From positions 1 to 57,552 of IMG/VR virus record IMGVR_UViG_3300023174_000194: 57,552 nucleotides of DNA; one strand, 5' to 3'. This document shows, in pieces, positions 1 to 57,552 of this stretch. The notes beneath the pieces were generated by a model, which saw nothing but the letters and a program-made list of their open reading frames with translations, had not been told where the DNA came from and made no database searches. A program made the translations under genes and the position numbers. This DNA comes from a virus. The first letter of the stretch is position 1. Every line of letters starts with the position of its first letter.

Positions 1-562
1 TCGTAGGAGTTGTTGTCATTAAAGGAGTTGCTGTGGCTATAACTGTGGCTGTTGCTGATTCAATTACAGGGACTGCTGCAGTAATTACTGCCTGTGCTGC
101 AACTACTTCTGGTGTTTGTGTTGTAGCACTTACTGGAATTGCTGCTACTGCCTGAGTAACGCCAGTGACTGTTTGAGTAACTGTCTGGGTGACTGCTGTT
201 GCTGTTTCTACTGCTGGGGAAACATTGGATACCTCTGCTACTGCAGATACTGCTGTGGCCACTGCTGTATTGGCTGCTGAGACTGCTGTATTAGATGCAT
301 TGACTGCTTGAACTGCTGTTGCTATCGTGGCTGTTGCAGTATCTGATGCTGAAATGGCTTGAGCAACTTCAGTTGTGGCTGTTGCTAAGGCTGTATTTAC
401 TGCTTGCTGTGCAGGGCTTACGACTACCTGCTCTGCTGGTGCTGGGACTTCGTCAGCATGTGCGTGATCTGCTGGAGAGAATAGCATCCATAAAGTTAAA
501 AGCAAACCTGCTAATCCAGATTTGATTAGAAGTGATTTTATTTTCCTTTCCCCCTTATGCAA
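1..562 (-). CDS. Secreted Ala/Thr/Val-rich repetitive protein (3' end cut by window)
   Basis: The reading frame is open from the window edge to about 562. It begins with a signal peptide: a basic start (HKGERKIKS), a hydrophobic core (GLAGLLLTLWMLF) and an A-H-A cleavage site before DEVPAPAEQ. The mature part is low complexity, rich in A, T, V and Q, with repeats such as ATAVTQTVTQTVTGV. There is no in-frame ATG before the hydrophobic core. I take the TTG at 562 as start; an ATA at 541 with a better-spaced GGGGG/AAGGA is the alternative. It has its own promoter at 581-589, behind a terminator. Export from the host cell is inferred, and no function is assigned. The composition resembles bacterial surface proteins more than virion proteins. 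Confidence 0.6.
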   Translation of the reverse strand, partial: MHKGERKIKSLLIKSGLAGLLLTLWMLFSPADHAHADEVPAPAEQVVVSPAQQAVNTALATATTEVAQAISASDTATATIATAVQAVNASNTAVSAANTAVATAVSAVAEVSNVSPAVETATAVTQTVTQTVTGVTQAVAAIPVSATTQTPEVVAAQAVITAAVPVIESATATVIATATPLMTTTPT

Positions 563-580
563 ACAATGTCTGCTAGGATG

Positions 581-589
581 ATTATACCA
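581..589 (-). promoter_or_regulatory. Extended -10 promoter TGGTATAAT for the secreted protein at 1-562
   Basis: Reads TGGTATAAT on the minus strand, 18 bases before the TTG start candidate. No convincing -35. It lies just beyond the terminator at 601-632, so it restarts transcription. Confidence 0.6.
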
Positions 590-600
590 TTTTATTAAAC

Positions 601-632
601 AAAAAAGAGGACTAGCACTTGGCTAATCCCCT
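601..632 (-). terminator. Rho-independent terminator after the secreted protein gene at 649
   Basis: On the minus strand an 11-bp stem (AGGGGATTAGC against GCTAGTCCTCT, two G-T pairs) encloses a 5-base loop and is followed by a run of T. It begins about 17 bases after the stop codon of the upstream gene. Confidence 0.85.
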
Positions 633-648
633 TAGTTGTTGGTTTAAG

Positions 649-1686
649 TTACTTCTTTAAAGTAACCTTAGCCTTTGGATTCTTTGCGTTCCACTTCTTT
701 GCAAGAGCATTGTACTCTGCGATGTAAGTAGCCTTTGCAAGATCTGCTGCTGCCTTTTCTGATACGGCTTTAGATGTCGCTGTATCTAGTTGTGCCTTAA
801 GTGCTGTAGCATTTGAATCTGCTGCAACCTTATCTAGTGCACGACCTGCTTTTTCTGCAGCAAGTGCTGCATTAGCAACTGCAAGTTCTGCGTTCTTTGC
901 TGCAAGTTCCCCTGCAAGATCACGAACTACTACTGTTGCAACTACAGAACCAACTGGTGCTGAAAGACCAGTCACTGCTGTTGCTACTGTTGCGTATGCT
1001 GTAACTACAACTGAACCTGAAGCAGGAAGTGTTACTGTCTGCTCCTTAGTTCCAAGTGTTGCTACTGCTGTATCTGTTGTAAGTGCTGTTGCAGTTGCTG
1101 CACCATTATTGCTTACCAAAGTGTTAATTGTTGCGCCACCCTTTAGATTTCCAAATACATCGTATCCTGACACCTTAAGTGTTGCAATTGTTGCTGCTGC
1201 GCCAGATGCTGGGGCAGTCAGAGTGATTGAGTTCAAAGCACCTGCGGTACCCTGTACATAATATGTTGTTGAATTTCCACCAACTGTTACAACAACTGTT
1301 CCAACTGCAGTAGTCTTTGTGTAAACGTAGAAGTCTGCTGTTGTTCCTGTTCCTGTATTAATTGTTAGTGATGATGATCCAGATGACGCTGTCACTGGTG
1401 CGGTTGATGTTGCAAGAGCAGGAACAATTGTTGCATTTACTGCAACTGCTGAAACTGCTGTGCCTGTATCTACAGATGAAACAGCAATCTTCAATGCATC
1501 TGCTGCATCGATACTGTTATCTGCTGGAACTGGAAGTGCTACAGGAGTTGTTGCTACTGTTCCACCTGTTGCTGCAGAACCCGCAACCGTTAGGGTTGTC
1601 GTGGCAGCGCTTGCAGATGTTGCTACAAGCATTGTGCTAGTCAGGGCTGCAGCGATGATTAGCGATACTTTCTTGAATGAATTCAT
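649..1686 (-). CDS. Secreted Ig-like protein with C-terminal coiled coil
   Basis: 345 residues. A classic signal peptide (MNSFKKVSLIIAAALTSTML, then VATSASA cleavage) is followed by about 230 residues of Thr/Ala/Val-rich beta sequence of bacterial Ig-like type. The C-terminus is an alanine-rich coiled coil (about 255-325) and a basic tail (WNAKNPKAKVTLKK). The start follows AAGAGATA, a plausible ribosome site. It sits 16 bases after the terminase large subunit and ends in a strong terminator. It looks like an actinobacterial cell-surface protein acquired from a host, or a phage protein exported during infection, for example to mask receptors. Those roles are inference; the secretion signal is visible. 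Confidence 0.75.
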   Translation of the reverse strand: MNSFKKVSLIIAAALTSTMLVATSASAATTTLTVAGSAATGGTVATTPVALPVPADNSIDAADALKIAVSSVDTGTAVSAVAVNATIVPALATSTAPVTASSGSSSLTINTGTGTTADFYVYTKTTAVGTVVVTVGGNSTTYYVQGTAGALNSITLTAPASGAAATIATLKVSGYDVFGNLKGGATINTLVSNNGAATATALTTDTAVATLGTKEQTVTLPASGSVVVTAYATVATAVTGLSAPVGSVVATVVVRDLAGELAAKNAELAVANAALAAEKAGRALDKVAADSNATALKAQLDTATSKAVSEKAAADLAKATYIAEYNALAKKWNAKNPKAKVTLKK

Positions 1687-1702
1687 TTTATCTCTTTTCT
1701 TG

Positions 1703-3487
1703 TTATAATAGATTAAATCTATCCAGATAATCTTTTACATCATCTGGCATAGGTTTATATTGTATCACACTACTGTTAGCCATGTCAAATTCCGCCTTAG
1801 ATCTGTCTCTAAATGTGTGGATTTCGACCTCAGCATTATTATTTTTAGGAGTGTGTGATATGGCTCCAAAAATAGCGCCACACACAGCATCAGCCAAGTC
1901 TTTTGACTTTTTGCGTGGGTGGTCAACTCTATCATTTTTCATAATCTTTAACTGTGTTAGTTCATCAAACAAGAGTTCAATTGCTGGCATAACAAGTCTT
2001 TCCTCGTAGACAAGCATAGCCATGTCCTCGTAGTGCTTCTTAGCAACAGAAACAGTATCAGTCTTCATTCCAACCTGCTGAAGTTCATTCTGAATATCAA
2101 AGGATTGCCAACGGTCAAACGAAACCATTCCGATATCAAACCCTAGTCTTCTAAGGTTTTGGATCCATTGCTTTACTTCTGAAAGGTTTACTGGGCCTTC
2201 AGTCTTTGGTTCCCACCATGCTACTGCATCTACTACTACAATTGGTGCTACTTGTTCGTAGTTATTAATTACTTGTATGTTTACCCATTTTTCTACATGT
2301 GCAATTGCAACAGCACACTTATCGTGTTTCTGTGCAAGGTCAGCGTGGACATAATACTTTTTGGTTGGATCTGGTTTAAATGACTCATCAAACCTTCTAA
2401 AGTTATCTATTGGATTACGAAGAGTCATACATGCTCTTACCTTTTGTGATTGCTTAAAGAATGCATCCGATGCAAATGTTGGTACACATGCAAAGCGCAT
2501 CATTGCATCCCCAAGGTCTGTCATAAAGGCAATCTTAAAATCATCAATCTCCCTTGTTGGGTTTACTTCCCATGTAGGTTTCTTTAATGCAAATACTCCT
2601 GGATATTTGTATGAGATTATTTTATCTTCATCCCAGGAAATTTGAAACTTATTGCTTGGGTCTGTGTCTGGAAGTAATGGATTAATTATAAACTCATGAG
2701 TCTTTTCAATAACTTCTTTCTCAGCAATTACTGCATCATACTTTTCTGAAATAAAGTCTCCTGGATAACGGGGAAAGGAAAGAAGAACAACCTTACCAAG
2801 ATCAGGGAAACGAGAGTCTACGGAGCCACGAAATGCTTTGTAAATATTGTCAGCAGTCTTTCCTTGTTCGTTTCCAGTTCCAACCTCAGATGCAAAACCA
2901 GAAATCTCATCAAGAACTGCAAGAAGAAGGTTCAAACCCTCATGCGACTCTCTTTCTGAGTGTCCAGAGTAAACAGTGATTGATTTATCAAACTCCACTG
3001 AGTCTGCTTTAGCATTATACTTTCCAGCAAACCATGGGGACTTTTCAATCTTTGTTTTAAATCCTTTAAAGAAAACATTCTTTGCCTGCTGAGCGTTAAT
3101 AGCAACATTGATTAGGTCAATAGCATCTCCAGAGGGCTTACCAAAATATTTTGCTGGGTCTTTTAAGCATAGAAGTTTGTATACGATGTATGAGCATGCT
3201 ACTGTTGATGTAAAGTCTTTTCCAGATCCTTTACCAAGTTGGAGAATGATTTCATTCTTGGTATACTTCTCGTAATACCTTGATCCCTTTTCTTCTCCCA
3301 ACAGATCTATCAGGTCTTCTTTGCGATAGATCTGGCTCATTGCCTCAACAATGTCATACTGGATATCTGATAGTGGTGGCTGACCTAAATAAGATGCTGA
3401 CTCAACAAATGTCTTTGCATCTACTGGAGTTTCCTCAAAGTTATTATTTTTAAGAACCTCTAAAAACTCATTAAACTTCGTGGACAA
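1703..3487 (-). CDS. terL: Terminase large subunit
   Basis: 594 residues. The DNA-packaging motor ATPase and nuclease. The Walker A-type loop is LGKGSGKD (about 84-91) and Walker B is LLLAVLDEIS with D194/E195. The RNase H-like nuclease domain begins at YYVHADLAQKHD (D384, D390), with a further acidic segment near the end (KDLADAVCGAI). Length and domain order fit the family. The start is TTG, overlapping terS by 17 bases, with GAGG about 9 bases upstream; the next in-frame ATG (residue 50) would leave Walker A intact but truncate the N-terminus. It is unusual that it lies downstream of the replication genes, far from the portal. Confidence 0.93.
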   Translation of the reverse strand: MSTKFNEFLEVLKNNNFEETPVDAKTFVESASYLGQPPLSDIQYDIVEAMSQIYRKEDLIDLLGEEKGSRYYEKYTKNEIILQLGKGSGKDFTSTVACSYIVYKLLCLKDPAKYFGKPSGDAIDLINVAINAQQAKNVFFKGFKTKIEKSPWFAGKYNAKADSVEFDKSITVYSGHSERESHEGLNLLLAVLDEISGFASEVGTGNEQGKTADNIYKAFRGSVDSRFPDLGKVVLLSFPRYPGDFISEKYDAVIAEKEVIEKTHEFIINPLLPDTDPSNKFQISWDEDKIISYKYPGVFALKKPTWEVNPTREIDDFKIAFMTDLGDAMMRFACVPTFASDAFFKQSQKVRACMTLRNPIDNFRRFDESFKPDPTKKYYVHADLAQKHDKCAVAIAHVEKWVNIQVINNYEQVAPIVVVDAVAWWEPKTEGPVNLSEVKQWIQNLRRLGFDIGMVSFDRWQSFDIQNELQQVGMKTDTVSVAKKHYEDMAMLVYEERLVMPAIELLFDELTQLKIMKNDRVDHPRKKSKDLADAVCGAIFGAISHTPKNNNAEVEIHTFRDRSKAEFDMANSSVIQYKPMPDDVKDYLDRFNLL

Positions 3488-4004
3488 TTGTTATAACCTC
3501 ATCGTCTTTAGATATCTTAGAAAGCCTACGCATAATTTCATCACGAATTTCTGGGTGCTCTGTTGCTATATCTTTAAGTATATGAATAAGAACTTCTTGT
3601 CTATGCTCAATCTCAATCATTTCTTCTGCAAGTTCTTTGTTCTCAAGTAGTCCAGCCTTTTGAAGCATGTCAATTCTTTTAGACTCAATATCCATTACAA
3701 GTTTAATTCCAGCAGTCTTTGCGCTAAGGTTATTGGTCATGGAAGCCTCATCAATAACTTCGTATGTTCTTGAAACCAACTTACTATAGTGTGTATCAGC
3801 AGCAGCAAGGGCTTCTTTAGCACGAGCACGGATAGCATCATTAGCAGATGCCATTACTTTCCACTCGTTAATAAGAGTTACAACCTTTGTTCTTGGAATG
3901 TCAAGTTGCTTTGATATTACTGTTGGATCATTGCCCTTTAAGTATTCTTCTACAACAAGATTAACTTGATCAAGGTGCTTGACTAGATCTTCTTCAGTTG
4001 ACAT
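3471..4004 (-). CDS. terS: Probable terminase small subunit
   Basis: 177 residues. The N-terminal part (about 20-50) carries a helix-turn-helix-like segment (DPTVISKQLDIPRTKVVTLI) and the rest is helical and charged, as expected for an oligomeric DNA-recognition subunit. It precedes and overlaps terL, which is the main support for the call. The start follows AGAGGGAA at good spacing and overlaps the DUF3310 gene by 11 bases, indicating translational coupling. Sequence alone would not distinguish it from another DNA-binding protein. Confidence 0.75.
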   Translation of the reverse strand: MSTEEDLVKHLDQVNLVVEEYLKGNDPTVISKQLDIPRTKVVTLINEWKVMASANDAIRARAKEALAAADTHYSKLVSRTYEVIDEASMTNNLSAKTAGIKLVMDIESKRIDMLQKAGLLENKELAEEMIEIEHRQEVLIHILKDIATEHPEIRDEIMRRLSKISKDDEVITIVHEV

Positions 4005-4266
4005 ACTTTCCCTCTAGTCTATTTATTTCATCCTTGATATAGAAAATTGCCTTTTCTAAATCTTGTATTGTTTTTTCCTCATCTTTAAGTCCCGCTCTCC
4101 ACAAATATTTAAATGCATTACCAACATTAAAGTTGCGATGACGAGTAATCTGGATGCACTCAATACCAGATGGATCTGATGTGTAGTGCATTGGATTGTT
4201 TACTTGGTCTACAGTAATTATAAGACTTTCACTATTAAATGGATTTGGTCTACTACCTTTACTCAT
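3994..4266 (-). CDS. DUF3310 family protein
   Basis: About 90 residues. The motifs NPMHYTSDPSGIECIQ and NAFKYLWRAGLKD, followed by an ILxxI-type helix, are the signature of the small DUF3310 family found in many phages, sometimes labelled nucleotide kinase without proof. There is no P-loop here, so a kinase call is unsupported. Two ATGs occur in tandem (4269 and 4266). The second is six bases from GGAGG and is preferred. It overlaps the upstream membrane protein gene and the downstream terS, within a tightly coupled small-gene run from RuvC to terminase. Confidence 0.8.
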   Translation of the reverse strand: MSKGSRPNPFNSESLIITVDQVNNPMHYTSDPSGIECIQITRHRNFNVGNAFKYLWRAGLKDEEKTIQDLEKAIFYIKDEINRLEGKYVN

Positions 4267-4381
4267 CATCTTCCTCCCAATCGAACGCTTCTGGAATTCC
4301 TCTTAGTGCAGCAAATGCAAATGCAAAACCAACTGTGCCTGCTACGGCAATTGCTACTAATGCTTTTTCAATTTTACTCAT
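4259..4381 (-). CDS. Small single-helix membrane protein
   Basis: 40 residues. A short basic start (MSKIEK), one hydrophobic helix (about 7-26, ALVAIAVAGTVGFAFAFAAL) and an acidic tail ending DWEEDDE. The start overlaps the stop of the upstream helix-turn-helix gene (ATGA), and the stop lies inside the beginning of the DUF3310 gene. The orientation of the helix cannot be set. Small phage membrane proteins of this shape include holins and superinfection-exclusion proteins, but its place among packaging genes gives no direct hint. Confidence 0.75.
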   Translation of the reverse strand: MSKIEKALVAIAVAGTVGFAFAFAALRGIPEAFDWEEDDE

Positions 4382-4533
4382 CGCTTTGATTTCCTTAATC
4401 CAAATTTGGCAAGGTATACGTAGATAGTCTCAACACTGGCTCCGCACTCCTTTGCAATCTCTTCTGGGGTCTTTTTATCCATAAGATATCTCTTACGCAT
4501 AAAGACTTCTGATGTATATAGTTTAGCAGCCAT
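4378..4533 (-). CDS. Small helix-turn-helix protein
   Basis: 51 residues. The central stretch KTPEEIAKECGASVETIYVYLAK has the spacing of a helix-turn-helix (helix, turn at CGAS, recognition helix TIYVYLAKFG), of the kind seen in sigma region 4 and in small phage regulators. The C-terminus is basic (LRKSKR). It starts four bases after the RuvC stop and ends in an ATGA overlap with the membrane protein gene, so it is translated as part of the same run. It may act in DNA packaging recognition or transcription; neither can be chosen. Confidence 0.75.
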   Translation of the reverse strand: MAAKLYTSEVFMRKRYLMDKKTPEEIAKECGASVETIYVYLAKFGLRKSKR

Positions 4534-4537
4534 GGCG

Positions 4538-5104
4538 TTATTTGTCAAGCCCAACTGCTTTGTCCCAGTTTTTTATGGCCCAATGGCCAATACCGCAAGC
4601 ATCAGCAACATCGTTATCTGTGATAGTTCTGTCATAAATAGTATTAATAAACTTTATTGTTCTTTCTTTACGAAGGTTTCTTTCGTAGGTCTTATACCAA
4701 GAAGCAGACTTTGCGGGGTATTGATATCTTATGACAACCTGTTCATCTTTAGATATTTTTTTATTTCCTATGTAGTTCTGCCAAGTAATTGGGGATACTT
4801 TGCCTATAGCCCTAGTTCCAGATTGCCCTGCTGCACCAAGTATTGCACCTTGAACCAATGCTAGATCGGCTGCAGTCTTGGGGCTATTCATAAATACTGT
4901 ATGCTCAATAACTATTGCTTCAAAACCACCGTAGTAATCAAAAAATGCTTTTACTTTTTGTCCTGCATCCATAACCTTTTCGTATGTATTATTACCTTCA
5001 AAGTTAATTTTACCAATTACGCCCAGAGATTGTTGTTGGGTATCAAAAATAGAAAAAGCAAGACTATTTGTACTAGCGTCTATGGCGCATATAGTCTTAG
5101 GCAT
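4538..5104 (-). CDS. ruvC: RuvC-like Holliday junction resolvase
   Basis: About 188 residues. RNase H fold with the expected acidic residues: D9 in CAIDASTNS, E67 in AIVIEH, and D163/D165/D168 in ITDNDVADA. It would resolve recombination or replication branches before packaging. The ATG giving MPKTICA is chosen because it follows GGGGA with suitable spacing; upstream in-frame ATGs lack this. It sits between a zinc-finger gene and the helix-turn-helix gene, close to terminase, consistent with debranching the packaging substrate. Poxvirus and bacteriophage RuvC relatives have this size. Confidence 0.85.
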   Translation of the reverse strand: MPKTICAIDASTNSLAFSIFDTQQQSLGVIGKINFEGNNTYEKVMDAGQKVKAFFDYYGGFEAIVIEHTVFMNSPKTAADLALVQGAILGAAGQSGTRAIGKVSPITWQNYIGNKKISKDEQVVIRYQYPAKSASWYKTYERNLRKERTIKFINTIYDRTITDNDVADACGIGHWAIKNWDKAVGLDK

Positions 5105-5120
5105 TATTTCTATTCCCCAT

Positions 5121-5405
5121 TTATTCTTCATTGTTTCCTAAACCCTTAATCTTTTTTAATGTTTTTAAAACAATAACTGGATTAACAAAACACTCTACGC
5201 ATAATGGATCATCATTATATATTGATAAACTTTTCTGACAGCCCTTGCATTTTCTTTCTTTGCCAATTCTTTTTTGACGACGAAGCACCAGATATCGCTC
5301 TGCAATTTTTTCTTTAGTTGCTTGCTCTCTGCATTTAACAGAGCAATATATCTGGTAACTAACTTCTGTATTGAATTCGGAATCACACCATTTACAATGC
5401 TTCAT
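5121..5405 (-). CDS. Small protein with two zinc-binding motifs
   Basis: 94 residues. The N-terminal module has C4-x2-C7 and C21-x3-C25; the second has C53-x2-C56 and C69-x2-C72. A basic linker (LRRQKRIGKERK) joins them. Four Cys per module at these spacings should bind two zinc ions. It overlaps the Cas4-like nuclease by 14 bases upstream and ends 17 bases before the RuvC start. Likely nucleic acid or protein binding; no enzymatic motif such as HNH is present. Confidence 0.75.
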   Translation of the reverse strand: MKHCKWCDSEFNTEVSYQIYCSVKCREQATKEKIAERYLVLRRQKRIGKERKCKGCQKSLSIYNDDPLCVECFVNPVIVLKTLKKIKGLGNNEE

Positions 5406-6186
5406 CTTTCAATGGCTCCATAGACTTTAATTTAAACTCCCCCTTGCCAGCATCTGCACATGCTTTTTTAATTGGGCATGACTTGCAAATCTTTGAATTG
5501 GAACGATAATTTTTTTCAGGAAGAGTTCTATCAACCCAAGCCTTTCTAACAGATCTCATCCATTCAAAAGTCTGGTCTACCCATTTACGGTAGTAGTCGT
5601 TTACTTCTACAGGAAGAATAAGTAGTTCATGATTGTTTTTATTTTCATAAATAAGAACTGCTTTGGGCTTCTTAAGAATTTTCATATAGATAAGTAACTG
5701 GACCAAGTGACCAGTCTTTGGTTTCATGTGTGCCTTGCGGTACTCAAAACCTTCATTCATCATTGTTTTAATTTCACCAAGGAGTTCTTCTCCTTGCCAG
5801 TTAACAATAACATCTCCATACCCAAAGATTGGTGGATCACTGTACGTAATCTTAAATTCTGAATCAACAAGGAAGTCTGGAACATTTGCCATAGCCTCTT
5901 GAATTCTCTCGTGAGACTTTGTTCCAGCAGTCATATTAGCAGCGCTGTAAGGTGTTGCATCATCTTCAAACATCTGACCATCAAATGCTAGGTACCAATA
6001 TCTTGGACACTCTCCATGCCCATAGGCAATTGTAGATGGTGCAAAAGTCTTTTTCTGAGTTTGCTTATCTATTCTATTAACAGTATAGCCAGACTGAATT
6101 TTTTCAGTCAAACCAACAGCATCGATTGGATGGTCTGGTAGCACTTCTTGCTTTACCATAATTTGTTGCAATAAACTTTTTGTCAT
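5392..6186 (-). CDS. Cas4/RecB-like exonuclease with iron-sulfur cysteines
   Basis: 264 residues. PD-(D/E)XK nuclease: D125 in GYGDVIV, E138-x-K140 in LLGEIK, then Q163 in HLVQLLIYMK (QxxxY-type motif). Four cysteines, one near the N-terminus (C60 in GECPRYW) and three at the C-terminus (C234, C237, C243 in CKSCPIKKAC), match the 4Fe-4S cluster of Cas4/AddB-type nucleases. No Cas1, Cas2 or CRISPR array is present, so this belongs to phage recombination, probably resecting ends for the RecA encoded upstream. The start is led by a promoter at 6211-6219 and a weak GAGAA. Confidence 0.85.
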   Translation of the reverse strand: MTKSLLQQIMVKQEVLPDHPIDAVGLTEKIQSGYTVNRIDKQTQKKTFAPSTIAYGHGECPRYWYLAFDGQMFEDDATPYSAANMTAGTKSHERIQEAMANVPDFLVDSEFKITYSDPPIFGYGDVIVNWQGEELLGEIKTMMNEGFEYRKAHMKPKTGHLVQLLIYMKILKKPKAVLIYENKNNHELLILPVEVNDYYRKWVDQTFEWMRSVRKAWVDRTLPEKNYRSNSKICKSCPIKKACADAGKGEFKLKSMEPLKDEAL

Positions 6187-6210
6187 ATTTTTCTCGTTTC
6201 TATTAGTATA

Positions 6211-6219
6211 AGTATAGCA
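6211..6219 (-). promoter_or_regulatory. Extended -10 promoter TGCTATACT before the Cas4-like nuclease
   Basis: Reads TGCTATACT, with a second TATACT six bases further (6205-6210). It lies 24 bases before the start codon, in the 35-base gap after the 101-residue gene. No -35 seen. Confidence 0.5.
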
Positions 6220-6221
6220 GA

Positions 6222-6527
6222 TTAGCGAGTTATATACTTGAGTGCAGAAACAAGATTGTTAATAGACTCTGCTGCGGTATAGTAAAGGTTTTTCTTTCCA
6301 CGATCCGACTTGTCAACATTGGCCATCCATGTTGCTTTAAATGCCATCTTTGCTGCGATAGCCTGAAGCCTTACGATCTCAATCGTAGCAACCTGTGTTG
6401 GAATGTCTGGTTTAACAATGATCTTAGCAATAAAGGTTAGTGCCTGAGTTAGTTCCTCATCTTGCATATAGTCTGCTATTTCTGCAAGACCATTAACCAT
6501 ATCGATAGTAGTATTTTCAGTTTGCAT
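6222..6527 (-). CDS. Conserved-looking helical protein of unknown function
   Basis: 101 residues, mostly helical (EIADYMQDEELTQALTFIAKI and IEIVRLQAIAAKMAFKATWM), with a basic segment DKSDRGKKN. No Cys pairs, P-loop or other catalytic motif visible. Its ATG overlaps the stop of the upstream oxygenase-like gene at 6527 (TAATG), so the two are probably co-translated. I do not recognise a family. Its size and position between RecA-linked genes and the nuclease suggest an accessory of DNA metabolism, but this is inference only. Confidence 0.65.
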   Translation of the reverse strand: MQTENTTIDMVNGLAEIADYMQDEELTQALTFIAKIIVKPDIPTQVATIEIVRLQAIAAKMAFKATWMANVDKSDRGKKNLYYTAAESINNLVSALKYITR

Positions 6528-7111
6528 TATACTGTTTCCGCATCACGATTTATATCTATTTTTTTAGCCCACTCTTCTTGAAGGACAAACATCTTTTCTT
6601 GATGCTCTTTGCTAACAAACCTATTTGGACCATCTTTTCTTTCTGCATGACAAAACATCATGTCTACAACATCAGTGTCTGATAGATCTGCTGGTGCTCT
6701 CCAGTGAATTTGATCTGTTCCAGAAAACACAACGCCCTCATTATTTTTTAATAGAAACTCTTTGCCCTCTACAACAATTGGCCAGTCTATAGTAGAACTA
6801 ATCTGTACATCAAGGGTAAGTTTGTGAACCTCAAATGCATCGTCAAAATGTGGGTATAGTTTTGGCTTATATCCAAATTTTGTTGAGTATCTGGCAAACT
6901 GAAAATCCGTAAGTATCCACTCTTCTCCGTAATGCTTTTGAATAATTTTTTCAAAGTGCACTCTTAGTGATTCATCAAATCCAACAAAATATGCTTTATG
7001 GCCAAGTCTTGTTTGAATAGTAGTCTTTTCTTCTGGTGCAGCGTCTACTTTACTGTAAATGTGCTCTATCTGATCTTCTGTTAAAATGTCTTTTATAATC
7101 ATGTTTTCCAT
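6527..7111 (-). CDS. 2-oxoglutarate/Fe(II) oxygenase-like protein
   Basis: 194 residues from the ATG at 7111. The H88-x-D90 pair (YPHFDDAF), distal H136 (DQIHWR) and the predicted double-stranded beta-helix strands around them fit prolyl-hydroxylase-like 2OG-Fe(II) oxygenases, common in phages. The arginine that binds 2OG could be R138 or one further on; this is not certain. An upstream in-frame GTG (7126) was rejected because it lies in front of the -10 box and over the stop of the previous gene. The ATG is six bases from TATAAT with no ribosome site, so leaderless translation is likely. The substrate is unknown: nucleobase or protein hydroxylation are both possible. Confidence 0.65.
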   Translation of the reverse strand: MENMIIKDILTEDQIEHIYSKVDAAPEEKTTIQTRLGHKAYFVGFDESLRVHFEKIIQKHYGEEWILTDFQFARYSTKFGYKPKLYPHFDDAFEVHKLTLDVQISSTIDWPIVVEGKEFLLKNNEGVVFSGTDQIHWRAPADLSDTDVVDMMFCHAERKDGPNRFVSKEHQEKMFVLQEEWAKKIDINRDAETV

Positions 7112-7117
7112 ATTACT

Positions 7118-7123
7118 ATTATA
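7118..7123 (-). promoter_or_regulatory. -10 box TATAAT placing the start of the oxygenase gene
   Basis: TATAAT overlapping the TAA stop of the upstream gene and ending six bases before the ATG at 7111. It is preceded by GTG, so the TG is one base closer than in the other sites. Predicts a leaderless mRNA. Confidence 0.45.
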
Positions 7124-7403
7124 CACCCTCCACTAGTTGTTCAAGTATACTCATCTCAATTATTGCAAGTCTTATTTTTGAATTACCCTCGCCCATTACG
7201 ACTACTATTGCTGGATCTTTACTGTTCTTCATTGCATCCGTTGTTGCTTTGGCCCAGACTTCCTTGTTTAGGGTAAATGATTTGCCAACTTCTTTAAAGT
7301 CTACAACAAAATTTTTCCAGGAAGCATCTCCCTTTTGAGTATTACGGCCAGAGTTTTTGTGCTGCTTAGCACCTATCCTCTTACTCTCACTCTTCTCCGT
7401 CAT
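7119..7403 (-). CDS. Small PD-(D/E)XK-type nuclease, possible second junction resolvase
   Basis: About 94 residues from the ATG at 7403, which follows AAGAAGGA. The core reads SGRN-QKGDAS then FVVDFKEVGKSFTL, followed by a helix (EVWAKATTDA) and a strand (PAIVVVMGEG). The order G-D, then D-x-K, resembles the catalytic strand pair of archaeal-type Hjc/VRR-like PD-(D/E)XK nucleases. The start overlaps the zinc-protein gene by 17 bases. The call rests on a short motif in a small protein and could be wrong; if right, the phage carries two unrelated branch nucleases, since RuvC is encoded nearby. Confidence 0.45.
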   Translation of the reverse strand: MTEKSESKRIGAKQHKNSGRNTQKGDASWKNFVVDFKEVGKSFTLNKEVWAKATTDAMKNSKDPAIVVVMGEGNSKIRLAIIEMSILEQLVEGV

Positions 7404-7566
7404 CAAAATCCTTCTTTTTTCTTCGTCCAAGATAAACTGTTGTTAAATGTTTTTCTTTACACATCCAAGTTAATGTCTTTGTTGCAGCATAACATCTTAG
7501 CGTTGGAACAATTACTTTGCAGGTATGACACACCCATTGCCCATGATAAACTGTATACTTATCCAT
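7387..7566 (-). CDS. Small Cys-rich zinc-binding protein
   Basis: 59 residues. C13-x2-C16, C25 and C36-x3-H40 form a likely zinc site; the C-terminus is basic then acidic (GRRKKKDFDDGEE). The ATG at 7564-7566 lies just inside the end of recA (overlap of 8 bases) and the gene overlaps the next one by 17. All three frames differ, so this is a genuine overlapping chain. A role beside RecA in recombination is inferred from position only. Confidence 0.7.
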   Translation of the reverse strand: MDKYTVYHGQWVCHTCKVIVPTLRCYAATKTLTWMCKEKHLTTVYLGRRKKKDFDDGEE

Positions 7567-8569
7567 TTAATTTATTCTTGATAGACTCTTGCAAGTCAAG
7601 ATCCTCTCTTACACGATTAACAAATGCTTCTTTGCCCTGTACCTTTGATCCGTCAGGTAGTATGTACCAAGCGCCTGTGCGCTCTACAATACCATTTAGT
7701 TCAGCAGTAGTAACCAAGTCACCGATGGTATCAAGACCAATATAGTCACCTCTAAAATAAAAATCATACTCACCAGACTGGAACCCTGGAGAGGTTTTGG
7801 AGAACTGGAGTTCCCACTTAATAGTTCTACCAATTTTTTCTTCAATTAGTTTATCTCCTACCTTAATTTTTCCTTTAATCGCTTGATTGTCGGACTCGGA
7901 ACTAAATAACTTAACAATGCAAGAAGAATAAAACTTAGTAGCCTGACCACCAGAAGGCTGCTGGCTAGTATACATAGCATTAATATTATTGCGAGACTGG
8001 GAAATAAGAACAAGAAGAGTAGGCTTAACCTTGTTGTTAGCATAATTAAGCATTTTCCATGCGTTACTAAAGTCACGGGATTCTGCTCCAATCTGTTTAG
8101 TATTTTCTAATGCCTTCAGTTCACTTGTATCTTTTTCAAAATAGATTGCTGGAAGCATTGATGTAATAGAGTCTACCACAATTAGGTCTACGCCAGCGTT
8201 CATTAACCCAACACCGACATCTACCATGTCACTAATAGTTCTTGCTTGTGAGTAGATTAGTTTTTCTGGATCTACCCCCAAAGTTCTAGCCCAATCTTCT
8301 GAGTATGACATTTCTGAGTCAATCCACGCACATAGTTTACCCTCTGCTTGTGCTAGGGCAATCATCTGAAGGCACATAGAGGACTTTGCAGAGGACTTTG
8401 ATCCCCAGATAAGAACTTGTCTGCCATATGGAAGCCCACCACCCAGAGCACGGTTTAAACCAAAACTAGGGGTAGGTTGATACTCGTAGTTGACTCCGAC
8501 TCCACTACCTAATCTCTTCCTCAACTTAGGGTCAAGTTGTGCTAACGCTTCTTCTATACTAACCGACAT
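7559..8569 (-). CDS. recA: RecA recombinase
   Basis: 336 residues. Walker A-like loop GSKSSAKSS (about 56-64), catalytic-type Glu in WIDSEMSY (E86), Walker B VDLIVVDSI (about 126-134) and an L2-type loop with NNINAMYTSQQPSGG. The bacterial RecA C-terminal acidic tail is absent, as is usual for phage versions. It catalyses strand exchange on single-stranded DNA. The ATG for MSVSIEEA is chosen because it is six bases from GGAGG; an ATG six bases earlier sits too close. It overlaps the polymerase gene by 11 bases. Confidence 0.92.
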   Translation of the reverse strand: MSVSIEEALAQLDPKLRKRLGSGVGVNYEYQPTPSFGLNRALGGGLPYGRQVLIWGSKSSAKSSMCLQMIALAQAEGKLCAWIDSEMSYSEDWARTLGVDPEKLIYSQARTISDMVDVGVGLMNAGVDLIVVDSITSMLPAIYFEKDTSELKALENTKQIGAESRDFSNAWKMLNYANNKVKPTLLVLISQSRNNINAMYTSQQPSGGQATKFYSSCIVKLFSSESDNQAIKGKIKVGDKLIEEKIGRTIKWELQFSKTSPGFQSGEYDFYFRGDYIGLDTIGDLVTTAELNGIVERTGAWYILPDGSKVQGKEAFVNRVREDLDLQESIKNKLNG

Positions 8570-11500
8570 GTACATCCTCCAATGTTACTGTTCCGTCTTT
8601 TGTCTTTCCAAAATCAAACTTGTAAGATTTTCCTTCTTCAATACTCATGTAAGCCTTTGCAAAGGATGTGGGAAATACTGTGATAGAGTGCAAGTCTCTG
8701 CTAGTGTCTGCCAGAGTAAGAGATGCCATCTTCTTTCCAGTCTTGGTAATCCTTGGTTTAAATGAAACTACAAACATCTCATCATCCTTGTATGGAAGTT
8801 GCTTATAACTTAAGAACTTTACAAGAGCATGAGAAGATTCTTTTATTTCATCAGACGGGATGAAAGATACAATCCTGTTATCATTACAAAGAAGCAGGTA
8901 AGAACGACCTATCTCAATAGTTGTATTCTCATCATCAAATATACCGACGCTGCCAGTTTTGTCCAAAACTTCAACTCGTGACCATCCCGTTCCTCGCTTA
9001 ATTGATTTTACCATACCCATAAAAATGTATGATCCTTTTTCTTCAAAGTCAACAATGTCCTGAATAAATGCATAATAGTGAGAAGGTATTGTAATATTAA
9101 ACTCTGGAAGGTTTAAGTATTCATATAGGTTCTCTTTAATCTCCTGATCATTTCTAGGATTATCATTAAAGGTTGCAGCACCAATTACTCTTAGTGCCTG
9201 CAGTGCACGACTGTTTACTCCGTTACCTTTGGTAAATGTAAATTCTTCAAGTTCTTTGTACGAATTGAATGGTCGTGCAGATATGTATCTTTCGCCAATT
9301 TTGTCAGATATGAACTTGATAGCACTGAGTCCAAACCTAATGCCTTTACCCTCAATTTTAAAATCAATATCCGAATCGTTAATGTGAGGTAACTTAACGC
9401 TAATGCCCATTCTTTTTGCTTCAATAAGATATTCAGTTCTCGCATCTTTGTCCTTTTCATTTTTTAGTACTGAGTACATAAACTCAAGTGGGTAATAATA
9501 CTTTAACCATGCTGTCCAGTAGGATAGCGTTGAGTATGCTACTGCGTGTGATTTGTTAAATGAGTACCCTGCGTGAGCCTCAAAGTCATGCCATAGATCA
9601 CGAGCAGCGTTTGGAGTAATAAACTTAGATGCTCCCTCTACGAACTTTTCTTTAAACTGATCAAATTCTTTAGCATCTTTTTTCTTTCCAATGATCTTTC
9701 TAACTTTATCTGCTTCCGACATGGACATACCGCCAAGGTGTACGCATGCTTGCATAACTTGTTCTTGATAAAGAATACAGCCATAGGTGTCCTCCGTAAA
9801 TTCTTTTAGTACTTGGTGTGTATAAGATATGTTTTGACGACCATGCTTACGATCAACATAGTCTTTTCCAATAGTATTCATTGCGCCTGGACGAACAAGA
9901 GCATTAGATGCAGCAAGTTCGTTTAGATTCTTGACACCCATCTTAACAAGAAGGTTTGTGTATGGTGCTGCTTCACACTGGAACACGCCCTTTGTATACC
10001 CGTCCGACAACATCTGATAAACATTTGCATCATCCATCTTGATCTTAAGAAGGTCAATCTTCTTGCCATCTCGTTCTTTAATTATATCAATTGTATTCTT
10101 AAGAACAGATAAAGTTTTAAGCCCTAGAGCATCAATCTTAATTAAACCAATTCTTTCTGCTTCTTCCATATCAACACCAACAACAGGGATTCTTTCATCG
10201 GACCCTGTCGAAGATCTTGTTTCAAGTGGTGCGTACCTAAAGATTGGTTCTTTTGCAGTTACAACACCAGCAGCATGGATTCCTGTACCACGAATACGAC
10301 CACGAAGTTGTTCTCCATAAATCTCTACCTCTGGATACTTTTCACGAAACTCTCTTGTAGATTTAGATGTGCAGAAGTCGTCCCAAGTGTCTACAGTTTT
10401 TAAAACCTTATTAACATCTGATAAAGGAATATTTAGTACTCGTGCAACATCTCTAACGATTCCCTTTCCAGTAAACTGAAGGAATGTAGCAATAGATGCA
10501 ACATGTCGATATTGTCTAACTAGATAATCCTTAACCTCTTCACGACGAGTATCTTGAATATCTGTGTCAATATCTGGGAAGTCATTACGCTCTGGGTTAA
10601 TAAAACGGAAGAACAAAAGGTCGTGCTCAATAGGATCAATGTCTGTAATTTTTAGTGCATAACAAACAAGAGAACCAGCAGATGAACCACGACCTGGACC
10701 AACCATAATCTCTTCCTTCTTTGCCCAGTTAATCATATTGCTCACAACAAGAAAGTATGGTGCAAACTTCTTATCTTTAATAATCTGTAACTCTTCTTCA
10801 AGTCTGTCAAGGTATTCTTGATTCTCTGACAAACCTCGTTCTACCAAACCCTCTAGTGCAGCCTTTGCAAGTTCCTTATCAGGATTCTTGTATTGTACTG
10901 GAAGCAGGTCTAATCCTTCTTGAATACCATAATCTTCTACTGTGTCTGCTAATAGCATTGTGTTTGAGTATATGTCAGGTCGATCAATCCCCTGCGATTC
11001 CATCGCTGCTTTGATCTCTTCATATGAGAGCAGGTGAATATCAAACTTGTTAAATGTAATCTGACGGTCTTCGCCATAGAGATAGTCAAGGCGTTCCATC
11101 ATGTCTGTTTTCTTTTTTGACTTTTCGTATGTTGTATCTTTTACAAACTTACCATGGGTGTTCATAAGCAACTTAAATTCTTGAACTTCTTTTTGTGACG
11201 AGTCTACATGGTGGCAGTCTGGTGTTACAACAACCTTAATTCCAAACTCATCTGCAAGTTCAATTAAATATTTATTAATATGTGCTTCGTTGTGAGGCAT
11301 GACTTCAATATAGTAGTCATCTTCAAAGCGTTCCTTAAACCAAGATATATATTTCTTAGTAAGAGCAAACTCTTCTTCTTCAAGTGCTTTAACTAAAACG
11401 CTACTTGGGCAAGCAGAGGTTACAATAATTCCCTCTTTATACTTTTCTAGAATAGTAAAATCAAAGCGTGGCTTCTTAAAGAAACCATCTGTCCAAGATA

Positions 11501-11834
11501 GTTCGCTAATCTTGTTTAGATTTTCCAAACCAATTTTATTCTTGGCTAGAAGGATAATGTGATTGTAGACAAGATCTTGTTGACCTTCTCTTTCAGACTT
11601 ATCTCTTGTATCAGATATGTCTGCACACATGTATCCTTCTAGACCTAGAATTGGCTTAATGCCCTTTGCTTTTGCAATACGGTGCAGTTCCCTATGCCCA
11701 GATAAAGTACCGTGGTCAGTGATGGCAATTGCTGGCATCCCTAACTCAACTGCACGGTCAACGTATTCTTCTGGAGTAGCAATCCCATCAAATAAACTAA
11801 AATGGGTGTGGACATGTAAGCCTACGTAATTCAT
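8559..11834 (-). CDS. dnaE: DNA polymerase III alpha subunit (DnaE type)
   Basis: 1091 residues; the replicative polymerase. The N-terminal PHP domain has its metal ligands (HVHTHFS at 7-13, ITDHG, and PDCHHVD), so it may keep proofreading or phosphatase activity. The palm holds GPGRGSSAGS and the catalytic D-x-D in FPDIDTD (about 420), with a third Asp candidate near VVGVDMEEAERIGLIKID. The C-terminal region includes an OB-like part (GMVKSIKRGTGWSRVEV). The length is close to bacterial DnaE, minus part of the tau-binding C-terminus. It starts three bases after the binding-protein gene and runs into recA. Confidence 0.95.
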   Translation of the reverse strand: MNYVGLHVHTHFSLFDGIATPEEYVDRAVELGMPAIAITDHGTLSGHRELHRIAKAKGIKPILGLEGYMCADISDTRDKSEREGQQDLVYNHIILLAKNKIGLENLNKISELSWTDGFFKKPRFDFTILEKYKEGIIVTSACPSSVLVKALEEEEFALTKKYISWFKERFEDDYYIEVMPHNEAHINKYLIELADEFGIKVVVTPDCHHVDSSQKEVQEFKLLMNTHGKFVKDTTYEKSKKKTDMMERLDYLYGEDRQITFNKFDIHLLSYEEIKAAMESQGIDRPDIYSNTMLLADTVEDYGIQEGLDLLPVQYKNPDKELAKAALEGLVERGLSENQEYLDRLEEELQIIKDKKFAPYFLVVSNMINWAKKEEIMVGPGRGSSAGSLVCYALKITDIDPIEHDLLFFRFINPERNDFPDIDTDIQDTRREEVKDYLVRQYRHVASIATFLQFTGKGIVRDVARVLNIPLSDVNKVLKTVDTWDDFCTSKSTREFREKYPEVEIYGEQLRGRIRGTGIHAAGVVTAKEPIFRYAPLETRSSTGSDERIPVVGVDMEEAERIGLIKIDALGLKTLSVLKNTIDIIKERDGKKIDLLKIKMDDANVYQMLSDGYTKGVFQCEAAPYTNLLVKMGVKNLNELAASNALVRPGAMNTIGKDYVDRKHGRQNISYTHQVLKEFTEDTYGCILYQEQVMQACVHLGGMSMSEADKVRKIIGKKKDAKEFDQFKEKFVEGASKFITPNAARDLWHDFEAHAGYSFNKSHAVAYSTLSYWTAWLKYYYPLEFMYSVLKNEKDKDARTEYLIEAKRMGISVKLPHINDSDIDFKIEGKGIRFGLSAIKFISDKIGERYISARPFNSYKELEEFTFTKGNGVNSRALQALRVIGAATFNDNPRNDQEIKENLYEYLNLPEFNITIPSHYYAFIQDIVDFEEKGSYIFMGMVKSIKRGTGWSRVEVLDKTGSVGIFDDENTTIEIGRSYLLLCNDNRIVSFIPSDEIKESSHALVKFLSYKQLPYKDDEMFVVSFKPRITKTGKKMASLTLADTSRDLHSITVFPTSFAKAYMSIEEGKSYKFDFGKTKDGTVTLEDVHVG

Positions 11835-11837
11835 CTA

Positions 11838-12485
11838 TTACCAGTCAGTATTTGTGCTGGTAACGGATGGGCTGTCAAAGCCAAGGTAGAACGCTTCTTG
11901 TTCTGCATAAGGAACCTTGCGAAGAGCAGACTCTAGTGGATATGGTTCAGTACCAGTCCAATCAAATGGCTCCTTGTCTGGTGCAGATGGGATCAGTGTG
12001 TAATTGGTTTCAGTTCCCTGACCATTACGCTTTAACTTCCAGATAACATTTGAAATGCTTCCAGTCTCCATTGCGTATTCCTTGATTGTGTTAAATGATG
12101 ATTGCTTGCTGATACCCATTGACCAGATAGCAACATATGGTGGCTCTAGGCCATCGTCTACAAGTACATTGCAGTAGAAACGAAGACGGGCTCTCCAGCC
12201 AGCCTTTGGATCTTTACGATGCATCTCTTCTGCCCAGTCACGACCTTCTTCTTCCATTGTGTCTAGAGCCTTACGCTTGTAGTCCTTTGGGTTTGTGTGT
12301 TCTTTAACAACTAGTGCAAGTCCACGGCTTTCGTTATAGTTTGCAGAGTCTTCGTCAAGTTCTTCAATAAAACGAATCTTTGCTGATTGTCCGTCTGCTA
12401 ACTTTAGCCAACGAACCTTTGGTCCATCTGATTTTGGTTTGTCGAGCAGGGCATTGATTGCTTTTAGTCCCTTTACTACGCTCAT
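11838..12485 (-). CDS. ssb: Probable single-stranded DNA-binding protein
   Basis: 215 residues. The N-terminal WLKLADGQSAKIRFIEEL is the kind of OB-fold strand found in phage single-strand binding proteins of the gp32/gp2.5 style. The acidic C-terminus ends with DSPSVTSTNTDW, where a terminal acidic/aromatic tail normally contacts partner proteins. It lies between primase and polymerase, the expected place for a replication binding protein. Start follows AAAGGAG, with a promoter at 12512-12520. No bacterial SSB motif is present, so the call leans on context. Confidence 0.6.
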   Translation of the reverse strand: MSVVKGLKAINALLDKPKSDGPKVRWLKLADGQSAKIRFIEELDEDSANYNESRGLALVVKEHTNPKDYKRKALDTMEEEGRDWAEEMHRKDPKAGWRARLRFYCNVLVDDGLEPPYVAIWSMGISKQSSFNTIKEYAMETGSISNVIWKLKRNGQGTETNYTLIPSAPDKEPFDWTGTEPYPLESALRKVPYAEQEAFYLGFDSPSVTSTNTDW

Positions 12486-12509
12486 ATATTTCTCCTTTGT
12501 GTTGTTATA

Positions 12510-13454
12510 TTAGTTTAGCATAGAGTCTATGGATTTGTCAAATGAGAAGTCAAGTTCCTTAATTGATTTATCATCCATATCGCCTATGTCTTTATATTGT
12601 TTATCTAGTTTAATAACGGATACACGAGATCCTAGTTTTTCAACTATCTTAGATTTCATATTTCCTCCCGCCTCATCATTATCAGCAATAACAATAATGC
12701 TATTGAAGTATTTCTGAAGCAATTCTATTTGTGTGTTTGACACATTGGCCCCCAGTGTAGCCACTGCAGAGATGCCAACTTGGTCAAGTCTAATAGCGTC
12801 AAATGAGGACTCAACCACATATACGCTATCTAACATTTTTACTCTGTTTAAATTAAAAAGGGTTTTTGATTTTGGAAGTCCAGGAGTATTTTTAAACTCT
12901 TTGCCCTCAATAGATCTTCCTACAAAACCAATTGGCATTCCGTCTGGGCTATGTACTGGAACAGTCACCATGTCTTGTTTTTCTGAGTAGCCTAAAGAAA
13001 ATTTTGACCAAGAAGAAAGTTCAATTTTACGATACCTAAAATAATCTTTTGCTCTGTCTGATGAAATAAGATTATTATACAAACGCTTAAGGATCAATTC
13101 GTCAAACAAAACAAACTCTGGTTTTTGATACAGAGCCTTGTTGATATCTTGCTCTAGATTTCCTTCTGATTCTTTGCTCTTAATAAATCTTTCAGACTCA
13201 AAATAAGTTCTTCCAGAAACATGCATTACGAACTCTGTTAAATTTGAAACATGCTGGCAAGAAAAACAAAAGAATGTTCCGCTATATTTATCTACTTCTC
13301 CTGCTGGTGTTCGGGTGTTATTGTGATATGGACAAAAAATTATATAATCGGAATCAATTTCTGACTCAACATCTATACCTGCTCCTGTGAGAACTCTTTT
13401 AATTTGTTCTTTTGTATACCTATTGGTTTGGTTCCGTCTATTCCTGATATCCAT
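12510..13454 (-). CDS. dnaG: DnaG-type primase
   Basis: 314 residues. An N-terminal zinc-binding domain (C41-x2-H44 and C63-x2-C66 in FCPYHNN and CFSCQ) is followed by a TOPRIM core: E215 in VYVVESSFDA and D258-x-D260 in IVIADNDEAGG. It makes RNA primers for the DnaE polymerase. It is about half the length of bacterial DnaG, because the C-terminal helicase-interaction domain is missing; the phage DnaB-type helicase is encoded separately. The ATG follows AAGGAAAAG. Its first 82 bases overlap the previous gene in another frame. Confidence 0.9.
   Translation of the reverse strand: MDIRNRRNQTNRYTKEQIKRVLTGAGIDVESEIDSDYIIFCPYHNNTRTPAGEVDKYSGTFFCFSCQHVSNLTEFVMHVSGRTYFESERFIKSKESEGNLEQDINKALYQKPEFVLFDELILKRLYNNLISSDRAKDYFRYRKIELSSWSKFSLGYSEKQDMVTVPVHSPDGMPIGFVGRSIEGKEFKNTPGLPKSKTLFNLNRVKMLDSVYVVESSFDAIRLDQVGISAVATLGANVSNTQIELLQKYFNSIIVIADNDEAGGNMKSKIVEKLGSRVSVIKLDKQYKDIGDMDDKSIKELDFSFDKSIDSMLN
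12512..12520 (-). promoter_or_regulatory. Extended -10 promoter TGCTAAACT before the ssb-like gene
   Basis: Reads TGCTAAACT and coincides with the last codons of the primase gene (M-L-N-stop). It lies 26 bases before the next ATG. Weaker match than its relatives (TAAACT). Confidence 0.35.
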
Positions 13455-13699
13455 TCGCTTTTCCTTTTCCCTACATATATTCCGTATATTGTTAATTCGA
13501 ACTCAAAGTATTTCTTCTTTTCATTATAGTCTATCGTAAAATCTGGTTCTATGTCAAATCTTGGAACACACCCACTGATTTTCATTTCTGATACAACCAG
13601 TCTGATATATTCAGTCTTTAGCCTGCCTATGGCTGATTCATCGTGGATAACCCCATTTAAATTGAACTTCTTTATCTGCTTGTGATGATAACGAACCAT
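13373..13699 (-). CDS. Small protein of unknown function overlapping primase
   Basis: 108 residues: a basic start (VRYHHKQIKKFNL), a central hydrophobic/acidic part (FDIEPDFTIDYNEKKKYFEFELTIYG) that looks like paired beta strands, and a basic C-terminus. No known motif recognised. Its last 82 bases overlap the start of the primase gene in another frame. TATAAT (13707-13712) ends seven bases before its ATG and there is no ribosome site, so a leaderless transcript is likely. It sits between helicase and primase, suggesting a replisome accessory, though nothing in the sequence proves this. Confidence 0.6.
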   Translation of the reverse strand: MVRYHHKQIKKFNLNGVIHDESAIGRLKTEYIRLVVSEMKISGCVPRFDIEPDFTIDYNEKKKYFEFELTIYGIYVGKRKSEWISGIDGTKPIGIQKNKLKEFSQEQV

Positions 13700-13706
13700 A
13701 ATTCAT

Positions 13707-13712
13707 ATTATA
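13707..13712 (-). promoter_or_regulatory. -10 box TATAAT before the 108-residue gene
   Basis: TATAAT preceded by AGG rather than TGn; it ends seven bases before the ATG at 13699, just beyond the helicase stop codon. Leaderless arrangement. Confidence 0.45.
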
Positions 13713-13713
13713 C

Positions 13714-14934
13714 CTACTTATCTTCAAAATCTTTATATCTATAGTATCCCTTGTCAAAATCACACTGGACTAAGAAGTCTCCCATAAAACCATTACGGTT
13801 CTTTCTAAAAGCGCATTCAATGATATCACTATTTGTAGCACGGCCAAGTGCTAAAACCCAGTCTGCATCATATGCAATCTGTCTAGACCAAGCAGTTTGA
13901 CCCAGGGTAGGAACTCCACTAAGATCATTAACATCGTCTGGTGTTGCAGATGAGATAGCAATGATTGGAACTTCTTCACCAATAGCCATAAGTTTAAGTT
14001 CTCTTGAAAGGTTCTTCATTCGTACCGTTTCATTATCTGACTTCTGATTAGGAGCCATCAACTGTAGATAGTCGACAATTACAAAGTCTGGCTTATACTG
14101 ATCAATCTTTCCACGAAGTACTGATGGATTAATTTCTCCACCTTGGTCATTTGAAATAATGTGAAACTCTGGCTTACCTTGCAGATGCTTTGCATGCCAC
14201 ATCTTTAGGGTTTCCATTTCAACTTCACCATTACTGAGTTTTCTATGAGACCAAAGTCCTTCACCCATAATTGTGAAAACACGATTACGAACTTCTGTTT
14301 CGGACATCTCAAGGGATATTACAAGGGGGCTCTTACCCTGTTTCCAGGCCTGTACAGCGAAGTAGAGAGCCATCCATGACTTTCCTATACCTGGGTATGC
14401 TAGAAAGACTCCTAGGTGCCCTGGCATAATTCCAGAAGGAAGATAGTTATCAAACCCTGGCAGATTAGTTTTAATTCCAACATGACCTGCTGCTTGTTGA
14501 ATCTTTAAATTTTCAAAGTATGCAACTGCTGATTCAAGATCAGTAACATCGATGTCACGAATTGCTGAAGTGTTTTTCTTTAACTCTGAAGTCTGAGCAA
14601 TTAAATTATCTAGGGCTTTGTTACCCTCACCTTGCTGAACATTTCCAGCAGCAGATCTAAGAATATCTTTTAGACTATCGTTTAGATATTCTGTCTGCAA
14701 CTCTCCAAGATGATGCTTTGTTGACCCAACGCCTGGAACAGGTTCAAAGTCACGAAACTTTTCAACAACAAGGTTTACTGGTGGAACAGAACTGTTGTGC
14801 TCAAAATAATTTCTAATAAACTCCCACAGGTCTGTATGGGTTCTAAGAAGATTATCAATATTGGCTTGTAGTAAAACATGTACCTGCTTATCTTGTAAGA
14901 CTGCAGATATTACCTTTGCCTCAGTGTTATTCAC
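13714..14934 (-). CDS. dnaB: DnaB-type replicative helicase
   Basis: 406 residues. RecA-fold hexameric helicase: Walker A AYPGIGKS (179-186), VISLEMSETEV (H1a-like, with conserved Glu) and Walker B FVIVDYLQLM with the usual DYLQ. The N-terminal 120 residues are helical and shorter than in bacterial DnaB. Translocation on the lagging strand is the family role. The start codon is GTG (residues M-N-N-T-E), overlapping the upstream gene by 8 bases. The neighbouring 102-residue gene is a candidate loader. Confidence 0.9.
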   Translation of the reverse strand: MNNTEAKVISAVLQDKQVHVLLQANIDNLLRTHTDLWEFIRNYFEHNSSVPPVNLVVEKFRDFEPVPGVGSTKHHLGELQTEYLNDSLKDILRSAAGNVQQGEGNKALDNLIAQTSELKKNTSAIRDIDVTDLESAVAYFENLKIQQAAGHVGIKTNLPGFDNYLPSGIMPGHLGVFLAYPGIGKSWMALYFAVQAWKQGKSPLVISLEMSETEVRNRVFTIMGEGLWSHRKLSNGEVEMETLKMWHAKHLQGKPEFHIISNDQGGEINPSVLRGKIDQYKPDFVIVDYLQLMAPNQKSDNETVRMKNLSRELKLMAIGEEVPIIAISSATPDDVNDLSGVPTLGQTAWSRQIAYDADWVLALGRATNSDIIECAFRKNRNGFMGDFLVQCDFDKGYYRYKDFEDK

Positions 14935-15235
14935 TCAACCACTCCTTAGCCATTTGTCTGCGCTCTGCTCTTTCTTTGTCATCTTTAATCTTATCTCTTT
15001 GTGCCTGAAGAATTTTTTCTGCGTTGTATGCAAAGTGATTCCAAGAAGGACTCTCTGCAACTGAAAAGTAATACTCAAGTATATCGTAACACCCAGACAA
15101 AGTATATGATTCAACAAGAGCATCGGATGCCCACTGTTCCACATTCAGATTAAGGGATGGCTTTGACTCGTACTTTGCAGTATGATACTTGCTGTATCTT
15201 GAAAGCAAAGCCATTCGGTCTTTGCGTTCGGCCAT
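14927..15235 (-). CDS. Small helical protein, candidate helicase-associated factor
   Basis: 102 residues, helical and charged. The middle reads WASDALVESYTLSGCYDILEYYF followed by SWNHFAYNAEKIL; the C-terminus is very charged (RDKIKDDKERAERRQMAKEWL). It overlaps the helicase start by 8 bases and the preceding gene by one base (TAATG). Small genes in this place often encode helicase loaders or partners, but there is no AAA+ motif. The family is not recognised by name. Confidence 0.6.
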   Translation of the reverse strand: MAERKDRMALLSRYSKYHTAKYESKPSLNLNVEQWASDALVESYTLSGCYDILEYYFSVAESPSWNHFAYNAEKILQAQRDKIKDDKERAERRQMAKEWLSE

Positions 15236-15435
15236 TATTCGTTAATCTCGGACTTTGCTTCGTTAATCTTCTGTGCAAGTTTATCTTCAACAAACTTATA
15301 AACTCTTTCAAAAGCCTGATCTGTATTTTCTCCGTCACGCTTAGAATCAACAACGCCTAAGTCTAGTCTAAGAGATTGAAAATTTCCTAGGTTAAGCGTA
15401 TACCCTAGAGTTACTGATACCTTTGTTTCTTCCAT
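15235..15435 (-). CDS. Small beta-rich phage protein of unknown function
   Basis: 66 residues from the ATG at 15435, chosen because GAAAGG precedes it at good spacing; the longer reading from an upstream codon lacks a site. The sequence has a beta strand run (KVSVTLGYTLNLGNFQSLRLDL) and a C-terminal helix (AFERVYKFVEDKLAQKI). This beta-hairpin plus helix plan looks typical of a small phage family of unknown role. Its stop overlaps the next ATG by one base. No catalytic residues seen. Confidence 0.65.
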   Translation of the reverse strand: MEETKVSVTLGYTLNLGNFQSLRLDLGVVDSKRDGENTDQAFERVYKFVEDKLAQKINEAKSEINE

Positions 15436-15449
15436 TTTAATGCCTTTCG

Positions 15450-15992
15450 CTAAATAGATTCGCTCCAAACTGGAACAAATCTCCCATCTTCAGTCTTTAC
15501 ATATGTAAGTATACCGTCTCCCATTCGTCTTGTCAACTCTTGGGTACTTGGTGTAATATCATTTGTTATTAAATTATCTTTTCTTGGTCTTCCAATATGG
15601 TATGTAGCAAGTATATCACGGATCTCTCTTACCTGCAATTCTGAGTAATATGATCTTACTTGGAATCCTCTTGCTCCACCTTTTTGAGATCCCGTTGGAA
15701 ATGGAATGACTCCTCGTTTCATTAATGATGGCATATATTTTTTATGACGATTAACTAAATCAGCAGTCTCTCTGACAGTGTATGCTCTAAGCCTTTTCTT
15801 TTTAAAGTCACCAATAAGACAACTTTCTATTCTGTCTTGAGTTATATTATATACAGACATAATTCCATTAGATTTGTTTAGGTGATGAACCCTTACAAGA
15901 TCACCATTTAAAAACCAAACTTTTTTATTTCCAGGAATTACAGGGGAGAGATTGTAGCCTTCGCTTTCAATGCTTCCTTTTTTAAAAGCCAT
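15450..15992 (-). CDS. Helix-turn-helix DNA-binding protein
   Basis: 180 residues. The middle (about 70-115) reads YTVRETADLVNRHKKYMPSL and then KRGVIPFPTG, the arrangement of a MerR/excisionase-like winged helix: sensing of an inserted helix, then a wing with basic residues. The N-terminus is beta-rich (KVWFLNGDLVRVHHL). It follows GGAGGGG. The gene overlaps the end of the zinc ribbon gene by 55 bases. It could be the transcription regulator for the replication block that begins just after it, which is inference from position. Confidence 0.7.
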   Translation of the reverse strand: MAFKKGSIESEGYNLSPVIPGNKKVWFLNGDLVRVHHLNKSNGIMSVYNITQDRIESCLIGDFKKKRLRAYTVRETADLVNRHKKYMPSLMKRGVIPFPTGSQKGGARGFQVRSYYSELQVREIRDILATYHIGRPRKDNLITNDITPSTQELTRRMGDGILTYVKTEDGRFVPVWSESI

Positions 15993-16129
15993 TTCCCCTC
16001 CAATGAATTGTTTGGTGGATTAAAAAATTTTCTATTTCCGCAAAGCATGCAATATGTTTCTAGGTGCATAGGAGAACTATACTGTCTATCAACAAACATT
16101 CTTCCTTTACATCTTGAACACCTAAGCAT
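15938..16129 (-). CDS. Small zinc-ribbon protein
   Basis: 63 residues. C4-x2-C7 (CSRCKG) and C27-x2-C30 (CMLCGN) make one zinc ribbon; the C-terminus is basic (LLKKEALKAK). The ATG at 16129 overlaps the TGA of the previous gene (TGATG), giving coupling; a TTG just before it was rejected. It lies between the last tail-type gene and the helix-turn-helix gene, so it probably takes part in nucleic acid binding at the switch between the two blocks. Confidence 0.7.
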   Translation of the reverse strand: MLRCSRCKGRMFVDRQYSSPMHLETYCMLCGNRKFFNPPNNSLEGKWLLKKEALKAKATISPL

Positions 16130-16572
16130 CAATTGGGAATACCAACTACTATAATATTCAATCCAACCGTTACATCTCCAGTTTCATTAAAAACTACTAC
16201 ACCTTCAATTTTTGAAGTAGTAACACTTTTTAAAACAACTGAAACATTTTTTCCAGCAGAAGTATTTGCAACATTTATAGGTGTGACAGTTGCAACAGGT
16301 GTATACTTAAAAGGATTTGCAAAGTCATAAAAGAAAGGAACAGAGTCTCCTTTTGTCTTGCTTGCACTATTTACAACCTCTTTATATCCACCAATAATTT
16401 TTGCATCTGATGTTAAGCAGTGCTCTGCTCGGTTGGTACCAGCAATATCTATACTAACATATTTTGATATACTGATTGACTGGGCTGCAATCAACTTATT
16501 AAGAGATTCTACAATGTTGTATAGATATCCAACATCTAGTGGTTGGCCACGCTCAGGCAATGGAATAGTCAT
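16129..16572 (-). CDS. Small virion-type beta protein, first gene after a promoter
   Basis: 147 residues. The N-terminus (LPERGQPLDVGYLYNIVESL) resembles the start of small baseplate or tail proteins; the rest is beta-rich with Thr/Val repeats (NVSVVLKSVTTSKIEGVVVF). The ATG lies six bases after TATAAT with no ribosome site, so leaderless expression is likely. Together with the zinc ribbon it forms the boundary between tail genes and replication genes. Structural assignment is tentative. Confidence 0.55.
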   Translation of the reverse strand: MTIPLPERGQPLDVGYLYNIVESLNKLIAAQSISISKYVSIDIAGTNRAEHCLTSDAKIIGGYKEVVNSASKTKGDSVPFFYDFANPFKYTPVATVTPINVANTSAGKNVSVVLKSVTTSKIEGVVVFNETGDVTVGLNIIVVGIPN

Positions 16573-16578
16573 ACTACT

Positions 16579-16587
16579 ATTATACCA
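16579..16587 (-). promoter_or_regulatory. Extended -10 promoter TGGTATAAT, leaderless start at 16572
   Basis: Perfect TGGTATAAT overlapping the stop of the upstream tail gene; the hexamer ends exactly six bases before the ATG. No -35. Confidence 0.7.
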
Positions 16588-17092
16588 CTAGGCTGATCGA
16601 ATTAGATTCAAAAATTTTGGCATGTTCAAACTTCTTTGTAGGAAATGTTGGAATCTGAACACAAACCTTGACAGATGTTGCACCTTGTTTTGCCAATACG
16701 GTATATGCTGGAGCAAGAACTCTTTTTTCATACACCCAGTCAGCACTGTCCCATTTCAAATATACATCAAACTCATTATTTATATCTGCTGTTGGAGTCC
16801 ATGCTATAGATATAATTTTTTTAGTTGCGTCTAATCCTATTGCAAAATTAACTGGTGGAGTAATAGGAATACCATTTTCATCAAGTTTTATGTAAGGATC
16901 TAGTGGAAGTTTATACTGAGGAGACCAGTGGGAGTTTCTGTTTCTATCTTCTGAGACAATTCTGTATCTAACAATGTATTGCCCAGTTTCAATATTCTGG
17001 CCTAGTGGATTTTGGTTTGGCTTTGATGTGGCACTATAGGCTGGTAGTTTGGCCTTTGGAATAATTACCCTTTTTATTTTTTCTGTTGCCAT
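16580..17092 (-). CDS. Fibronectin-like minor tail protein
   Basis: 170 residues. The middle (QYIVRYRIVSEDRNRNSHWSP and later ISIAWTPTADINNEFDVYLKW) has the strand pattern and W-x-P/Y-x-V features of fibronectin type III-like domains found on phage tail tips. It is joined to the next gene upstream by a TAATG overlap. It probably sits on the outside of the tail tip and contacts the host surface; this is inferred from domain and place. Confidence 0.65.
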   Translation of the reverse strand: MATEKIKRVIIPKAKLPAYSATSKPNQNPLGQNIETGQYIVRYRIVSEDRNRNSHWSPQYKLPLDPYIKLDENGIPITPPVNFAIGLDATKKIISIAWTPTADINNEFDVYLKWDSADWVYEKRVLAPAYTVLAKQGATSVKVCVQIPTFPTKKFEHAKIFESNSISLVV

Positions 17093-18258
17093 TACAAAAC
17101 ACCAATGTTAAACCTAAACTCAACGAAGTTTGTGCTGTTAGCAAGTTTAGTAATTGGTCTTGCTTGTACATTTTTTATAACAGAGTATCCAACCAAACCA
17201 TAAAGAACATTAAGTGAATCTGTGTTTTCAATTCTTAAAGCATCTAGTGCTACATAAAAATCAGAAGATGGGTTGTCACTTTGGTCAAGTATACAAACAC
17301 TAAATTTTACTGTATTAACAGCGCTCCAAGAAAATGATGCGGACTTAGTGAGTTCCTCAAGTTTTTTCTTAATAACAAAGTATCTGTTAGTAGTAAAATC
17401 GTTAGAAGCATGCCCCGTTTCGTGTGTTATATCCACTTCAAACCTTGCATACTGACCAGTATTGTGAGCATCTGCAGAGTCAAACTCTAAAAGAAGCATA
17501 ACTCTATCTGGATTTACTGCAGAGTCTCCGTTCTTATTTATTACTGAGAACGCTAACCTTAACTCATCAAGTGGTGATTGCCTATTTAAATCAATATTGT
17601 TTCCATTTAAGTGTATGTGCTCAGAAGTGTAGACTGTACCCGATGTTGTCCAGGTTGGAACAATTGATAATTTGCCAAGTTGATTTGACTGAATTTTTGA
17701 AGAATTTCCAGACATAAGAATAATGTTATTTAAAAATCGACATCTTTCATTTCTGTCAAGTCGTGTGTCATCAGTAAATAATCTGTTGTCTGCGTTTGTT
17801 TGAAAAACCTTTTCTGTCTCATTTATAACATTGTCTTCATCTGTTCCATCTAAAGGGTCATAAACAATCTTAATTGATGTTGAGAGTGTTGGTGTGTGAT
17901 ATTCCCAGTTTTCGCTCTGCGTAAAAGAAAACAATGTTCTACTATCTAAAGCACCTGCAAAAGAGTTAGATCCTGCTGAGTATACTCCAACTTCTGTAAT
18001 TTCATATCTTTCATCTGATGGTAGTTCTGCTGTTAGAACAATCTTGTCATCGCCATCTTCATTTACAAATCCCCTGGAAGTAATAGGGACCCTTAGCATT
18101 TCAAAATCAAGGGATTTTTGATCTGAGTAATCCCCAAAAACTCCAGTTGAACTGTCAAGTGGCTTTGCTCCGCAGCCTATTGCAATATAAGAAGCGTACG
18201 CAGGAGACTGGCCAATAAGATATTTGGCTATAATAGACTTTCCTTTTTCTGTAATCAT
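17092..18258 (-). CDS. Tail fibre or tail tip protein
   Basis: 388 residues. The N-terminus (MITEKGKSIIAKYLIGQ, then YIAIGCGAKPLDSS and ITEVGVYS) follows the plan of tail collar/fibre-type proteins that attach to the baseplate: a helix and then a GxGxx-x-EVGVF-like stretch. The C-terminal half is beta-rich (FEVDITHETGHASNDF, VKFSVCILDQSDN) and could be a carbohydrate-binding sandwich. Linked by TAATG overlaps on both sides. Confidence 0.6.
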   Translation of the reverse strand: MITEKGKSIIAKYLIGQSPAYASYIAIGCGAKPLDSSTGVFGDYSDQKSLDFEMLRVPITSRGFVNEDGDDKIVLTAELPSDERYEITEVGVYSAGSNSFAGALDSRTLFSFTQSENWEYHTPTLSTSIKIVYDPLDGTDEDNVINETEKVFQTNADNRLFTDDTRLDRNERCRFLNNIILMSGNSSKIQSNQLGKLSIVPTWTTSGTVYTSEHIHLNGNNIDLNRQSPLDELRLAFSVINKNGDSAVNPDRVMLLLEFDSADAHNTGQYARFEVDITHETGHASNDFTTNRYFVIKKKLEELTKSASFSWSAVNTVKFSVCILDQSDNPSSDFYVALDALRIENTDSLNVLYGLVGYSVIKNVQARPITKLANSTNFVEFRFNIGVL

Positions 18259-18752
18259 TATATTGTCCCCTCATATATTGTACCACTAAGTCGTTCCCCA
18301 GAAATCAAAATCTGAACATCTATTTGTTCATCTGGCTCAAGATTTACTACCTCTATAACAAGATCTCCGCCAGAGTTTAAGTACACAGTCTTTTTGCCTG
18401 GCCCAGTTCCTTCTAATGGCAAAGACTTTTCAATCTTAATAGGAAAATTCTTAAATATAGTAACAGAAGTATCTTGAAGATTAAGGATGTTCTGTGGGTT
18501 GTATTGCAAATAAAGGCTGCTTATGTTTTTAATTGGTTGATAGGAAATTGTCTGGCCAGATACTAAGTCATTTCTAGACAGAGTTATTAGTTCATGTCCA
18601 CCTATGTCTTCAAATATTAAATCTACCATTAATTGTTCTGGAAGAACATCGTCCTTAAAAACAAACAATTCTGGTGTGGCTACCTTGACTGCTGGATACG
18701 CTGCAGAAGTACTATTATTAGATGGCTGTGGAGAGGTTGCGTCTGTTGACAT
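18258..18752 (-). CDS. Small minor tail protein
   Basis: 164 residues. After a Ser/Asn-rich start the protein is a series of beta strands (ELFVFKDDVLPEQLMVDLIFEDIG, then ISSLYLQYNP), ending with acidic NLEPDEQIDVQILISG. No enzymatic motif. TAATG overlaps join it to the large baseplate-type gene upstream and to the fibre gene downstream. Position implies a tail-tip component; no family recognised. Confidence 0.55.
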   Translation of the reverse strand: MSTDATSPQPSNNSTSAAYPAVKVATPELFVFKDDVLPEQLMVDLIFEDIGGHELITLSRNDLVSGQTISYQPIKNISSLYLQYNPQNILNLQDTSVTIFKNFPIKIEKSLPLEGTGPGKKTVYLNSGGDLVIEVVNLEPDEQIDVQILISGERLSGTIYEGTI

Positions 18753-21700
18753 TAGACTACCTCACTCAAGTATAGTGTCATGTCTGGGCCCTGGCCTGAT
18801 TTAGAATACTGGATACTGTAAACAATAAACCTATCATTTCCACCCTTATTAATTCCATTTTCAAAATAATCAACCTTTACGATATCTCCAAGTTGCACTG
18901 TTGGTAATGCAAAAACTTTTACGCCAATGCTTCTTCTTGGTTTCATAATTTTTGATATTGTCCACTTCATCAAATCATTTGCGTCGTCCTGAGTCTGGAC
19001 ATACGGAACATTTAGGTTAAAGTCTTTTGTACCATAGGTAAGTCTGCTAACCTTTATATCTTCATAATCTTTTTTTGCTTTAAGTGGTGATTCTATCACT
19101 ACCCCATTGCTAATGTTTGGATCTGCTAAGTTAGAAAGTTTAGAAAAATATTCGTCAACCTTTAAAGAGTTTTGAGATGCCTGAGTAAATGTTACCCCTT
19201 GAATTCTTAGATAATTGCCAGAAGTTGAGTCTAGGCTTAAGAATGTGTCAGTTGCATTAAATACCATAAACTCTGCCCCATACGATCCCGCTCTAAATCC
19301 AGATATAGTATAACCCTTTAGGCTGTTAAATGTTGGAGACATCTTTGCATGAAGTGCAGGCCAAGCCTTGTCATATCTTACATTAAACAAAGATGCTTCA
19401 CGCATGATGGTTCCGAATTCTTCAAAATATATATTGTGTGAAGGAGAGTCTGAAGACTCAATACCAGATAAATATGTTGATTGAACAATACCACTCATTG
19501 AGTATTTTCTAAAAGACTCATTTACGGTTAAGTCTCCATCATCAAAGATTGAGTTTACTGGTGTGCTTAATGCATAAGCAGTATTTTTTGAATAGTTATG
19601 AGAAATAGCAAATACATTTTCAAACATCATCCTTGATCCACCTCTTACGAAAAGAGCCATATTATTATATATTGGAAGAGGAGATATATCATCTACAGTT
19701 TTTATCAGGTTATTGTTTATGTAAAGAAAAAATCTTCTAATAGAACCAATGTCCTGATACTCTACAGACAAATCGTAGACTGTTGGGTTCTCTTCTGCTG
19801 CTATTCTGTACTGACCAACAAAGTTTCCATCGTCCACTGTTATGCTTGTTAGTCCTTCCCAAAGTTTTACTGGAACTGCGTTGTCTCTAGCATCTTTTAA
19901 TATTTTATAAAAGAAAACATTGTTTACATTTGAATTTTCTTTATTGGTTAGTCCAGAGGATCCAAGGGCTGCAATTTCAAAATAGTATCCATTATTTGTT
20001 TCTGGATTTATTAGTACGGCCATGCCACCACCACCGCCAGATATGCTTATGCTTTTTGATGGATCGTCTCCTGGTATGACATAGTATGTTGAGTTTCCAG
20101 TAGAAGTTTGACTAGAGTCAAGATTGTTTTCTATTTTTCCAACTATTCTTACTCTTGTACCAAAATGTGTAAACTTGTTTGAAAGTTTTTTATATACATA
20201 TGAAACAAACTGGTTTGGAGTTGGATATGTTGTAAGTCCTGGGCCTGTAATTACCAACGCAGAAGATTGCACAGAGCCACTCTGTGTACTCTGTAGTGTA
20301 TTCACAACAGACTGATCTATGTATGTAGAAGATAGGAAATTTTTAATAACTCCATTTCTTGTTGTTTTTTTGGCAAGTTCATTACTTGTTAATGGCGTTC
20401 CAACAGCGGGTGTACCAAGATCAACAAAAGCAGTAAGCCCTGCAGCGCCTTGAGATAATCCTTCTGCACTTGTTGGAAGTTCTGAGGCAGATGAATTAAA
20501 AAGAACATCGGACTTCATAGTAACTCCACGAAGATTTGCGTTGTCATACCAGTAAGGGTTTAGCCCAGCACTATGAGAAACAATTGGCGTTCCAAATTGA
20601 CCTCTACCATGCTTAGCAACCTCTCCATTTCTTAATTTTAAGACTCCTCCAACTTCTTCATAGTTTGGCTCGGCATATATTCTTACAGATCCAGTTGGGT
20701 ACAACTTTCCATTGAATGGAACTTTTGAAAGATAAGAGGAGTATTCCTGAACATCTGTAATCCAAACATTTCCAACTCCAGCAACATTGTACTCTACTGC
20801 ATCATACTTAATAATTTCTCCATTTGCATAAAAGTATCCGTTATATCTTGACATCATGTATACGGCTTCGCCAAAATTCATTGTGTTATTTTGTAGCACA
20901 CGATTTACAACTACTGGCTTTTGATCTGAAAGGTTTGAGTTAAGGGGTATTGCTGCTAACATGTATGTTGACTGGCTTCCTACCTGGCCATTTGAGGATT
21001 TAAGATTTTGTTCCCCAGTTATTTCCCACAACAAAACTGGCTTATATGTGTAAGTTCTGTCATAATCAATTAGCATTGACTGACGAATAGAAGATATGGA
21101 TCTTTGAATAGATCTTGCTGTGTATGTAATTACGCCATCGTTATATGGCTGCGTTTCTTTTGTTGTAAACTCAATAATGTTAGCAAGTTTGTTATTGCTA
21201 TGAAAATTATTTACAATACCATTTTTCGTCTGATCCTTTGTTCCATACAAAGTAATGTCTGTTTCTCTTTCAGTTAAAGATGGCATTATGTAGTTCTTGC
21301 TCATTGTTATAAAGTTATTATACTCATCAAAAAACATTGCTGTCTGTGTAGAAATTGCTATATCCTCCAAGACTTGTGCAACGCTTGTATCTGGCGGAAC
21401 AAAGAAATATGGAATAATCATTTCTTTTTCTCCAGCAACTCTTCGGAATGTGTAATTTGAAAAGCCCGTTGAGTCTAACAATAATGATATTGCAGAACTT
21501 GTTGAAACATTTGTTAACAACATTTGTGGAGCAATAGAAGACTCTAGATGAAAGAACATATCTCTTAGAGTAATATCTGCCATCTTGTCTGAGTTTGAAA
21601 CCTCTGGAAATGACTCTGAATACATTGTCTTTATTGGAATGTAGTAATCATATCCCCCCAGATCAACAACTATGTCATAAAATTTAAACTGTATGTTTCT

Positions 21701-23089
21701 AGAAAGGTAATTTCTAATAATACTGTTTGGGTTTATTTCAGAAAAAGAATCATCAAAATCAAAAATCTTTAATTTACCTGTAGAAGCCAAGAGTTGCCCA
21801 ACAGGTAGACCACTAATACCCAAATCTGAAGCACTCTTTGTTACAGAAAAATCAACAACCATGTTGGTAATATTTGCTGAAAGTCTTGGAGATATTTCAA
21901 TAAGGTCAAATGTAGAATCTACTTTTGTCATGGTGTCTACAACAATTCTTATGCCACGAACATTTTCAAATTCACGGTATTTTTTTGCACTTTCTGAGGC
22001 AGATATATAATAACTTGGGCTTGTAAAGTCTGTAACAAAGTTTGTTAGTCTTGAAGTTTCTTCTTCTGCAAGTTGCCATCCATATGTTGGAACAAATGTT
22101 TCATAAATTCCATCGTTCCAAATATAGAATCTTCCAATTTGATTTGGATTTTCAATAAGTAAATAAGCATACCCATCAATATTTTTATCTGGAAGAACAG
22201 TAGTTGAAGATATTGTTTCGGCAAATGAGAATATTTTCTTATACTTATCTGGTACTTTTAAACCATACATAAGTTCTACATATCCATCGGAACCAATAAT
22301 TGGAGTTCCATCAGGCCTGGTTGTAGTTGCATTAAAAGACATTATGTCTACCCAGTTATTGTTTTTTAGTGTTTGAATCTTCCATTTTTTTGGAGTTGCT
22401 TTATTTGAATCACCGTAGAATGGATCTAAAAATGTTTTTCCATCCCATGTAAATGAGCCAAAATTTATGTCTCCTATATGCGTTTGCATCTTTACAACAA
22501 TCCTGTTTGTTGGAATGTCATTTTTGTAAACTACAAACGGAGCCGTGTCTTCTATAGAGTCTTGTCCATTGACTATCTTATTCGCAACACCGTATTCAAT
22601 GCTGTCTTCTTTTCGGTATGATGTCCAGTACTTAAATAAATCTTCTCTATCTGGCATATAGTATCTTGGTCTATTAGCCATACTGACATTTGAATTATGG
22701 ATATAAGATTTTCTCATAAACCTTGCTTTGTTGATTCCAGACCTTGGCCTAAACTGATTAAAACAATCTTCTAAAGAATAGATCATATTAAATTTTTCTT
22801 TTTTTGTTAATATTGTTGTTGGAATATTTTGATTTTCTTCATCTAGTCCACCATCAATTTTTATATCTGAGTCGGTTGCATTTGTGTAATATCCCCCATC
22901 ATCATTCATATCAAAGGTGTTTGGCAATAAAGAAAACTTTGATTCTGCCTGTGTTGGTCTATATCTATAGTTTCCAATTTTTTCTATATTAGATGCAATG
23001 TTCATGTTCCATTCAGCAATAATTGCAGAACGGCTTCTAATCGTTTGAGACTCTTCTAGGTGTTTCTGAAGTTCTTCATTTTTAAACAT
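18752..23089 (-). CDS. Large baseplate/tail-tip protein (Tal-like position)
   Basis: 1445 residues, the largest protein after the tape measure. It is mainly beta sequence. The first part (about 1-640) is likely the hub-like structural region, with SPRLSANITNMVVDFSVTK near 400. A later part (about 960-1170) resembles a LamG-like sandwich (ALVITGPGLTTYPTPNQ, TVDDGNFVGQYRI, SIRRFFLYINNNLIK). The C-terminus ends with a hub-type strand pair (VQLGDIVKVDYFENG, RFIVYSIQYSKSGQG). Sits right after the distal-tail gene, where tail-associated lysin/hub genes normally lie. No peptidase motif seen. Confidence 0.65.
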   Translation of the reverse strand: MFKNEELQKHLEESQTIRSRSAIIAEWNMNIASNIEKIGNYRYRPTQAESKFSLLPNTFDMNDDGGYYTNATDSDIKIDGGLDEENQNIPTTILTKKEKFNMIYSLEDCFNQFRPRSGINKARFMRKSYIHNSNVSMANRPRYYMPDREDLFKYWTSYRKEDSIEYGVANKIVNGQDSIEDTAPFVVYKNDIPTNRIVVKMQTHIGDINFGSFTWDGKTFLDPFYGDSNKATPKKWKIQTLKNNNWVDIMSFNATTTRPDGTPIIGSDGYVELMYGLKVPDKYKKIFSFAETISSTTVLPDKNIDGYAYLLIENPNQIGRFYIWNDGIYETFVPTYGWQLAEEETSRLTNFVTDFTSPSYYISASESAKKYREFENVRGIRIVVDTMTKVDSTFDLIEISPRLSANITNMVVDFSVTKSASDLGISGLPVGQLLASTGKLKIFDFDDSFSEINPNSIIRNYLSRNIQFKFYDIVVDLGGYDYYIPIKTMYSESFPEVSNSDKMADITLRDMFFHLESSIAPQMLLTNVSTSSAISLLLDSTGFSNYTFRRVAGEKEMIIPYFFVPPDTSVAQVLEDIAISTQTAMFFDEYNNFITMSKNYIMPSLTERETDITLYGTKDQTKNGIVNNFHSNNKLANIIEFTTKETQPYNDGVITYTARSIQRSISSIRQSMLIDYDRTYTYKPVLLWEITGEQNLKSSNGQVGSQSTYMLAAIPLNSNLSDQKPVVVNRVLQNNTMNFGEAVYMMSRYNGYFYANGEIIKYDAVEYNVAGVGNVWITDVQEYSSYLSKVPFNGKLYPTGSVRIYAEPNYEEVGGVLKLRNGEVAKHGRGQFGTPIVSHSAGLNPYWYDNANLRGVTMKSDVLFNSSASELPTSAEGLSQGAAGLTAFVDLGTPAVGTPLTSNELAKKTTRNGVIKNFLSSTYIDQSVVNTLQSTQSGSVQSSALVITGPGLTTYPTPNQFVSYVYKKLSNKFTHFGTRVRIVGKIENNLDSSQTSTGNSTYYVIPGDDPSKSISISGGGGGMAVLINPETNNGYYFEIAALGSSGLTNKENSNVNNVFFYKILKDARDNAVPVKLWEGLTSITVDDGNFVGQYRIAAEENPTVYDLSVEYQDIGSIRRFFLYINNNLIKTVDDISPLPIYNNMALFVRGGSRMMFENVFAISHNYSKNTAYALSTPVNSIFDDGDLTVNESFRKYSMSGIVQSTYLSGIESSDSPSHNIYFEEFGTIMREASLFNVRYDKAWPALHAKMSPTFNSLKGYTISGFRAGSYGAEFMVFNATDTFLSLDSTSGNYLRIQGVTFTQASQNSLKVDEYFSKLSNLADPNISNGVVIESPLKAKKDYEDIKVSRLTYGTKDFNLNVPYVQTQDDANDLMKWTISKIMKPRRSIGVKVFALPTVQLGDIVKVDYFENGINKGGNDRFIVYSIQYSKSGQGPDMTLYLSEVV

Positions 23090-23745
23090 TATGCTTCTTC
23101 CAAAGAAAAAGAAACATTCCAGAAATCATGCTTCTGTCCTCTTTTTGCAATTGTATAGTCAAACTTTGAAATGTATACCTCTACTATTTCATTGTATTGG
23201 TTTAGGTGTCCATAGGCTGCATTATCGTCCCCAAAATTATTATACTTATCGTAGGCTAAAAACATCCAGAAAGATCCAGTGTGATTTTCATACCAGTCAA
23301 GAAGTTCTGCTCCTCCTGCTCCACCATCTACAGTGTACTGCTGAGGTGCTGCTGTAGGCGTCCCTGAAGCCCCTATAAGAGTGCTTTTTCCTGTTGTGGT
23401 GTTAAAGTCTGGCCTTAATGCAAAAGCCCTTGAGGGGAGTTCAGTCCATGAAAAATCAAAGTTCATCTTATCAGCAATATGGTATGAACGCATATGGCCG
23501 TTAATCATTCTTTCTCTTTTTTCTATTCGGTTTGGGCTAACCCTAATCTCAGACCTATTATGGTCTGATAGAATTAAAAATTCATCTATTGTTGCTGGGT
23601 CAGTAACAGAACCTGGATCTTGTCCAATTTCAAAACCATTTGGAACATATAGTCCATTAACAAGAGTGCCAGGATTGTTAGAAAACAAAACAGCCTGTGG
23701 ACGACCATACTTGCGTCTACCTGTCATGTATGTTGAAGTAGCCAT
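23089..23745 (-). CDS. Distal tail protein-like minor tail protein
   Basis: 218 residues. Beta-rich with IRVSPNRIEKRERM near the middle and a C-terminal YNEIVEVYISKFDYTIAKRG strand pair ending with WNVSFSLEEA, as distal tail or tail-tube adapter proteins show. It directly follows the tape measure gene, which is the normal site of the distal tail gene. TAATG overlaps at both ends. Confidence 0.6.
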   Translation of the reverse strand: MATSTYMTGRRKYGRPQAVLFSNNPGTLVNGLYVPNGFEIGQDPGSVTDPATIDEFLILSDHNRSEIRVSPNRIEKRERMINGHMRSYHIADKMNFDFSWTELPSRAFALRPDFNTTTGKSTLIGASGTPTAAPQQYTVDGGAGGAELLDWYENHTGSFWMFLAYDKYNNFGDDNAAYGHLNQYNEIVEVYISKFDYTIAKRGQKHDFWNVSFSLEEA

Positions 23746-26700
23746 TATATTCTAGTCCCCCTCATTCTTTGTGAATCTATCTGCTGAATTTGTGCAATAA
23801 CAGTCTTAGCAATTTGATCTGGATTTGCATCAGATTTAACATTAACACTTAGGTTATAATTATACACTGAATCTCCCACACTTGAACCTGAATTAATTGC
23901 CTTCATCTTATCTGTACCGTGACTATTTACAGCATACTTGCTCATCACAAACTCTCCTGGAGTTAACATTGCTGGAATTGTGTCTGTTCCTTGTGCATAT
24001 CCACCTACCGCAAAATATTTAGGAACAAGTCCTCCTGAAGAAAAACCTCCATACCTTCTTGCAAGTCCTTCTGCTTTTGCAGCGTACTGAGCATTTTGTT
24101 TTTCTAGCGCTAAAAGACGGGCTGCTTCTGCTGCATCTGCTGCTGCTTTGGCTGCTGCTGCTGCTCTTCTTGCAATGCTATCATCGCCTGAAGTACGTTC
24201 AGCAATGTCAGCAAGTCGTTTGTCTTCTGCAGCCTTTGCTGCTGCTGCTGCAGCAGCGCCTGCATCATCTCCGCCATATCCCTTCATCCATCCAACATCA
24301 TCGCCACCCCAACCATAATCTCCTTGAGGTTTATCTGGCTTTTTCCATCCACCTTTACCATCTGAAATCCATGCTGAGCCAGGTGCCTTCGTTGGAGTAG
24401 GTGTTGGAGTAGGTGTTGGTAAACCAAGTGCAGCACCATATGTAGTAACTATGTGCTGTGTTATAGTTACAGACTTATCTTTAATTGCATCATAGGCTTC
24501 TCTTATCTTTTCCCATGAGCCTTTAATACCAGTAGATTTTGCGTCCATCGCTGCAAGTGCTAATGCAAGTTTTCCTTCTGCAAGTTTTTGGGTTGCCTCT
24601 GCTTCTATCTTTATTGCTTCCCAATCTTTTCTAGTTCTTTCATTAATAATTCTATTTGCATCATTAATTGCGATCTGTTTAAATAGTAGGTCACTTTGTG
24701 TTTGCAGTGGAAGAATCTTATCTTGAATTGCCTTAAGATCGTTTTGTTGAGTTAACAGAGTGCCAAATGTGATTGCAGCAATTGCATCTGTTTTAACTTG
24801 AATTGCATCAAGTGCTATTTGTTTATTTTGTTCTAGAGTATATATGGAGTCTTGTATTGCAAGAATTTGTTTATCTACTGCAGCCTTTTGAAGTTCTAGG
24901 TTGTAAGTTTTTTGACTAATATCATATTGCTCTGCTGCAATATCTTTCTGAGATAAACCGCTGACTCCTCCACGAAGACTACCAACCTCATTCTCTCTTG
25001 CTTTTTGTAAAGCATCTTGTGCGCTGGTTGCATAGTTTGCTGCATTTGAGGCTCGCATATCTTGAATTGCTTTTGCTGCTCCTGAAATATCTCCTTGTGA
25101 AAGGGCATCTGCCAAGCCAAGTTGCTGTTGCTGTTGGCTAATAATCTGCTGATTAATTTCAGAAACTTTTGTTAATGCTTCTTGTTGCTTATCATATTTT
25201 TCATTGATTGCTTCTGCAGCCTTGTTCATGACATCTAAGTCATGAGAGAGTACTGCAGATCTTTCTTGTAGCGCTTGGATTGGTCTAGTAAAGTTAAGTT
25301 CAGCACTTCTTGTTAACTTATCTATATCTCTTTGTTTCTTTTCAATTGGTCTAGTAAAGTCTTGCTCAATTTTTCTTTGATCTGCCTCAACTGATTTTTG
25401 CATATCATCAATTTTGGATTGAGTTGCATTAATAGCATCTTGTGCAATCTTGGAGTCATTATTTAGACTTTCTATCATAACCTGAAGACCAGCAAAAGTA
25501 TTTCCCTGTTCGTTCTTTAAAGAGTTTTCTTCAATTTGTTTGTAGGCATCGAACATTTCTGCTGCAGCATTTGCTGCGTTAATTGCTATCTCTTCTTTTG
25601 ATTGAGTAAACATAATCTCAATAATTTTTCTTTCTGGTATTTCATCAATTTGTGAAAGCAAATGGTTAAATTCATCTTGAGCGTCTTTTGCAAGAGTAGC
25701 AAAATTATCCATACCATTAATTAATGTATCTAGCATTGCTGGATCTGATATTGCTTCTCTAATACCTTGTGCATCCATTCCTGCCTGTTGCATCATTGCA
25801 ACAACTTCTGGAATTCTCTTTTGATTAGCCGTTACTTTTTGCAAATCCTTTTGACCAGCAACTGCCCCATTTATTTGATTTCTAATTCTTACTTGCTTTG
25901 TGAGTGAAGCATTAACTTCTAATTCTGCTTTTGCCACCTTGCCTGTAGCAATAAGTGTCTTATAATTTTCATCTGCAAGCATTGTCTGAATATCTAGTTC
26001 ATCATATCCTAGTGCTAAAAGTTTTCCTCTTGCTGCAATCTCCTGCTGTGCTAGTGTTACAGACTTAAGTTGTTCCTTATTGTAGTCTCCAATAATAGCC
26101 TTCTTGTATCCCTGCTCCATATCTCTACCCGCTTGAGTAAGAACAGTATCTCCTGCTTTAAACTCCTGGTACTTTGTAACCATCTTTCCAGTTTCAGGAT
26201 CTACCTGAGTATATTTTTGCTTACCCTTTTTCTTTTTTACATCAGCAGCAGTTGCTGTATAGGCAAATTTCTTTAAGTCTTTTGTATCAAGGCCAGCAAG
26301 GTAGTCTGTAAACTGGCTAGTCTGACCCATCTTAATTAACTGTTGCTCAAGACCCTTAAACTTATTTCCAACAGCCTTGCTTCCTGTTGCTGCAATGGCT
26401 CTTTGAAGTTCCTTAAATCCAAGGGAGGCATCGATTGCGGCGTTACGTACGTTTCTAAGACGCTTTAGGATATCGTCGTAAGTTGTGTCTCTATCTTTTG
26501 TGATGGTGGTGTCCGTCTTCATATTTTTAGGATCATTTTTTGGATCAGCATAAAGAATATTTAAATCTAGTGCTCTTTCTCCTGGTCCCTTTTTATCATA
26601 TAGTTCACGTAATTTGTCTGCTGCTTTAACGTAAGCAGCGGATCCATCAACTAGTAATCTTGTGTCATCTCCAATTTGCATTTGCTGAAGGACCCAAGCC

Positions 26701-29700
26701 TCTTTTTGGGCTTTAATCTGATCTGCTGTTAGACTGTTTTGTTGTGCATATGTAATTGCTAAAGATTGAATCCACTCTATTTGTCTTTCTCGTGACATTT
26801 TTTGAAATATTGCCATTTTTTCACCGTCTGCTTGCAGGGCCTCAATTGCTGGTGCTGATGCAATATCGCTACTCTTTGCTTTTTCTAATATGTCTTTTGA
26901 TTCTTCTTCTTTACTCTTTGGTTTCTTTTTATCTTGTTTATCTTGTTTATCTTGTTTTTCTAGGTCTGTCTTTATTTTTTCAACAGCCTCAACTCTTTTC
27001 TTTATTTCTTCTAATACTGGTCCTCCACCCTTTAACAAAAGTTCCATGTCAATAGTTATTCCGTCTAAACCTTTTATTTTGGCTAAGGCTTCCATTGTAG
27101 CGTCAAATTGTGCTGGATCTTTTTTATTTAAAACAATATACTGAACAAGAGATGAGCCTAATTTTTTATTTTTAAACTCTGTAAACATATTAAATAATTC
27201 TTTTGTTTTTCCAGTTCCATGTTCTAAAATTGACAGATTTAGTACTTGTGACAACTCTCCAAGATTTGATCCAAAAAGATCAATCATTGAGTTTGCGTCT
27301 TCTGGTGAAAGAATTTTTCCTCCAACAAGAAGTTCCATTTTTGCCTGAAGTTGCTGTGCTTGGAATTGTCCAGTAAGACCATTTGACTTAAAGACACCGT
27401 TTTTATCTGTCTTTCCAAGATCAGTAAATGCTTCTGTTTTATTTAAAAATTTCTCTGAAGCCTTTTCTTGATTAGTGCCCTTGTATGTATTTTGAACAAC
27501 TGCTCTTGATGAATCAAAAAATGCATCTTCTTTTTGAGATCCAGAACCAATTGAGAGGCTACTATAGTTTTTCTTAAAATCTGCTTCCCCTGCTATTATT
27601 TGATTTAATATGGCAGTGTTCATTGCCTGTTCATTGGCTGGTGCTGCTTTGACTAATATATCAAGTTCTTTTTGTAAATCTAATTTTTTCTGCAAGTTTG
27701 CAGTAGATGCTATTTCTGTTTCTAGTTTTTTCTTTTGTGTTTCATATTCAAGTGCTACTTGATCTGCCAGCATAGATGCCATTTCAAGATTATTCATATT
27801 ATATGCTGCAGCAGCAGCAATATCTTTTCTTTGTTGTGTAAAAGATGTATCTTTCTTTTCGGAGTTGGCTAGGGCTTTGTTGCTTCTTGCTCTTGCATTT
27901 GCTAATAACATAAGTCTTGCTTTAACTGGTTCCTTCTTAAGGTTTTCTCCGTTTGGACCAATAAGAGTTTTCATTTCTCCAATCACTTGTAGTGAAATAC
28001 TTTGTTTTCCTAATGATATTCCCAGGGCTTGAGCAATGCTATCTGCTTGATCTCCAGTTAATACACCATCGGCTACTTGTGTTGCTAACTTTAATGCAAG
28101 ATCATCTACTGCTTTTGTTTCTCCAAACTTTGCCATATTTTCTTTAAATATTTTCTTTGTATCTTTTCCAAGATCTGAACCCAGAAACTTTTTGCCAAAT
28201 GGATCTTGACTTTTAAAGTCTTCATTATACTTTTTATACTGAGAACCCTGTCGTCTTCTATCCATAATTTGAGAGGCACCAACTTTACCAGTCATCTCTC
28301 CCATCTTCTTCATGCTTTCTCTAGTAGCAGATGTTTGAATTGCAAATTTTCCTGCTGCTGCAGCCATGTCATTAAAGTGCTTGTTAAGCATATATGCTCC
28401 AGCACCAACTGCCATAATTCCTGCTGCAGCCCAACCTACTGGACCCATGCCTGCAAGCATAGGTGCAAACTGTGCAACAGTAGTTGCTGCTCCTAGTGCT
28501 GCTGTAACTTGTGGTGGTGCTCCTACCATGCCTGCAACCATTGTGGCTGCTCCTAGTGCTCCAGTTGCTTTACCAGAATACTTGCCAACCTTTTCTCTAC
28601 GCATGCCACGCTTCTTCTTTTTAATCTGTCTTTCAGTCATAGTTGTTGGTTGTTTTTTGCCATTTGCATCTAACTCTGGATCAAATAGTATGTGTCCATT
28701 TTTGTCTTGTGTGTACCCTGGGTTTTCTGGAGTTCCATCACCATAGGCTTCAAGTAGGGCTTGATCTTTAGTGTATCTCTTTTTACCTGTTTGGCTAAAA
28801 TCACTGCCTGCTGCAAGAGCAGCATTTTGCTGCGCCAGTTGTCCATTCATTTGCTCTCTTAAAAACTTTTCTTGTTCTTGTAGTTTAACTATTTCTTCTT
28901 GAGACATTGCTGTATCTATTGTAGAATCATGAATGTCTCCAGTAGTTCCTACAATTGCATCATTTAGAGTTGCTGTTGTAACTACATTATCTAAGTTGTC
29001 TGTTTGTGCTGGAATAATATCCCCAGTGACTGTTGCAAGTTCATCTGTCTGATCTGCAACCAATAGTGTTGAGTCTGCTGTATCATTTGTTCCATCAACA
29101 ATTCTTCTTAGTCCGTCACCTTGCTCTACAGTTCCATTTGCAATAAGTTCTTGCTCTTTTTTAATTTTTGCTGGAGTCTTTACTGGATCTTGAATTATTT
29201 GTTCTTGTGTCTTGCCTGGTTGTGCTGCAGTAATTCCTTGCTCTGCCAATTGTTGTCTTACTTTTGCATACTCTAATTCTGCAGCATTAGCCTTTTCTTT
29301 AGCAGCAAGAACTTGTTCATCTGTAATAGTAGTTGGTGATCCAGTACGTTTTTGTTTTGCTTGTTCATTTTCAAGTGCTGCTGCTCGTGCTCTAGTGATT
29401 GCTGCTTCGTTTTCAGCCTTGTCTGCTTCTTCACGAGCCTTACCAATATTTACTGTATTACCTTTTATTGTAACCCTAGACTTACTCTCATCTCTAATTT
29501 GCTGAACTACTTGAGTTTCTGCTGCAACTGCTTCTTCAGTTTTAACTGCTAACTGGTCTGCTGCTGTTTCAGTTCTTTTTGTTGAAGCAATTATTAATGA
29601 TGAGGTTTGAGATGTGACTGGAGTTTCTGACACAGAGTCTACTGTTGTTGTAGCCCCAAGTTTTCTTCTTTGTCTATCTTGAGACTTAAGCACTTGTCTT

Positions 29701-32700
29701 TGGTCACGCATTTCTGGAGTATTGATGTCATCGTAGAATGCTTTATTTGTAAGATCCATCTTGTCAACTTTTGCTTGTGTTTCTGCTGCTGTTGGGAGTG
29801 CTGCATCGGTAAGTTGTGATGACTGAGCCTTAACTCCATCCTTGCCGTCTGCTAAGCCAAGAGCAAGACCATCAGCAATATCTTTACCAAGTCTTTGAGT
29901 TCTTTTTGATGGTGACTTTGTTTCTGCTTTTAGTTCGGCTGCAGTGAGGTCTGCATCAACCTGATTTGCAATACCTTCTGGAGCCATTGTTCCTAGCAAT
30001 TTAGGATCTTCTGGTCTTGCTTCATGATTAAGTATCTTTGCATTGTTTGGATTTGTTCCAAGGCTTCCAGCGCCATTTGCCTTAAGCATTGCATTTATTT
30101 CATCAAAGTCTTGTCCAAGGCTTATTCTTATTGCTGTAATACTTTGTTTTGCTTGATCCACTATTCCCGCAAATTCTGGCGCAAGTCTTTGCATATCTGC
30201 TGTTACTTGAGATTCAAGTGATTTAAATGTAGCATCATTAAAAATTTCTGGTACTTTTTTATTAGCATTATCTGCATTCCATTGTTTTAGTTTTTCTAAT
30301 AATAAATTATCATAGGTCTCTGCTTGTCCTTTTAGTTTATCAAAATCTCCACCCATCATTTCAGTCATGGCTCGCCATTTTCCTGCGCCAGTCTTTTCAA
30401 AATCTGCCTGGAAATCTCTTCCTAAACTTCCTGCTCCATTCTTAGCCTCATAAGACTGAGACTTTCCTCTAGTTGACATTGCATTATTTAATTTTCCTTG
30501 TAGCATAAATCCATGAGCATCTGCAACTTTAAGTTCTGGCATAGTACCATCCCCACTGCCACCACCATCGCCATAGAATTTTTTAATAAGTTCTACTTGA
30601 TTTCTAGCCTCTGGACTTAACCTTAATCCATCACCTTCACTTGCATCAACCTTCTTGGTTTGTCCAACATGCGAAAACTCTTGTCTTTGTAGTTGATCAA
30701 ACTTTGGATGGTAGGCTCCCATTCTACTTGAACCTTTTGCTGGATCAAACTTCTTTCCAATTTCTGCAATCGTTTCTTCAGTTACTTTGCCAGTCGCTGT
30801 TTTAACTTCTGTAATAATTGTTTTAAAGTCAGAAATAATTGAGTCACGAATTTCTTCTAAGGCTTTAGATGAAGTATCTGATACATCTTTTCCAGTTGCA
30901 TCAGCATATTTTATTAAAGCATTCTTGCTTAACTGTCTAATTCTTCCAAGTTCGTTTTCTATATAGTCTTGAGTAGTCGAATCTCCAGCAGCCTGTCCAG
31001 CGCTATAAGTTTTGTCTGCTTGACTTGCGCTTTCTCTATACCTGCCCGTTTTAAAACCTGGAAGAGCATCTCCCATTATTGCCTTTAGTAACGGTCCATA
31101 TTTCTTTGACTGTGCTGATGGAACAATAGTTTCTCCTGGTGCAACTAGTGCAAGAATACTATCTCCTGCAGATTCATTACCTGGAACTTTTCCATCTGCA
31201 AACTTTGGTAAACCAGATACTGCACCCTTTGGTCCTGGCACAGTATTAAATAATCCTGGTGAACCAGATGCAAGGGCTCTAGCCTGTGATGCTGCATTCT
31301 GATATGCTGCTGCTAGAAGTTCTACAGATGTTTTTTCAACATTAAATGTTGATATTAAATCAGTGTGTGATACATGGAGTGCTTGAGTTTGCGCTAGGTT
31401 TTCTGTTTCTGCCTGAGTTAAATAATCAAACCCTCCACCCAAAACATTATTTTGACCATTAAGTTTTGCAACTCCGCCACGAAGCATAGCAAAGAATTTG
31501 ATAAGGTTTGCAACACCGTTAGCAACAAGACCAACAGTCATCAAAAGAATTGGTGCAATTCCACCAATAACTCCAATAAATCCAACAACAAATTTCTTTG
31601 TTCCATCACTAAGATTATTAAACCTTTCTAAAATTTTAGTAGCAAATTGAACAACTGGGGTTATTGCTTGTAAAAAGGCTTTTCCAATTGGCATAAGTTG
31701 TATCTTTAAGTTTTCAAGTTGTTTCTGGAATTTTACTCCAACAGCATTTTCTACTTTACCAAGTTCTCGCTCAGAAAGAATTGCTAGTTCTTCAACAGAT
31801 GCTCCTGCAAGTGCAAGTGCTTTTCCTGCTTGACCAGCATCTTTTGTAACATTTTGAAATAGTGTTGACAAACGGGCAAACTGGAATTTGCCAAACATTT
31901 GTTCAATTGCTCTTGCACGGTTAAGAGGATCAAGTGTATCTAGCGCTCTTGCAAAACCAATAACAGTATTTTTTAAGTTTCCAGCATTTGCTTCTACAAT
32001 TCCTTTAACATTAATGCCAAATCCTGCAAGCATTTCACTTGCTTTTTTAGATGGATTAATTAAAGATGCAAGACCAGACTTAAGTGCATTAGCACCTTCT
32101 GAAGCGTTGATTCCACCTTCTTTCATTGCAGTCATAAAGAATGCAAGATCTTCTACAGATCCACCAAGTTGCTTTACAACTGGACCAGCCTTTGGAATTG
32201 CTGTTGTTAAATCTTCAATAGATAAAACGGTTTGGTTTTCTACGGCGTTAAGATAGTTAATCTTTTTTGCTAATTCATCTGCAGATATACCAAAAACATT
32301 TTGAAGAGAAATAGTTGTCAAAAGTGCTTGCTGTTGATCTACTTGGCCAAGCACAGAAAGTCTTGTTGCCTGTGTAACTTGTGCAACTAGATCTCCGCCT
32401 GTAAGACCCATTGCTGCAGCCTTGGCTGCCATATCCATGGTATCTTTAACAGCAATTCCAAATTTTGTAAACTCTTTTCCAAGCAACTTAATATCTTCAA
32501 TAGCCTTATCAGTATCTCCAATGCTTGTTGTCATATCTCCATAAACTCTTGAGAATGCAACTGTTGCTTGTTCCATTTCTCTAAATACCTTGGCTGCTGT
32601 GGAACCAAGAATTGATAGAGGAATGGTCAAACCAACCATTAACTGACGGCCTGCCCACTGAGTATTCTTACCAAAGTTTAAGAGTTGAGTTGAGCCTTGC

Positions 32701-33245
32701 TTAAGAAGTTGATTAAGGAACTGCTGTCTCTGGGCAGCCATCTGTGTTCTTGTTGCATAGTCAGCATACTGACCATTGACCATCTGTAGGTGTTTTGGAA
32801 CAACTTGAAGAACCTTTACAAGTTCTCCATTAGCATTTGTTAGTTGAACATATTGAGTTTGTAGAGTTTTAACTCTATCTTTCATTGCTCTATTTAAAAC
32901 ATCTTTTTCTTGTGCAAAAAGTCCTTTTAAAGTTTTGCTATTTATAGTAGCAGCAGCAGCAGTATATCTAAGGTACTGCCCCATACTTAATTTATTTTTT
33001 TCTAGGGCATCGGTAAATGCTGTAGTGCTCGTAGCAATTGTCTTTTGTGATGCCACAAACTTTCCAGTAGCATTAATAGACTGAATAAGTTGTGAGTTTA
33101 AACCCTTTTGTGCATTTGCAGCAGCAACATTGCCTTCTGTTAAGGCTTGATTGAATTTGCTAAGTCCAGCCTGAAGCCTTCTTAGTTGAGCGAGAGCATC
33201 ACTAGTGTCAAAATGTATACCAATATTAGCATTTACATCAGACAC
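23745..33245 (-). CDS. Tape measure protein
   Basis: 3166 residues. The N-terminal 500 residues have TP901-type features (ATVAFSRVYGDMTTS, long helices). Two hydrophobic regions occur: about 548-585 (FVVGFIGVIGGIAPILLMTV) and about 1562-1620 (alanine-rich with GPVGWAAAGIMAV). Long coiled coils, a charged QDKQDK repeat, a Pro-Thr run (LPTPTPTPTP) and TPGEFVMSKYAV near the C-terminus complete it; a related APGETIVP occurs near 700. The start is GTG. It sets tail length and may enter the host membrane. At about 1.5 angstrom per residue a tail near 475 nm is expected. No lysozyme or peptidase domain recognised. Confidence 0.95.
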   Translation of the reverse strand: MSDVNANIGIHFDTSDALAQLRRLQAGLSKFNQALTEGNVAAANAQKGLNSQLIQSINATGKFVASQKTIATSTTAFTDALEKNKLSMGQYLRYTAAAATINSKTLKGLFAQEKDVLNRAMKDRVKTLQTQYVQLTNANGELVKVLQVVPKHLQMVNGQYADYATRTQMAAQRQQFLNQLLKQGSTQLLNFGKNTQWAGRQLMVGLTIPLSILGSTAAKVFREMEQATVAFSRVYGDMTTSIGDTDKAIEDIKLLGKEFTKFGIAVKDTMDMAAKAAAMGLTGGDLVAQVTQATRLSVLGQVDQQQALLTTISLQNVFGISADELAKKINYLNAVENQTVLSIEDLTTAIPKAGPVVKQLGGSVEDLAFFMTAMKEGGINASEGANALKSGLASLINPSKKASEMLAGFGINVKGIVEANAGNLKNTVIGFARALDTLDPLNRARAIEQMFGKFQFARLSTLFQNVTKDAGQAGKALALAGASVEELAILSERELGKVENAVGVKFQKQLENLKIQLMPIGKAFLQAITPVVQFATKILERFNNLSDGTKKFVVGFIGVIGGIAPILLMTVGLVANGVANLIKFFAMLRGGVAKLNGQNNVLGGGFDYLTQAETENLAQTQALHVSHTDLISTFNVEKTSVELLAAAYQNAASQARALASGSPGLFNTVPGPKGAVSGLPKFADGKVPGNESAGDSILALVAPGETIVPSAQSKKYGPLLKAIMGDALPGFKTGRYRESASQADKTYSAGQAAGDSTTQDYIENELGRIRQLSKNALIKYADATGKDVSDTSSKALEEIRDSIISDFKTIITEVKTATGKVTEETIAEIGKKFDPAKGSSRMGAYHPKFDQLQRQEFSHVGQTKKVDASEGDGLRLSPEARNQVELIKKFYGDGGGSGDGTMPELKVADAHGFMLQGKLNNAMSTRGKSQSYEAKNGAGSLGRDFQADFEKTGAGKWRAMTEMMGGDFDKLKGQAETYDNLLLEKLKQWNADNANKKVPEIFNDATFKSLESQVTADMQRLAPEFAGIVDQAKQSITAIRISLGQDFDEINAMLKANGAGSLGTNPNNAKILNHEARPEDPKLLGTMAPEGIANQVDADLTAAELKAETKSPSKRTQRLGKDIADGLALGLADGKDGVKAQSSQLTDAALPTAAETQAKVDKMDLTNKAFYDDINTPEMRDQRQVLKSQDRQRRKLGATTTVDSVSETPVTSQTSSLIIASTKRTETAADQLAVKTEEAVAAETQVVQQIRDESKSRVTIKGNTVNIGKAREEADKAENEAAITRARAAALENEQAKQKRTGSPTTITDEQVLAAKEKANAAELEYAKVRQQLAEQGITAAQPGKTQEQIIQDPVKTPAKIKKEQELIANGTVEQGDGLRRIVDGTNDTADSTLLVADQTDELATVTGDIIPAQTDNLDNVVTTATLNDAIVGTTGDIHDSTIDTAMSQEEIVKLQEQEKFLREQMNGQLAQQNAALAAGSDFSQTGKKRYTKDQALLEAYGDGTPENPGYTQDKNGHILFDPELDANGKKQPTTMTERQIKKKKRGMRREKVGKYSGKATGALGAATMVAGMVGAPPQVTAALGAATTVAQFAPMLAGMGPVGWAAAGIMAVGAGAYMLNKHFNDMAAAAGKFAIQTSATRESMKKMGEMTGKVGASQIMDRRRQGSQYKKYNEDFKSQDPFGKKFLGSDLGKDTKKIFKENMAKFGETKAVDDLALKLATQVADGVLTGDQADSIAQALGISLGKQSISLQVIGEMKTLIGPNGENLKKEPVKARLMLLANARARSNKALANSEKKDTSFTQQRKDIAAAAAYNMNNLEMASMLADQVALEYETQKKKLETEIASTANLQKKLDLQKELDILVKAAPANEQAMNTAILNQIIAGEADFKKNYSSLSIGSGSQKEDAFFDSSRAVVQNTYKGTNQEKASEKFLNKTEAFTDLGKTDKNGVFKSNGLTGQFQAQQLQAKMELLVGGKILSPEDANSMIDLFGSNLGELSQVLNLSILEHGTGKTKELFNMFTEFKNKKLGSSLVQYIVLNKKDPAQFDATMEALAKIKGLDGITIDMELLLKGGGPVLEEIKKRVEAVEKIKTDLEKQDKQDKQDKKKPKSKEEESKDILEKAKSSDIASAPAIEALQADGEKMAIFQKMSRERQIEWIQSLAITYAQQNSLTADQIKAQKEAWVLQQMQIGDDTRLLVDGSAAYVKAADKLRELYDKKGPGERALDLNILYADPKNDPKNMKTDTTITKDRDTTYDDILKRLRNVRNAAIDASLGFKELQRAIAATGSKAVGNKFKGLEQQLIKMGQTSQFTDYLAGLDTKDLKKFAYTATAADVKKKKGKQKYTQVDPETGKMVTKYQEFKAGDTVLTQAGRDMEQGYKKAIIGDYNKEQLKSVTLAQQEIAARGKLLALGYDELDIQTMLADENYKTLIATGKVAKAELEVNASLTKQVRIRNQINGAVAGQKDLQKVTANQKRIPEVVAMMQQAGMDAQGIREAISDPAMLDTLINGMDNFATLAKDAQDEFNHLLSQIDEIPERKIIEIMFTQSKEEIAINAANAAAEMFDAYKQIEENSLKNEQGNTFAGLQVMIESLNNDSKIAQDAINATQSKIDDMQKSVEADQRKIEQDFTRPIEKKQRDIDKLTRSAELNFTRPIQALQERSAVLSHDLDVMNKAAEAINEKYDKQQEALTKVSEINQQIISQQQQQLGLADALSQGDISGAAKAIQDMRASNAANYATSAQDALQKARENEVGSLRGGVSGLSQKDIAAEQYDISQKTYNLELQKAAVDKQILAIQDSIYTLEQNKQIALDAIQVKTDAIAAITFGTLLTQQNDLKAIQDKILPLQTQSDLLFKQIAINDANRIINERTRKDWEAIKIEAEATQKLAEGKLALALAAMDAKSTGIKGSWEKIREAYDAIKDKSVTITQHIVTTYGAALGLPTPTPTPTPTKAPGSAWISDGKGGWKKPDKPQGDYGWGGDDVGWMKGYGGDDAGAAAAAAAKAAEDKRLADIAERTSGDDSIARRAAAAAKAAADAAEAARLLALEKQNAQYAAKAEGLARRYGGFSSGGLVPKYFAVGGYAQGTDTIPAMLTPGEFVMSKYAVNSHGTDKMKAINSGSSVGDSVYNYNLSVNVKSDANPDQIAKTVIAQIQQIDSQRMRGTRI

Positions 33246-33274
33246 TATTCATGACACCCCTATTCATTTTTTTA

Positions 33275-33586
33275 TTATTTTGATGTAAGCAATGCTGTAG
33301 GATCTGTAAGTTGAATACCAGATGCTGCATCGATTACTGCGTATACTGTTGGCAAGTCGATATTATCTTCTAGCGCCTCACGAGTAACTTCTTCCTTTAC
33401 ATACTGCTTAAATGCAATTTCTACACAATCTAAAAGAACATTCATTGACTCATCGTTGTTGTCTGATACGTCTGAAAGTTCTTGGAATCTCTTCATAAAA
33501 GGCTTAAGCAAAGAAATCTTTAGCGGTCTAACATCAATGGTTGTACCATCAATGAGAGTTATCTTCTTGGTTGTTGATTCTGACAT
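33275..33586 (-). CDS. Tail assembly chaperone, short paralogue
   Basis: 103 residues from the ATG at 33586 (MSESTTKK), which follows GGAGG; a TTG twelve bases earlier was rejected. The core TLIDGTTIDVRPLKI, a central helix with KQYVKEE and a C-terminal NIDLPTVYAVIDAASGI match, block by block, the first half of the gene just upstream (33639-34322). It should act like lambda gpG, binding the tape measure before tube assembly. It has its own promoter and a strong ribosome site, so it may be made in excess. No overlapping frame continues past its stop. Confidence 0.75.
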   Translation of the reverse strand: MSESTTKKITLIDGTTIDVRPLKISLLKPFMKRFQELSDVSDNNDESMNVLLDCVEIAFKQYVKEEVTREALEDNIDLPTVYAVIDAASGIQLTDPTALLTSK

Positions 33587-33613
33587 TCTTTCCTCCAATA
33601 GGTTTGTTAATTA

Positions 33614-33622
33614 ATTATACCA
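33614..33622 (-). promoter_or_regulatory. Extended -10 promoter TGGTATAAT for the short tail chaperone
   Basis: Perfect TGGTATAAT in the 52-base gap between the two chaperone genes, 27 bases before the ATG and followed by GGAGG. Separate control of the short form. Confidence 0.7.
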
Positions 33623-33638
33623 TAACGATGGGCTTATT

Positions 33639-34322
33639 TTAATCTATTTTTTCGTAATCTAGGCCCATTCCAATACCAAATCCAGCACTTTCTGCATTCT
33701 GACCTTGAAGGGCAAGAATATCTTTTGCATCAGTTGCTTGTCCACGACTAAAAACTCTAGCCTTCATATCTTCCCAAGCATTACTTTTATTAGCATTTTT
33801 ATCTAAATCTACACCTTGCATTGCTGCCATAAATCTTTTTGTAGCATAGTCTTCATCTCTTTTTATATTTAAGATTGCAGTTATTTCTTGCATTGATAAA
33901 GATCTTTCTAGTTCATCAAAGTCTTTCCAAATACCCAGCAAAAAAACTTCCGATTCCAGTTTTGCCAAATCAAGGTCTTCCCATGTTGCTCCAGATTTAA
34001 CTGCTTGATCCTTTACTCCCTCGTCAGACTTTTCATCTACTTTGATTCCTGCAGCATAGTCTAGCAATCTATATATGTTTTTTAAATCTATTGCATCTTC
34101 AAAGTCTTCAATTGATTTTGAAATCTTTGGCATATATTGCTTCATACAGTTCATTCCACAAATGGCAAGAGCAGATATAGCCTCGATGTCACCTTTTGCT
34201 GATCGGACACCTTCAAAGTCATCCATAAACTTTCTTAGATATTTAATCTTAAGAGGAGATATTTCTAACTCAGTTCCGTCAATCAAATAAATAATTCCAG
34301 TATTGTATATTTCTGTAGCCAT
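33639..34322 (-). CDS. Tail assembly chaperone, long form
   Basis: 227 residues from the ATG at 34322. The first 95 residues (YLIDGTELEISPLKI, then FMDDF, MKQYMPK, DAIDLKNIYRLLDYAAGI) parallel the short paralogue. The remaining 130 (ATWEDLDLAKLESEVFLLGIW, then MQEITAILNIKRDEDYATKRF) correspond in place to the T part of lambda gpGT. In most siphoviruses that part is reached by a programmed frameshift; here it is one continuous frame and no slippery heptamer is seen at the join. An upstream ATG at 34352 was rejected because it lies inside a terminator. Leaderless start. Confidence 0.7.
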   Translation of the reverse strand: MATEIYNTGIIYLIDGTELEISPLKIKYLRKFMDDFEGVRSAKGDIEAISALAICGMNCMKQYMPKISKSIEDFEDAIDLKNIYRLLDYAAGIKVDEKSDEGVKDQAVKSGATWEDLDLAKLESEVFLLGIWKDFDELERSLSMQEITAILNIKRDEDYATKRFMAAMQGVDLDKNANKSNAWEDMKARVFSRGQATDAKDILALQGQNAESAGFGIGMGLDYEKID

Positions 34323-34328
34323 TATATA

Positions 34329-34337
34329 AGTATACCA
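34329..34337 (-). promoter_or_regulatory. Extended -10 promoter TGGTATACT, leaderless start at 34322
   Basis: Reads TGGTATACT; six bases separate the hexamer from the ATG. It directly follows the terminator of the tail tube gene. No Shine-Dalgarno. Confidence 0.65.
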
Positions 34338-34340
34338 AAC

Positions 34341-34370
34341 AGAAAGGCCCAACCCCGAAGGATTGAGCCT
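34341..34370 (-). terminator. Rho-independent terminator after the major tail protein gene
   Basis: An 11-bp stem (AGGCTCAATCC against GGGTTGGGCCT, with G-T pairs) is closed by a TTCG tetraloop and followed by TTTCTGTTT. The stable tetraloop and position 19 bases past the stop codon make it convincing. Confidence 0.85.
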
Positions 34371-34388
34371 CTCATATATTTAGTTGTA

Positions 34389-35003
34389 TTATGCGCTGAC
34401 TGTGCGGTCTACGATCTTACCGTATGACCCATTGTCGTTTGGAAGAAGACGGAATGATACTTCGAACATTGTCGCTTCGTCACGCTTTGCTGATACTGAT
34501 ACGCTCTCAATTGAAAGTGCACGGTATGCAACGTAGACACGCTCGATATTCTCGTTTGCGTCTCCAGTTCCTGGTCCAACTGCAATCAAGCCACGCTCTA
34601 CTGGCACATCGCCAATATCGCCTGCCGACATGTTTAGTGTTGGATTTGATGCAACTGTTGCTAGGTCTGAATCCTTACCTGCTAGTGCAAATAAAAGATT
34701 TTCTAGTGTTGATTCTGCGAATGTAGTCTTTAATGAAACCTGCATGCCTTGTTTAAATAACTTAGCAACGTCAAGAATCTGATCAACCTTTACTTCACCG
34801 AAATCTGGCTGGAATTGAATTTCCAAACCATTCATTGTATATCCAACGTTACGGAAGTCTGCATCACCTTGGAGAGTATCCTTGTATGATGTTCCTGCCA
34901 CGAACGCTGGTCGATCTGCGTCTGCAAGTGCGCCTGCTTCGTATGTGAAGAGTGCTGCTGCTCCAACGATAATATCGTTAGAACTACCACGTGTATATGC
35001 CAT
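34389..35003 (-). CDS. Major tail (tube) protein
   Basis: 204 residues from the ATG at 35003 (MAYTRG), which follows AGAGGTGA; the GTG nine bases earlier was rejected. Beta-rich, with NGLEIQFQPDFGEVKVDQIL and SIESVSVSAKRDEATMFEV as in siphovirus tube proteins of the lambda gpV/HK97 type. Located just before the tail chaperones, the expected place. It has its own promoter (35056-35064), a 52-base leader and a strong terminator, so it can be made at high level independently of its neighbours. Confidence 0.8.
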   Translation of the reverse strand: MAYTRGSSNDIIVGAAALFTYEAGALADADRPAFVAGTSYKDTLQGDADFRNVGYTMNGLEIQFQPDFGEVKVDQILDVAKLFKQGMQVSLKTTFAESTLENLLFALAGKDSDLATVASNPTLNMSAGDIGDVPVERGLIAVGPGTGDANENIERVYVAYRALSIESVSVSAKRDEATMFEVSFRLLPNDNGSYGKIVDRTVSA

Positions 35004-35055
35004 GTATTTCACCTCTTTTTTCTTTATAGATTAAAGGGCTTGTTTCCTCATGATA

Positions 35056-35064
35056 ATTATATCA
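35056..35064 (-). promoter_or_regulatory. Extended -10 promoter TGATATAAT for the major tail protein
   Basis: Reads TGATATAAT, just beyond the stop of the upstream gene. The leader is 52 bases and ends with AGAGGTGA. Confidence 0.65.
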
Positions 35065-35071
35065 TCCCTTT

Positions 35072-35620
35072 TTAGGGGACTATAGAATCAATGACATCTT
35101 GCATCTGGTGATAGTCGTAGTCAATGATTATCTTGTTACCGCCAAAGGTTCGGGCTGTTCCAAAGTCAATAATGTCTCTGACTTCCTCTAGTTGGTATAT
35201 CTTAAAGTTATGGAAGTAGAACTTACAGGTCATGCCATTAAACGACTTGCCTTTTGCCCAGGCATTTATATCTTGGGCTGATTCGTCACCACGGTCCATG
35301 AGCCTTAAAACAGCCTCTTGTATCTGAATCATGCTCTCTGTAACACCATTCTGAGTTGCATAAAAGTAATATAAAAGTTGTTCACATTTGATGTGTGGGA
35401 AAGGAGATCTTCTCATTCTTATTAGTCGGTCATAGACGGCTACAACTCCTTGATAGGGCAGTTTTTCATCATTTATAACTACCCACTGCTCTGTTAAGTC
35501 ATCGATTGTGTTTGGTGCTGTTGGAAAAAATGGCATTGCCATTTTTGTGCCTCCATATATCTTTTCTTGAAGATACTTATTCACCCATAGCCCTGGTGTG
35601 TTTAGTGTTGATGTTGACAT
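35072..35620 (-). CDS. Tail completion/terminator-type protein
   Basis: 182 residues from the ATG at 35620 (MSTSTLN), nine bases after GGAGG and overlapping the previous stop (TAATG). The sequence alternates strands and helices (WVVINDEKLPYQGVVAVYDR, MIQIQEAVLRLMDRG) and ends with DYDYHQMQDVID. In position it corresponds to the gene between head-tail connector and tail tube, usually the tail terminator. No specific motif proves it. Confidence 0.55.
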   Translation of the reverse strand: MSTSTLNTPGLWVNKYLQEKIYGGTKMAMPFFPTAPNTIDDLTEQWVVINDEKLPYQGVVAVYDRLIRMRRSPFPHIKCEQLLYYFYATQNGVTESMIQIQEAVLRLMDRGDESAQDINAWAKGKSFNGMTCKFYFHNFKIYQLEEVRDIIDFGTARTFGGNKIIIDYDYHQMQDVIDSIVP

Positions 35621-36291
35621 TATGCTGTACCTCCATTTGCTACCCATCGAGATCCAACAGACATTCCCGTTGATCTACCACCCCTTTTACCAGCAGCCAA
35701 GTTTCTCTTGTAAACAGTTGGGTTAGAAAAATGTTCAGAAATTCCACTTGATCTTAAAAATGCTTGAGTAAAATATTTGCTAAAAAACATGTCCCAAACA
35801 TTTTCAAATTGTCCTTTTGTATTACCCCCAGGGTTTTCTACAAGTACTGGTTTCTTAGTATATACAACTTGCCCACCTACTTCAAACCTTAAGGTTTCTC
35901 CATGAACTGGCTGGATGATAACTGGTTGACCAAGTTCCATAATCTTTGCTTTATTCTCAAAAGGAACCTTTGATCCATTTTGAATAGTTTTTGATTGTTT
36001 AAACTCTGAAATAAAAGATAGGCCAAGGTTGCTAACAGCAAACTTAATATCAAATAACCTTGCTGAAGAACTTCCTGATTGACCCCATTCATAAACATGA
36101 TGCAATGTTTGATAACTTACTCTTGCGTTTGCATCAATAAACTGTGATGCTTCTTCTTCAACAAGTGGGCCAAGATTTCTAAAAAAGGCATGTTTTCCAA
36201 CTTGAACTCCATCAACAAATCCTAGAGAGTATTCCATAATGTTATCCATCTCTTTGCGAAACTGTTGGCTATCCATTCTTATTTTAATCAT
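35620..36291 (-). CDS. HK97 gp10-like head-tail joining/tail completion protein
   Basis: 223 residues. N-terminal MDSQQFRKEMDNIMEYSLGFVDGV followed by the helix GPLVEEEASQFIDANARVS is reminiscent of HK97 gp10-type proteins that act at the neck. The C-terminus is basic (AAGKRGGRSTGMSVGSRW). It overlaps the previous gene by four bases (ATGA) and the next by one. Assignment is by place and general shape. Confidence 0.55.
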   Translation of the reverse strand: MIKIRMDSQQFRKEMDNIMEYSLGFVDGVQVGKHAFFRNLGPLVEEEASQFIDANARVSYQTLHHVYEWGQSGSSSARLFDIKFAVSNLGLSFISEFKQSKTIQNGSKVPFENKAKIMELGQPVIIQPVHGETLRFEVGGQVVYTKKPVLVENPGGNTKGQFENVWDMFFSKYFTQAFLRSSGISEHFSNPTVYKRNLAAGKRGGRSTGMSVGSRWVANGGTA

Positions 36292-36734
36292 ACATCTACC
36301 GCCTGGTTTTCAGATCTGCGTATAACAAGATTATAATATTCAATACCGCCAAATGGTCCTACAAATGGTTCCTGTGTTGCAATTTCAAAAATTGTAGACT
36401 TTCCTGCTCTTGGTCCTGCTGTTTCTGTGTATATATAATTACAGTTTTTATCACGAATATTAGTTATAAGAATATTTGTTACTGAGTTTTGTGCATCTAA
36501 ACTTGATATTCTTATGTCTGTTTTTACTCTACCAATTAAATTACTTTTTTGTGTAATATTTACATTAGGTGTAAATTCTTCTACACCCTTACGGCCAACA
36601 GCATTAAAGTTAGCAGCAATAGTCTTATCTAGAACCCAACTCTTTTTAACATTTCCATAAACACCTTGATCAACAATTGGATAATATACATCCGCCTGCA
36701 TTGGAAAGATAAAGTCTGGCTCTTCGCATATCAT
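36288..36734 (-). CDS. Head closure-type protein
   Basis: 148 residues with beta strands (DFIFPMQADVYYPIVDQGVYG, then IFEIATQEPFVGPFGGIEYY), the plan expected of small head closure proteins placed between adaptor and tail completion genes. Overlaps its neighbours by one and four bases. No catalytic motif. Confidence 0.55.
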   Translation of the reverse strand: MICEEPDFIFPMQADVYYPIVDQGVYGNVKKSWVLDKTIAANFNAVGRKGVEEFTPNVNITQKSNLIGRVKTDIRISSLDAQNSVTNILITNIRDKNCNYIYTETAGPRAGKSTIFEIATQEPFVGPFGGIEYYNLVIRRSENQAVDV

Positions 36735-37651
36735 TAAATTATCCCTGGCCTGGTAATATTCTTAACATACTTCTTCAGTATCTTATCTACCAAGAAGTTG
36801 CCAGTACCATTAAACATTGTTTTGTCAAACTGAATCCTAAACTGATCTGTATTGTATGCAGTTACATATCTTTTGTAATAGTCTAACTTGCCACACTTTA
36901 AATCTTCAATTAAAAGTTTTGAAGCGTATTTGATGTCTGCAGGAACGGTTAAGTATCCCTGATCAAGAACGATTGTGTAGTCATAGTTTGTAGGAAATCC
37001 AGATGCACTGTATCCATAGTATCCAAGATCTCCTCTTCCAGAAATAAGGTTTGGTCCTGTTGACTCATACCTATTTAGTTGTCCGTCATAAACCTTTTGT
37101 ATTGCAGTCTTGTCTGATGTTATTAAGTAATTGTATTTGTTTGTATCTGGAGTCGATCTGTCATAGACAAGTTCGTTATTCTCATACACTTTAAATATCT
37201 TGTAGGCCCTGTTCCACAAAGGAAAATAGTCTGATCCATTACCTGTGCCAACGACTGTTATCTTTTTGTTATAAAATCCTTCGACTACAAATGTGTCAAT
37301 AATTGATCTTGCAACTAACTCTAATGTTGTGTATTCAGCAATTTCCGATGCTGTTGTTCCCAATATATTTGGATCTACGTATGGCCTGATTAATTCATAA
37401 AACTCTTCGTAAATTAAAACTTCTGTCTCGCTAACAATTTTAAAAAGTTCTACTCTGTAATTATTGTCATATCTGCCAGGAAGAGAAATCTCTAAATCAT
37501 CTCCTGTAGATGAATCTAAAAATTCTACTTCTTGTATTGAAAGATCCGCCATATCCGTAACTCTTGCATAAATGTCTACATCGTTGTAACCTGAAGGAAC
37601 AACAAAGTTTACTGCAATTGTTTCGTATGGCGGAACTCTCAATATCTCCAT
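36734..37651 (-). CDS. Head-tail connector (adaptor-like) protein
   Basis: 305 residues. The N-terminal 110 residues form an extra beta domain (TIAVNFVVPSGYNDVDIYARV, YRVELFKIV) not present in simple adaptors. The rest (about 120-305) contains the helix pair ASEIAEYTTLELVARSIIDTF and DIKYASKLLIEDLKCGKLDYY typical of gp6-like connector proteins that bind the portal ring. It starts three bases after the 149-residue gene. Confidence 0.6.
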   Translation of the reverse strand: MEILRVPPYETIAVNFVVPSGYNDVDIYARVTDMADLSIQEVEFLDSSTGDDLEISLPGRYDNNYRVELFKIVSETEVLIYEEFYELIRPYVDPNILGTTASEIAEYTTLELVARSIIDTFVVEGFYNKKITVVGTGNGSDYFPLWNRAYKIFKVYENNELVYDRSTPDTNKYNYLITSDKTAIQKVYDGQLNRYESTGPNLISGRGDLGYYGYSASGFPTNYDYTIVLDQGYLTVPADIKYASKLLIEDLKCGKLDYYKRYVTAYNTDQFRIQFDKTMFNGTGNFLVDKILKKYVKNITRPGII

Positions 37652-37654
37652 GAA

Positions 37655-38104
37655 TTACTTACCGAATTCCTTGGCAACTTCTTCTGGGGTTGCTATGCGA
37701 ATGTGCGAACGAGTTAGCCACTTTTCTGCTGCATCCTTATCAACAATATTATAGCCACGGTAAACCTTGCCTACCTCTGACCATGTAACATTCTTTGTTG
37801 AGTAAAGAGCAACTGTTTCTTTCTTTTCTTCTGGCTTTGCGCTTTTCTTTCTTGGGGTAGCCTTGACTGCTGTAGTAGCACCAATGACTCCGTCTGCTAC
37901 TGATCCAAGTGCCTGAACTTCTTCAGGTGCCTGATATGCAGGTGCTTCAACGACTGCTTGAACAGCCTCTTCAACAACTGAATTCTCTACAACATGCTCG
38001 ACAACTGGTGCCTCTACAACAGAATGCTCAACAACTGGTGTCTCAAAAACTGGTGCTTCATGTGCTGCTTCTTCTTCAATTGGATTATTATTCATATTTT
38101 CCAT
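37655..38104 (-). CDS. Small head protein with acidic Val/Glu-rich N-terminus
   Basis: 149 residues. The first 65 residues are a low-complexity repeat of EAPV/VVEH units, followed by a basic linker (ATPRKKSAKPEEKKE) and a compact C-terminal domain (VTWSEVGKVYRGYNIVDKDAAEKWL, then IRIATPEEVAKEFGK). The C-terminal domain looks like the small winged modules found next to capsid genes in actinophages. Start follows AAGGAGG; promoter at 38122-38130. Confidence 0.55.
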   Translation of the reverse strand: MENMNNNPIEEEAAHEAPVFETPVVEHSVVEAPVVEHVVENSVVEEAVQAVVEAPAYQAPEEVQALGSVADGVIGATTAVKATPRKKSAKPEEKKETVALYSTKNVTWSEVGKVYRGYNIVDKDAAEKWLTRSHIRIATPEEVAKEFGK

Positions 38105-38121
38105 GATTCCTCCTTGTTAGT

Positions 38122-38130
38122 ATTATATCA
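38122..38130 (-). promoter_or_regulatory. Extended -10 promoter TGATATAAT behind the capsid terminator
   Basis: Reads TGATATAAT, 17 bases before the ATG of the 149-residue gene and directly after the capsid terminator hairpin. Confidence 0.65.
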
Positions 38131-38136
38131 TTATAA

Positions 38137-38175
38137 ATTATAAAGGGGAGTAAGAGCGTTAACTCCTACTCCCCC
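38137..38175 (-). terminator. Terminator after the major capsid gene
   Basis: 12-bp stem (GGGGAGTAGGAG against CTCTTACTCCCC, one G-T pair), loop TTAACG, then TTTATAATTT. It begins about 20 bases after the capsid stop codon. Confidence 0.8.
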
Positions 38176-38195
38176 TAATTTTTACTGTTTACACA

Positions 38196-39347
38196 TTATG
38201 CATCTGCTGCAGCGTCAGCCCATGCGATTGCATCCTGCTCTTCCCATTGAATACCGAAGCGAACGAAGACTGTATATTCTACAGTGTCCTTCTTTGGCTT
38301 GTATTCACGGTTTACAGTGATGTCACGCTGGAATCCCCATACACGGTTCTGTGGGAATGTCAAATCGACATATCCTGCAGGGTAGTATGGAACTTCTTGT
38401 ACGTCAATTCCTAGAACACGTGTTGTACGTGCTCCACCGAATGTCTGATCATTACCGTCTAGGTATGATTGGCGCATTGCTGGAGTTCCAGCAGCACCTG
38501 CGTGTGAACCAAATGCTTCTGCAATTGCATCAGCAAGTGTACCGTTATTCTTAACGATACCTTGGAAAACATCTGTACCAGCGTAGAACTTTAGGTTGTT
38601 CTTGAGTGCACGATACTTTCGTGGCATTGCAAGAATAACCTTCTGCATAACTTCTGGAGTCCATCCTCCGTTAGCAACTGTAACAACTGCTTCGTGAGCA
38701 TCTCCTTCTGTCTTTACACGGTTTACGAATCCATCCATAATTGAAAGGAATGAACCAGTTGCTCCATCGCCGTTGATTGCAAGGTCTTCGATATCATTAC
38801 CGAAAGCGTTTGTCATCAAGCGTACAATGTGATCTTCTAGTGCTGCACCTTCGATATTATCTTCTAGTGATTCTGAAGATACTTCCCAGTCAAGACGAAT
38901 CTTCTTTGTAGTCAATTCAACCTTTGAGAATGTTGCACCTGCGTTTGTGTAATCGCCAACTGCTTGCGCTGCTGCACGAATTACACGCTCTCCGACGTTT
39001 ACCTTTTCGAGTTCCATTGTATTGGCTCTCATAGTAACGCGACGGCCATCTTTGGCGAGGATTGTAGCATCCCACACGTAGTCGATAAAACGACGTGCTT
39101 GCTCTGGGCGGAGAATTCCGCTGCCAGCCTCACCTGAAGGATTTACTGCGTTTGGTCCAGTGTTAACTCCTGATAGTGCTGCTGGGATATTACCCAAAAC
39201 TCCACCATCGGTATAGTTACCTGGTACGTTTGAACCTGCATCTGATCCAGATGCGAATGCGCCCTGACCCTGATAGAGTCCTGGTGCAGTTCCGCCTAGG
39301 TTACCTGAAGTACCTGGCTGGTTCTTTTCTATATTTTGTTCCGACAT
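38196..39347 (-). CDS. Major capsid protein
   Basis: 383 residues. HK97-fold type by position and features: a flexible Gly/Asn-rich N-terminus (about 1-75) that could be the scaffold arm or be removed by the protease, then GERVIRAAAQAVGDYTN, the long spine helix EDHIVRLMTNAFGNDIEDLAI, and a C-terminal strand region with YTVFVRFGIQWEEQDAIAW. It follows AGGAGGTGA, one of the best ribosome sites in the window, and ends in a terminator, both fitting a very abundant product. Confidence 0.88.
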   Translation of the reverse strand: MSEQNIEKNQPGTSGNLGGTAPGLYQGQGAFASGSDAGSNVPGNYTDGGVLGNIPAALSGVNTGPNAVNPSGEAGSGILRPEQARRFIDYVWDATILAKDGRRVTMRANTMELEKVNVGERVIRAAAQAVGDYTNAGATFSKVELTTKKIRLDWEVSSESLEDNIEGAALEDHIVRLMTNAFGNDIEDLAINGDGATGSFLSIMDGFVNRVKTEGDAHEAVVTVANGGWTPEVMQKVILAMPRKYRALKNNLKFYAGTDVFQGIVKNNGTLADAIAEAFGSHAGAAGTPAMRQSYLDGNDQTFGGARTTRVLGIDVQEVPYYPAGYVDLTFPQNRVWGFQRDITVNREYKPKKDTVEYTVFVRFGIQWEEQDAIAWADAAADA

Positions 39348-39368
39348 ATTGTCACCTCCTGTGATTTT

Positions 39369-40013
39369 CTAACTTAATAGATCGGCTGTTTTGAGGAAAC
39401 TACCGCCCCATAGGGATTTTTCAACCATTTCAGGTTGATCCTGTACAATCTCGCCGAGATCGCCAGACTTTCGGAAAGCAGTATCGGCTTCCACCGCTTC
39501 AACTCTCTTTCCAAATCTATCAAATTCATTCTTTGCTGCAGCAATATCTTTTGCTACCTCTGTGAATGATTCTTTTACTACTTCAACGTCAACTTTTGAA
39601 GACTTAAGCATTTCTACTTCTGCCTGCAAAGATTTAACTGTTAATACTAGATCGCTAAAGGCTTTTTCAAGATCGTCATTTGTTTTTGTGACTGATCCTT
39701 CAATTACTTCATCTGACTTAGGGAGCATAGGCTTTTTCTTAGCCTCTGCTTCTTCATCTGCTGGAGTTTCAGCAGCAGCCTCTGCTGCGGATTCTGCTTC
39801 GTCAGGTTTTGGCTTTGCAGCCTTTTCTGTTTCTGCATCAGACTTTGAATCGCACTTACATGCGTCCATAGACATTCCGCAATCTGGACATGTTGAAGCC
39901 TTTACAACTTCTTCTGTCTTTGCATCTGCCTTTAGAGCGACCTCTGACTTTGCTACTTCTACTGGTGCTTCTGTTGTAATAACTTCTGCAACGATTTCTG
40001 TATTTTCTGTCAT
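39369..40013 (-). CDS. Nested scaffold protein, internal start within the protease gene
   Basis: 214 residues (MTENTEIVAEV to the shared stop). The internal ATG at 40013 is preceded by AAGGAGGT at 40021-40028 with a 7-base spacing, a complete match to the anti-Shine-Dalgarno; nothing else inside the gene requires such a run. The product is acidic and Ala/Glu/Lys-rich, contains CPDCGMSMDACKC, a possible zinc knuckle, and a long coiled coil near the end (AFSDLVLTVKSLQAEVEML), the composition of a scaffold. The arrangement mirrors lambda gpC/Nu3. Production is inferred from the site, not shown. Confidence 0.65.
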   Translation of the reverse strand: MTENTEIVAEVITTEAPVEVAKSEVALKADAKTEEVVKASTCPDCGMSMDACKCDSKSDAETEKAAKPKPDEAESAAEAAAETPADEEAEAKKKPMLPKSDEVIEGSVTKTNDDLEKAFSDLVLTVKSLQAEVEMLKSSKVDVEVVKESFTEVAKDIAAAKNEFDRFGKRVEAVEADTAFRKSGDLGEIVQDQPEMVEKSLWGGSFLKTADLLS

Positions 40014-40766
40014 AGGTTTTACCTCCTTGTTAATCTTAGAAGTATTAATGCCTTTAGCACTATCAACTAAGAATTTTATCATTGTTGTTTTTTCATTATC
40101 CGTTTTTTCAACGAACCCTATATTTTTCATTGGTTCACCAGAGATTGGGCTATTCTCTGATTCATTTTCTGAAACTGTTACAATTCCAGATTCTGTATCC
40201 CAAAAAACATTTTCAATTATTGTGTTGTCGCCTTTAACCATATTTACACCATCAACCTTTTCTACGGACATAATATTTGCAAACTGATTTGCTGGGGAAT
40301 CTACAAGACTCAACTCAACTAAATCATATTCTTTAATAATTCTAATTGGTGTATCTGACTTTTCGTCATAACCGTCGTCCCATTTGTTCATTCTTCCGCC
40401 AATTGAAAAACCAGTAAGAGTTCCATCTAGAACTTTTTCCCAAGTATCTTGTGCGCCTTTTGAAACATATGCAGATACATACACACCACTAAAAAACTTT
40501 TTTGATTCTGGATCAAAGTATTTTTCTGCTTTAAAATTAACCATTTTACCAACTGCTAAGGGTTGGTGCATTTCTCTAATATTTCCACGAAACTTTGCAA
40601 ATGCTTCCATTGATGCTTCTGCTGTAACGATATCCATCTGCTTGTCTAGGTTGTCAAGGGATGCAAAACCTGATACGGTTCTACGTTCTTTATCCACCTT
40701 ACTGAAAGGCAGAGAAAACCTTAGATTGTCACCTTCGGAATTCCAGTTGGCTTTAGAGATAGTCAT
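39369..40766 (-). CDS. Prohead protease fused to scaffold domain
   Basis: 465 residues from the ATG at 40766 (MTISKANW). The N-terminal 165 residues are an HK97-type (S78) prohead protease: H67 in REMHQP, S121 in GFSIGG and S153 in ELSLVDSPAN are the likely catalytic or motif positions. The C-terminal 215 residues are the acidic scaffold region that can also be made alone from 40013. It cleaves the capsid and scaffold during maturation. The start sits 10 bases after a TATAAT, and the only GGGG is 19 bases away, so the leader is at most a few bases. Confidence 0.85.
   Translation of the reverse strand: MTISKANWNSEGDNLRFSLPFSKVDKERRTVSGFASLDNLDKQMDIVTAEASMEAFAKFRGNIREMHQPLAVGKMVNFKAEKYFDPESKKFFSGVYVSAYVSKGAQDTWEKVLDGTLTGFSIGGRMNKWDDGYDEKSDTPIRIIKEYDLVELSLVDSPANQFANIMSVEKVDGVNMVKGDNTIIENVFWDTESGIVTVSENESENSPISGEPMKNIGFVEKTDNEKTTMIKFLVDSAKGINTSKINKEVKPMTENTEIVAEVITTEAPVEVAKSEVALKADAKTEEVVKASTCPDCGMSMDACKCDSKSDAETEKAAKPKPDEAESAAEAAAETPADEEAEAKKKPMLPKSDEVIEGSVTKTNDDLEKAFSDLVLTVKSLQAEVEMLKSSKVDVEVVKESFTEVAKDIAAAKNEFDRFGKRVEAVEADTAFRKSGDLGEIVQDQPEMVEKSLWGGSFLKTADLLS
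40021..40028 (-). promoter_or_regulatory. Strong internal ribosome-binding site AAGGAGGT
   Basis: AAGGAGGT inside the protease reading frame, seven bases before the ATG of the nested scaffold. It is the fullest anti-SD match noticed in the window. Confidence 0.75.
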
Positions 40767-40776
40767 GGTAGTATAT

Positions 40777-40782
40777 ATTATA
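40777..40782 (-). promoter_or_regulatory. Candidate -10 box before the protease gene
   Basis: TATAAT preceded by GCA, ending 10 bases before the ATG at 40766, in the gap after the portal gene. It lacks the TGn element, so it is weaker evidence than the other sites. Confidence 0.35.
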
Positions 40783-40806
40783 TGCCCCTTTTTGAGCATA
40801 TCTCAA

Positions 40807-42393
40807 TTATTGAGATGATCGCCCTTCGCCTTTTGGATTTCTTCCAGCAATAGTAGCAGAACCATCTGACTGATTGTTGGTTCTTTCGGCGTCTCTTTGA
40901 CGATCTGCTGGATTATTTGCAGCCTCTGGCTTTGCAACAACTGGATCATCGCCACCATCTCTTTGTGGCATTCCAAGAATAGTTCTTGCTTCATTAGGAA
41001 CCATAATTTGATTCTTAACATAGCGCTCAAGGATCTGAGACTGAGCAATTTCATCAGTAAGTGTAAGTTCGTTGAACTTGAAATCTAGAATATCTGTCTT
41101 TTCACGAATGATCTTATTGATCATCTTGCTTAACTTATCCTGTGCTGGTCTTGAAACCTGCTCCTTAAATGTTCTATCCTGTGCTAATGCTGCTGCAATG
41201 TTTGATGAATCTCCCCCGCCAAGTTTAGACAATGGAACCTGGTGAGCAACAAGAATGTCATCACGGTTCTGCTTACGATATTCTTTAAATGATCCTTCTT
41301 GAATTCCGTTTTCAATCGGTTCCATCTTGAACTCAACCTTATTGCCATCTGAATCTCCTGGCAATGGGATGTATAGAGTTCTATGATTTTGACCTTTAAG
41401 TCCTGTCTGCAAGAATCTAAACATCTTGTCCTCTGCCTCTGAAGATAACTTTGCACCCTTAAGAGTTACAACGTATCTAGGGACAGCCTTATTACTAAAG
41501 AAATCAATGTTGTATTGTGATGCAAGTGAGTCACCATACAAAGAGTTTATTGCTGCTAAGATATCAGGAACTCCGTAGAATGTGTTTAGTGGAGAGTATG
41601 ACTTAAAGTGAATAATCTCGTTTGGTCTTGGATCTGTTCCAAGAGGGTTTGGGTTCGTTGCTGCAAAATTACGGAAATAAATAACCTTGTTTCCAATAAC
41701 CTGAACAAAACCATCACGCAATCTTCTAATTCTAATTGTTGTTGATGGAATGTGACCGACATATCCAATTTCGCCCTTAATGGTTCTACCAACTTCTAGG
41801 TATGCGTTTCCAGTAGACTGAAGATCTGTAAAGATTTTTTCCATTGTAGATGTAAATGAATCTTCTGTGTTTAAAGATTCTAACCAATCTCTAACTTCAA
41901 TCTTTGCTCTTTCAATTCTTTTTCTTGCTCTGCCAACTGCATCGTTATCTGAAGATGACTCTAACTTTAACATTGTTCTTGCTGAAATCTCAAAGTCATA
42001 ACCAAGTCCAACAATGTTTTCTACCTTGGCATCAATGGCTGCGTGATTGGCAAATGATGTATCGTAATAACTTGCTAACTCATAAAGGTTCCATGGTGGT
42101 GTAATAACATCGAACAAACCATAACCATTTCTGTAGATAGTTCCTGGATTAATTTCTTTTGATCTTGCACCATTAATTCCAGTGCTTTCTGCTCTAGATG
42201 AGTCAATGTATGCTTGTGTTACTTCTGTCTTTGATATTCTGCTTGCTCTGCGTTTAAAGTTATTTTCTAGTCCCTCAAAAACTTTTAGATCATCCCACGA
42301 CTTATTGAATGGATCTTGCTTAATAAAAGTATCATCTGCTGGTGCAAGTTCATCGATTCTTGCTGGGATTCTATATTCTGAATTATCTGACAT
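40807..42393 (-). CDS. Portal protein
   Basis: 528 residues. The twelve-fold ring through which DNA enters the head. Typical features: ITPPWNLYELASYYDTSFANHAAIDAKVEN near the N-terminus, a central stem region with ETGxT-like helix pair (EIIHFKSYSPLNTFYGVPDILAA) and the crown region (VPLSKLGGGDSSNIAAA), then a Pro/Gly-rich C-terminus with an RNPKGEG tail. Overlaps the preceding gene by one base. In the tailed-phage plan terminase is usually adjacent, but here it is about 37 kb away. Confidence 0.88.
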   Translation of the reverse strand: MSDNSEYRIPARIDELAPADDTFIKQDPFNKSWDDLKVFEGLENNFKRRASRISKTEVTQAYIDSSRAESTGINGARSKEINPGTIYRNGYGLFDVITPPWNLYELASYYDTSFANHAAIDAKVENIVGLGYDFEISARTMLKLESSSDNDAVGRARKRIERAKIEVRDWLESLNTEDSFTSTMEKIFTDLQSTGNAYLEVGRTIKGEIGYVGHIPSTTIRIRRLRDGFVQVIGNKVIYFRNFAATNPNPLGTDPRPNEIIHFKSYSPLNTFYGVPDILAAINSLYGDSLASQYNIDFFSNKAVPRYVVTLKGAKLSSEAEDKMFRFLQTGLKGQNHRTLYIPLPGDSDGNKVEFKMEPIENGIQEGSFKEYRKQNRDDILVAHQVPLSKLGGGDSSNIAAALAQDRTFKEQVSRPAQDKLSKMINKIIREKTDILDFKFNELTLTDEIAQSQILERYVKNQIMVPNEARTILGMPQRDGGDDPVVAKPEAANNPADRQRDAERTNNQSDGSATIAGRNPKGEGRSSQ

Positions 42394-42797
42394 TAGTCAT
42401 CACTTCCATACTTTGCAATAGTGTCCTTGGCTGCTTGTACTGCTCCAAGGTCGTTCATTGAAGGAATTAGTCCTTCTGCTAGTCTTTGCTTCTGCTCAGA
42501 GTATTCTTCTTCTGAGATTCTAGTTAATCCTGGTACGAAGATGCATTCTCCATCTCCTTCGTCCCCGAAATGTTTTGCTGCTTCTTTTAGTTTTGAGATC
42601 TGCATAATGTCTCCACGCATTGACTCAATGTTTAAAACAGAGCCAGTTCCGTCTGTAAACCATTTTCCATTAGACTTTTTGTAAACATACAAACCCCACT
42701 CATAGTGCTTTTCAATAATTTTTGCACGGGACTCGCCAATCTGCCCCTTCATTTTAGGTAATGGCTTACGCTTTTTCTTTGGATTTTCTGGATTCAT
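42393..42797 (-). CDS. Small protein preceding the portal gene
   Basis: 134 residues from the ATG at 42797 (MNPENPKKKRK). The N-terminus is strongly basic (PKKKRKPLPKMKGQIGESRAK) and the middle has aromatic strands (WGLYVYKKSNGKWFTDGTG). The C-terminus is acidic. A longer reading from the ATG at 42803 would place the start one base from the -10 box, so the second ATG, seven bases from it, is preferred and would be leaderless. Function unknown; position and basic start suggest DNA or portal binding. Confidence 0.6.
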   Translation of the reverse strand: MNPENPKKKRKPLPKMKGQIGESRAKIIEKHYEWGLYVYKKSNGKWFTDGTGSVLNIESMRGDIMQISKLKEAAKHFGDEGDGECIFVPGLTRISEEEYSEQKQRLAEGLIPSMNDLGAVQAAKDTIAKYGSDD

Positions 42798-42804
42798 AAC
42801 CATA

Positions 42805-42813
42805 AGTATACCA
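42805..42813 (-). promoter_or_regulatory. Extended -10 promoter TGGTATACT before the portal block
   Basis: Reads TGGTATACT; the hexamer ends seven bases before the ATG at 42797. A second TATAAT is at 42815-42820. It heads the portal-capsid gene run. Confidence 0.6.
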
Positions 42814-42815
42814 TA

Positions 42816-45800
42816 TTATACTGGTGTAGAGGTGCTTTGTTGCCATGATATTTCCTGATAAAAATTATATTCGTAGCCTTTTAGGGTAACCTTTTTGTCA
42901 GTATCAATGATTATCTTATTAGTTCCAGTATAACTCTTATAGATTATGTCAGGATCTACGCCATAGAAACTCTTGGTCGCAAGAACTAACATTCCTCCCC
43001 AGCGATATGCGGGTGTCCAAAAATCCCAATCTAGCGTCTCGGCGCCTGCATACTTAACTCTAAACCACTTTCTAAATGATGTCTGTTGAATCTCCTGGAG
43101 AGTTGTTGGCTGGTAATACGAAATCACATTAAATGTTAACGGTCCAGTTATTCTTATTGCTCCAGCAGTACTGTCAAAATTTAATATTCTTGAAAAAGAT
43201 ATTCCTAAGAATGCCCATTCCTTAACTGTAAGTACTGGATCTTTAACTACCTTGCCATTAAGATAGAACAAGATACCATTTTCATATTGTCCAGTTTTAG
43301 AGTTAATGGCATAAACTGTTCCTCTTTTTCCATCGGAACTATTTGCAACAATAAAGAATTTTAGATGTTGGTCTTTTGATTCTACCTCAAATATTGGTGT
43401 CGGGCTATATGGGAAAAAATCTTGGTCAAAACGAACCGCTGCTTGCATTGCTATAACACTATACTTATTTGAAAGACCTTGATTTATTGGAATTGAAAGT
43501 CCACGACTTACTGCTGAATTAAAATCACCACGAAGAGTTATTCCACTATTTCTAGTTAAGAACAAATAAGGACTACTCTTTTTATATATTGTAAATGGGT
43601 TCTTAGACTTGTAGTTGTAATAATAACCTGATTTTCTATAAGGATATATCTGTGTTCCAAATCTTGTTCCAACTGGATTTGGAGATGACTCATTAAATGC
43701 TTGTGAAGAATACTCTAAAGTTTTTATTTTAATGTCGTGAGTTAAGATTCCATCAATTTCAAAGTCTAACCTTGTTACCATTGCAATTTTTGAAGTGTCT
43801 TCTGCTGGTGGATAGATAACCATATTATCTACAACTTCATATTTTGTTCTTATCCAATCAGACTCTGGGGAGACAACTCCATCAGTTGATGCTGGTACAA
43901 ATTTTGTAAAATATGAATCTGAAGTATTTATACCAGAAGAAATATACTCAAAGTTAATGTAAGACTTTACGTATGAAGCAGATGTATCAAATTTGTAAGT
44001 TTTAGATACTTTATTTTTTAAATCTTCATAGTCGTTATATCCAGTAAAAAGTTCATTTCCTAATGCATCATAGTTTCTCTGTATAGGGAAAGAGTATTCT
44101 CCAGAAAGAGAAGGAATAGTTTCTTCGTTACTCTGTCCAGGATTGACTACAGTTGGAACACCATACTTCCAAGAAACTGGAGTTGCTGGAACTTCTAGAT
44201 ATCTAGACGGTGCTGGATAGTCAATGTTAAACTGAATAAAGTCTAAGTCATAATAATCTTCATTATTTATATCTTTTACATATTCTGACAAATAGGACAA
44301 AGGAAGATAATCTTTCCAGGATGATCTAACGGCAATATCAAAGTAATAGTTATTAAAATATTCTTTAACAATGAGAGTATAACTTGCGATATGATTTATC
44401 ATTCTATAAACTGGGTATCCGTTTGGGGCACCGCCATCTAGAAAGTATTGCCAAAAATTTGGATCAGTCCCAGTATATTCTCCAGCGTCAATGTCCAGAT
44501 TAGAATAATATAAGTCAAAGACATCTTCGTATTCTAAAAAGCAACCTTTTGCATTAAATAATGTTTTGATTAGTTCTAAGTTTGTTGCATTGCAAAGTCC
44601 AACTTTGTATATTTTTCCATGAAAACTTTTTGCAAAATCTTTTGTTCCACCTATATACAGTTTTAAAGAAGACCTATTTCCAAAAAATGACAACACGTTT
44701 CTTCCAAAGAAATCTGCAAACTTTTCAATATCTAATCCAACGGGAAATAATTCTCCAACCTGGACCTGTTGCATTGTGTACACAGTCTCAAGTTCTCCAT
44801 TGTAAAAAATATTGTATTTTATATTTGATCCATTCATAACTATTGAAAAATAGTTTGATGTATTTTCTTGCTCAATGTGGACAATGGTTTCGTCTAAAGA
44901 TGGAAGCACTGTTGGTTTTATAATAACGTAAAGGGCTTTTAAGTCTTCTTGTAATATATTAAAACCATCAAACTTTAAATAACCATTGTGTGACCAATAG
45001 TCTGCTGGCTTAAAAGTAAAAAAATTATCTGCTTCTGTTTGAAATGCAGAAGAAAATACAAAATTAGTTAGACCAACTGCCTCTACACCGTTTACAACAA
45101 GTTCTGGAACTTTGTAATCAGGAACAGATAGTTTGTTATTTTTAATAATTAGATTATTTAAAACACCTTGGTTCCATTTACCTAGGTCTGGATAAATATA
45201 ATTGTTTGTGTAGTCTGCATATTGATAATCAATAAACACAGAAGATCCACTATAGGCCGTATTTATATTTTCTGGAAAGTCTACTCCCTGACCATAAACA
45301 AATCTTCTTTTTGCAACCACGGGTGGAACTTTGTATGAATATATTGCTACCGCATCTATTTCTACTGGAGACACATCTTCATAAGAATAAAAACACAGCG
45401 TTTCATCGTCTTCTGATTCTGGAAAAATTAAATCGTATGCGTCAAATGTCATTGAGCAAACCTCATCGCCATTGAGCAGCAGGCTTGCTCCTTTTGATCC
45501 ATACACGATATCTATTAGCATAGGTTTTCCCCACTCACCTACATAGTGTGTTGCAATGTTGTTATTAATTTTTAATATAAGTGAGGTTCCGTCAACCCAA
45601 AGACCATCATCTGATGTATCCTTGCCAAATATTTTTCTTGGGACAATCGAGTCACTAGTAACCCTTAGCCACATTTCAAATGTATAGTCTTTATACTTTC
45701 CGCTTTCATGTAAAAAGCCTTTTGCTGGTATTACCAAACATGGATCTCCGCCATTATCAACAAGTTTTGTTATTCCACTTGCTCCGTAGACTAAAGGTAT

Positions 45801-46532
45801 TCCTGTATTCTTTGCAACAAGAGATCCGTTGCTTACAATGTAGTATCCGTAATCACTTGATAGTCCATAAGAGTCTGCTGCTACTCCATATTTACCTGGC
45901 AAAAGTGGTACGGGAACTTTAGTAACACCCAAAGATGTAGAGTTAAACTCTTCTGACCATTGTCCAAGGCTTAGACCATTTAAACTAAAGTTATATTCAT
46001 TTTCAAAATCATCTGTAAAGAAGTAGTTTATTTTAATAACAATTCTCATAGTTGTATTTTGATCTGGTACATCAAAGGTTTCTGATATAAATGCCCACTC
46101 CTTGCTTACTGGAGATAGAAAAGATTTTAGGTGCTGGATTATTTTTCCAGAAGAAGTGTCATAATATTCATAGCCAATCTGAATTCCAGAAATTGCTGCT
46201 GTGTCTGAGTAAAAATATGTTCCAATAGAAAATGTTTTTAGATCCTTATTCATGTCAGAAAAATTAATAATATCATCGGTTACGCATACGATTTCGCTGA
46301 ATGACTCATTGCCAATTCTAGCATTAAGAGTGTTTGTTATACTGGTTGGGAATGGAGAGGTTTTTAGAAATGCTCTTTCTACTAAAGCGCCATCTGTTTT
46401 CTGCCAGTTAGCAGAAGATCTTTGACTCTCTGTAATTAAAGAAAGATAGTCTGCTTTATCATCTAATGCCCACAAAGCAATTGGGTGTTCTGAAAACACC
46501 TTTTCTGCATATAGGTTTGATGAGGTAGACAT
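42816..46532 (-). CDS. Large LamG/ConA-like structural protein
   Basis: 1238 residues, beta-rich and aromatic. At least two laminin-G/concanavalin-like sandwiches can be seen: about 270-400 (GKYKDYTFEMWLRVTSDSI, ASLLLNGDEVCSMTF) and about 1060-1160 (AMQAAVRFDQDFFPYSPTP, ENGILFYLNGKVV, WAFLGISFS), with a third possible near 515-660 (VEAVGLTNFVFSSAFQ, YIIKPTVLPSLDE). Such domains bind carbohydrate. It lies between the reductase and the portal run, away from the tail genes, so it may be a fibre or head decoration. The -10 ends nine bases before the ATG and no ribosome site is visible. Confidence 0.65.
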   Translation of the reverse strand: MSTSSNLYAEKVFSEHPIALWALDDKADYLSLITESQRSSANWQKTDGALVERAFLKTSPFPTSITNTLNARIGNESFSEIVCVTDDIINFSDMNKDLKTFSIGTYFYSDTAAISGIQIGYEYYDTSSGKIIQHLKSFLSPVSKEWAFISETFDVPDQNTTMRIVIKINYFFTDDFENEYNFSLNGLSLGQWSEEFNSTSLGVTKVPVPLLPGKYGVAADSYGLSSDYGYYIVSNGSLVAKNTGIPLVYGASGITKLVDNGGDPCLVIPAKGFLHESGKYKDYTFEMWLRVTSDSIVPRKIFGKDTSDDGLWVDGTSLILKINNNIATHYVGEWGKPMLIDIVYGSKGASLLLNGDEVCSMTFDAYDLIFPESEDDETLCFYSYEDVSPVEIDAVAIYSYKVPPVVAKRRFVYGQGVDFPENINTAYSGSSVFIDYQYADYTNNYIYPDLGKWNQGVLNNLIIKNNKLSVPDYKVPELVVNGVEAVGLTNFVFSSAFQTEADNFFTFKPADYWSHNGYLKFDGFNILQEDLKALYVIIKPTVLPSLDETIVHIEQENTSNYFSIVMNGSNIKYNIFYNGELETVYTMQQVQVGELFPVGLDIEKFADFFGRNVLSFFGNRSSLKLYIGGTKDFAKSFHGKIYKVGLCNATNLELIKTLFNAKGCFLEYEDVFDLYYSNLDIDAGEYTGTDPNFWQYFLDGGAPNGYPVYRMINHIASYTLIVKEYFNNYYFDIAVRSSWKDYLPLSYLSEYVKDINNEDYYDLDFIQFNIDYPAPSRYLEVPATPVSWKYGVPTVVNPGQSNEETIPSLSGEYSFPIQRNYDALGNELFTGYNDYEDLKNKVSKTYKFDTSASYVKSYINFEYISSGINTSDSYFTKFVPASTDGVVSPESDWIRTKYEVVDNMVIYPPAEDTSKIAMVTRLDFEIDGILTHDIKIKTLEYSSQAFNESSPNPVGTRFGTQIYPYRKSGYYYNYKSKNPFTIYKKSSPYLFLTRNSGITLRGDFNSAVSRGLSIPINQGLSNKYSVIAMQAAVRFDQDFFPYSPTPIFEVESKDQHLKFFIVANSSDGKRGTVYAINSKTGQYENGILFYLNGKVVKDPVLTVKEWAFLGISFSRILNFDSTAGAIRITGPLTFNVISYYQPTTLQEIQQTSFRKWFRVKYAGAETLDWDFWTPAYRWGGMLVLATKSFYGVDPDIIYKSYTGTNKIIIDTDKKVTLKGYEYNFYQEISWQQSTSTPV

Positions 46533-46541
46533 TGTAAGTCT

Positions 46542-46550
46542 ATTTTACCA
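46542..46550 (-). promoter_or_regulatory. Extended -10 promoter TGGTAAAAT for the LamG-like protein
   Basis: Reads TGGTAAAAT in the 25-base gap after the reductase gene; nine bases to the ATG, so the leader would be about two bases. Confidence 0.5.
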
Positions 46551-46557
46551 CAGAACG

Positions 46558-48591
46558 CTACTTGTTTATTTTAATTTCACAGTAGTCTGTAGTGCAATAT
46601 GATTCACCTTGAGCCTCAAGATTATCTACACCGTCGTAAATTGCAGAAAAGTCAATATGTTTTAATTTGCCAATATAGGACTCGTATTGCTCTTCAGTAA
46701 TACCTGTGTATGGCTGTTGTGGATAAACTGTGTTTCCCATTGGTAAGAATGAGACAGCCTTTAATTGTCCCTCGTACATATTAAGTGCTGGAACAATATG
46801 CTTTGACTCTGTTTCTTTGTCAAATGAAAGTGTCACAGAAACTCCATTGTCAGACCAATACTTTTGAGCAGTTGCTGCAAGAGCAATCTTTTCAAATAAT
46901 GTTACATCTTTTTCAGATCGTGGATGACCTGATTTAATTGGGAAGTAAACTACTGATGTGTTTGCTGATACTACGTCATCCTCAATTGTGTACCCTGCTG
47001 CTTTGAATAAATGAATCATTGGATCTGTGTTTCCAAAACGAACGGCACGAAGGAAGAACTCTCCTCCAGGTCCCCAGTGAACTCCAGGAGTTGCACCAGA
47101 AAGAATTGAAACTGATCCTGATGGCTTAACTGTTGTTACACGAATTGATTCACGAACACATAGCCACTCAGAGTACTGATGATCATAGTGACGAATCTTA
47201 TTGTATCCTTCATCCATCCACTCACGAACAATTGGCAAACCTTTTTGATCTGCAAATGATGCAATACCAGTAAGTGATGTACCAATACGACGGTTGCGTT
47301 GCATGATACCGTTTGTTTGTGGCCAGTGTGTTGGAACAAGTGTTACAGTTTTTCCATATAGGTATGCAAACTTCAGGGTACGCAGGAAGTCCTCCTTAGA
47401 TTCATGACGATTCAAGTGCACTTCTACAAGTGTACATAATTCATATGATTCTAATGGCTGCTCCGCACATGGATTAAAGCCCATCACACGATAGTCTTTT
47501 CCATCTGGCGCATCCTTTAGTCTGCCATAATTACGAGCAACATCAAGCCATATAAAACCTGGCTCTCCGTTCTCTGTAACTAAATCTACATAGTCTTCGT
47601 ACTTTGTTCCTACTTCTGCTGAAATAGAATTATTAGACATCCATGCCCACCCTGGATTTTCTGGATCAAATGAGTTGCGCTCTGGGAACATTTCTGAATT
47701 CTTTAGGTTCATAAATGTCTCATCCCCCGCATTACCCAAAGCAAGAGTTGCAGACCTGCGAACATTGCCTGATACCACACAGGTACCAATGAGGTTTACA
47801 AGGTCTACGATAGCACGAGAGTCTAGTGTTTCACCTGCTCTGGAGCCGATTACACGGTCTATATGGTCGTGCAACTTAATAAGAGGTGCAGGCCCTGATG
47901 CAACGCCTCCAAAGCCCTTTATGGGCGCCCCAAGGGGTCTGATCAAATCATAGTTAAATTTCTGAATACTTTGGTTTGCTCTGAGGTAAGAGTTGATTAG
48001 AATTCTAACTGACTCTACCCATCCCTCACGAGTGTCTGGGATTTCGAACACCTGTTCGGGTTCTGTCGGAGCATAGATTGAGAAATGCTTATCCTGTCCT
48101 ACTGTATCAAACCCTACACCAATACCAAGCATCAATGCATCCATAACCCAAGCAAACAATGCTCCTGGATCATTCTTGTCAAGGTCTTTGGTAGATACCA
48201 TTGCACAGTTTTGTAGTGCTGCTGAGTTTTTCTTCTCCATAGTCATAGGAGTTCCAAATGCCCACATACCTCGTCCTGGTGGTGTCCACTTCAATTCAAA
48301 CATTCTTTGAAATGCTTCTTGTGCAGACTTCTGAGCCTTGTAGTCATTCCAAGGTAAACGATTTTCTTTAGCATGATTTTTTTGAACTGAATACATACCC
48401 TCGATTACACGACGACAAACCTCATGCCATCTTTCTTTAGTTCCATCTTCTTTCATGCGAGAATATGTACGAATAAAAGTAATTTCTCCAAGTGAATTTT
48501 CTGCTGCATCCTTAAACCCAAATGGGCTTTCTTGGTTCTTGTATTTTTCTACGAAATCCTCTGGAAGTTTAAAACTAAAAAAATCTGACAT
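46558..48591 (-). CDS. nrdJ: Class II ribonucleoside-triphosphate reductase (adenosylcobalamin-dependent, monomeric type)
   Basis: 677 residues. Reduces ribonucleotides to deoxyribonucleotides using coenzyme B12. The signature residues are present at the spacing of the Lactobacillus enzyme: C129 (QNCAMVS), C375 and E377 (NPCAEQPLE), C386 (YELCTLVEV), and a C-terminal redox pair (YCTTDYCEIK). It is a single-chain enzyme with no separate small subunit, consistent with class II. It supplies precursors for the DnaE-based replication. Located among virion genes but with its own promoter, so it can be expressed separately. B12 must come from the host cell. Confidence 0.93.
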   Translation of the reverse strand: MSDFFSFKLPEDFVEKYKNQESPFGFKDAAENSLGEITFIRTYSRMKEDGTKERWHEVCRRVIEGMYSVQKNHAKENRLPWNDYKAQKSAQEAFQRMFELKWTPPGRGMWAFGTPMTMEKKNSAALQNCAMVSTKDLDKNDPGALFAWVMDALMLGIGVGFDTVGQDKHFSIYAPTEPEQVFEIPDTREGWVESVRILINSYLRANQSIQKFNYDLIRPLGAPIKGFGGVASGPAPLIKLHDHIDRVIGSRAGETLDSRAIVDLVNLIGTCVVSGNVRRSATLALGNAGDETFMNLKNSEMFPERNSFDPENPGWAWMSNNSISAEVGTKYEDYVDLVTENGEPGFIWLDVARNYGRLKDAPDGKDYRVMGFNPCAEQPLESYELCTLVEVHLNRHESKEDFLRTLKFAYLYGKTVTLVPTHWPQTNGIMQRNRRIGTSLTGIASFADQKGLPIVREWMDEGYNKIRHYDHQYSEWLCVRESIRVTTVKPSGSVSILSGATPGVHWGPGGEFFLRAVRFGNTDPMIHLFKAAGYTIEDDVVSANTSVVYFPIKSGHPRSEKDVTLFEKIALAATAQKYWSDNGVSVTLSFDKETESKHIVPALNMYEGQLKAVSFLPMGNTVYPQQPYTGITEEQYESYIGKLKHIDFSAIYDGVDNLEAQGESYCTTDYCEIKINK

Positions 48592-48628
48592 AATGTGTAT
48601 CGTCCTTTCAAAAACGGAATAAGTTATA

Positions 48629-48637
48629 AGTATAGCA
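48629..48637 (-). promoter_or_regulatory. Extended -10 promoter TGCTATACT for the reductase gene
   Basis: Reads TGCTATACT, 37 bases before the ATG. The leader ends with GAAAGGACG about 10 bases before the start. The leader is too short for a cobalamin riboswitch. Confidence 0.6.
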
Positions 48638-48661
48638 GAGTTTTATGAAAAGCAAAACTCT
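48637..48661 (-). repeat. Inverted repeat touching the reductase promoter
   Basis: Perfect 8-bp arms AGAGTTTT and AAAACTCT with a nine-base loop. It ends where the -10 motif begins. It has no T run in the reading direction, so it is not a clear terminator; a regulatory or RNA-processing hairpin is possible. Confidence 0.45.
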
Positions 48662-48704
48662 ACCTAAAGTGTTAGTTGATAGTTATTGTTTTTTGTAAAT
48701 AGTC

Positions 48705-49448
48705 TTACTTAAAGACTTTTCTGTGCCAGTGTTTTACTCTATATCCATTTTGAAACATTGATCTTACAACTCTGCGCTGTAGATTTGTTTTTTCTGGATC
48801 CCATTCCTTGTCTAATTCCATGGACCAATCTTCACGCTTAAATGGAAACACCTGTGCTAATGGAGTTCCTTGCTTTATAACTCCCTTGAAATTTTTCTTA
48901 ACAAAGAATGATAGATGTCCATCTGAAAAGAATTCATCGGTATCAATAATTGCTTCTACTGCTTGTAATGGTGATGGAGGTTGGTGCATAGGTTGCATAA
49001 ATAGTGTGCTATATCCTGGTGGAGTCTTTACCATCCATGTAGGGTGAATTCTAAAAACTTGATTAACATAAATCCCTGCATCCATTGGGAACCTTGATAT
49101 TTGCTCTGAAGAATGATGTGCAATTAATTCTTGTTGGAATCTTTGCATTTCCCCTGGCAATTGTACCTCAAATTTACCATCCGTTGTATCTACATAAATG
49201 TCTACTGGCACTTTTAATATATATCCTACAGACATGGCATCAAAAAATGCTTGACACTTTTTTACCGTTAACTTAAATGATCCATTTTGAGGTGTGTCTT
49301 CGTTTGGTCCAGAAATACTTGGCTGATCTTTATACCATTGTGGAACATTTTTTGTACCTGGTTCTGGCAATGGAAAAACATCAACTAGATGTGGATAGGC
49401 TTGAAGAAAAGTGATTTTGTTGGTATTATTAGTATTATGTTTTTTCAT
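48705..49448 (-). CDS. Conserved-looking 247-residue protein, function unknown
   Basis: 247 residues. PEPGTKNVPQWYKDQPSI near the N-terminus, then VKKCQAFFDAMSVGYIL and KVPVDIYVD, and a central FRIHPTWMVKTPPGYSTLF. The last part holds MQPMHQPPSP, DTDEFFSDGH and KQGTPLAQVFPF, giving several His and Asp in a beta context; a cupin-like or double-stranded beta-helix fold is possible. The C-terminus is basic (RRVVRSMFQNGYRVKHWHRK). The ATG is six bases after a good -10, so it is leaderless. The gene stands alone between the fibre gene and the reductase. I cannot name it. Confidence 0.65.
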   Translation of the reverse strand: MKKHNTNNTNKITFLQAYPHLVDVFPLPEPGTKNVPQWYKDQPSISGPNEDTPQNGSFKLTVKKCQAFFDAMSVGYILKVPVDIYVDTTDGKFEVQLPGEMQRFQQELIAHHSSEQISRFPMDAGIYVNQVFRIHPTWMVKTPPGYSTLFMQPMHQPPSPLQAVEAIIDTDEFFSDGHLSFFVKKNFKGVIKQGTPLAQVFPFKREDWSMELDKEWDPEKTNLQRRVVRSMFQNGYRVKHWHRKVFK

Positions 49449-49454
49449 AATACA

Positions 49455-49463
49455 AGTATACCA
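49455..49463 (-). promoter_or_regulatory. Promoter with -35 TTGCAA and extended -10 TGGTATACT
   Basis: TTGCAA lies 17 bases upstream of TATACT, the only site in this set where I see a credible -35. The hexamer ends six bases before the ATG at 49448, so the mRNA should be leaderless. Confidence 0.7.
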
Positions 49464-49486
49464 CTAGTGGATAATCCTTGCAATTC

Positions 49487-50896
49487 TTAGACCTTGGAGT
49501 TGTGGACAACCATGTTACCAGCGATGATTGTATCTACAGGGAATGCATTAAACTTAAATACATTTCTTGTTTCTGTGATATATTCTACGCTTGTTACAGG
49601 TGTTTCTGTCATGCCATTGTCTGTTGCTTCAAAGATAAAGTCTGTTGTCAATACCTTTTCTGCTTCAAGGAAGATGTGAGTGTTGTCTCTCTTAATGAGA
49701 ACCTTTTCTCCCTCAGTAAATCTCTTACCCTTGTCACCGTTAAAGAATAGTGTCTTCTCTTTAACTGATGGTTCGATGGCAATAATTTCTGAAGTAACTC
49801 TTTCAATTCCGTCTAGAATTTCTGGATATACTGTTGATGCTGATGGATCAACTGATTCGTCTAGTAGACCATTCCAGTTAATAGACCAGATCTTATCTCC
49901 GACAACAATATCTTTTGCTGCCTTAGATTCTACAGAATCTGTAACTCCAATAACTTGAATCTGTGTATCTTCATCAATACAGTATCTAAGAGGTACGAAT
50001 GAGTAAGATGGTGTAAACGCATATGGTGTAAATGAATATGGTGAAAATGCGTACGGAGTAAATGAATAAGGTGCAAATGAATATGGTACGAATGAGTACA
50101 CTGGTGTAAATGAATACGGTGCAAATGAGTATGGCACGAATGAATAAACTGGTGTGAATGAATACACTGGAGTAAACGCATATGGTGTAAACGCATAAGG
50201 TGTAAATGAGTAAACTGGTGTGAATGCATACGGAGTAAACGCATAAGGCGTAAATGAGTATGGTGTAAATGAGAATGTTGTAACTGATCCAGATGATGCT
50301 GAAACCACAGAGTTGCCGTTAGCATTAGTTGCATAGACTGTGTATGTTTGAGATGTTCCGCCTTCTTGGTTTACAGAAACAGATAATCCAGCAGTTGATC
50401 CACCCTTAGCATCTGAAGACGCCCAAGTATAAGAGGTAATTGCAGAACCACCATTATCTGGTGCTGTCCAAGAAACGCTGTCAGTGGTTGTACCTGCTAC
50501 GTTAGCACCAGCAGATGGAGTAGGTGATGATACAGATGGAGCACTAGGTGTTGCTGGAACTGTTGTAACAGTTACTGCAGCAGATGCTGAAGATGCTACA
50601 GAATTTCCTGCAGCATTTGATGCTACTACTGTGAATGTTGGGGTTGCATTTGATGCAATTCCAGTTACAATAATTGGAGAGGCTGAGCCTGTTCCTGTTT
50701 GTCCTGTACTTGCAGTTACTGTATAGGATGTAGCAGCAGGTGAAAGTGCTGGTAAGGAAAACGCTACAGATACAGCACCATTATTAAATGCTCTTCCTGT
50801 TCCTACGTTTGTTCCTGTAACACCTGTTGGTGCCATTGGCTCCAAGAAGTCATTTGACGCTTGTGCCTTTCTTCCGATCTTTTTACCTGCTGCCAT
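49487..50896 (-). CDS. Fibronectin-like fibre protein with F-x-P repeats and C-terminal Hint (intein-like) domain
   Basis: 469 residues. Two fibronectin type III-like domains (about 22-207), then a repeat region (208-304) of about 18 F-x-P units (FTPY, FTPVY, FAPY, FVPY), then a Hint domain from C306 to N466. The Hint start is CIDEDTQIQV (block A-like), followed by IVVGDKIWSI, and the end is VFKFNAFPVDTIIAGNMVVHN followed by S467, then K and V. The T-x-x-H motif of inteins seems replaced by T-x-x-E (TEGE, 394-397). Only SKV would be the C-extein. This could be an active or dead intein, or a Hint domain used for C-terminal processing or crosslinking. SD AGGAG. Confidence 0.8.
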   Translation of the reverse strand: MAAGKKIGRKAQASNDFLEPMAPTGVTGTNVGTGRAFNNGAVSVAFSLPALSPAATSYTVTASTGQTGTGSASPIIVTGIASNATPTFTVVASNAAGNSVASSASAAVTVTTVPATPSAPSVSSPTPSAGANVAGTTTDSVSWTAPDNGGSAITSYTWASSDAKGGSTAGLSVSVNQEGGTSQTYTVYATNANGNSVVSASSGSVTTFSFTPYSFTPYAFTPYAFTPVYSFTPYAFTPYAFTPVYSFTPVYSFVPYSFAPYSFTPVYSFVPYSFAPYSFTPYAFSPYSFTPYAFTPSYSFVPLRYCIDEDTQIQVIGVTDSVESKAAKDIVVGDKIWSINWNGLLDESVDPSASTVYPEILDGIERVTSEIIAIEPSVKEKTLFFNGDKGKRFTEGEKVLIKRDNTHIFLEAEKVLTTDFIFEATDNGMTETPVTSVEYITETRNVFKFNAFPVDTIIAGNMVVHNSKV

Positions 50897-50929
50897 GATT
50901 AATCTCCTATTTTCTTATTGAATTTTGTA

Positions 50930-53413
50930 TTACGCTGTCAAGTCGCCAAAGACAACCCATGTATTTGCTGCTCTCTTAAAGAGAGTTGCAGATGACCACT
51001 GTGTACGAAGTTTTAAACCTGGTGTTGAGTTAACTGTAACTGTTCCATCTACTGGGGCAATAGTTACTTGTCCTGCTCCAGTTTGAAGAATATCAATAGA
51101 TGTTCCTATTGGATACGCTACTGCTGTATTTGTTGGGATTGTAATTGTTGTACCAGATGCAGAAGAAACTTCAATTAATGAATCTCTTTCTGTAAGTGCT
51201 GAAAGTGTATAGGATGCTGTCTTTTGAACAATTGGTGTCCGTGATGCTACACCTTCTTTTGTCTGTGTACCGTCTGTAAATGCTACTCCTGCTGCTGCAA
51301 CTGTTACTGTTCCAGTAAATGTAGGTGAAGCAAGTGGAGCCTTTAGAGCAAGTGAGTTTGTTACTGTTGTTGAGAATGATGCGTCATTTCCAAGCGCAGT
51401 TGCTAACTCATTAAGAGTATCAAGTGCTGCTGGTGCTGACGCTACAAGTGCTGCAACCTCTCCACGAACATAGGCTGTTGTTGCAACCTGTGTAGTGTTA
51501 GTTGCTACTGCTGCTGTAGGTGCTGTTGGAACACCAGTAAGTGCTGGTGAGGCAAGCGGTGCGTATGTTGACGCTGCTGTTGCTGAAGCAAGTTTTAGAT
51601 CAAGTGCTGTTTGTGTAGCAGTTGAAACTGGCTTTGCACTATCTGCTGTATTATCAACATTTGCAAGTCCTACCATAGACTTTGTAATACCTGAGACAGT
51701 TCCTGTAAATGTAGGGCCTGCAAGTGGTGCGTATGTTGATGCTGCAGTTGCAGAAGCAAGTTTAAGATCAAGTGCTGTTTGTGTAGCAGTTGAAATTGGC
51801 TTTGCTGTGTCCGCAGTATTATCTACAGAATCCAAGCCAACCATTGACTTAGTAATTCCTGAAACTGTTCCTGTGAAGGTTGGTGATGCTAGTGGTGCTT
51901 TTGCAGCGAGAGAATTTGTAATTGTTGTTGAGAATGAAGCATCGTTACCAAGTGCTGATGCCAACTCATTAAGAGTGTCAAGCGCTGCTGGTGCTGATGC
52001 AACTAATGCTGATGCTGCATTTGATGCTGCTCGATCTGCGTATGCTGTAGTAGCAATTTTAGTGCTATTATCTGCAGCAGATGCTGTTGGAGCAGTTGGT
52101 GTACCAGTTAGTGCTGGTGAAGCAAGAGGTGCCTTGGCATCAAGTGCTGTTTGCTGTGCTGTAGAAACTGGCTTTGCTGAATCTGCAGTGTTATCAACTG
52201 ATCCTAAACCAACCATGCTCTTTGTAATACCTGATACAGTTCCTGTAAATGTTGGTGAAGCAATTGGTGCTTTAGTTCCAACTAAAGTAGCAAGAGTTGC
52301 TGCTGTTCCTTCATCTGCTGTTAAAGCAATTGCAATTTCGTTAAGAGTATCTAGTGTTGCAGGTGCTGATGCTACTACTGCTGCAACTGCTGTTGATGCT
52401 GCATTATCAGCATATGTCTTAGTTGCAAGAAGCGCTGTATCTGCAATACCATGAACATTTGTTGTTGCTGAATTGTGTGTTGAAAGTGCTGATCCTGCTG
52501 CAGTCGCTGCTGCAGAAGTTGCTGCAGACTGGGCATCTGAAGCCTTTCCATCAGCATAAACCTTAGTTGCTAGAAGTGCTGTGTCAGCAATTCCATGAAC
52601 ATTTGTTGTGTCTGCTTCGTGTGCTGCTACTGCTGTTGAAATTGCTGTTGTAGTTGCTGCAGTTGTAGCAAGAAGTGATGTGTCTGCAATACCATGAACA
52701 GCAGTAGTGTCATTGTTATGTGTTGTAATAGAAGCATCTGAGTAAGACTCTGAGGCTGTTGCTGCTGCTGCTATTGCTTGTGATTTACCAGTTGCAACCT
52801 TGTTTGTTGCATCTGTTGCTGCTGCTGCGATTGCTTCTGACTTGGCAGTTGCTACTGTTGTTGCAGTTGCAAGAACTGCTGTATCTGCAATACCATGAAC
52901 ATTTGTTGTATCTGAATTGTGTACTCCAATTTTTGTATCTGCTGTACCTGCTGCAGATGCAATTGCTGCGGATTGAGCAGTTGATGCTTCAAGAGTTGCT
53001 GCTGCTGCAACATCTGAAACTTCTGACTTAAGTGCTAGAAGTGCTGTATTAGCAATTCCATGAATATTTGTTGTGTCTATAGCATGTGTATTAATTGCTG
53101 CTGTAGCAAAAGCAGTTGATTCGTCTACCGATGTGTTGATTGATGCTTCAATTGCAGTACCAAAGTTGGCGTCATCGCCGATGGCTGCTGCTAGTTCATT
53201 AAGAGTGTTGAGTAGATCTGGGGCACCGTCTACAAGAGCAGCAATTTCGGCTGCAGAAGCATAATATGTCAGAGCAGACCAAGTGTTTACTCCATCACCA
53301 ATCTTAAACTTATTTGTTCCGCTTTCGAATCCAATTTCTCCTGCTGCTAGAATTGGATTTGCAGTAGTCCACTGCGTTGCAGTTCCTCTGCGCTGTTGCA
53401 TTCTTGTTGCCAT
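50930..53413 (-). CDS. Long tail fibre protein with repeated modules
   Basis: 827 residues. The N-terminus (RRGTATQWTTANPILAAGEIG, then FKIGDGVNTWSAL) is the attachment module common to phage fibres. The rest is repetitive: copies of TTNVHGIADTALLAT, of LDTLNELAAALGDDASF, and of the TFTGTVSGITKSMVGL-type strand with VDNTADSAKPVSTA. Such modules form alternating coiled coils and beta rods in trimeric fibres. The C-terminus (ITIPTNTAVAYPIGTSIDI, then WVVFGDLTA) may be the tip. Promoter at 53456-53464 and SD AAGGAG. Confidence 0.85.
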   Translation of the reverse strand: MATRMQQRRGTATQWTTANPILAAGEIGFESGTNKFKIGDGVNTWSALTYYASAAEIAALVDGAPDLLNTLNELAAAIGDDANFGTAIEASINTSVDESTAFATAAINTHAIDTTNIHGIANTALLALKSEVSDVAAAATLEASTAQSAAIASAAGTADTKIGVHNSDTTNVHGIADTAVLATATTVATAKSEAIAAAATDATNKVATGKSQAIAAAATASESYSDASITTHNNDTTAVHGIADTSLLATTAATTTAISTAVAAHEADTTNVHGIADTALLATKVYADGKASDAQSAATSAAATAAGSALSTHNSATTNVHGIADTALLATKTYADNAASTAVAAVVASAPATLDTLNEIAIALTADEGTAATLATLVGTKAPIASPTFTGTVSGITKSMVGLGSVDNTADSAKPVSTAQQTALDAKAPLASPALTGTPTAPTASAADNSTKIATTAYADRAASNAASALVASAPAALDTLNELASALGNDASFSTTITNSLAAKAPLASPTFTGTVSGITKSMVGLDSVDNTADTAKPISTATQTALDLKLASATAASTYAPLAGPTFTGTVSGITKSMVGLANVDNTADSAKPVSTATQTALDLKLASATAASTYAPLASPALTGVPTAPTAAVATNTTQVATTAYVRGEVAALVASAPAALDTLNELATALGNDASFSTTVTNSLALKAPLASPTFTGTVTVAAAGVAFTDGTQTKEGVASRTPIVQKTASYTLSALTERDSLIEVSSASGTTITIPTNTAVAYPIGTSIDILQTGAGQVTIAPVDGTVTVNSTPGLKLRTQWSSATLFKRAANTWVVFGDLTA

Positions 53414-53455
53414 ATTTTATTTCTCCTTATGGGTGCTGCCCAATTACTTAACCTT

Positions 53456-53464
53456 ATTATAACA
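53456..53464 (-). promoter_or_regulatory. Extended -10 promoter TGTTATAAT for the long fibre
   Basis: Reads TGTTATAAT in the 59-base gap before the fibre gene; leader of about 40 bases carrying AAGGAG. Confidence 0.6.
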
Positions 53465-53472
53465 TCAATTTT

Positions 53473-53922
53473 TTAATTGAAATTATCTACTACACTACCG
53501 CCATCAAATACAACTGTCCAAACTGATGTGTCTGGGCCACCTGCATCTAAACCTACACCCAATGGGCTATTAAATGATCCGCCTTCATAAAACTGGGATA
53601 CTATGAAACCAGTTCCATCAATTGCAGTATCGTGAATATGCTGTGGAAGATTATTTGTATCATCAATAGTTGCCTGGGTATACCATGCTCCATTGTAATA
53701 GAAATTAACTCTGTTTGTTCCTGTGTCTAGCCATTGCGTTCCATTTGTTGGTGAAGAGGGAGCAGTACTGCCAACAGACATTGATACTGAGTCAACATAC
53801 TCCTTGGTTGCTGCATGAGTAGAAAGAGTTGGTGTTCCTACTGTTACTGCACTTCCGAATGTACCGCCGTTTGCTACGACTAAGCCATTCTTGACCTTGA
53901 AGTCTTTATTCTCTGTTGTCAT
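53473..53922 (-). CDS. Short tail fibre-like protein
   Basis: 149 residues. The N-terminus (NKDFKVKNGLVVANGG) is the same module that opens the 938-residue fibre gene just upstream. Then THAATKEYVDSV, a fibre linker, and a C-terminal beta part (GTQWLDTGTNRVNFYYNGAWY, IVSQFYEGGSFNSPL). Probably a short fibre sharing an anchor with the long one, or a chaperone-like companion. SD GGGAGC precedes the ATG. Confidence 0.65.
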   Translation of the reverse strand: MTTENKDFKVKNGLVVANGGTFGSAVTVGTPTLSTHAATKEYVDSVSMSVGSTAPSSPTNGTQWLDTGTNRVNFYYNGAWYTQATIDDTNNLPQHIHDTAIDGTGFIVSQFYEGGSFNSPLGVGLDAGGPDTSVWTVVFDGGSVVDNFN

Positions 53923-53952
53923 TTATTGCTCCCTTTTCCCCACAAATTTTTA

Positions 53953-56560
53953 TTACTTAATAAGTGTTCCAGATACTTTAACTGTTGAGTTGTTTGTTGG
54001 TGTAACTCGAACTCTAACATTTGCACCTGAAATATCTGCTGTGATTGTTCCTCTTGATCCATTAGTTCCAACAATTGCATATTCTGTAATTGCAATGTTG
54101 TCTGTTGAGTCTAGAGTTACTAGAATTTCTGACATTTCATTATCTGTTCCGTTGTCAATCTTAACAAGGAGTTTGGCTGAACGATAGTCTGCCTTTGCCC
54201 ACTGATAAGCAGTTCCAACAACGGTTGCTGTTCCTGAAGAAGATGCTGCAATTTGCTTGGCCTCAGAATTTACATTTATTTCTGTAAATGCTGTTGTTCC
54301 ATCAAGTACATCATCAAGTGCTGCTTGGGCTGTAGCCTCTGCTGCAGCCTTTGCTGCATTTGCCTTAGATGTTGCATCTGCTGAAGCAGTTGCTTCTGCA
54401 CCTGACTTAGCATTGTTAGCCTTAGTTGTGGCATCTGCTGCTGCGGTTGATATTGCATTTGTAACTGCTGTTGCTCTTAGTCCTGCCTCTGATGCTACCT
54501 TAGAAGTTGCATCTGCTGAAGCGGTTGCCTCTGCTGCAGCCTGTGCTGCGTTAGCCTTTGTAGTAGCGTCTGATGCTGCTGCTGTAGTTGCTGCAGTCTG
54601 TGCAGCATCTGCTGCTGCCTTTGCGTATGCAGTTGTTGCGACCTGAGTTGTATTTGTACCTGCTGCAGCAGTTGGTGCTGTAGGTGTACCAGTTAATGCT
54701 GGTGAAGCAAGTGGGGCTTTTGTTCCCAATGCAGTTGTAATAGTTGTTGTGTAATTAGCATCATCATTGATTGCTGCTGCCAATTCATTTAATGTATCAA
54801 GAAGTGCTGGTGCACCATCTACTAATGAATCTACTGCAGTTGAAATTGCTGTATTACGGTTTGTAACCTCTGTTGAGATTGCAGATGAAAGTGCTGATGC
54901 TGCAGTTGATTCTGCTGCAGTACGTGCAGCGTTAGCCTTTGAAGTAGCGTCTGCTGATGCAGTTGCAATTGCTGCAGTTACAGCAGTTGCTCTTGCAGTT
55001 GCTTCTGCTGCAACCTTGTCGGTTGCATCTGTTGCTGCAGTTGCTTCCGCACCTGACTTAGCATTATTTGCTTTTGTAGTAGCGTCTGCTGATGCTGTTG
55101 CTTCTGCTGCTGCTCGTGCAGCATTTGCTTTGCTTGTAGCATCTGCTGATGCTGTAGCCTCTGCTGCAGCCTTTGCAGCGTTTGCCTTTGAAGTAGCGTC
55201 TGCTGAAGCAGTTGCTTCTGCACCTGACTTAGCATTGTTAGCCTTAGTTGTGGCGTCTGTCGCTGCTGCTGCTACTGCATCTGAATATGCTGTGTTTGCT
55301 GATCCTGCTGCGTCATAGTTGACTGCAAGGCTATCTGCATATCCTCTTGCTGAAGTGTTTGCTGCTGCTGCTGCACCTGCTACATCGTATGCTGCTGAAG
55401 TTGCAGATAGTGCACGAGAGTTTGTGAAGTAAAGGTTGTTGCTGCCCTCTTCAATATCGTCTGTGTTAAGAAGATCAATTTGATCTCCAATTGTTCCACC
55501 TACAGCGTCAATTGCTCGCTGGTTTGTGAAGTAAAGGTTTGTACCTTCTGCTACATCAGATGTAGTTTGGTTGTCAACATAAGCCTGAGTTGCAAGAACA
55601 TCTGCACCCCACTTAACTGAAGAACCTGCTGCTGGAGTAAGAACGATATGAGAATCAGAATTGATTGTCATTGCTCCTGCGCCTGCGAAGTTTAATGTAT
55701 CTCCAATAGTCTTATTTGTTAATGTTTGTGTGTCTGTTGTTCCAACTACCGCACCAGTTACACCGTGTGCTGATGTGTCTGCTTCGTGAGTTGTAAGATT
55801 TCCTGCTACTGCATTAGCCTTAGATGTTGCGTCTGCTGATGCTGTAGCCTCTGCTGCAGCCTGTGCAGCGTTAGCCTTTGAGGTAGCGTCTGATGCAGCG
55901 TTTGATTCTGCTGTATCTACATAACCCTTAGTTGCTGCATGCAATGATGATGTTGGTGCACCTGAAAGTGTCAAAGCACCTGTCATTGTGTCGCCAGCCT
56001 TGGCAACCTTTTGTCCTACTGATGTAGCAAGATCTGTTGCATAGTTTGGATTATCTGAAATTGCTGCTGCTAATTCATTAAGTGTATCAAGAAGTGCTGG
56101 TGCTGAATCAACAAGTGCTGCAACTTCTGCATCTGTGTAAGCAATTGCTGCTGCTTCTGCTGCATCTGCTTTTGCAGTAGCGTCTGCAGATGCTGTGGCT
56201 TCTGCTGCTGCTCGTGCAGCATTTGCTTTGCTTGTTGCGTCTGCTGAGGCAGTTGCTTCTGCTGCAGTACGTGCAGCGTTAGCCTTTGAGGTAGCGTCTG
56301 CTGATGCTGTGGCTTCTGCTCCGCTCTTTGCATTGTTTGCCTTTGTAGTAGCATCTGTTGCTGCAGTTGAAATTGCAGCGTTAGCCTTGGATGTTGCATC
56401 TGATGCAGCGGTTGCTTCTGCTGCTGCTCGTGCAGCATTTGCTTTGCTTGTTGCATCTGCTGAGGCTGTAGCCTCTGCACCACTCTTGGCAGCATTTGCC
56501 TTTGTGGTTGCATCTGTTGCTGCTGCAGCCTGTGCTGCTGCTGCTGCGCCTGACGCATCA
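53953..56560 (-). repeat. Imperfect tandem repeats of about 57 bases inside the fibre gene
   Basis: The DNA encoding the ADATSKANAA-type segment recurs many times in three main clusters (about 54330-54560, 54900-55260, 56120-56540), each unit about 57 bases with scattered substitutions. The divergence of third positions shows that these are old copies kept similar by selection or recombination. Confidence 0.7.
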
Positions 56561-56769
56561 AATACGCCTGACTTAATATTTAGTTCACCAGCAACAACTT
56601 CCATCTGTGTTGATTCAACAGATGTTACGAGTGTTTGTCCACCAATTAAATCAATGATGTATTGGTCTGATGCTGTTTCTGAAAGAACTTGATTACCATT
56701 AACGGTTGCTGTTGTTCCTTCGACTACTAGGCCATTTTTGACCTTAAAGTTTTTATTTACTGTTGCCAT
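53953..56769 (-). CDS. Very alanine-rich long fibre protein
   Basis: 938 residues. After an N-terminal module (NKNFKVKNGLVVEG) the protein is built of many near-identical segments of about 19 residues (ADATSKANAARAAAEATAS), forming long coiled-coil stretches, interrupted by LLDTLNELAAAI-type and TGTPTAPTAA-type modules. Two similar NLYFTNxRA segments lie near the centre. The last 70 residues (MSEILVTLDSTDNIAITEY onward) resemble the C-terminus of the 148-residue protein upstream. A trimeric tail fibre shaft is the best reading. Repeats make the DNA prone to recombination and misassembly. Confidence 0.85.
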   Translation of the reverse strand: MATVNKNFKVKNGLVVEGTTATVNGNQVLSETASDQYIIDLIGGQTLVTSVESTQMEVVAGELNIKSGVFDASGAAAAAQAAAATDATTKANAAKSGAEATASADATSKANAARAAAEATAASDATSKANAAISTAATDATTKANNAKSGAEATASADATSKANAARTAAEATASADATSKANAARAAAEATASADATAKADAAEAAAIAYTDAEVAALVDSAPALLDTLNELAAAISDNPNYATDLATSVGQKVAKAGDTMTGALTLSGAPTSSLHAATKGYVDTAESNAASDATSKANAAQAAAEATASADATSKANAVAGNLTTHEADTSAHGVTGAVVGTTDTQTLTNKTIGDTLNFAGAGAMTINSDSHIVLTPAAGSSVKWGADVLATQAYVDNQTTSDVAEGTNLYFTNQRAIDAVGGTIGDQIDLLNTDDIEEGSNNLYFTNSRALSATSAAYDVAGAAAAANTSARGYADSLAVNYDAAGSANTAYSDAVAAAATDATTKANNAKSGAEATASADATSKANAAKAAAEATASADATSKANAARAAAEATASADATTKANNAKSGAEATAATDATDKVAAEATARATAVTAAIATASADATSKANAARTAAESTAASALSSAISTEVTNRNTAISTAVDSLVDGAPALLDTLNELAAAINDDANYTTTITTALGTKAPLASPALTGTPTAPTAAAGTNTTQVATTAYAKAAADAAQTAATTAAASDATTKANAAQAAAEATASADATSKVASEAGLRATAVTNAISTAAADATTKANNAKSGAEATASADATSKANAAKAAAEATAQAALDDVLDGTTAFTEINVNSEAKQIAASSSGTATVVGTAYQWAKADYRSAKLLVKIDNGTDNEMSEILVTLDSTDNIAITEYAIVGTNGSRGTITADISGANVRVRVTPTNNSTVKVSGTLIK

Positions 56770-56782
56770 TTTTTATATCTCC

Positions 56783-57229
56783 TTAAGCCTTTAATCCAAT
56801 TCGTGCGAAACGAACTGTTATAGGTGTTTGACCGCTTACTGGAGTGACTGATAAAGCCACGGTATTTCCAGTGCGTGAGACATTAATGGTGCCAATATTC
56901 CCATCATTGTCGATTGTTCCGTATTCGGTTACATTTACTCCTGTACCGTCAACAAGAACAGTTAGTTCTGTTGCATAAAATTTGTTATCCCCTTGTGAGA
57001 CCTTTGAGATTGACACAAGGTATTTGACCATTCGAAACACAGTTGCATCAAAGTTGTCAACAACCGTTGTGTTTTCAATTCCATTGATTGTAACTTCGTT
57101 ATTACCTGATGTACCCAAATCTGTTGCTTGGGATGAAAGGGTATCGATTAGATCTACGTAATCCTCCTGGGTAGGACGATCACCAGTTTGAAACTTTAAC
57201 TTAACATTCGGAATTGTGAGTTTGGCCAT
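56783..57229 (-). CDS. Small fibre-associated beta protein
   Basis: 148 residues. N-terminal IPNVKLKFQTGDRPTQEDYVDLIDTLS is a helical module seen at fibre starts. The C-terminal 75 residues (from KYLVSISKVSQGDN, with ATELTVLVDGTGVNVTEYG and NTVALSVTPVSGQ) match in order the end of the 938-residue fibre. The ATG is six bases after TATAAT without a ribosome site, so it is probably leaderless. It stands just upstream of the fibre and could be its partner or a free copy of its tip. Confidence 0.65.
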   Translation of the reverse strand: MAKLTIPNVKLKFQTGDRPTQEDYVDLIDTLSSQATDLGTSGNNEVTINGIENTTVVDNFDATVFRMVKYLVSISKVSQGDNKFYATELTVLVDGTGVNVTEYGTIDNDGNIGTINVSRTGNTVALSVTPVSGQTPITVRFARIGLKA

Positions 57230-57235
57230 GCTGTA

Positions 57236-57244
57236 ATTATAACA
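57236..57244 (-). promoter_or_regulatory. Extended -10 promoter TGTTATAAT, leaderless start at 57229
   Basis: Reads TGTTATAAT; six bases to the ATG. No -35 seen. Confidence 0.65.
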
Positions 57245-57262
57245 TACATTTTAATAGGATAA

Positions 57263-57487
57263 TTAGAGAATGTAGTTGCTATAGCCAATAACTTGTAGTG
57301 GAATTCCTGGGGTATTTCCTAAGCCAATAGCCTGTATTTGAATGGCTGTAAACTTAACTCTAAATGGCAGGATTTCAGTTATTAAAGTGTTTATTGTAAA
57401 ATCTTCTACCTGAATTAATGGATAGTCAATAGGAAAAATTCGTTTTGTTTTATTGTTTAGTTCATCTGAGATTACTGCTGTTGCCAT
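57263..57487 (-). CDS. Small protein of unknown function, structural neighbourhood
   Basis: 74 residues. Beta-rich with KRIFPIDYPLIQVEDFTINTL and a C-terminal GLGNTPGIPLQVIGYSNYIL. Starts in a TAATG overlap with the partial gene upstream, so it belongs to the same run as the fibre block. No recognised motif; a small virion protein is plausible. Confidence 0.55.
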   Translation of the reverse strand: MATAVISDELNNKTKRIFPIDYPLIQVEDFTINTLITEILPFRVKFTAIQIQAIGLGNTPGIPLQVIGYSNYIL

Positions 57488-57552
57488 TAATCTGTTACAT
57501 CTTCAAGAATCTTCATGCTACCCTGACAAACTGTCCAAACTCTTGTAGGGTC
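57487..57552 (-). CDS. Gene fragment, C-terminus only (5' end outside window)
   Basis: An open frame ending in DPTRVWTVCQGSMKILEDVTD and a TAA that overlaps the next ATG (TAATG). The coupling to the following gene supports that it is real coding sequence. Too short to name. Confidence 0.5.
   Translation of the reverse strand, partial: DPTRVWTVCQGSMKILEDVTD

Follow-up and report, generated by a model that had tools for sequence, protein, structure and literature searches.

A Hint domain at the C-terminal end of a phage fibre protein, with a possible role in processing the fibre tip

The DNA considered here, referred to as the window, is the whole 57,552-nucleotide stretch of the IMG/VR virus record IMGVR_UViG_3300023174_000194, whose source virus infects freshwater bacteria. 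Towards the end of the window lies a fibre gene (Table 1), which an earlier note, made from the letters alone, had pointed out as an open reading frame; the frame is real and its strand is minus. The note's Cys306, T-E-G-E block B, HN end and SKV tail are all in place in the product, and its aromatic repeat region has 18 F-x-P motifs spread over residues 210-300, far above the mean of 2.4 and the maximum of 9 obtained in 2000 shuffles of the same protein. The N-terminus bears the signature MAAGKKIGRKAQASNDFLEP (pattern KKxGxKxQxSNDFLxP) and is conserved in at least 590 viral stretches, the fibronectin-like assignment of the domains that follow is based on BFVD relatives bearing the name Fibronectin type III, and residues 11-213 give a weak NCBIfam match to CbhB.

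Table 1. Features of the fibre gene and its neighbours, with positions in the window
Feature	Position	Strand	Basis or remarks
Fibre gene, 469 aa (reads 50896 to 49487)	49487..50896	-	ORF and SD-like AGGAG; relatives across many contigs
Shine-Dalgarno-like AGGAG, 8-12 bases 5' of ATG	50904..50908	-
N-terminal signature and two fibronectin-III-like domains, residues 1-206	50279..50896	-
Aromatic F-x-P repeat region, residues 207-305	49982..50278	-	18 F-x-P motifs
Hint domain, residues 306-466	49499..49981	-	AF2, Foldseek, Pfam PF14890 in relatives
Cys306, Hint position 1	49979..49981	-	Invariant (63/63); TGT and TGC both used across the family
Glu397 at block B His position (T-x-x-E; here T-E-G-E)	49706..49708	-	RadA intein alignment
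Asp455 at block F His position	49532..49534	-	D in 49/49 HN members
His465-Asn466, C-terminal junction	49499..49504	-	HN in 49/63 relatives
C-terminal tail Ser467-Lys468-Val469, then stop	49490..49498	-	Lys kept, +1 not conserved; synonymous codons vary
Neighbouring tail fibre protein, Mtd N-terminal domain	50930..53413	-	Pfam PF18454 E 1.5e-10; PHROG tail fiber
Further tail fibre and baseplate-connector-like genes, same cluster	53953..57229	-	PHROG tail fiber; baseplate wedge tail fiber connector

Because the neighbouring genes are those of fibres and baseplate connectors, the protein is very likely a tail fibre-type protein of the virion, its presence there being judged from this setting. 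The gene directly behind it (window 48705-49448, minus strand) matches PHROG 7084, with a weak DUF6065 match, and a 677-aa ribonucleotide-reductase-like gene, recognised by eye, lies between structural genes at window 46558-48591 (minus strand). At window 649-1686 (minus strand), a 345-aa protein with a signal-peptide-like start, rich in Ala, Thr and Val and without a PHROG match, has the appearance of a secreted or surface protein. The terminase of this 57.5-kb record is 54% identical to those of Streptomyces phages, and a second fibre type discussed below bears a PASTA-like domain; on both grounds, the host is probably an actinobacterium. Streptomyces phage Francob, with a terminase at this 54% identity, carries no such Hint.

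The earlier note's reading of a Hint domain found no backing in searches of Pfam, PHROGs and NCBIfam with the fibre protein as a single query, none of which matched a Hint profile, nor is PF07591 present within the window, but it is borne out by the relatives. Pfam Intein_splicing (PF14890) is matched by 31 of 47 relatives (best E 4.9e-7), and a profile of the family alignment searched against the PDB finds the Pho RadA intein (7e-4), the MJ KlbA intein and a BIL domain. Additionally, an AlphaFold2 model built from 63 relatives (pLDDT 89.7, pTM 0.85), which supersedes one from 10 close sequences (pLDDT 70.7), has top Foldseek matches in the PDB that are all Hint, among them the NpuDnaB intein, BIL2 and hedgehog. 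Together, the relatives' profiles and the predicted fold show that the C-terminal domain is a true Hint domain; as single-sequence annotation misses it, the earlier note had caught something beyond such annotation. A chance motif is ruled out, since the 164-aa module is shared by scores of phage contigs at identities down to about 25%, its profile finds inteins and a BIL in the PDB, and its predicted fold is that of a Hint.

Scans of IMG/VR gave a family of 63 distinct members, with identities down to 23%, in all of which the Hint forms the C-terminal domain of a fibre-type protein and follows aromatic/proline repeats. The relatives' repeats differ from F-x-P in spelling (FFAPPG, VFGFSP, FPSFPT). 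Between one and five residues follow the Asn in these members, except in one with 15. A sister group of 34 members, 33 of them ending HNK-stop, is linked to the family by profile-profile comparison (probability 99.8, E 1e-29), and no bacterial homologues of the Hint were found in the GTDB genome contigs scanned; the family, with its sister group, is phage-only. One outlier Hint (L355:3001-3480) lacks Cys1, has S-x-x-H at block B and ends HD-S, with D for N. Some relatives are already named 'Hint domain containing protein' in public records, and the presence of these Hints is therefore already known; the PMC papers retrieved contain no description of such a fibre Hint and nothing on its function. 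The papers on phiCbK and CBB deal with other inteins.

The residues expected of Hint chemistry are conserved unevenly. Cys1 is found in all 63 members, including those retrieved by a search pattern of which it was not a part, and in 33 of 34 sister sequences; this count and those that follow are of related sequences, not of independent events. In the HMM alignment to the RadA intein, the block B His is matched by E397 and the block F His by D455. The replacement of the block B His seen in the earlier note extends to most of the family: the position is E in 33 members, Q in 23 and H in 7, with at least six changes on the tree. Some inteins without the block B His are still able to splice, by compensation (PMC7664689). 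The HN end, kept in 49 of 63 members, was lost once on the tree, in a clade with VFGFSP repeats (loci L076, L079-L087 and L161-L191) that keeps Cys1 and whose phages show YN, YG or HP instead on each of their two fibre types. Block F is Asp in 49/49 members with HN and Gly in 14/14 without it, a joint change that is one event on the tree. That Asp and HN are kept or lost together is as expected of an active C-terminal site, and an invariant Cys1 alongside a D/H/N set behaving as a unit fits live chemistry.

Behind the Asn, the +1 residue of the 49 HN members varies (S 11, L 10, R 7, K 6, A 4, others), with 11 kinds and at least 19 changes on the tree; 38 of the 49 lack Ser, Thr or Cys there, while the window protein and its clade have Ser. 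Such variation, with the three-residue C-extein, agrees with the earlier note's view that ordinary splicing is unlikely. An ordinary mini-intein, excising itself and joining SKV to the fibre, would account for the co-occurrence of Cys1, HN and Ser+1 in the window protein, but we regard it as very improbable: the +1 nucleophile is present in only 11 of 49 HN relatives, the C-extein is 1-5 residues nearly throughout, Hint-less relatives offer no uninterrupted version ending in SKV, and both an endonuclease and the block B His are missing.

The tail lysine is the least explained feature of the family. Lys occupies +2 in 48 of 49 HN members, the remaining one ending HNK, and is the last residue, at +1, in 33/33 of the sister group, such that a Lys lies at most two residues from the Asn in all 82 HN-bearing members of family and sister group together. 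Position 3 of the domain is acidic, being Asp in 63/63 members and Glu in 32 of 34 sister sequences; the Lys could pair with the acidic position 3 or could serve as an acceptor amine, and its conservation counts against the tail being simply discarded. A DNA-level element was considered as the cause of the highly conserved gene end and rejected: variation at synonymous sites speaks against it, as does the end of conservation at the stop codon. Within the SKV clade, 18 of the variable sites in the last 27 codons are synonymous and 2 non-synonymous, against 50 and 68 in the first 137 codons.

The scaffold on which the Hint sits also occurs with other ends. The 61 distinct complete fibres whose N-terminal parts are nearest show four kinds of end: a Cys-rich tip (28 fibres), the repeats or a short tail (26), a Hint (6) and the beginning of a peptidase S74 chaperone (1). 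The last (L265:324-1388 and downstream, on an FN3/FFPP scaffold) matches Pfam PF13884 at E 1.1e-7, and the second part of its S74 domain lies in another reading frame, through a frameshift that is real or a sequencing error. The Cys-rich tips of Hint-less fibres are 25-30 residues long and resemble a small knob, for example CSGCIRSYCWQACPGCCGSCGC (L235, L241, L255, L269 and others). Because fibres on the same scaffold carry other tips or none, the Hint is one of several end pieces, and the comparison of these sequences indicates a tip module open to exchange rather than a mobile intein. The mobile intein was rejected as a candidate, a C-extein being missing and an endonuclease-sized insert absent.

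With other small tips occupying the same slot on the same scaffold, a catalytically weak or dead Hint fold could act as a structural or receptor-binding fibre tip, an alternative to the Cys-rich knobs. The replacement of the block B His by E or Q almost everywhere and the existence of an entire clade without HN in both its fibre types agree with this account, which is possible, if somewhat unlikely, given that a purely structural domain need not keep Cys1 (63/63, plus 33/34 in the sister group) and the Asp/His/Asn residues as a set.

Further information comes from phages with two such fibres. At least five contigs hold two Hint copies, one on an FN3-type fibre and one on a PASTA-type fibre, and in a tree of the Hints the copies cluster according to phage clade rather than fibre type, a single clade for PASTA-type Hints being rejected by the AU test (p 2e-6). 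The Hint was copied or homogenised between the two fibres of one phage, consistent with a partner or a step that both fibres share. A shared partner would suit covalent attachment, the idea put forward in the earlier note, whereby the Cys306 thioester would hand the fibre end to an outside nucleophile, be it another fibre, a protein of the virion or a host-surface molecule. The exposed position at the fibre end and the invariance of Cys1 even where HN is lost also speak for such a transfer; nevertheless, there is no known acceptor, the Hint is not followed by a region for recognising a sterol or adduct, and the fibre domain lacks the block B His that hedgehog retains, and we consider attachment of this kind unlikely. 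Less likely again is a lysine-dependent chemistry in which the Cys1 thioester would be taken by an amine, either of the conserved Lys or of another fibre or the host surface; the tip would then be cross-linked, or capped by a peptide or isopeptide bond, and these phages would make a covalent bond through their fibres.

The reading that we favour, at a probability of roughly 0.45, is that of a non-mobile C-terminal tip Hint which, by analogy and from its conserved residues, may carry out self-processing of the fibre end in the manner of A-type BILs. In A-type BILs, a Cys1 thioester and Asn cyclisation operate without a +1 nucleophile, and a free amine can then take the thioester (PMC4031507). 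By such a route, Cys306 would take the carbonyl of Tyr305 as a thioester, Asn466 would cyclise and the Hint domain would be released from the fibre, leaving the F-x-P region as the mature fibre end, either as a free acid or capped via the short Lys-bearing tail peptide or another amine. The Hint would then be an end piece that removes or trims itself, occupying the slot otherwise held by S74, a Cys-rich knob or nothing, and the replaced block B residue would suggest a slow or triggered reaction. Against self-processing stands the block B His itself, missing in 56/63 members and in 33/33 of the sister sequences. The S74 analogy for self-removal draws on a single locus, with the domain partly in another frame. 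Compared with attachment, self-removal accounts for the observations equally well or better.

Altogether, the fibre Hint, found at the same place in many related phages, forms a real family which probably serves the trimming or chemical linking of the fibre tip. If self-processing takes place, it would be a new use of Hint chemistry, in fibre maturation or, at best, covalent adhesion, and a Hint working without the block B His and a +1 nucleophile would be of interest to protein engineers.

Hint domains that process themselves occur in selfish inteins, in the hedgehog proteins of animals and in proteins secreted by bacteria. With the A-type BIL of Clostridium thermocellum (2lwy), the fibre Hint shares the predicted fold (Foldseek E 7.6e-6, TM 0.78 by target), Cys1, the C-terminal HN and, in most of the family, the lack of a +1 nucleophile; it differs in having E or Q at block B and Asp at block F, in its place in phage fibres, in a C-extein of 1-5 aa with a conserved Lys and, for the window member, in Ser+1. 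Class 1 mini-inteins (NpuDnaB 4o1r, Pho RadA 4e2u) are alike in Hint fold, in the profile match (E 7e-4) and in the Cys1, HN and Ser+1 of the window protein, whereas the fibre Hint does not sit in a conserved site, has no real C-extein and does not conserve +1, and the T-x-x-H of block B, absent from the window protein, recurs as H in only 7/63 relatives.

Hedgehog attaches cholesterol via its Hint thioester chemistry, and its Hog domain, in which the block B His is retained, lacks an HN end and carries a sterol-recognition region behind the Hint. The Hog structure (1at0) resembles the fibre domain in predicted fold (TM 0.79 by target), C-terminal place and Cys1; in contrast, the window protein has T-x-x-E and ends three residues after Asn466, leaving no room for a sterol-recognition region.

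The tail fibre proteins of jumbo phage NCTB and of Erwinia phages (LT598654, MW366843) also end in a Hint plus 3-10 residues and have the block F Asp. Their Hints are, however, only about 22-28% identical, keep the block B His, follow Gly-rich or collagen-like stretches and have a tail without the HN-(x)-K rule. Phage NCTB also has a nearly free-standing Hint gene of 153 aa (L017:8480-8941), ending VHNKVD and located directly behind its Hint-tipped fibre gene. The peptidase S74 chaperone of fibres and tailspikes offers a further parallel as a C-terminal self-removing module, found once on the same scaffold (L265), although its fold and chemistry are unrelated to those of a Hint. Within this company, the family is marked by its own signature of Cys1, block B E/Q, block F Asp and an HN-(x)-Lys end, and by keeping the Hint as the terminal module of two distinct kinds of fibre protein.
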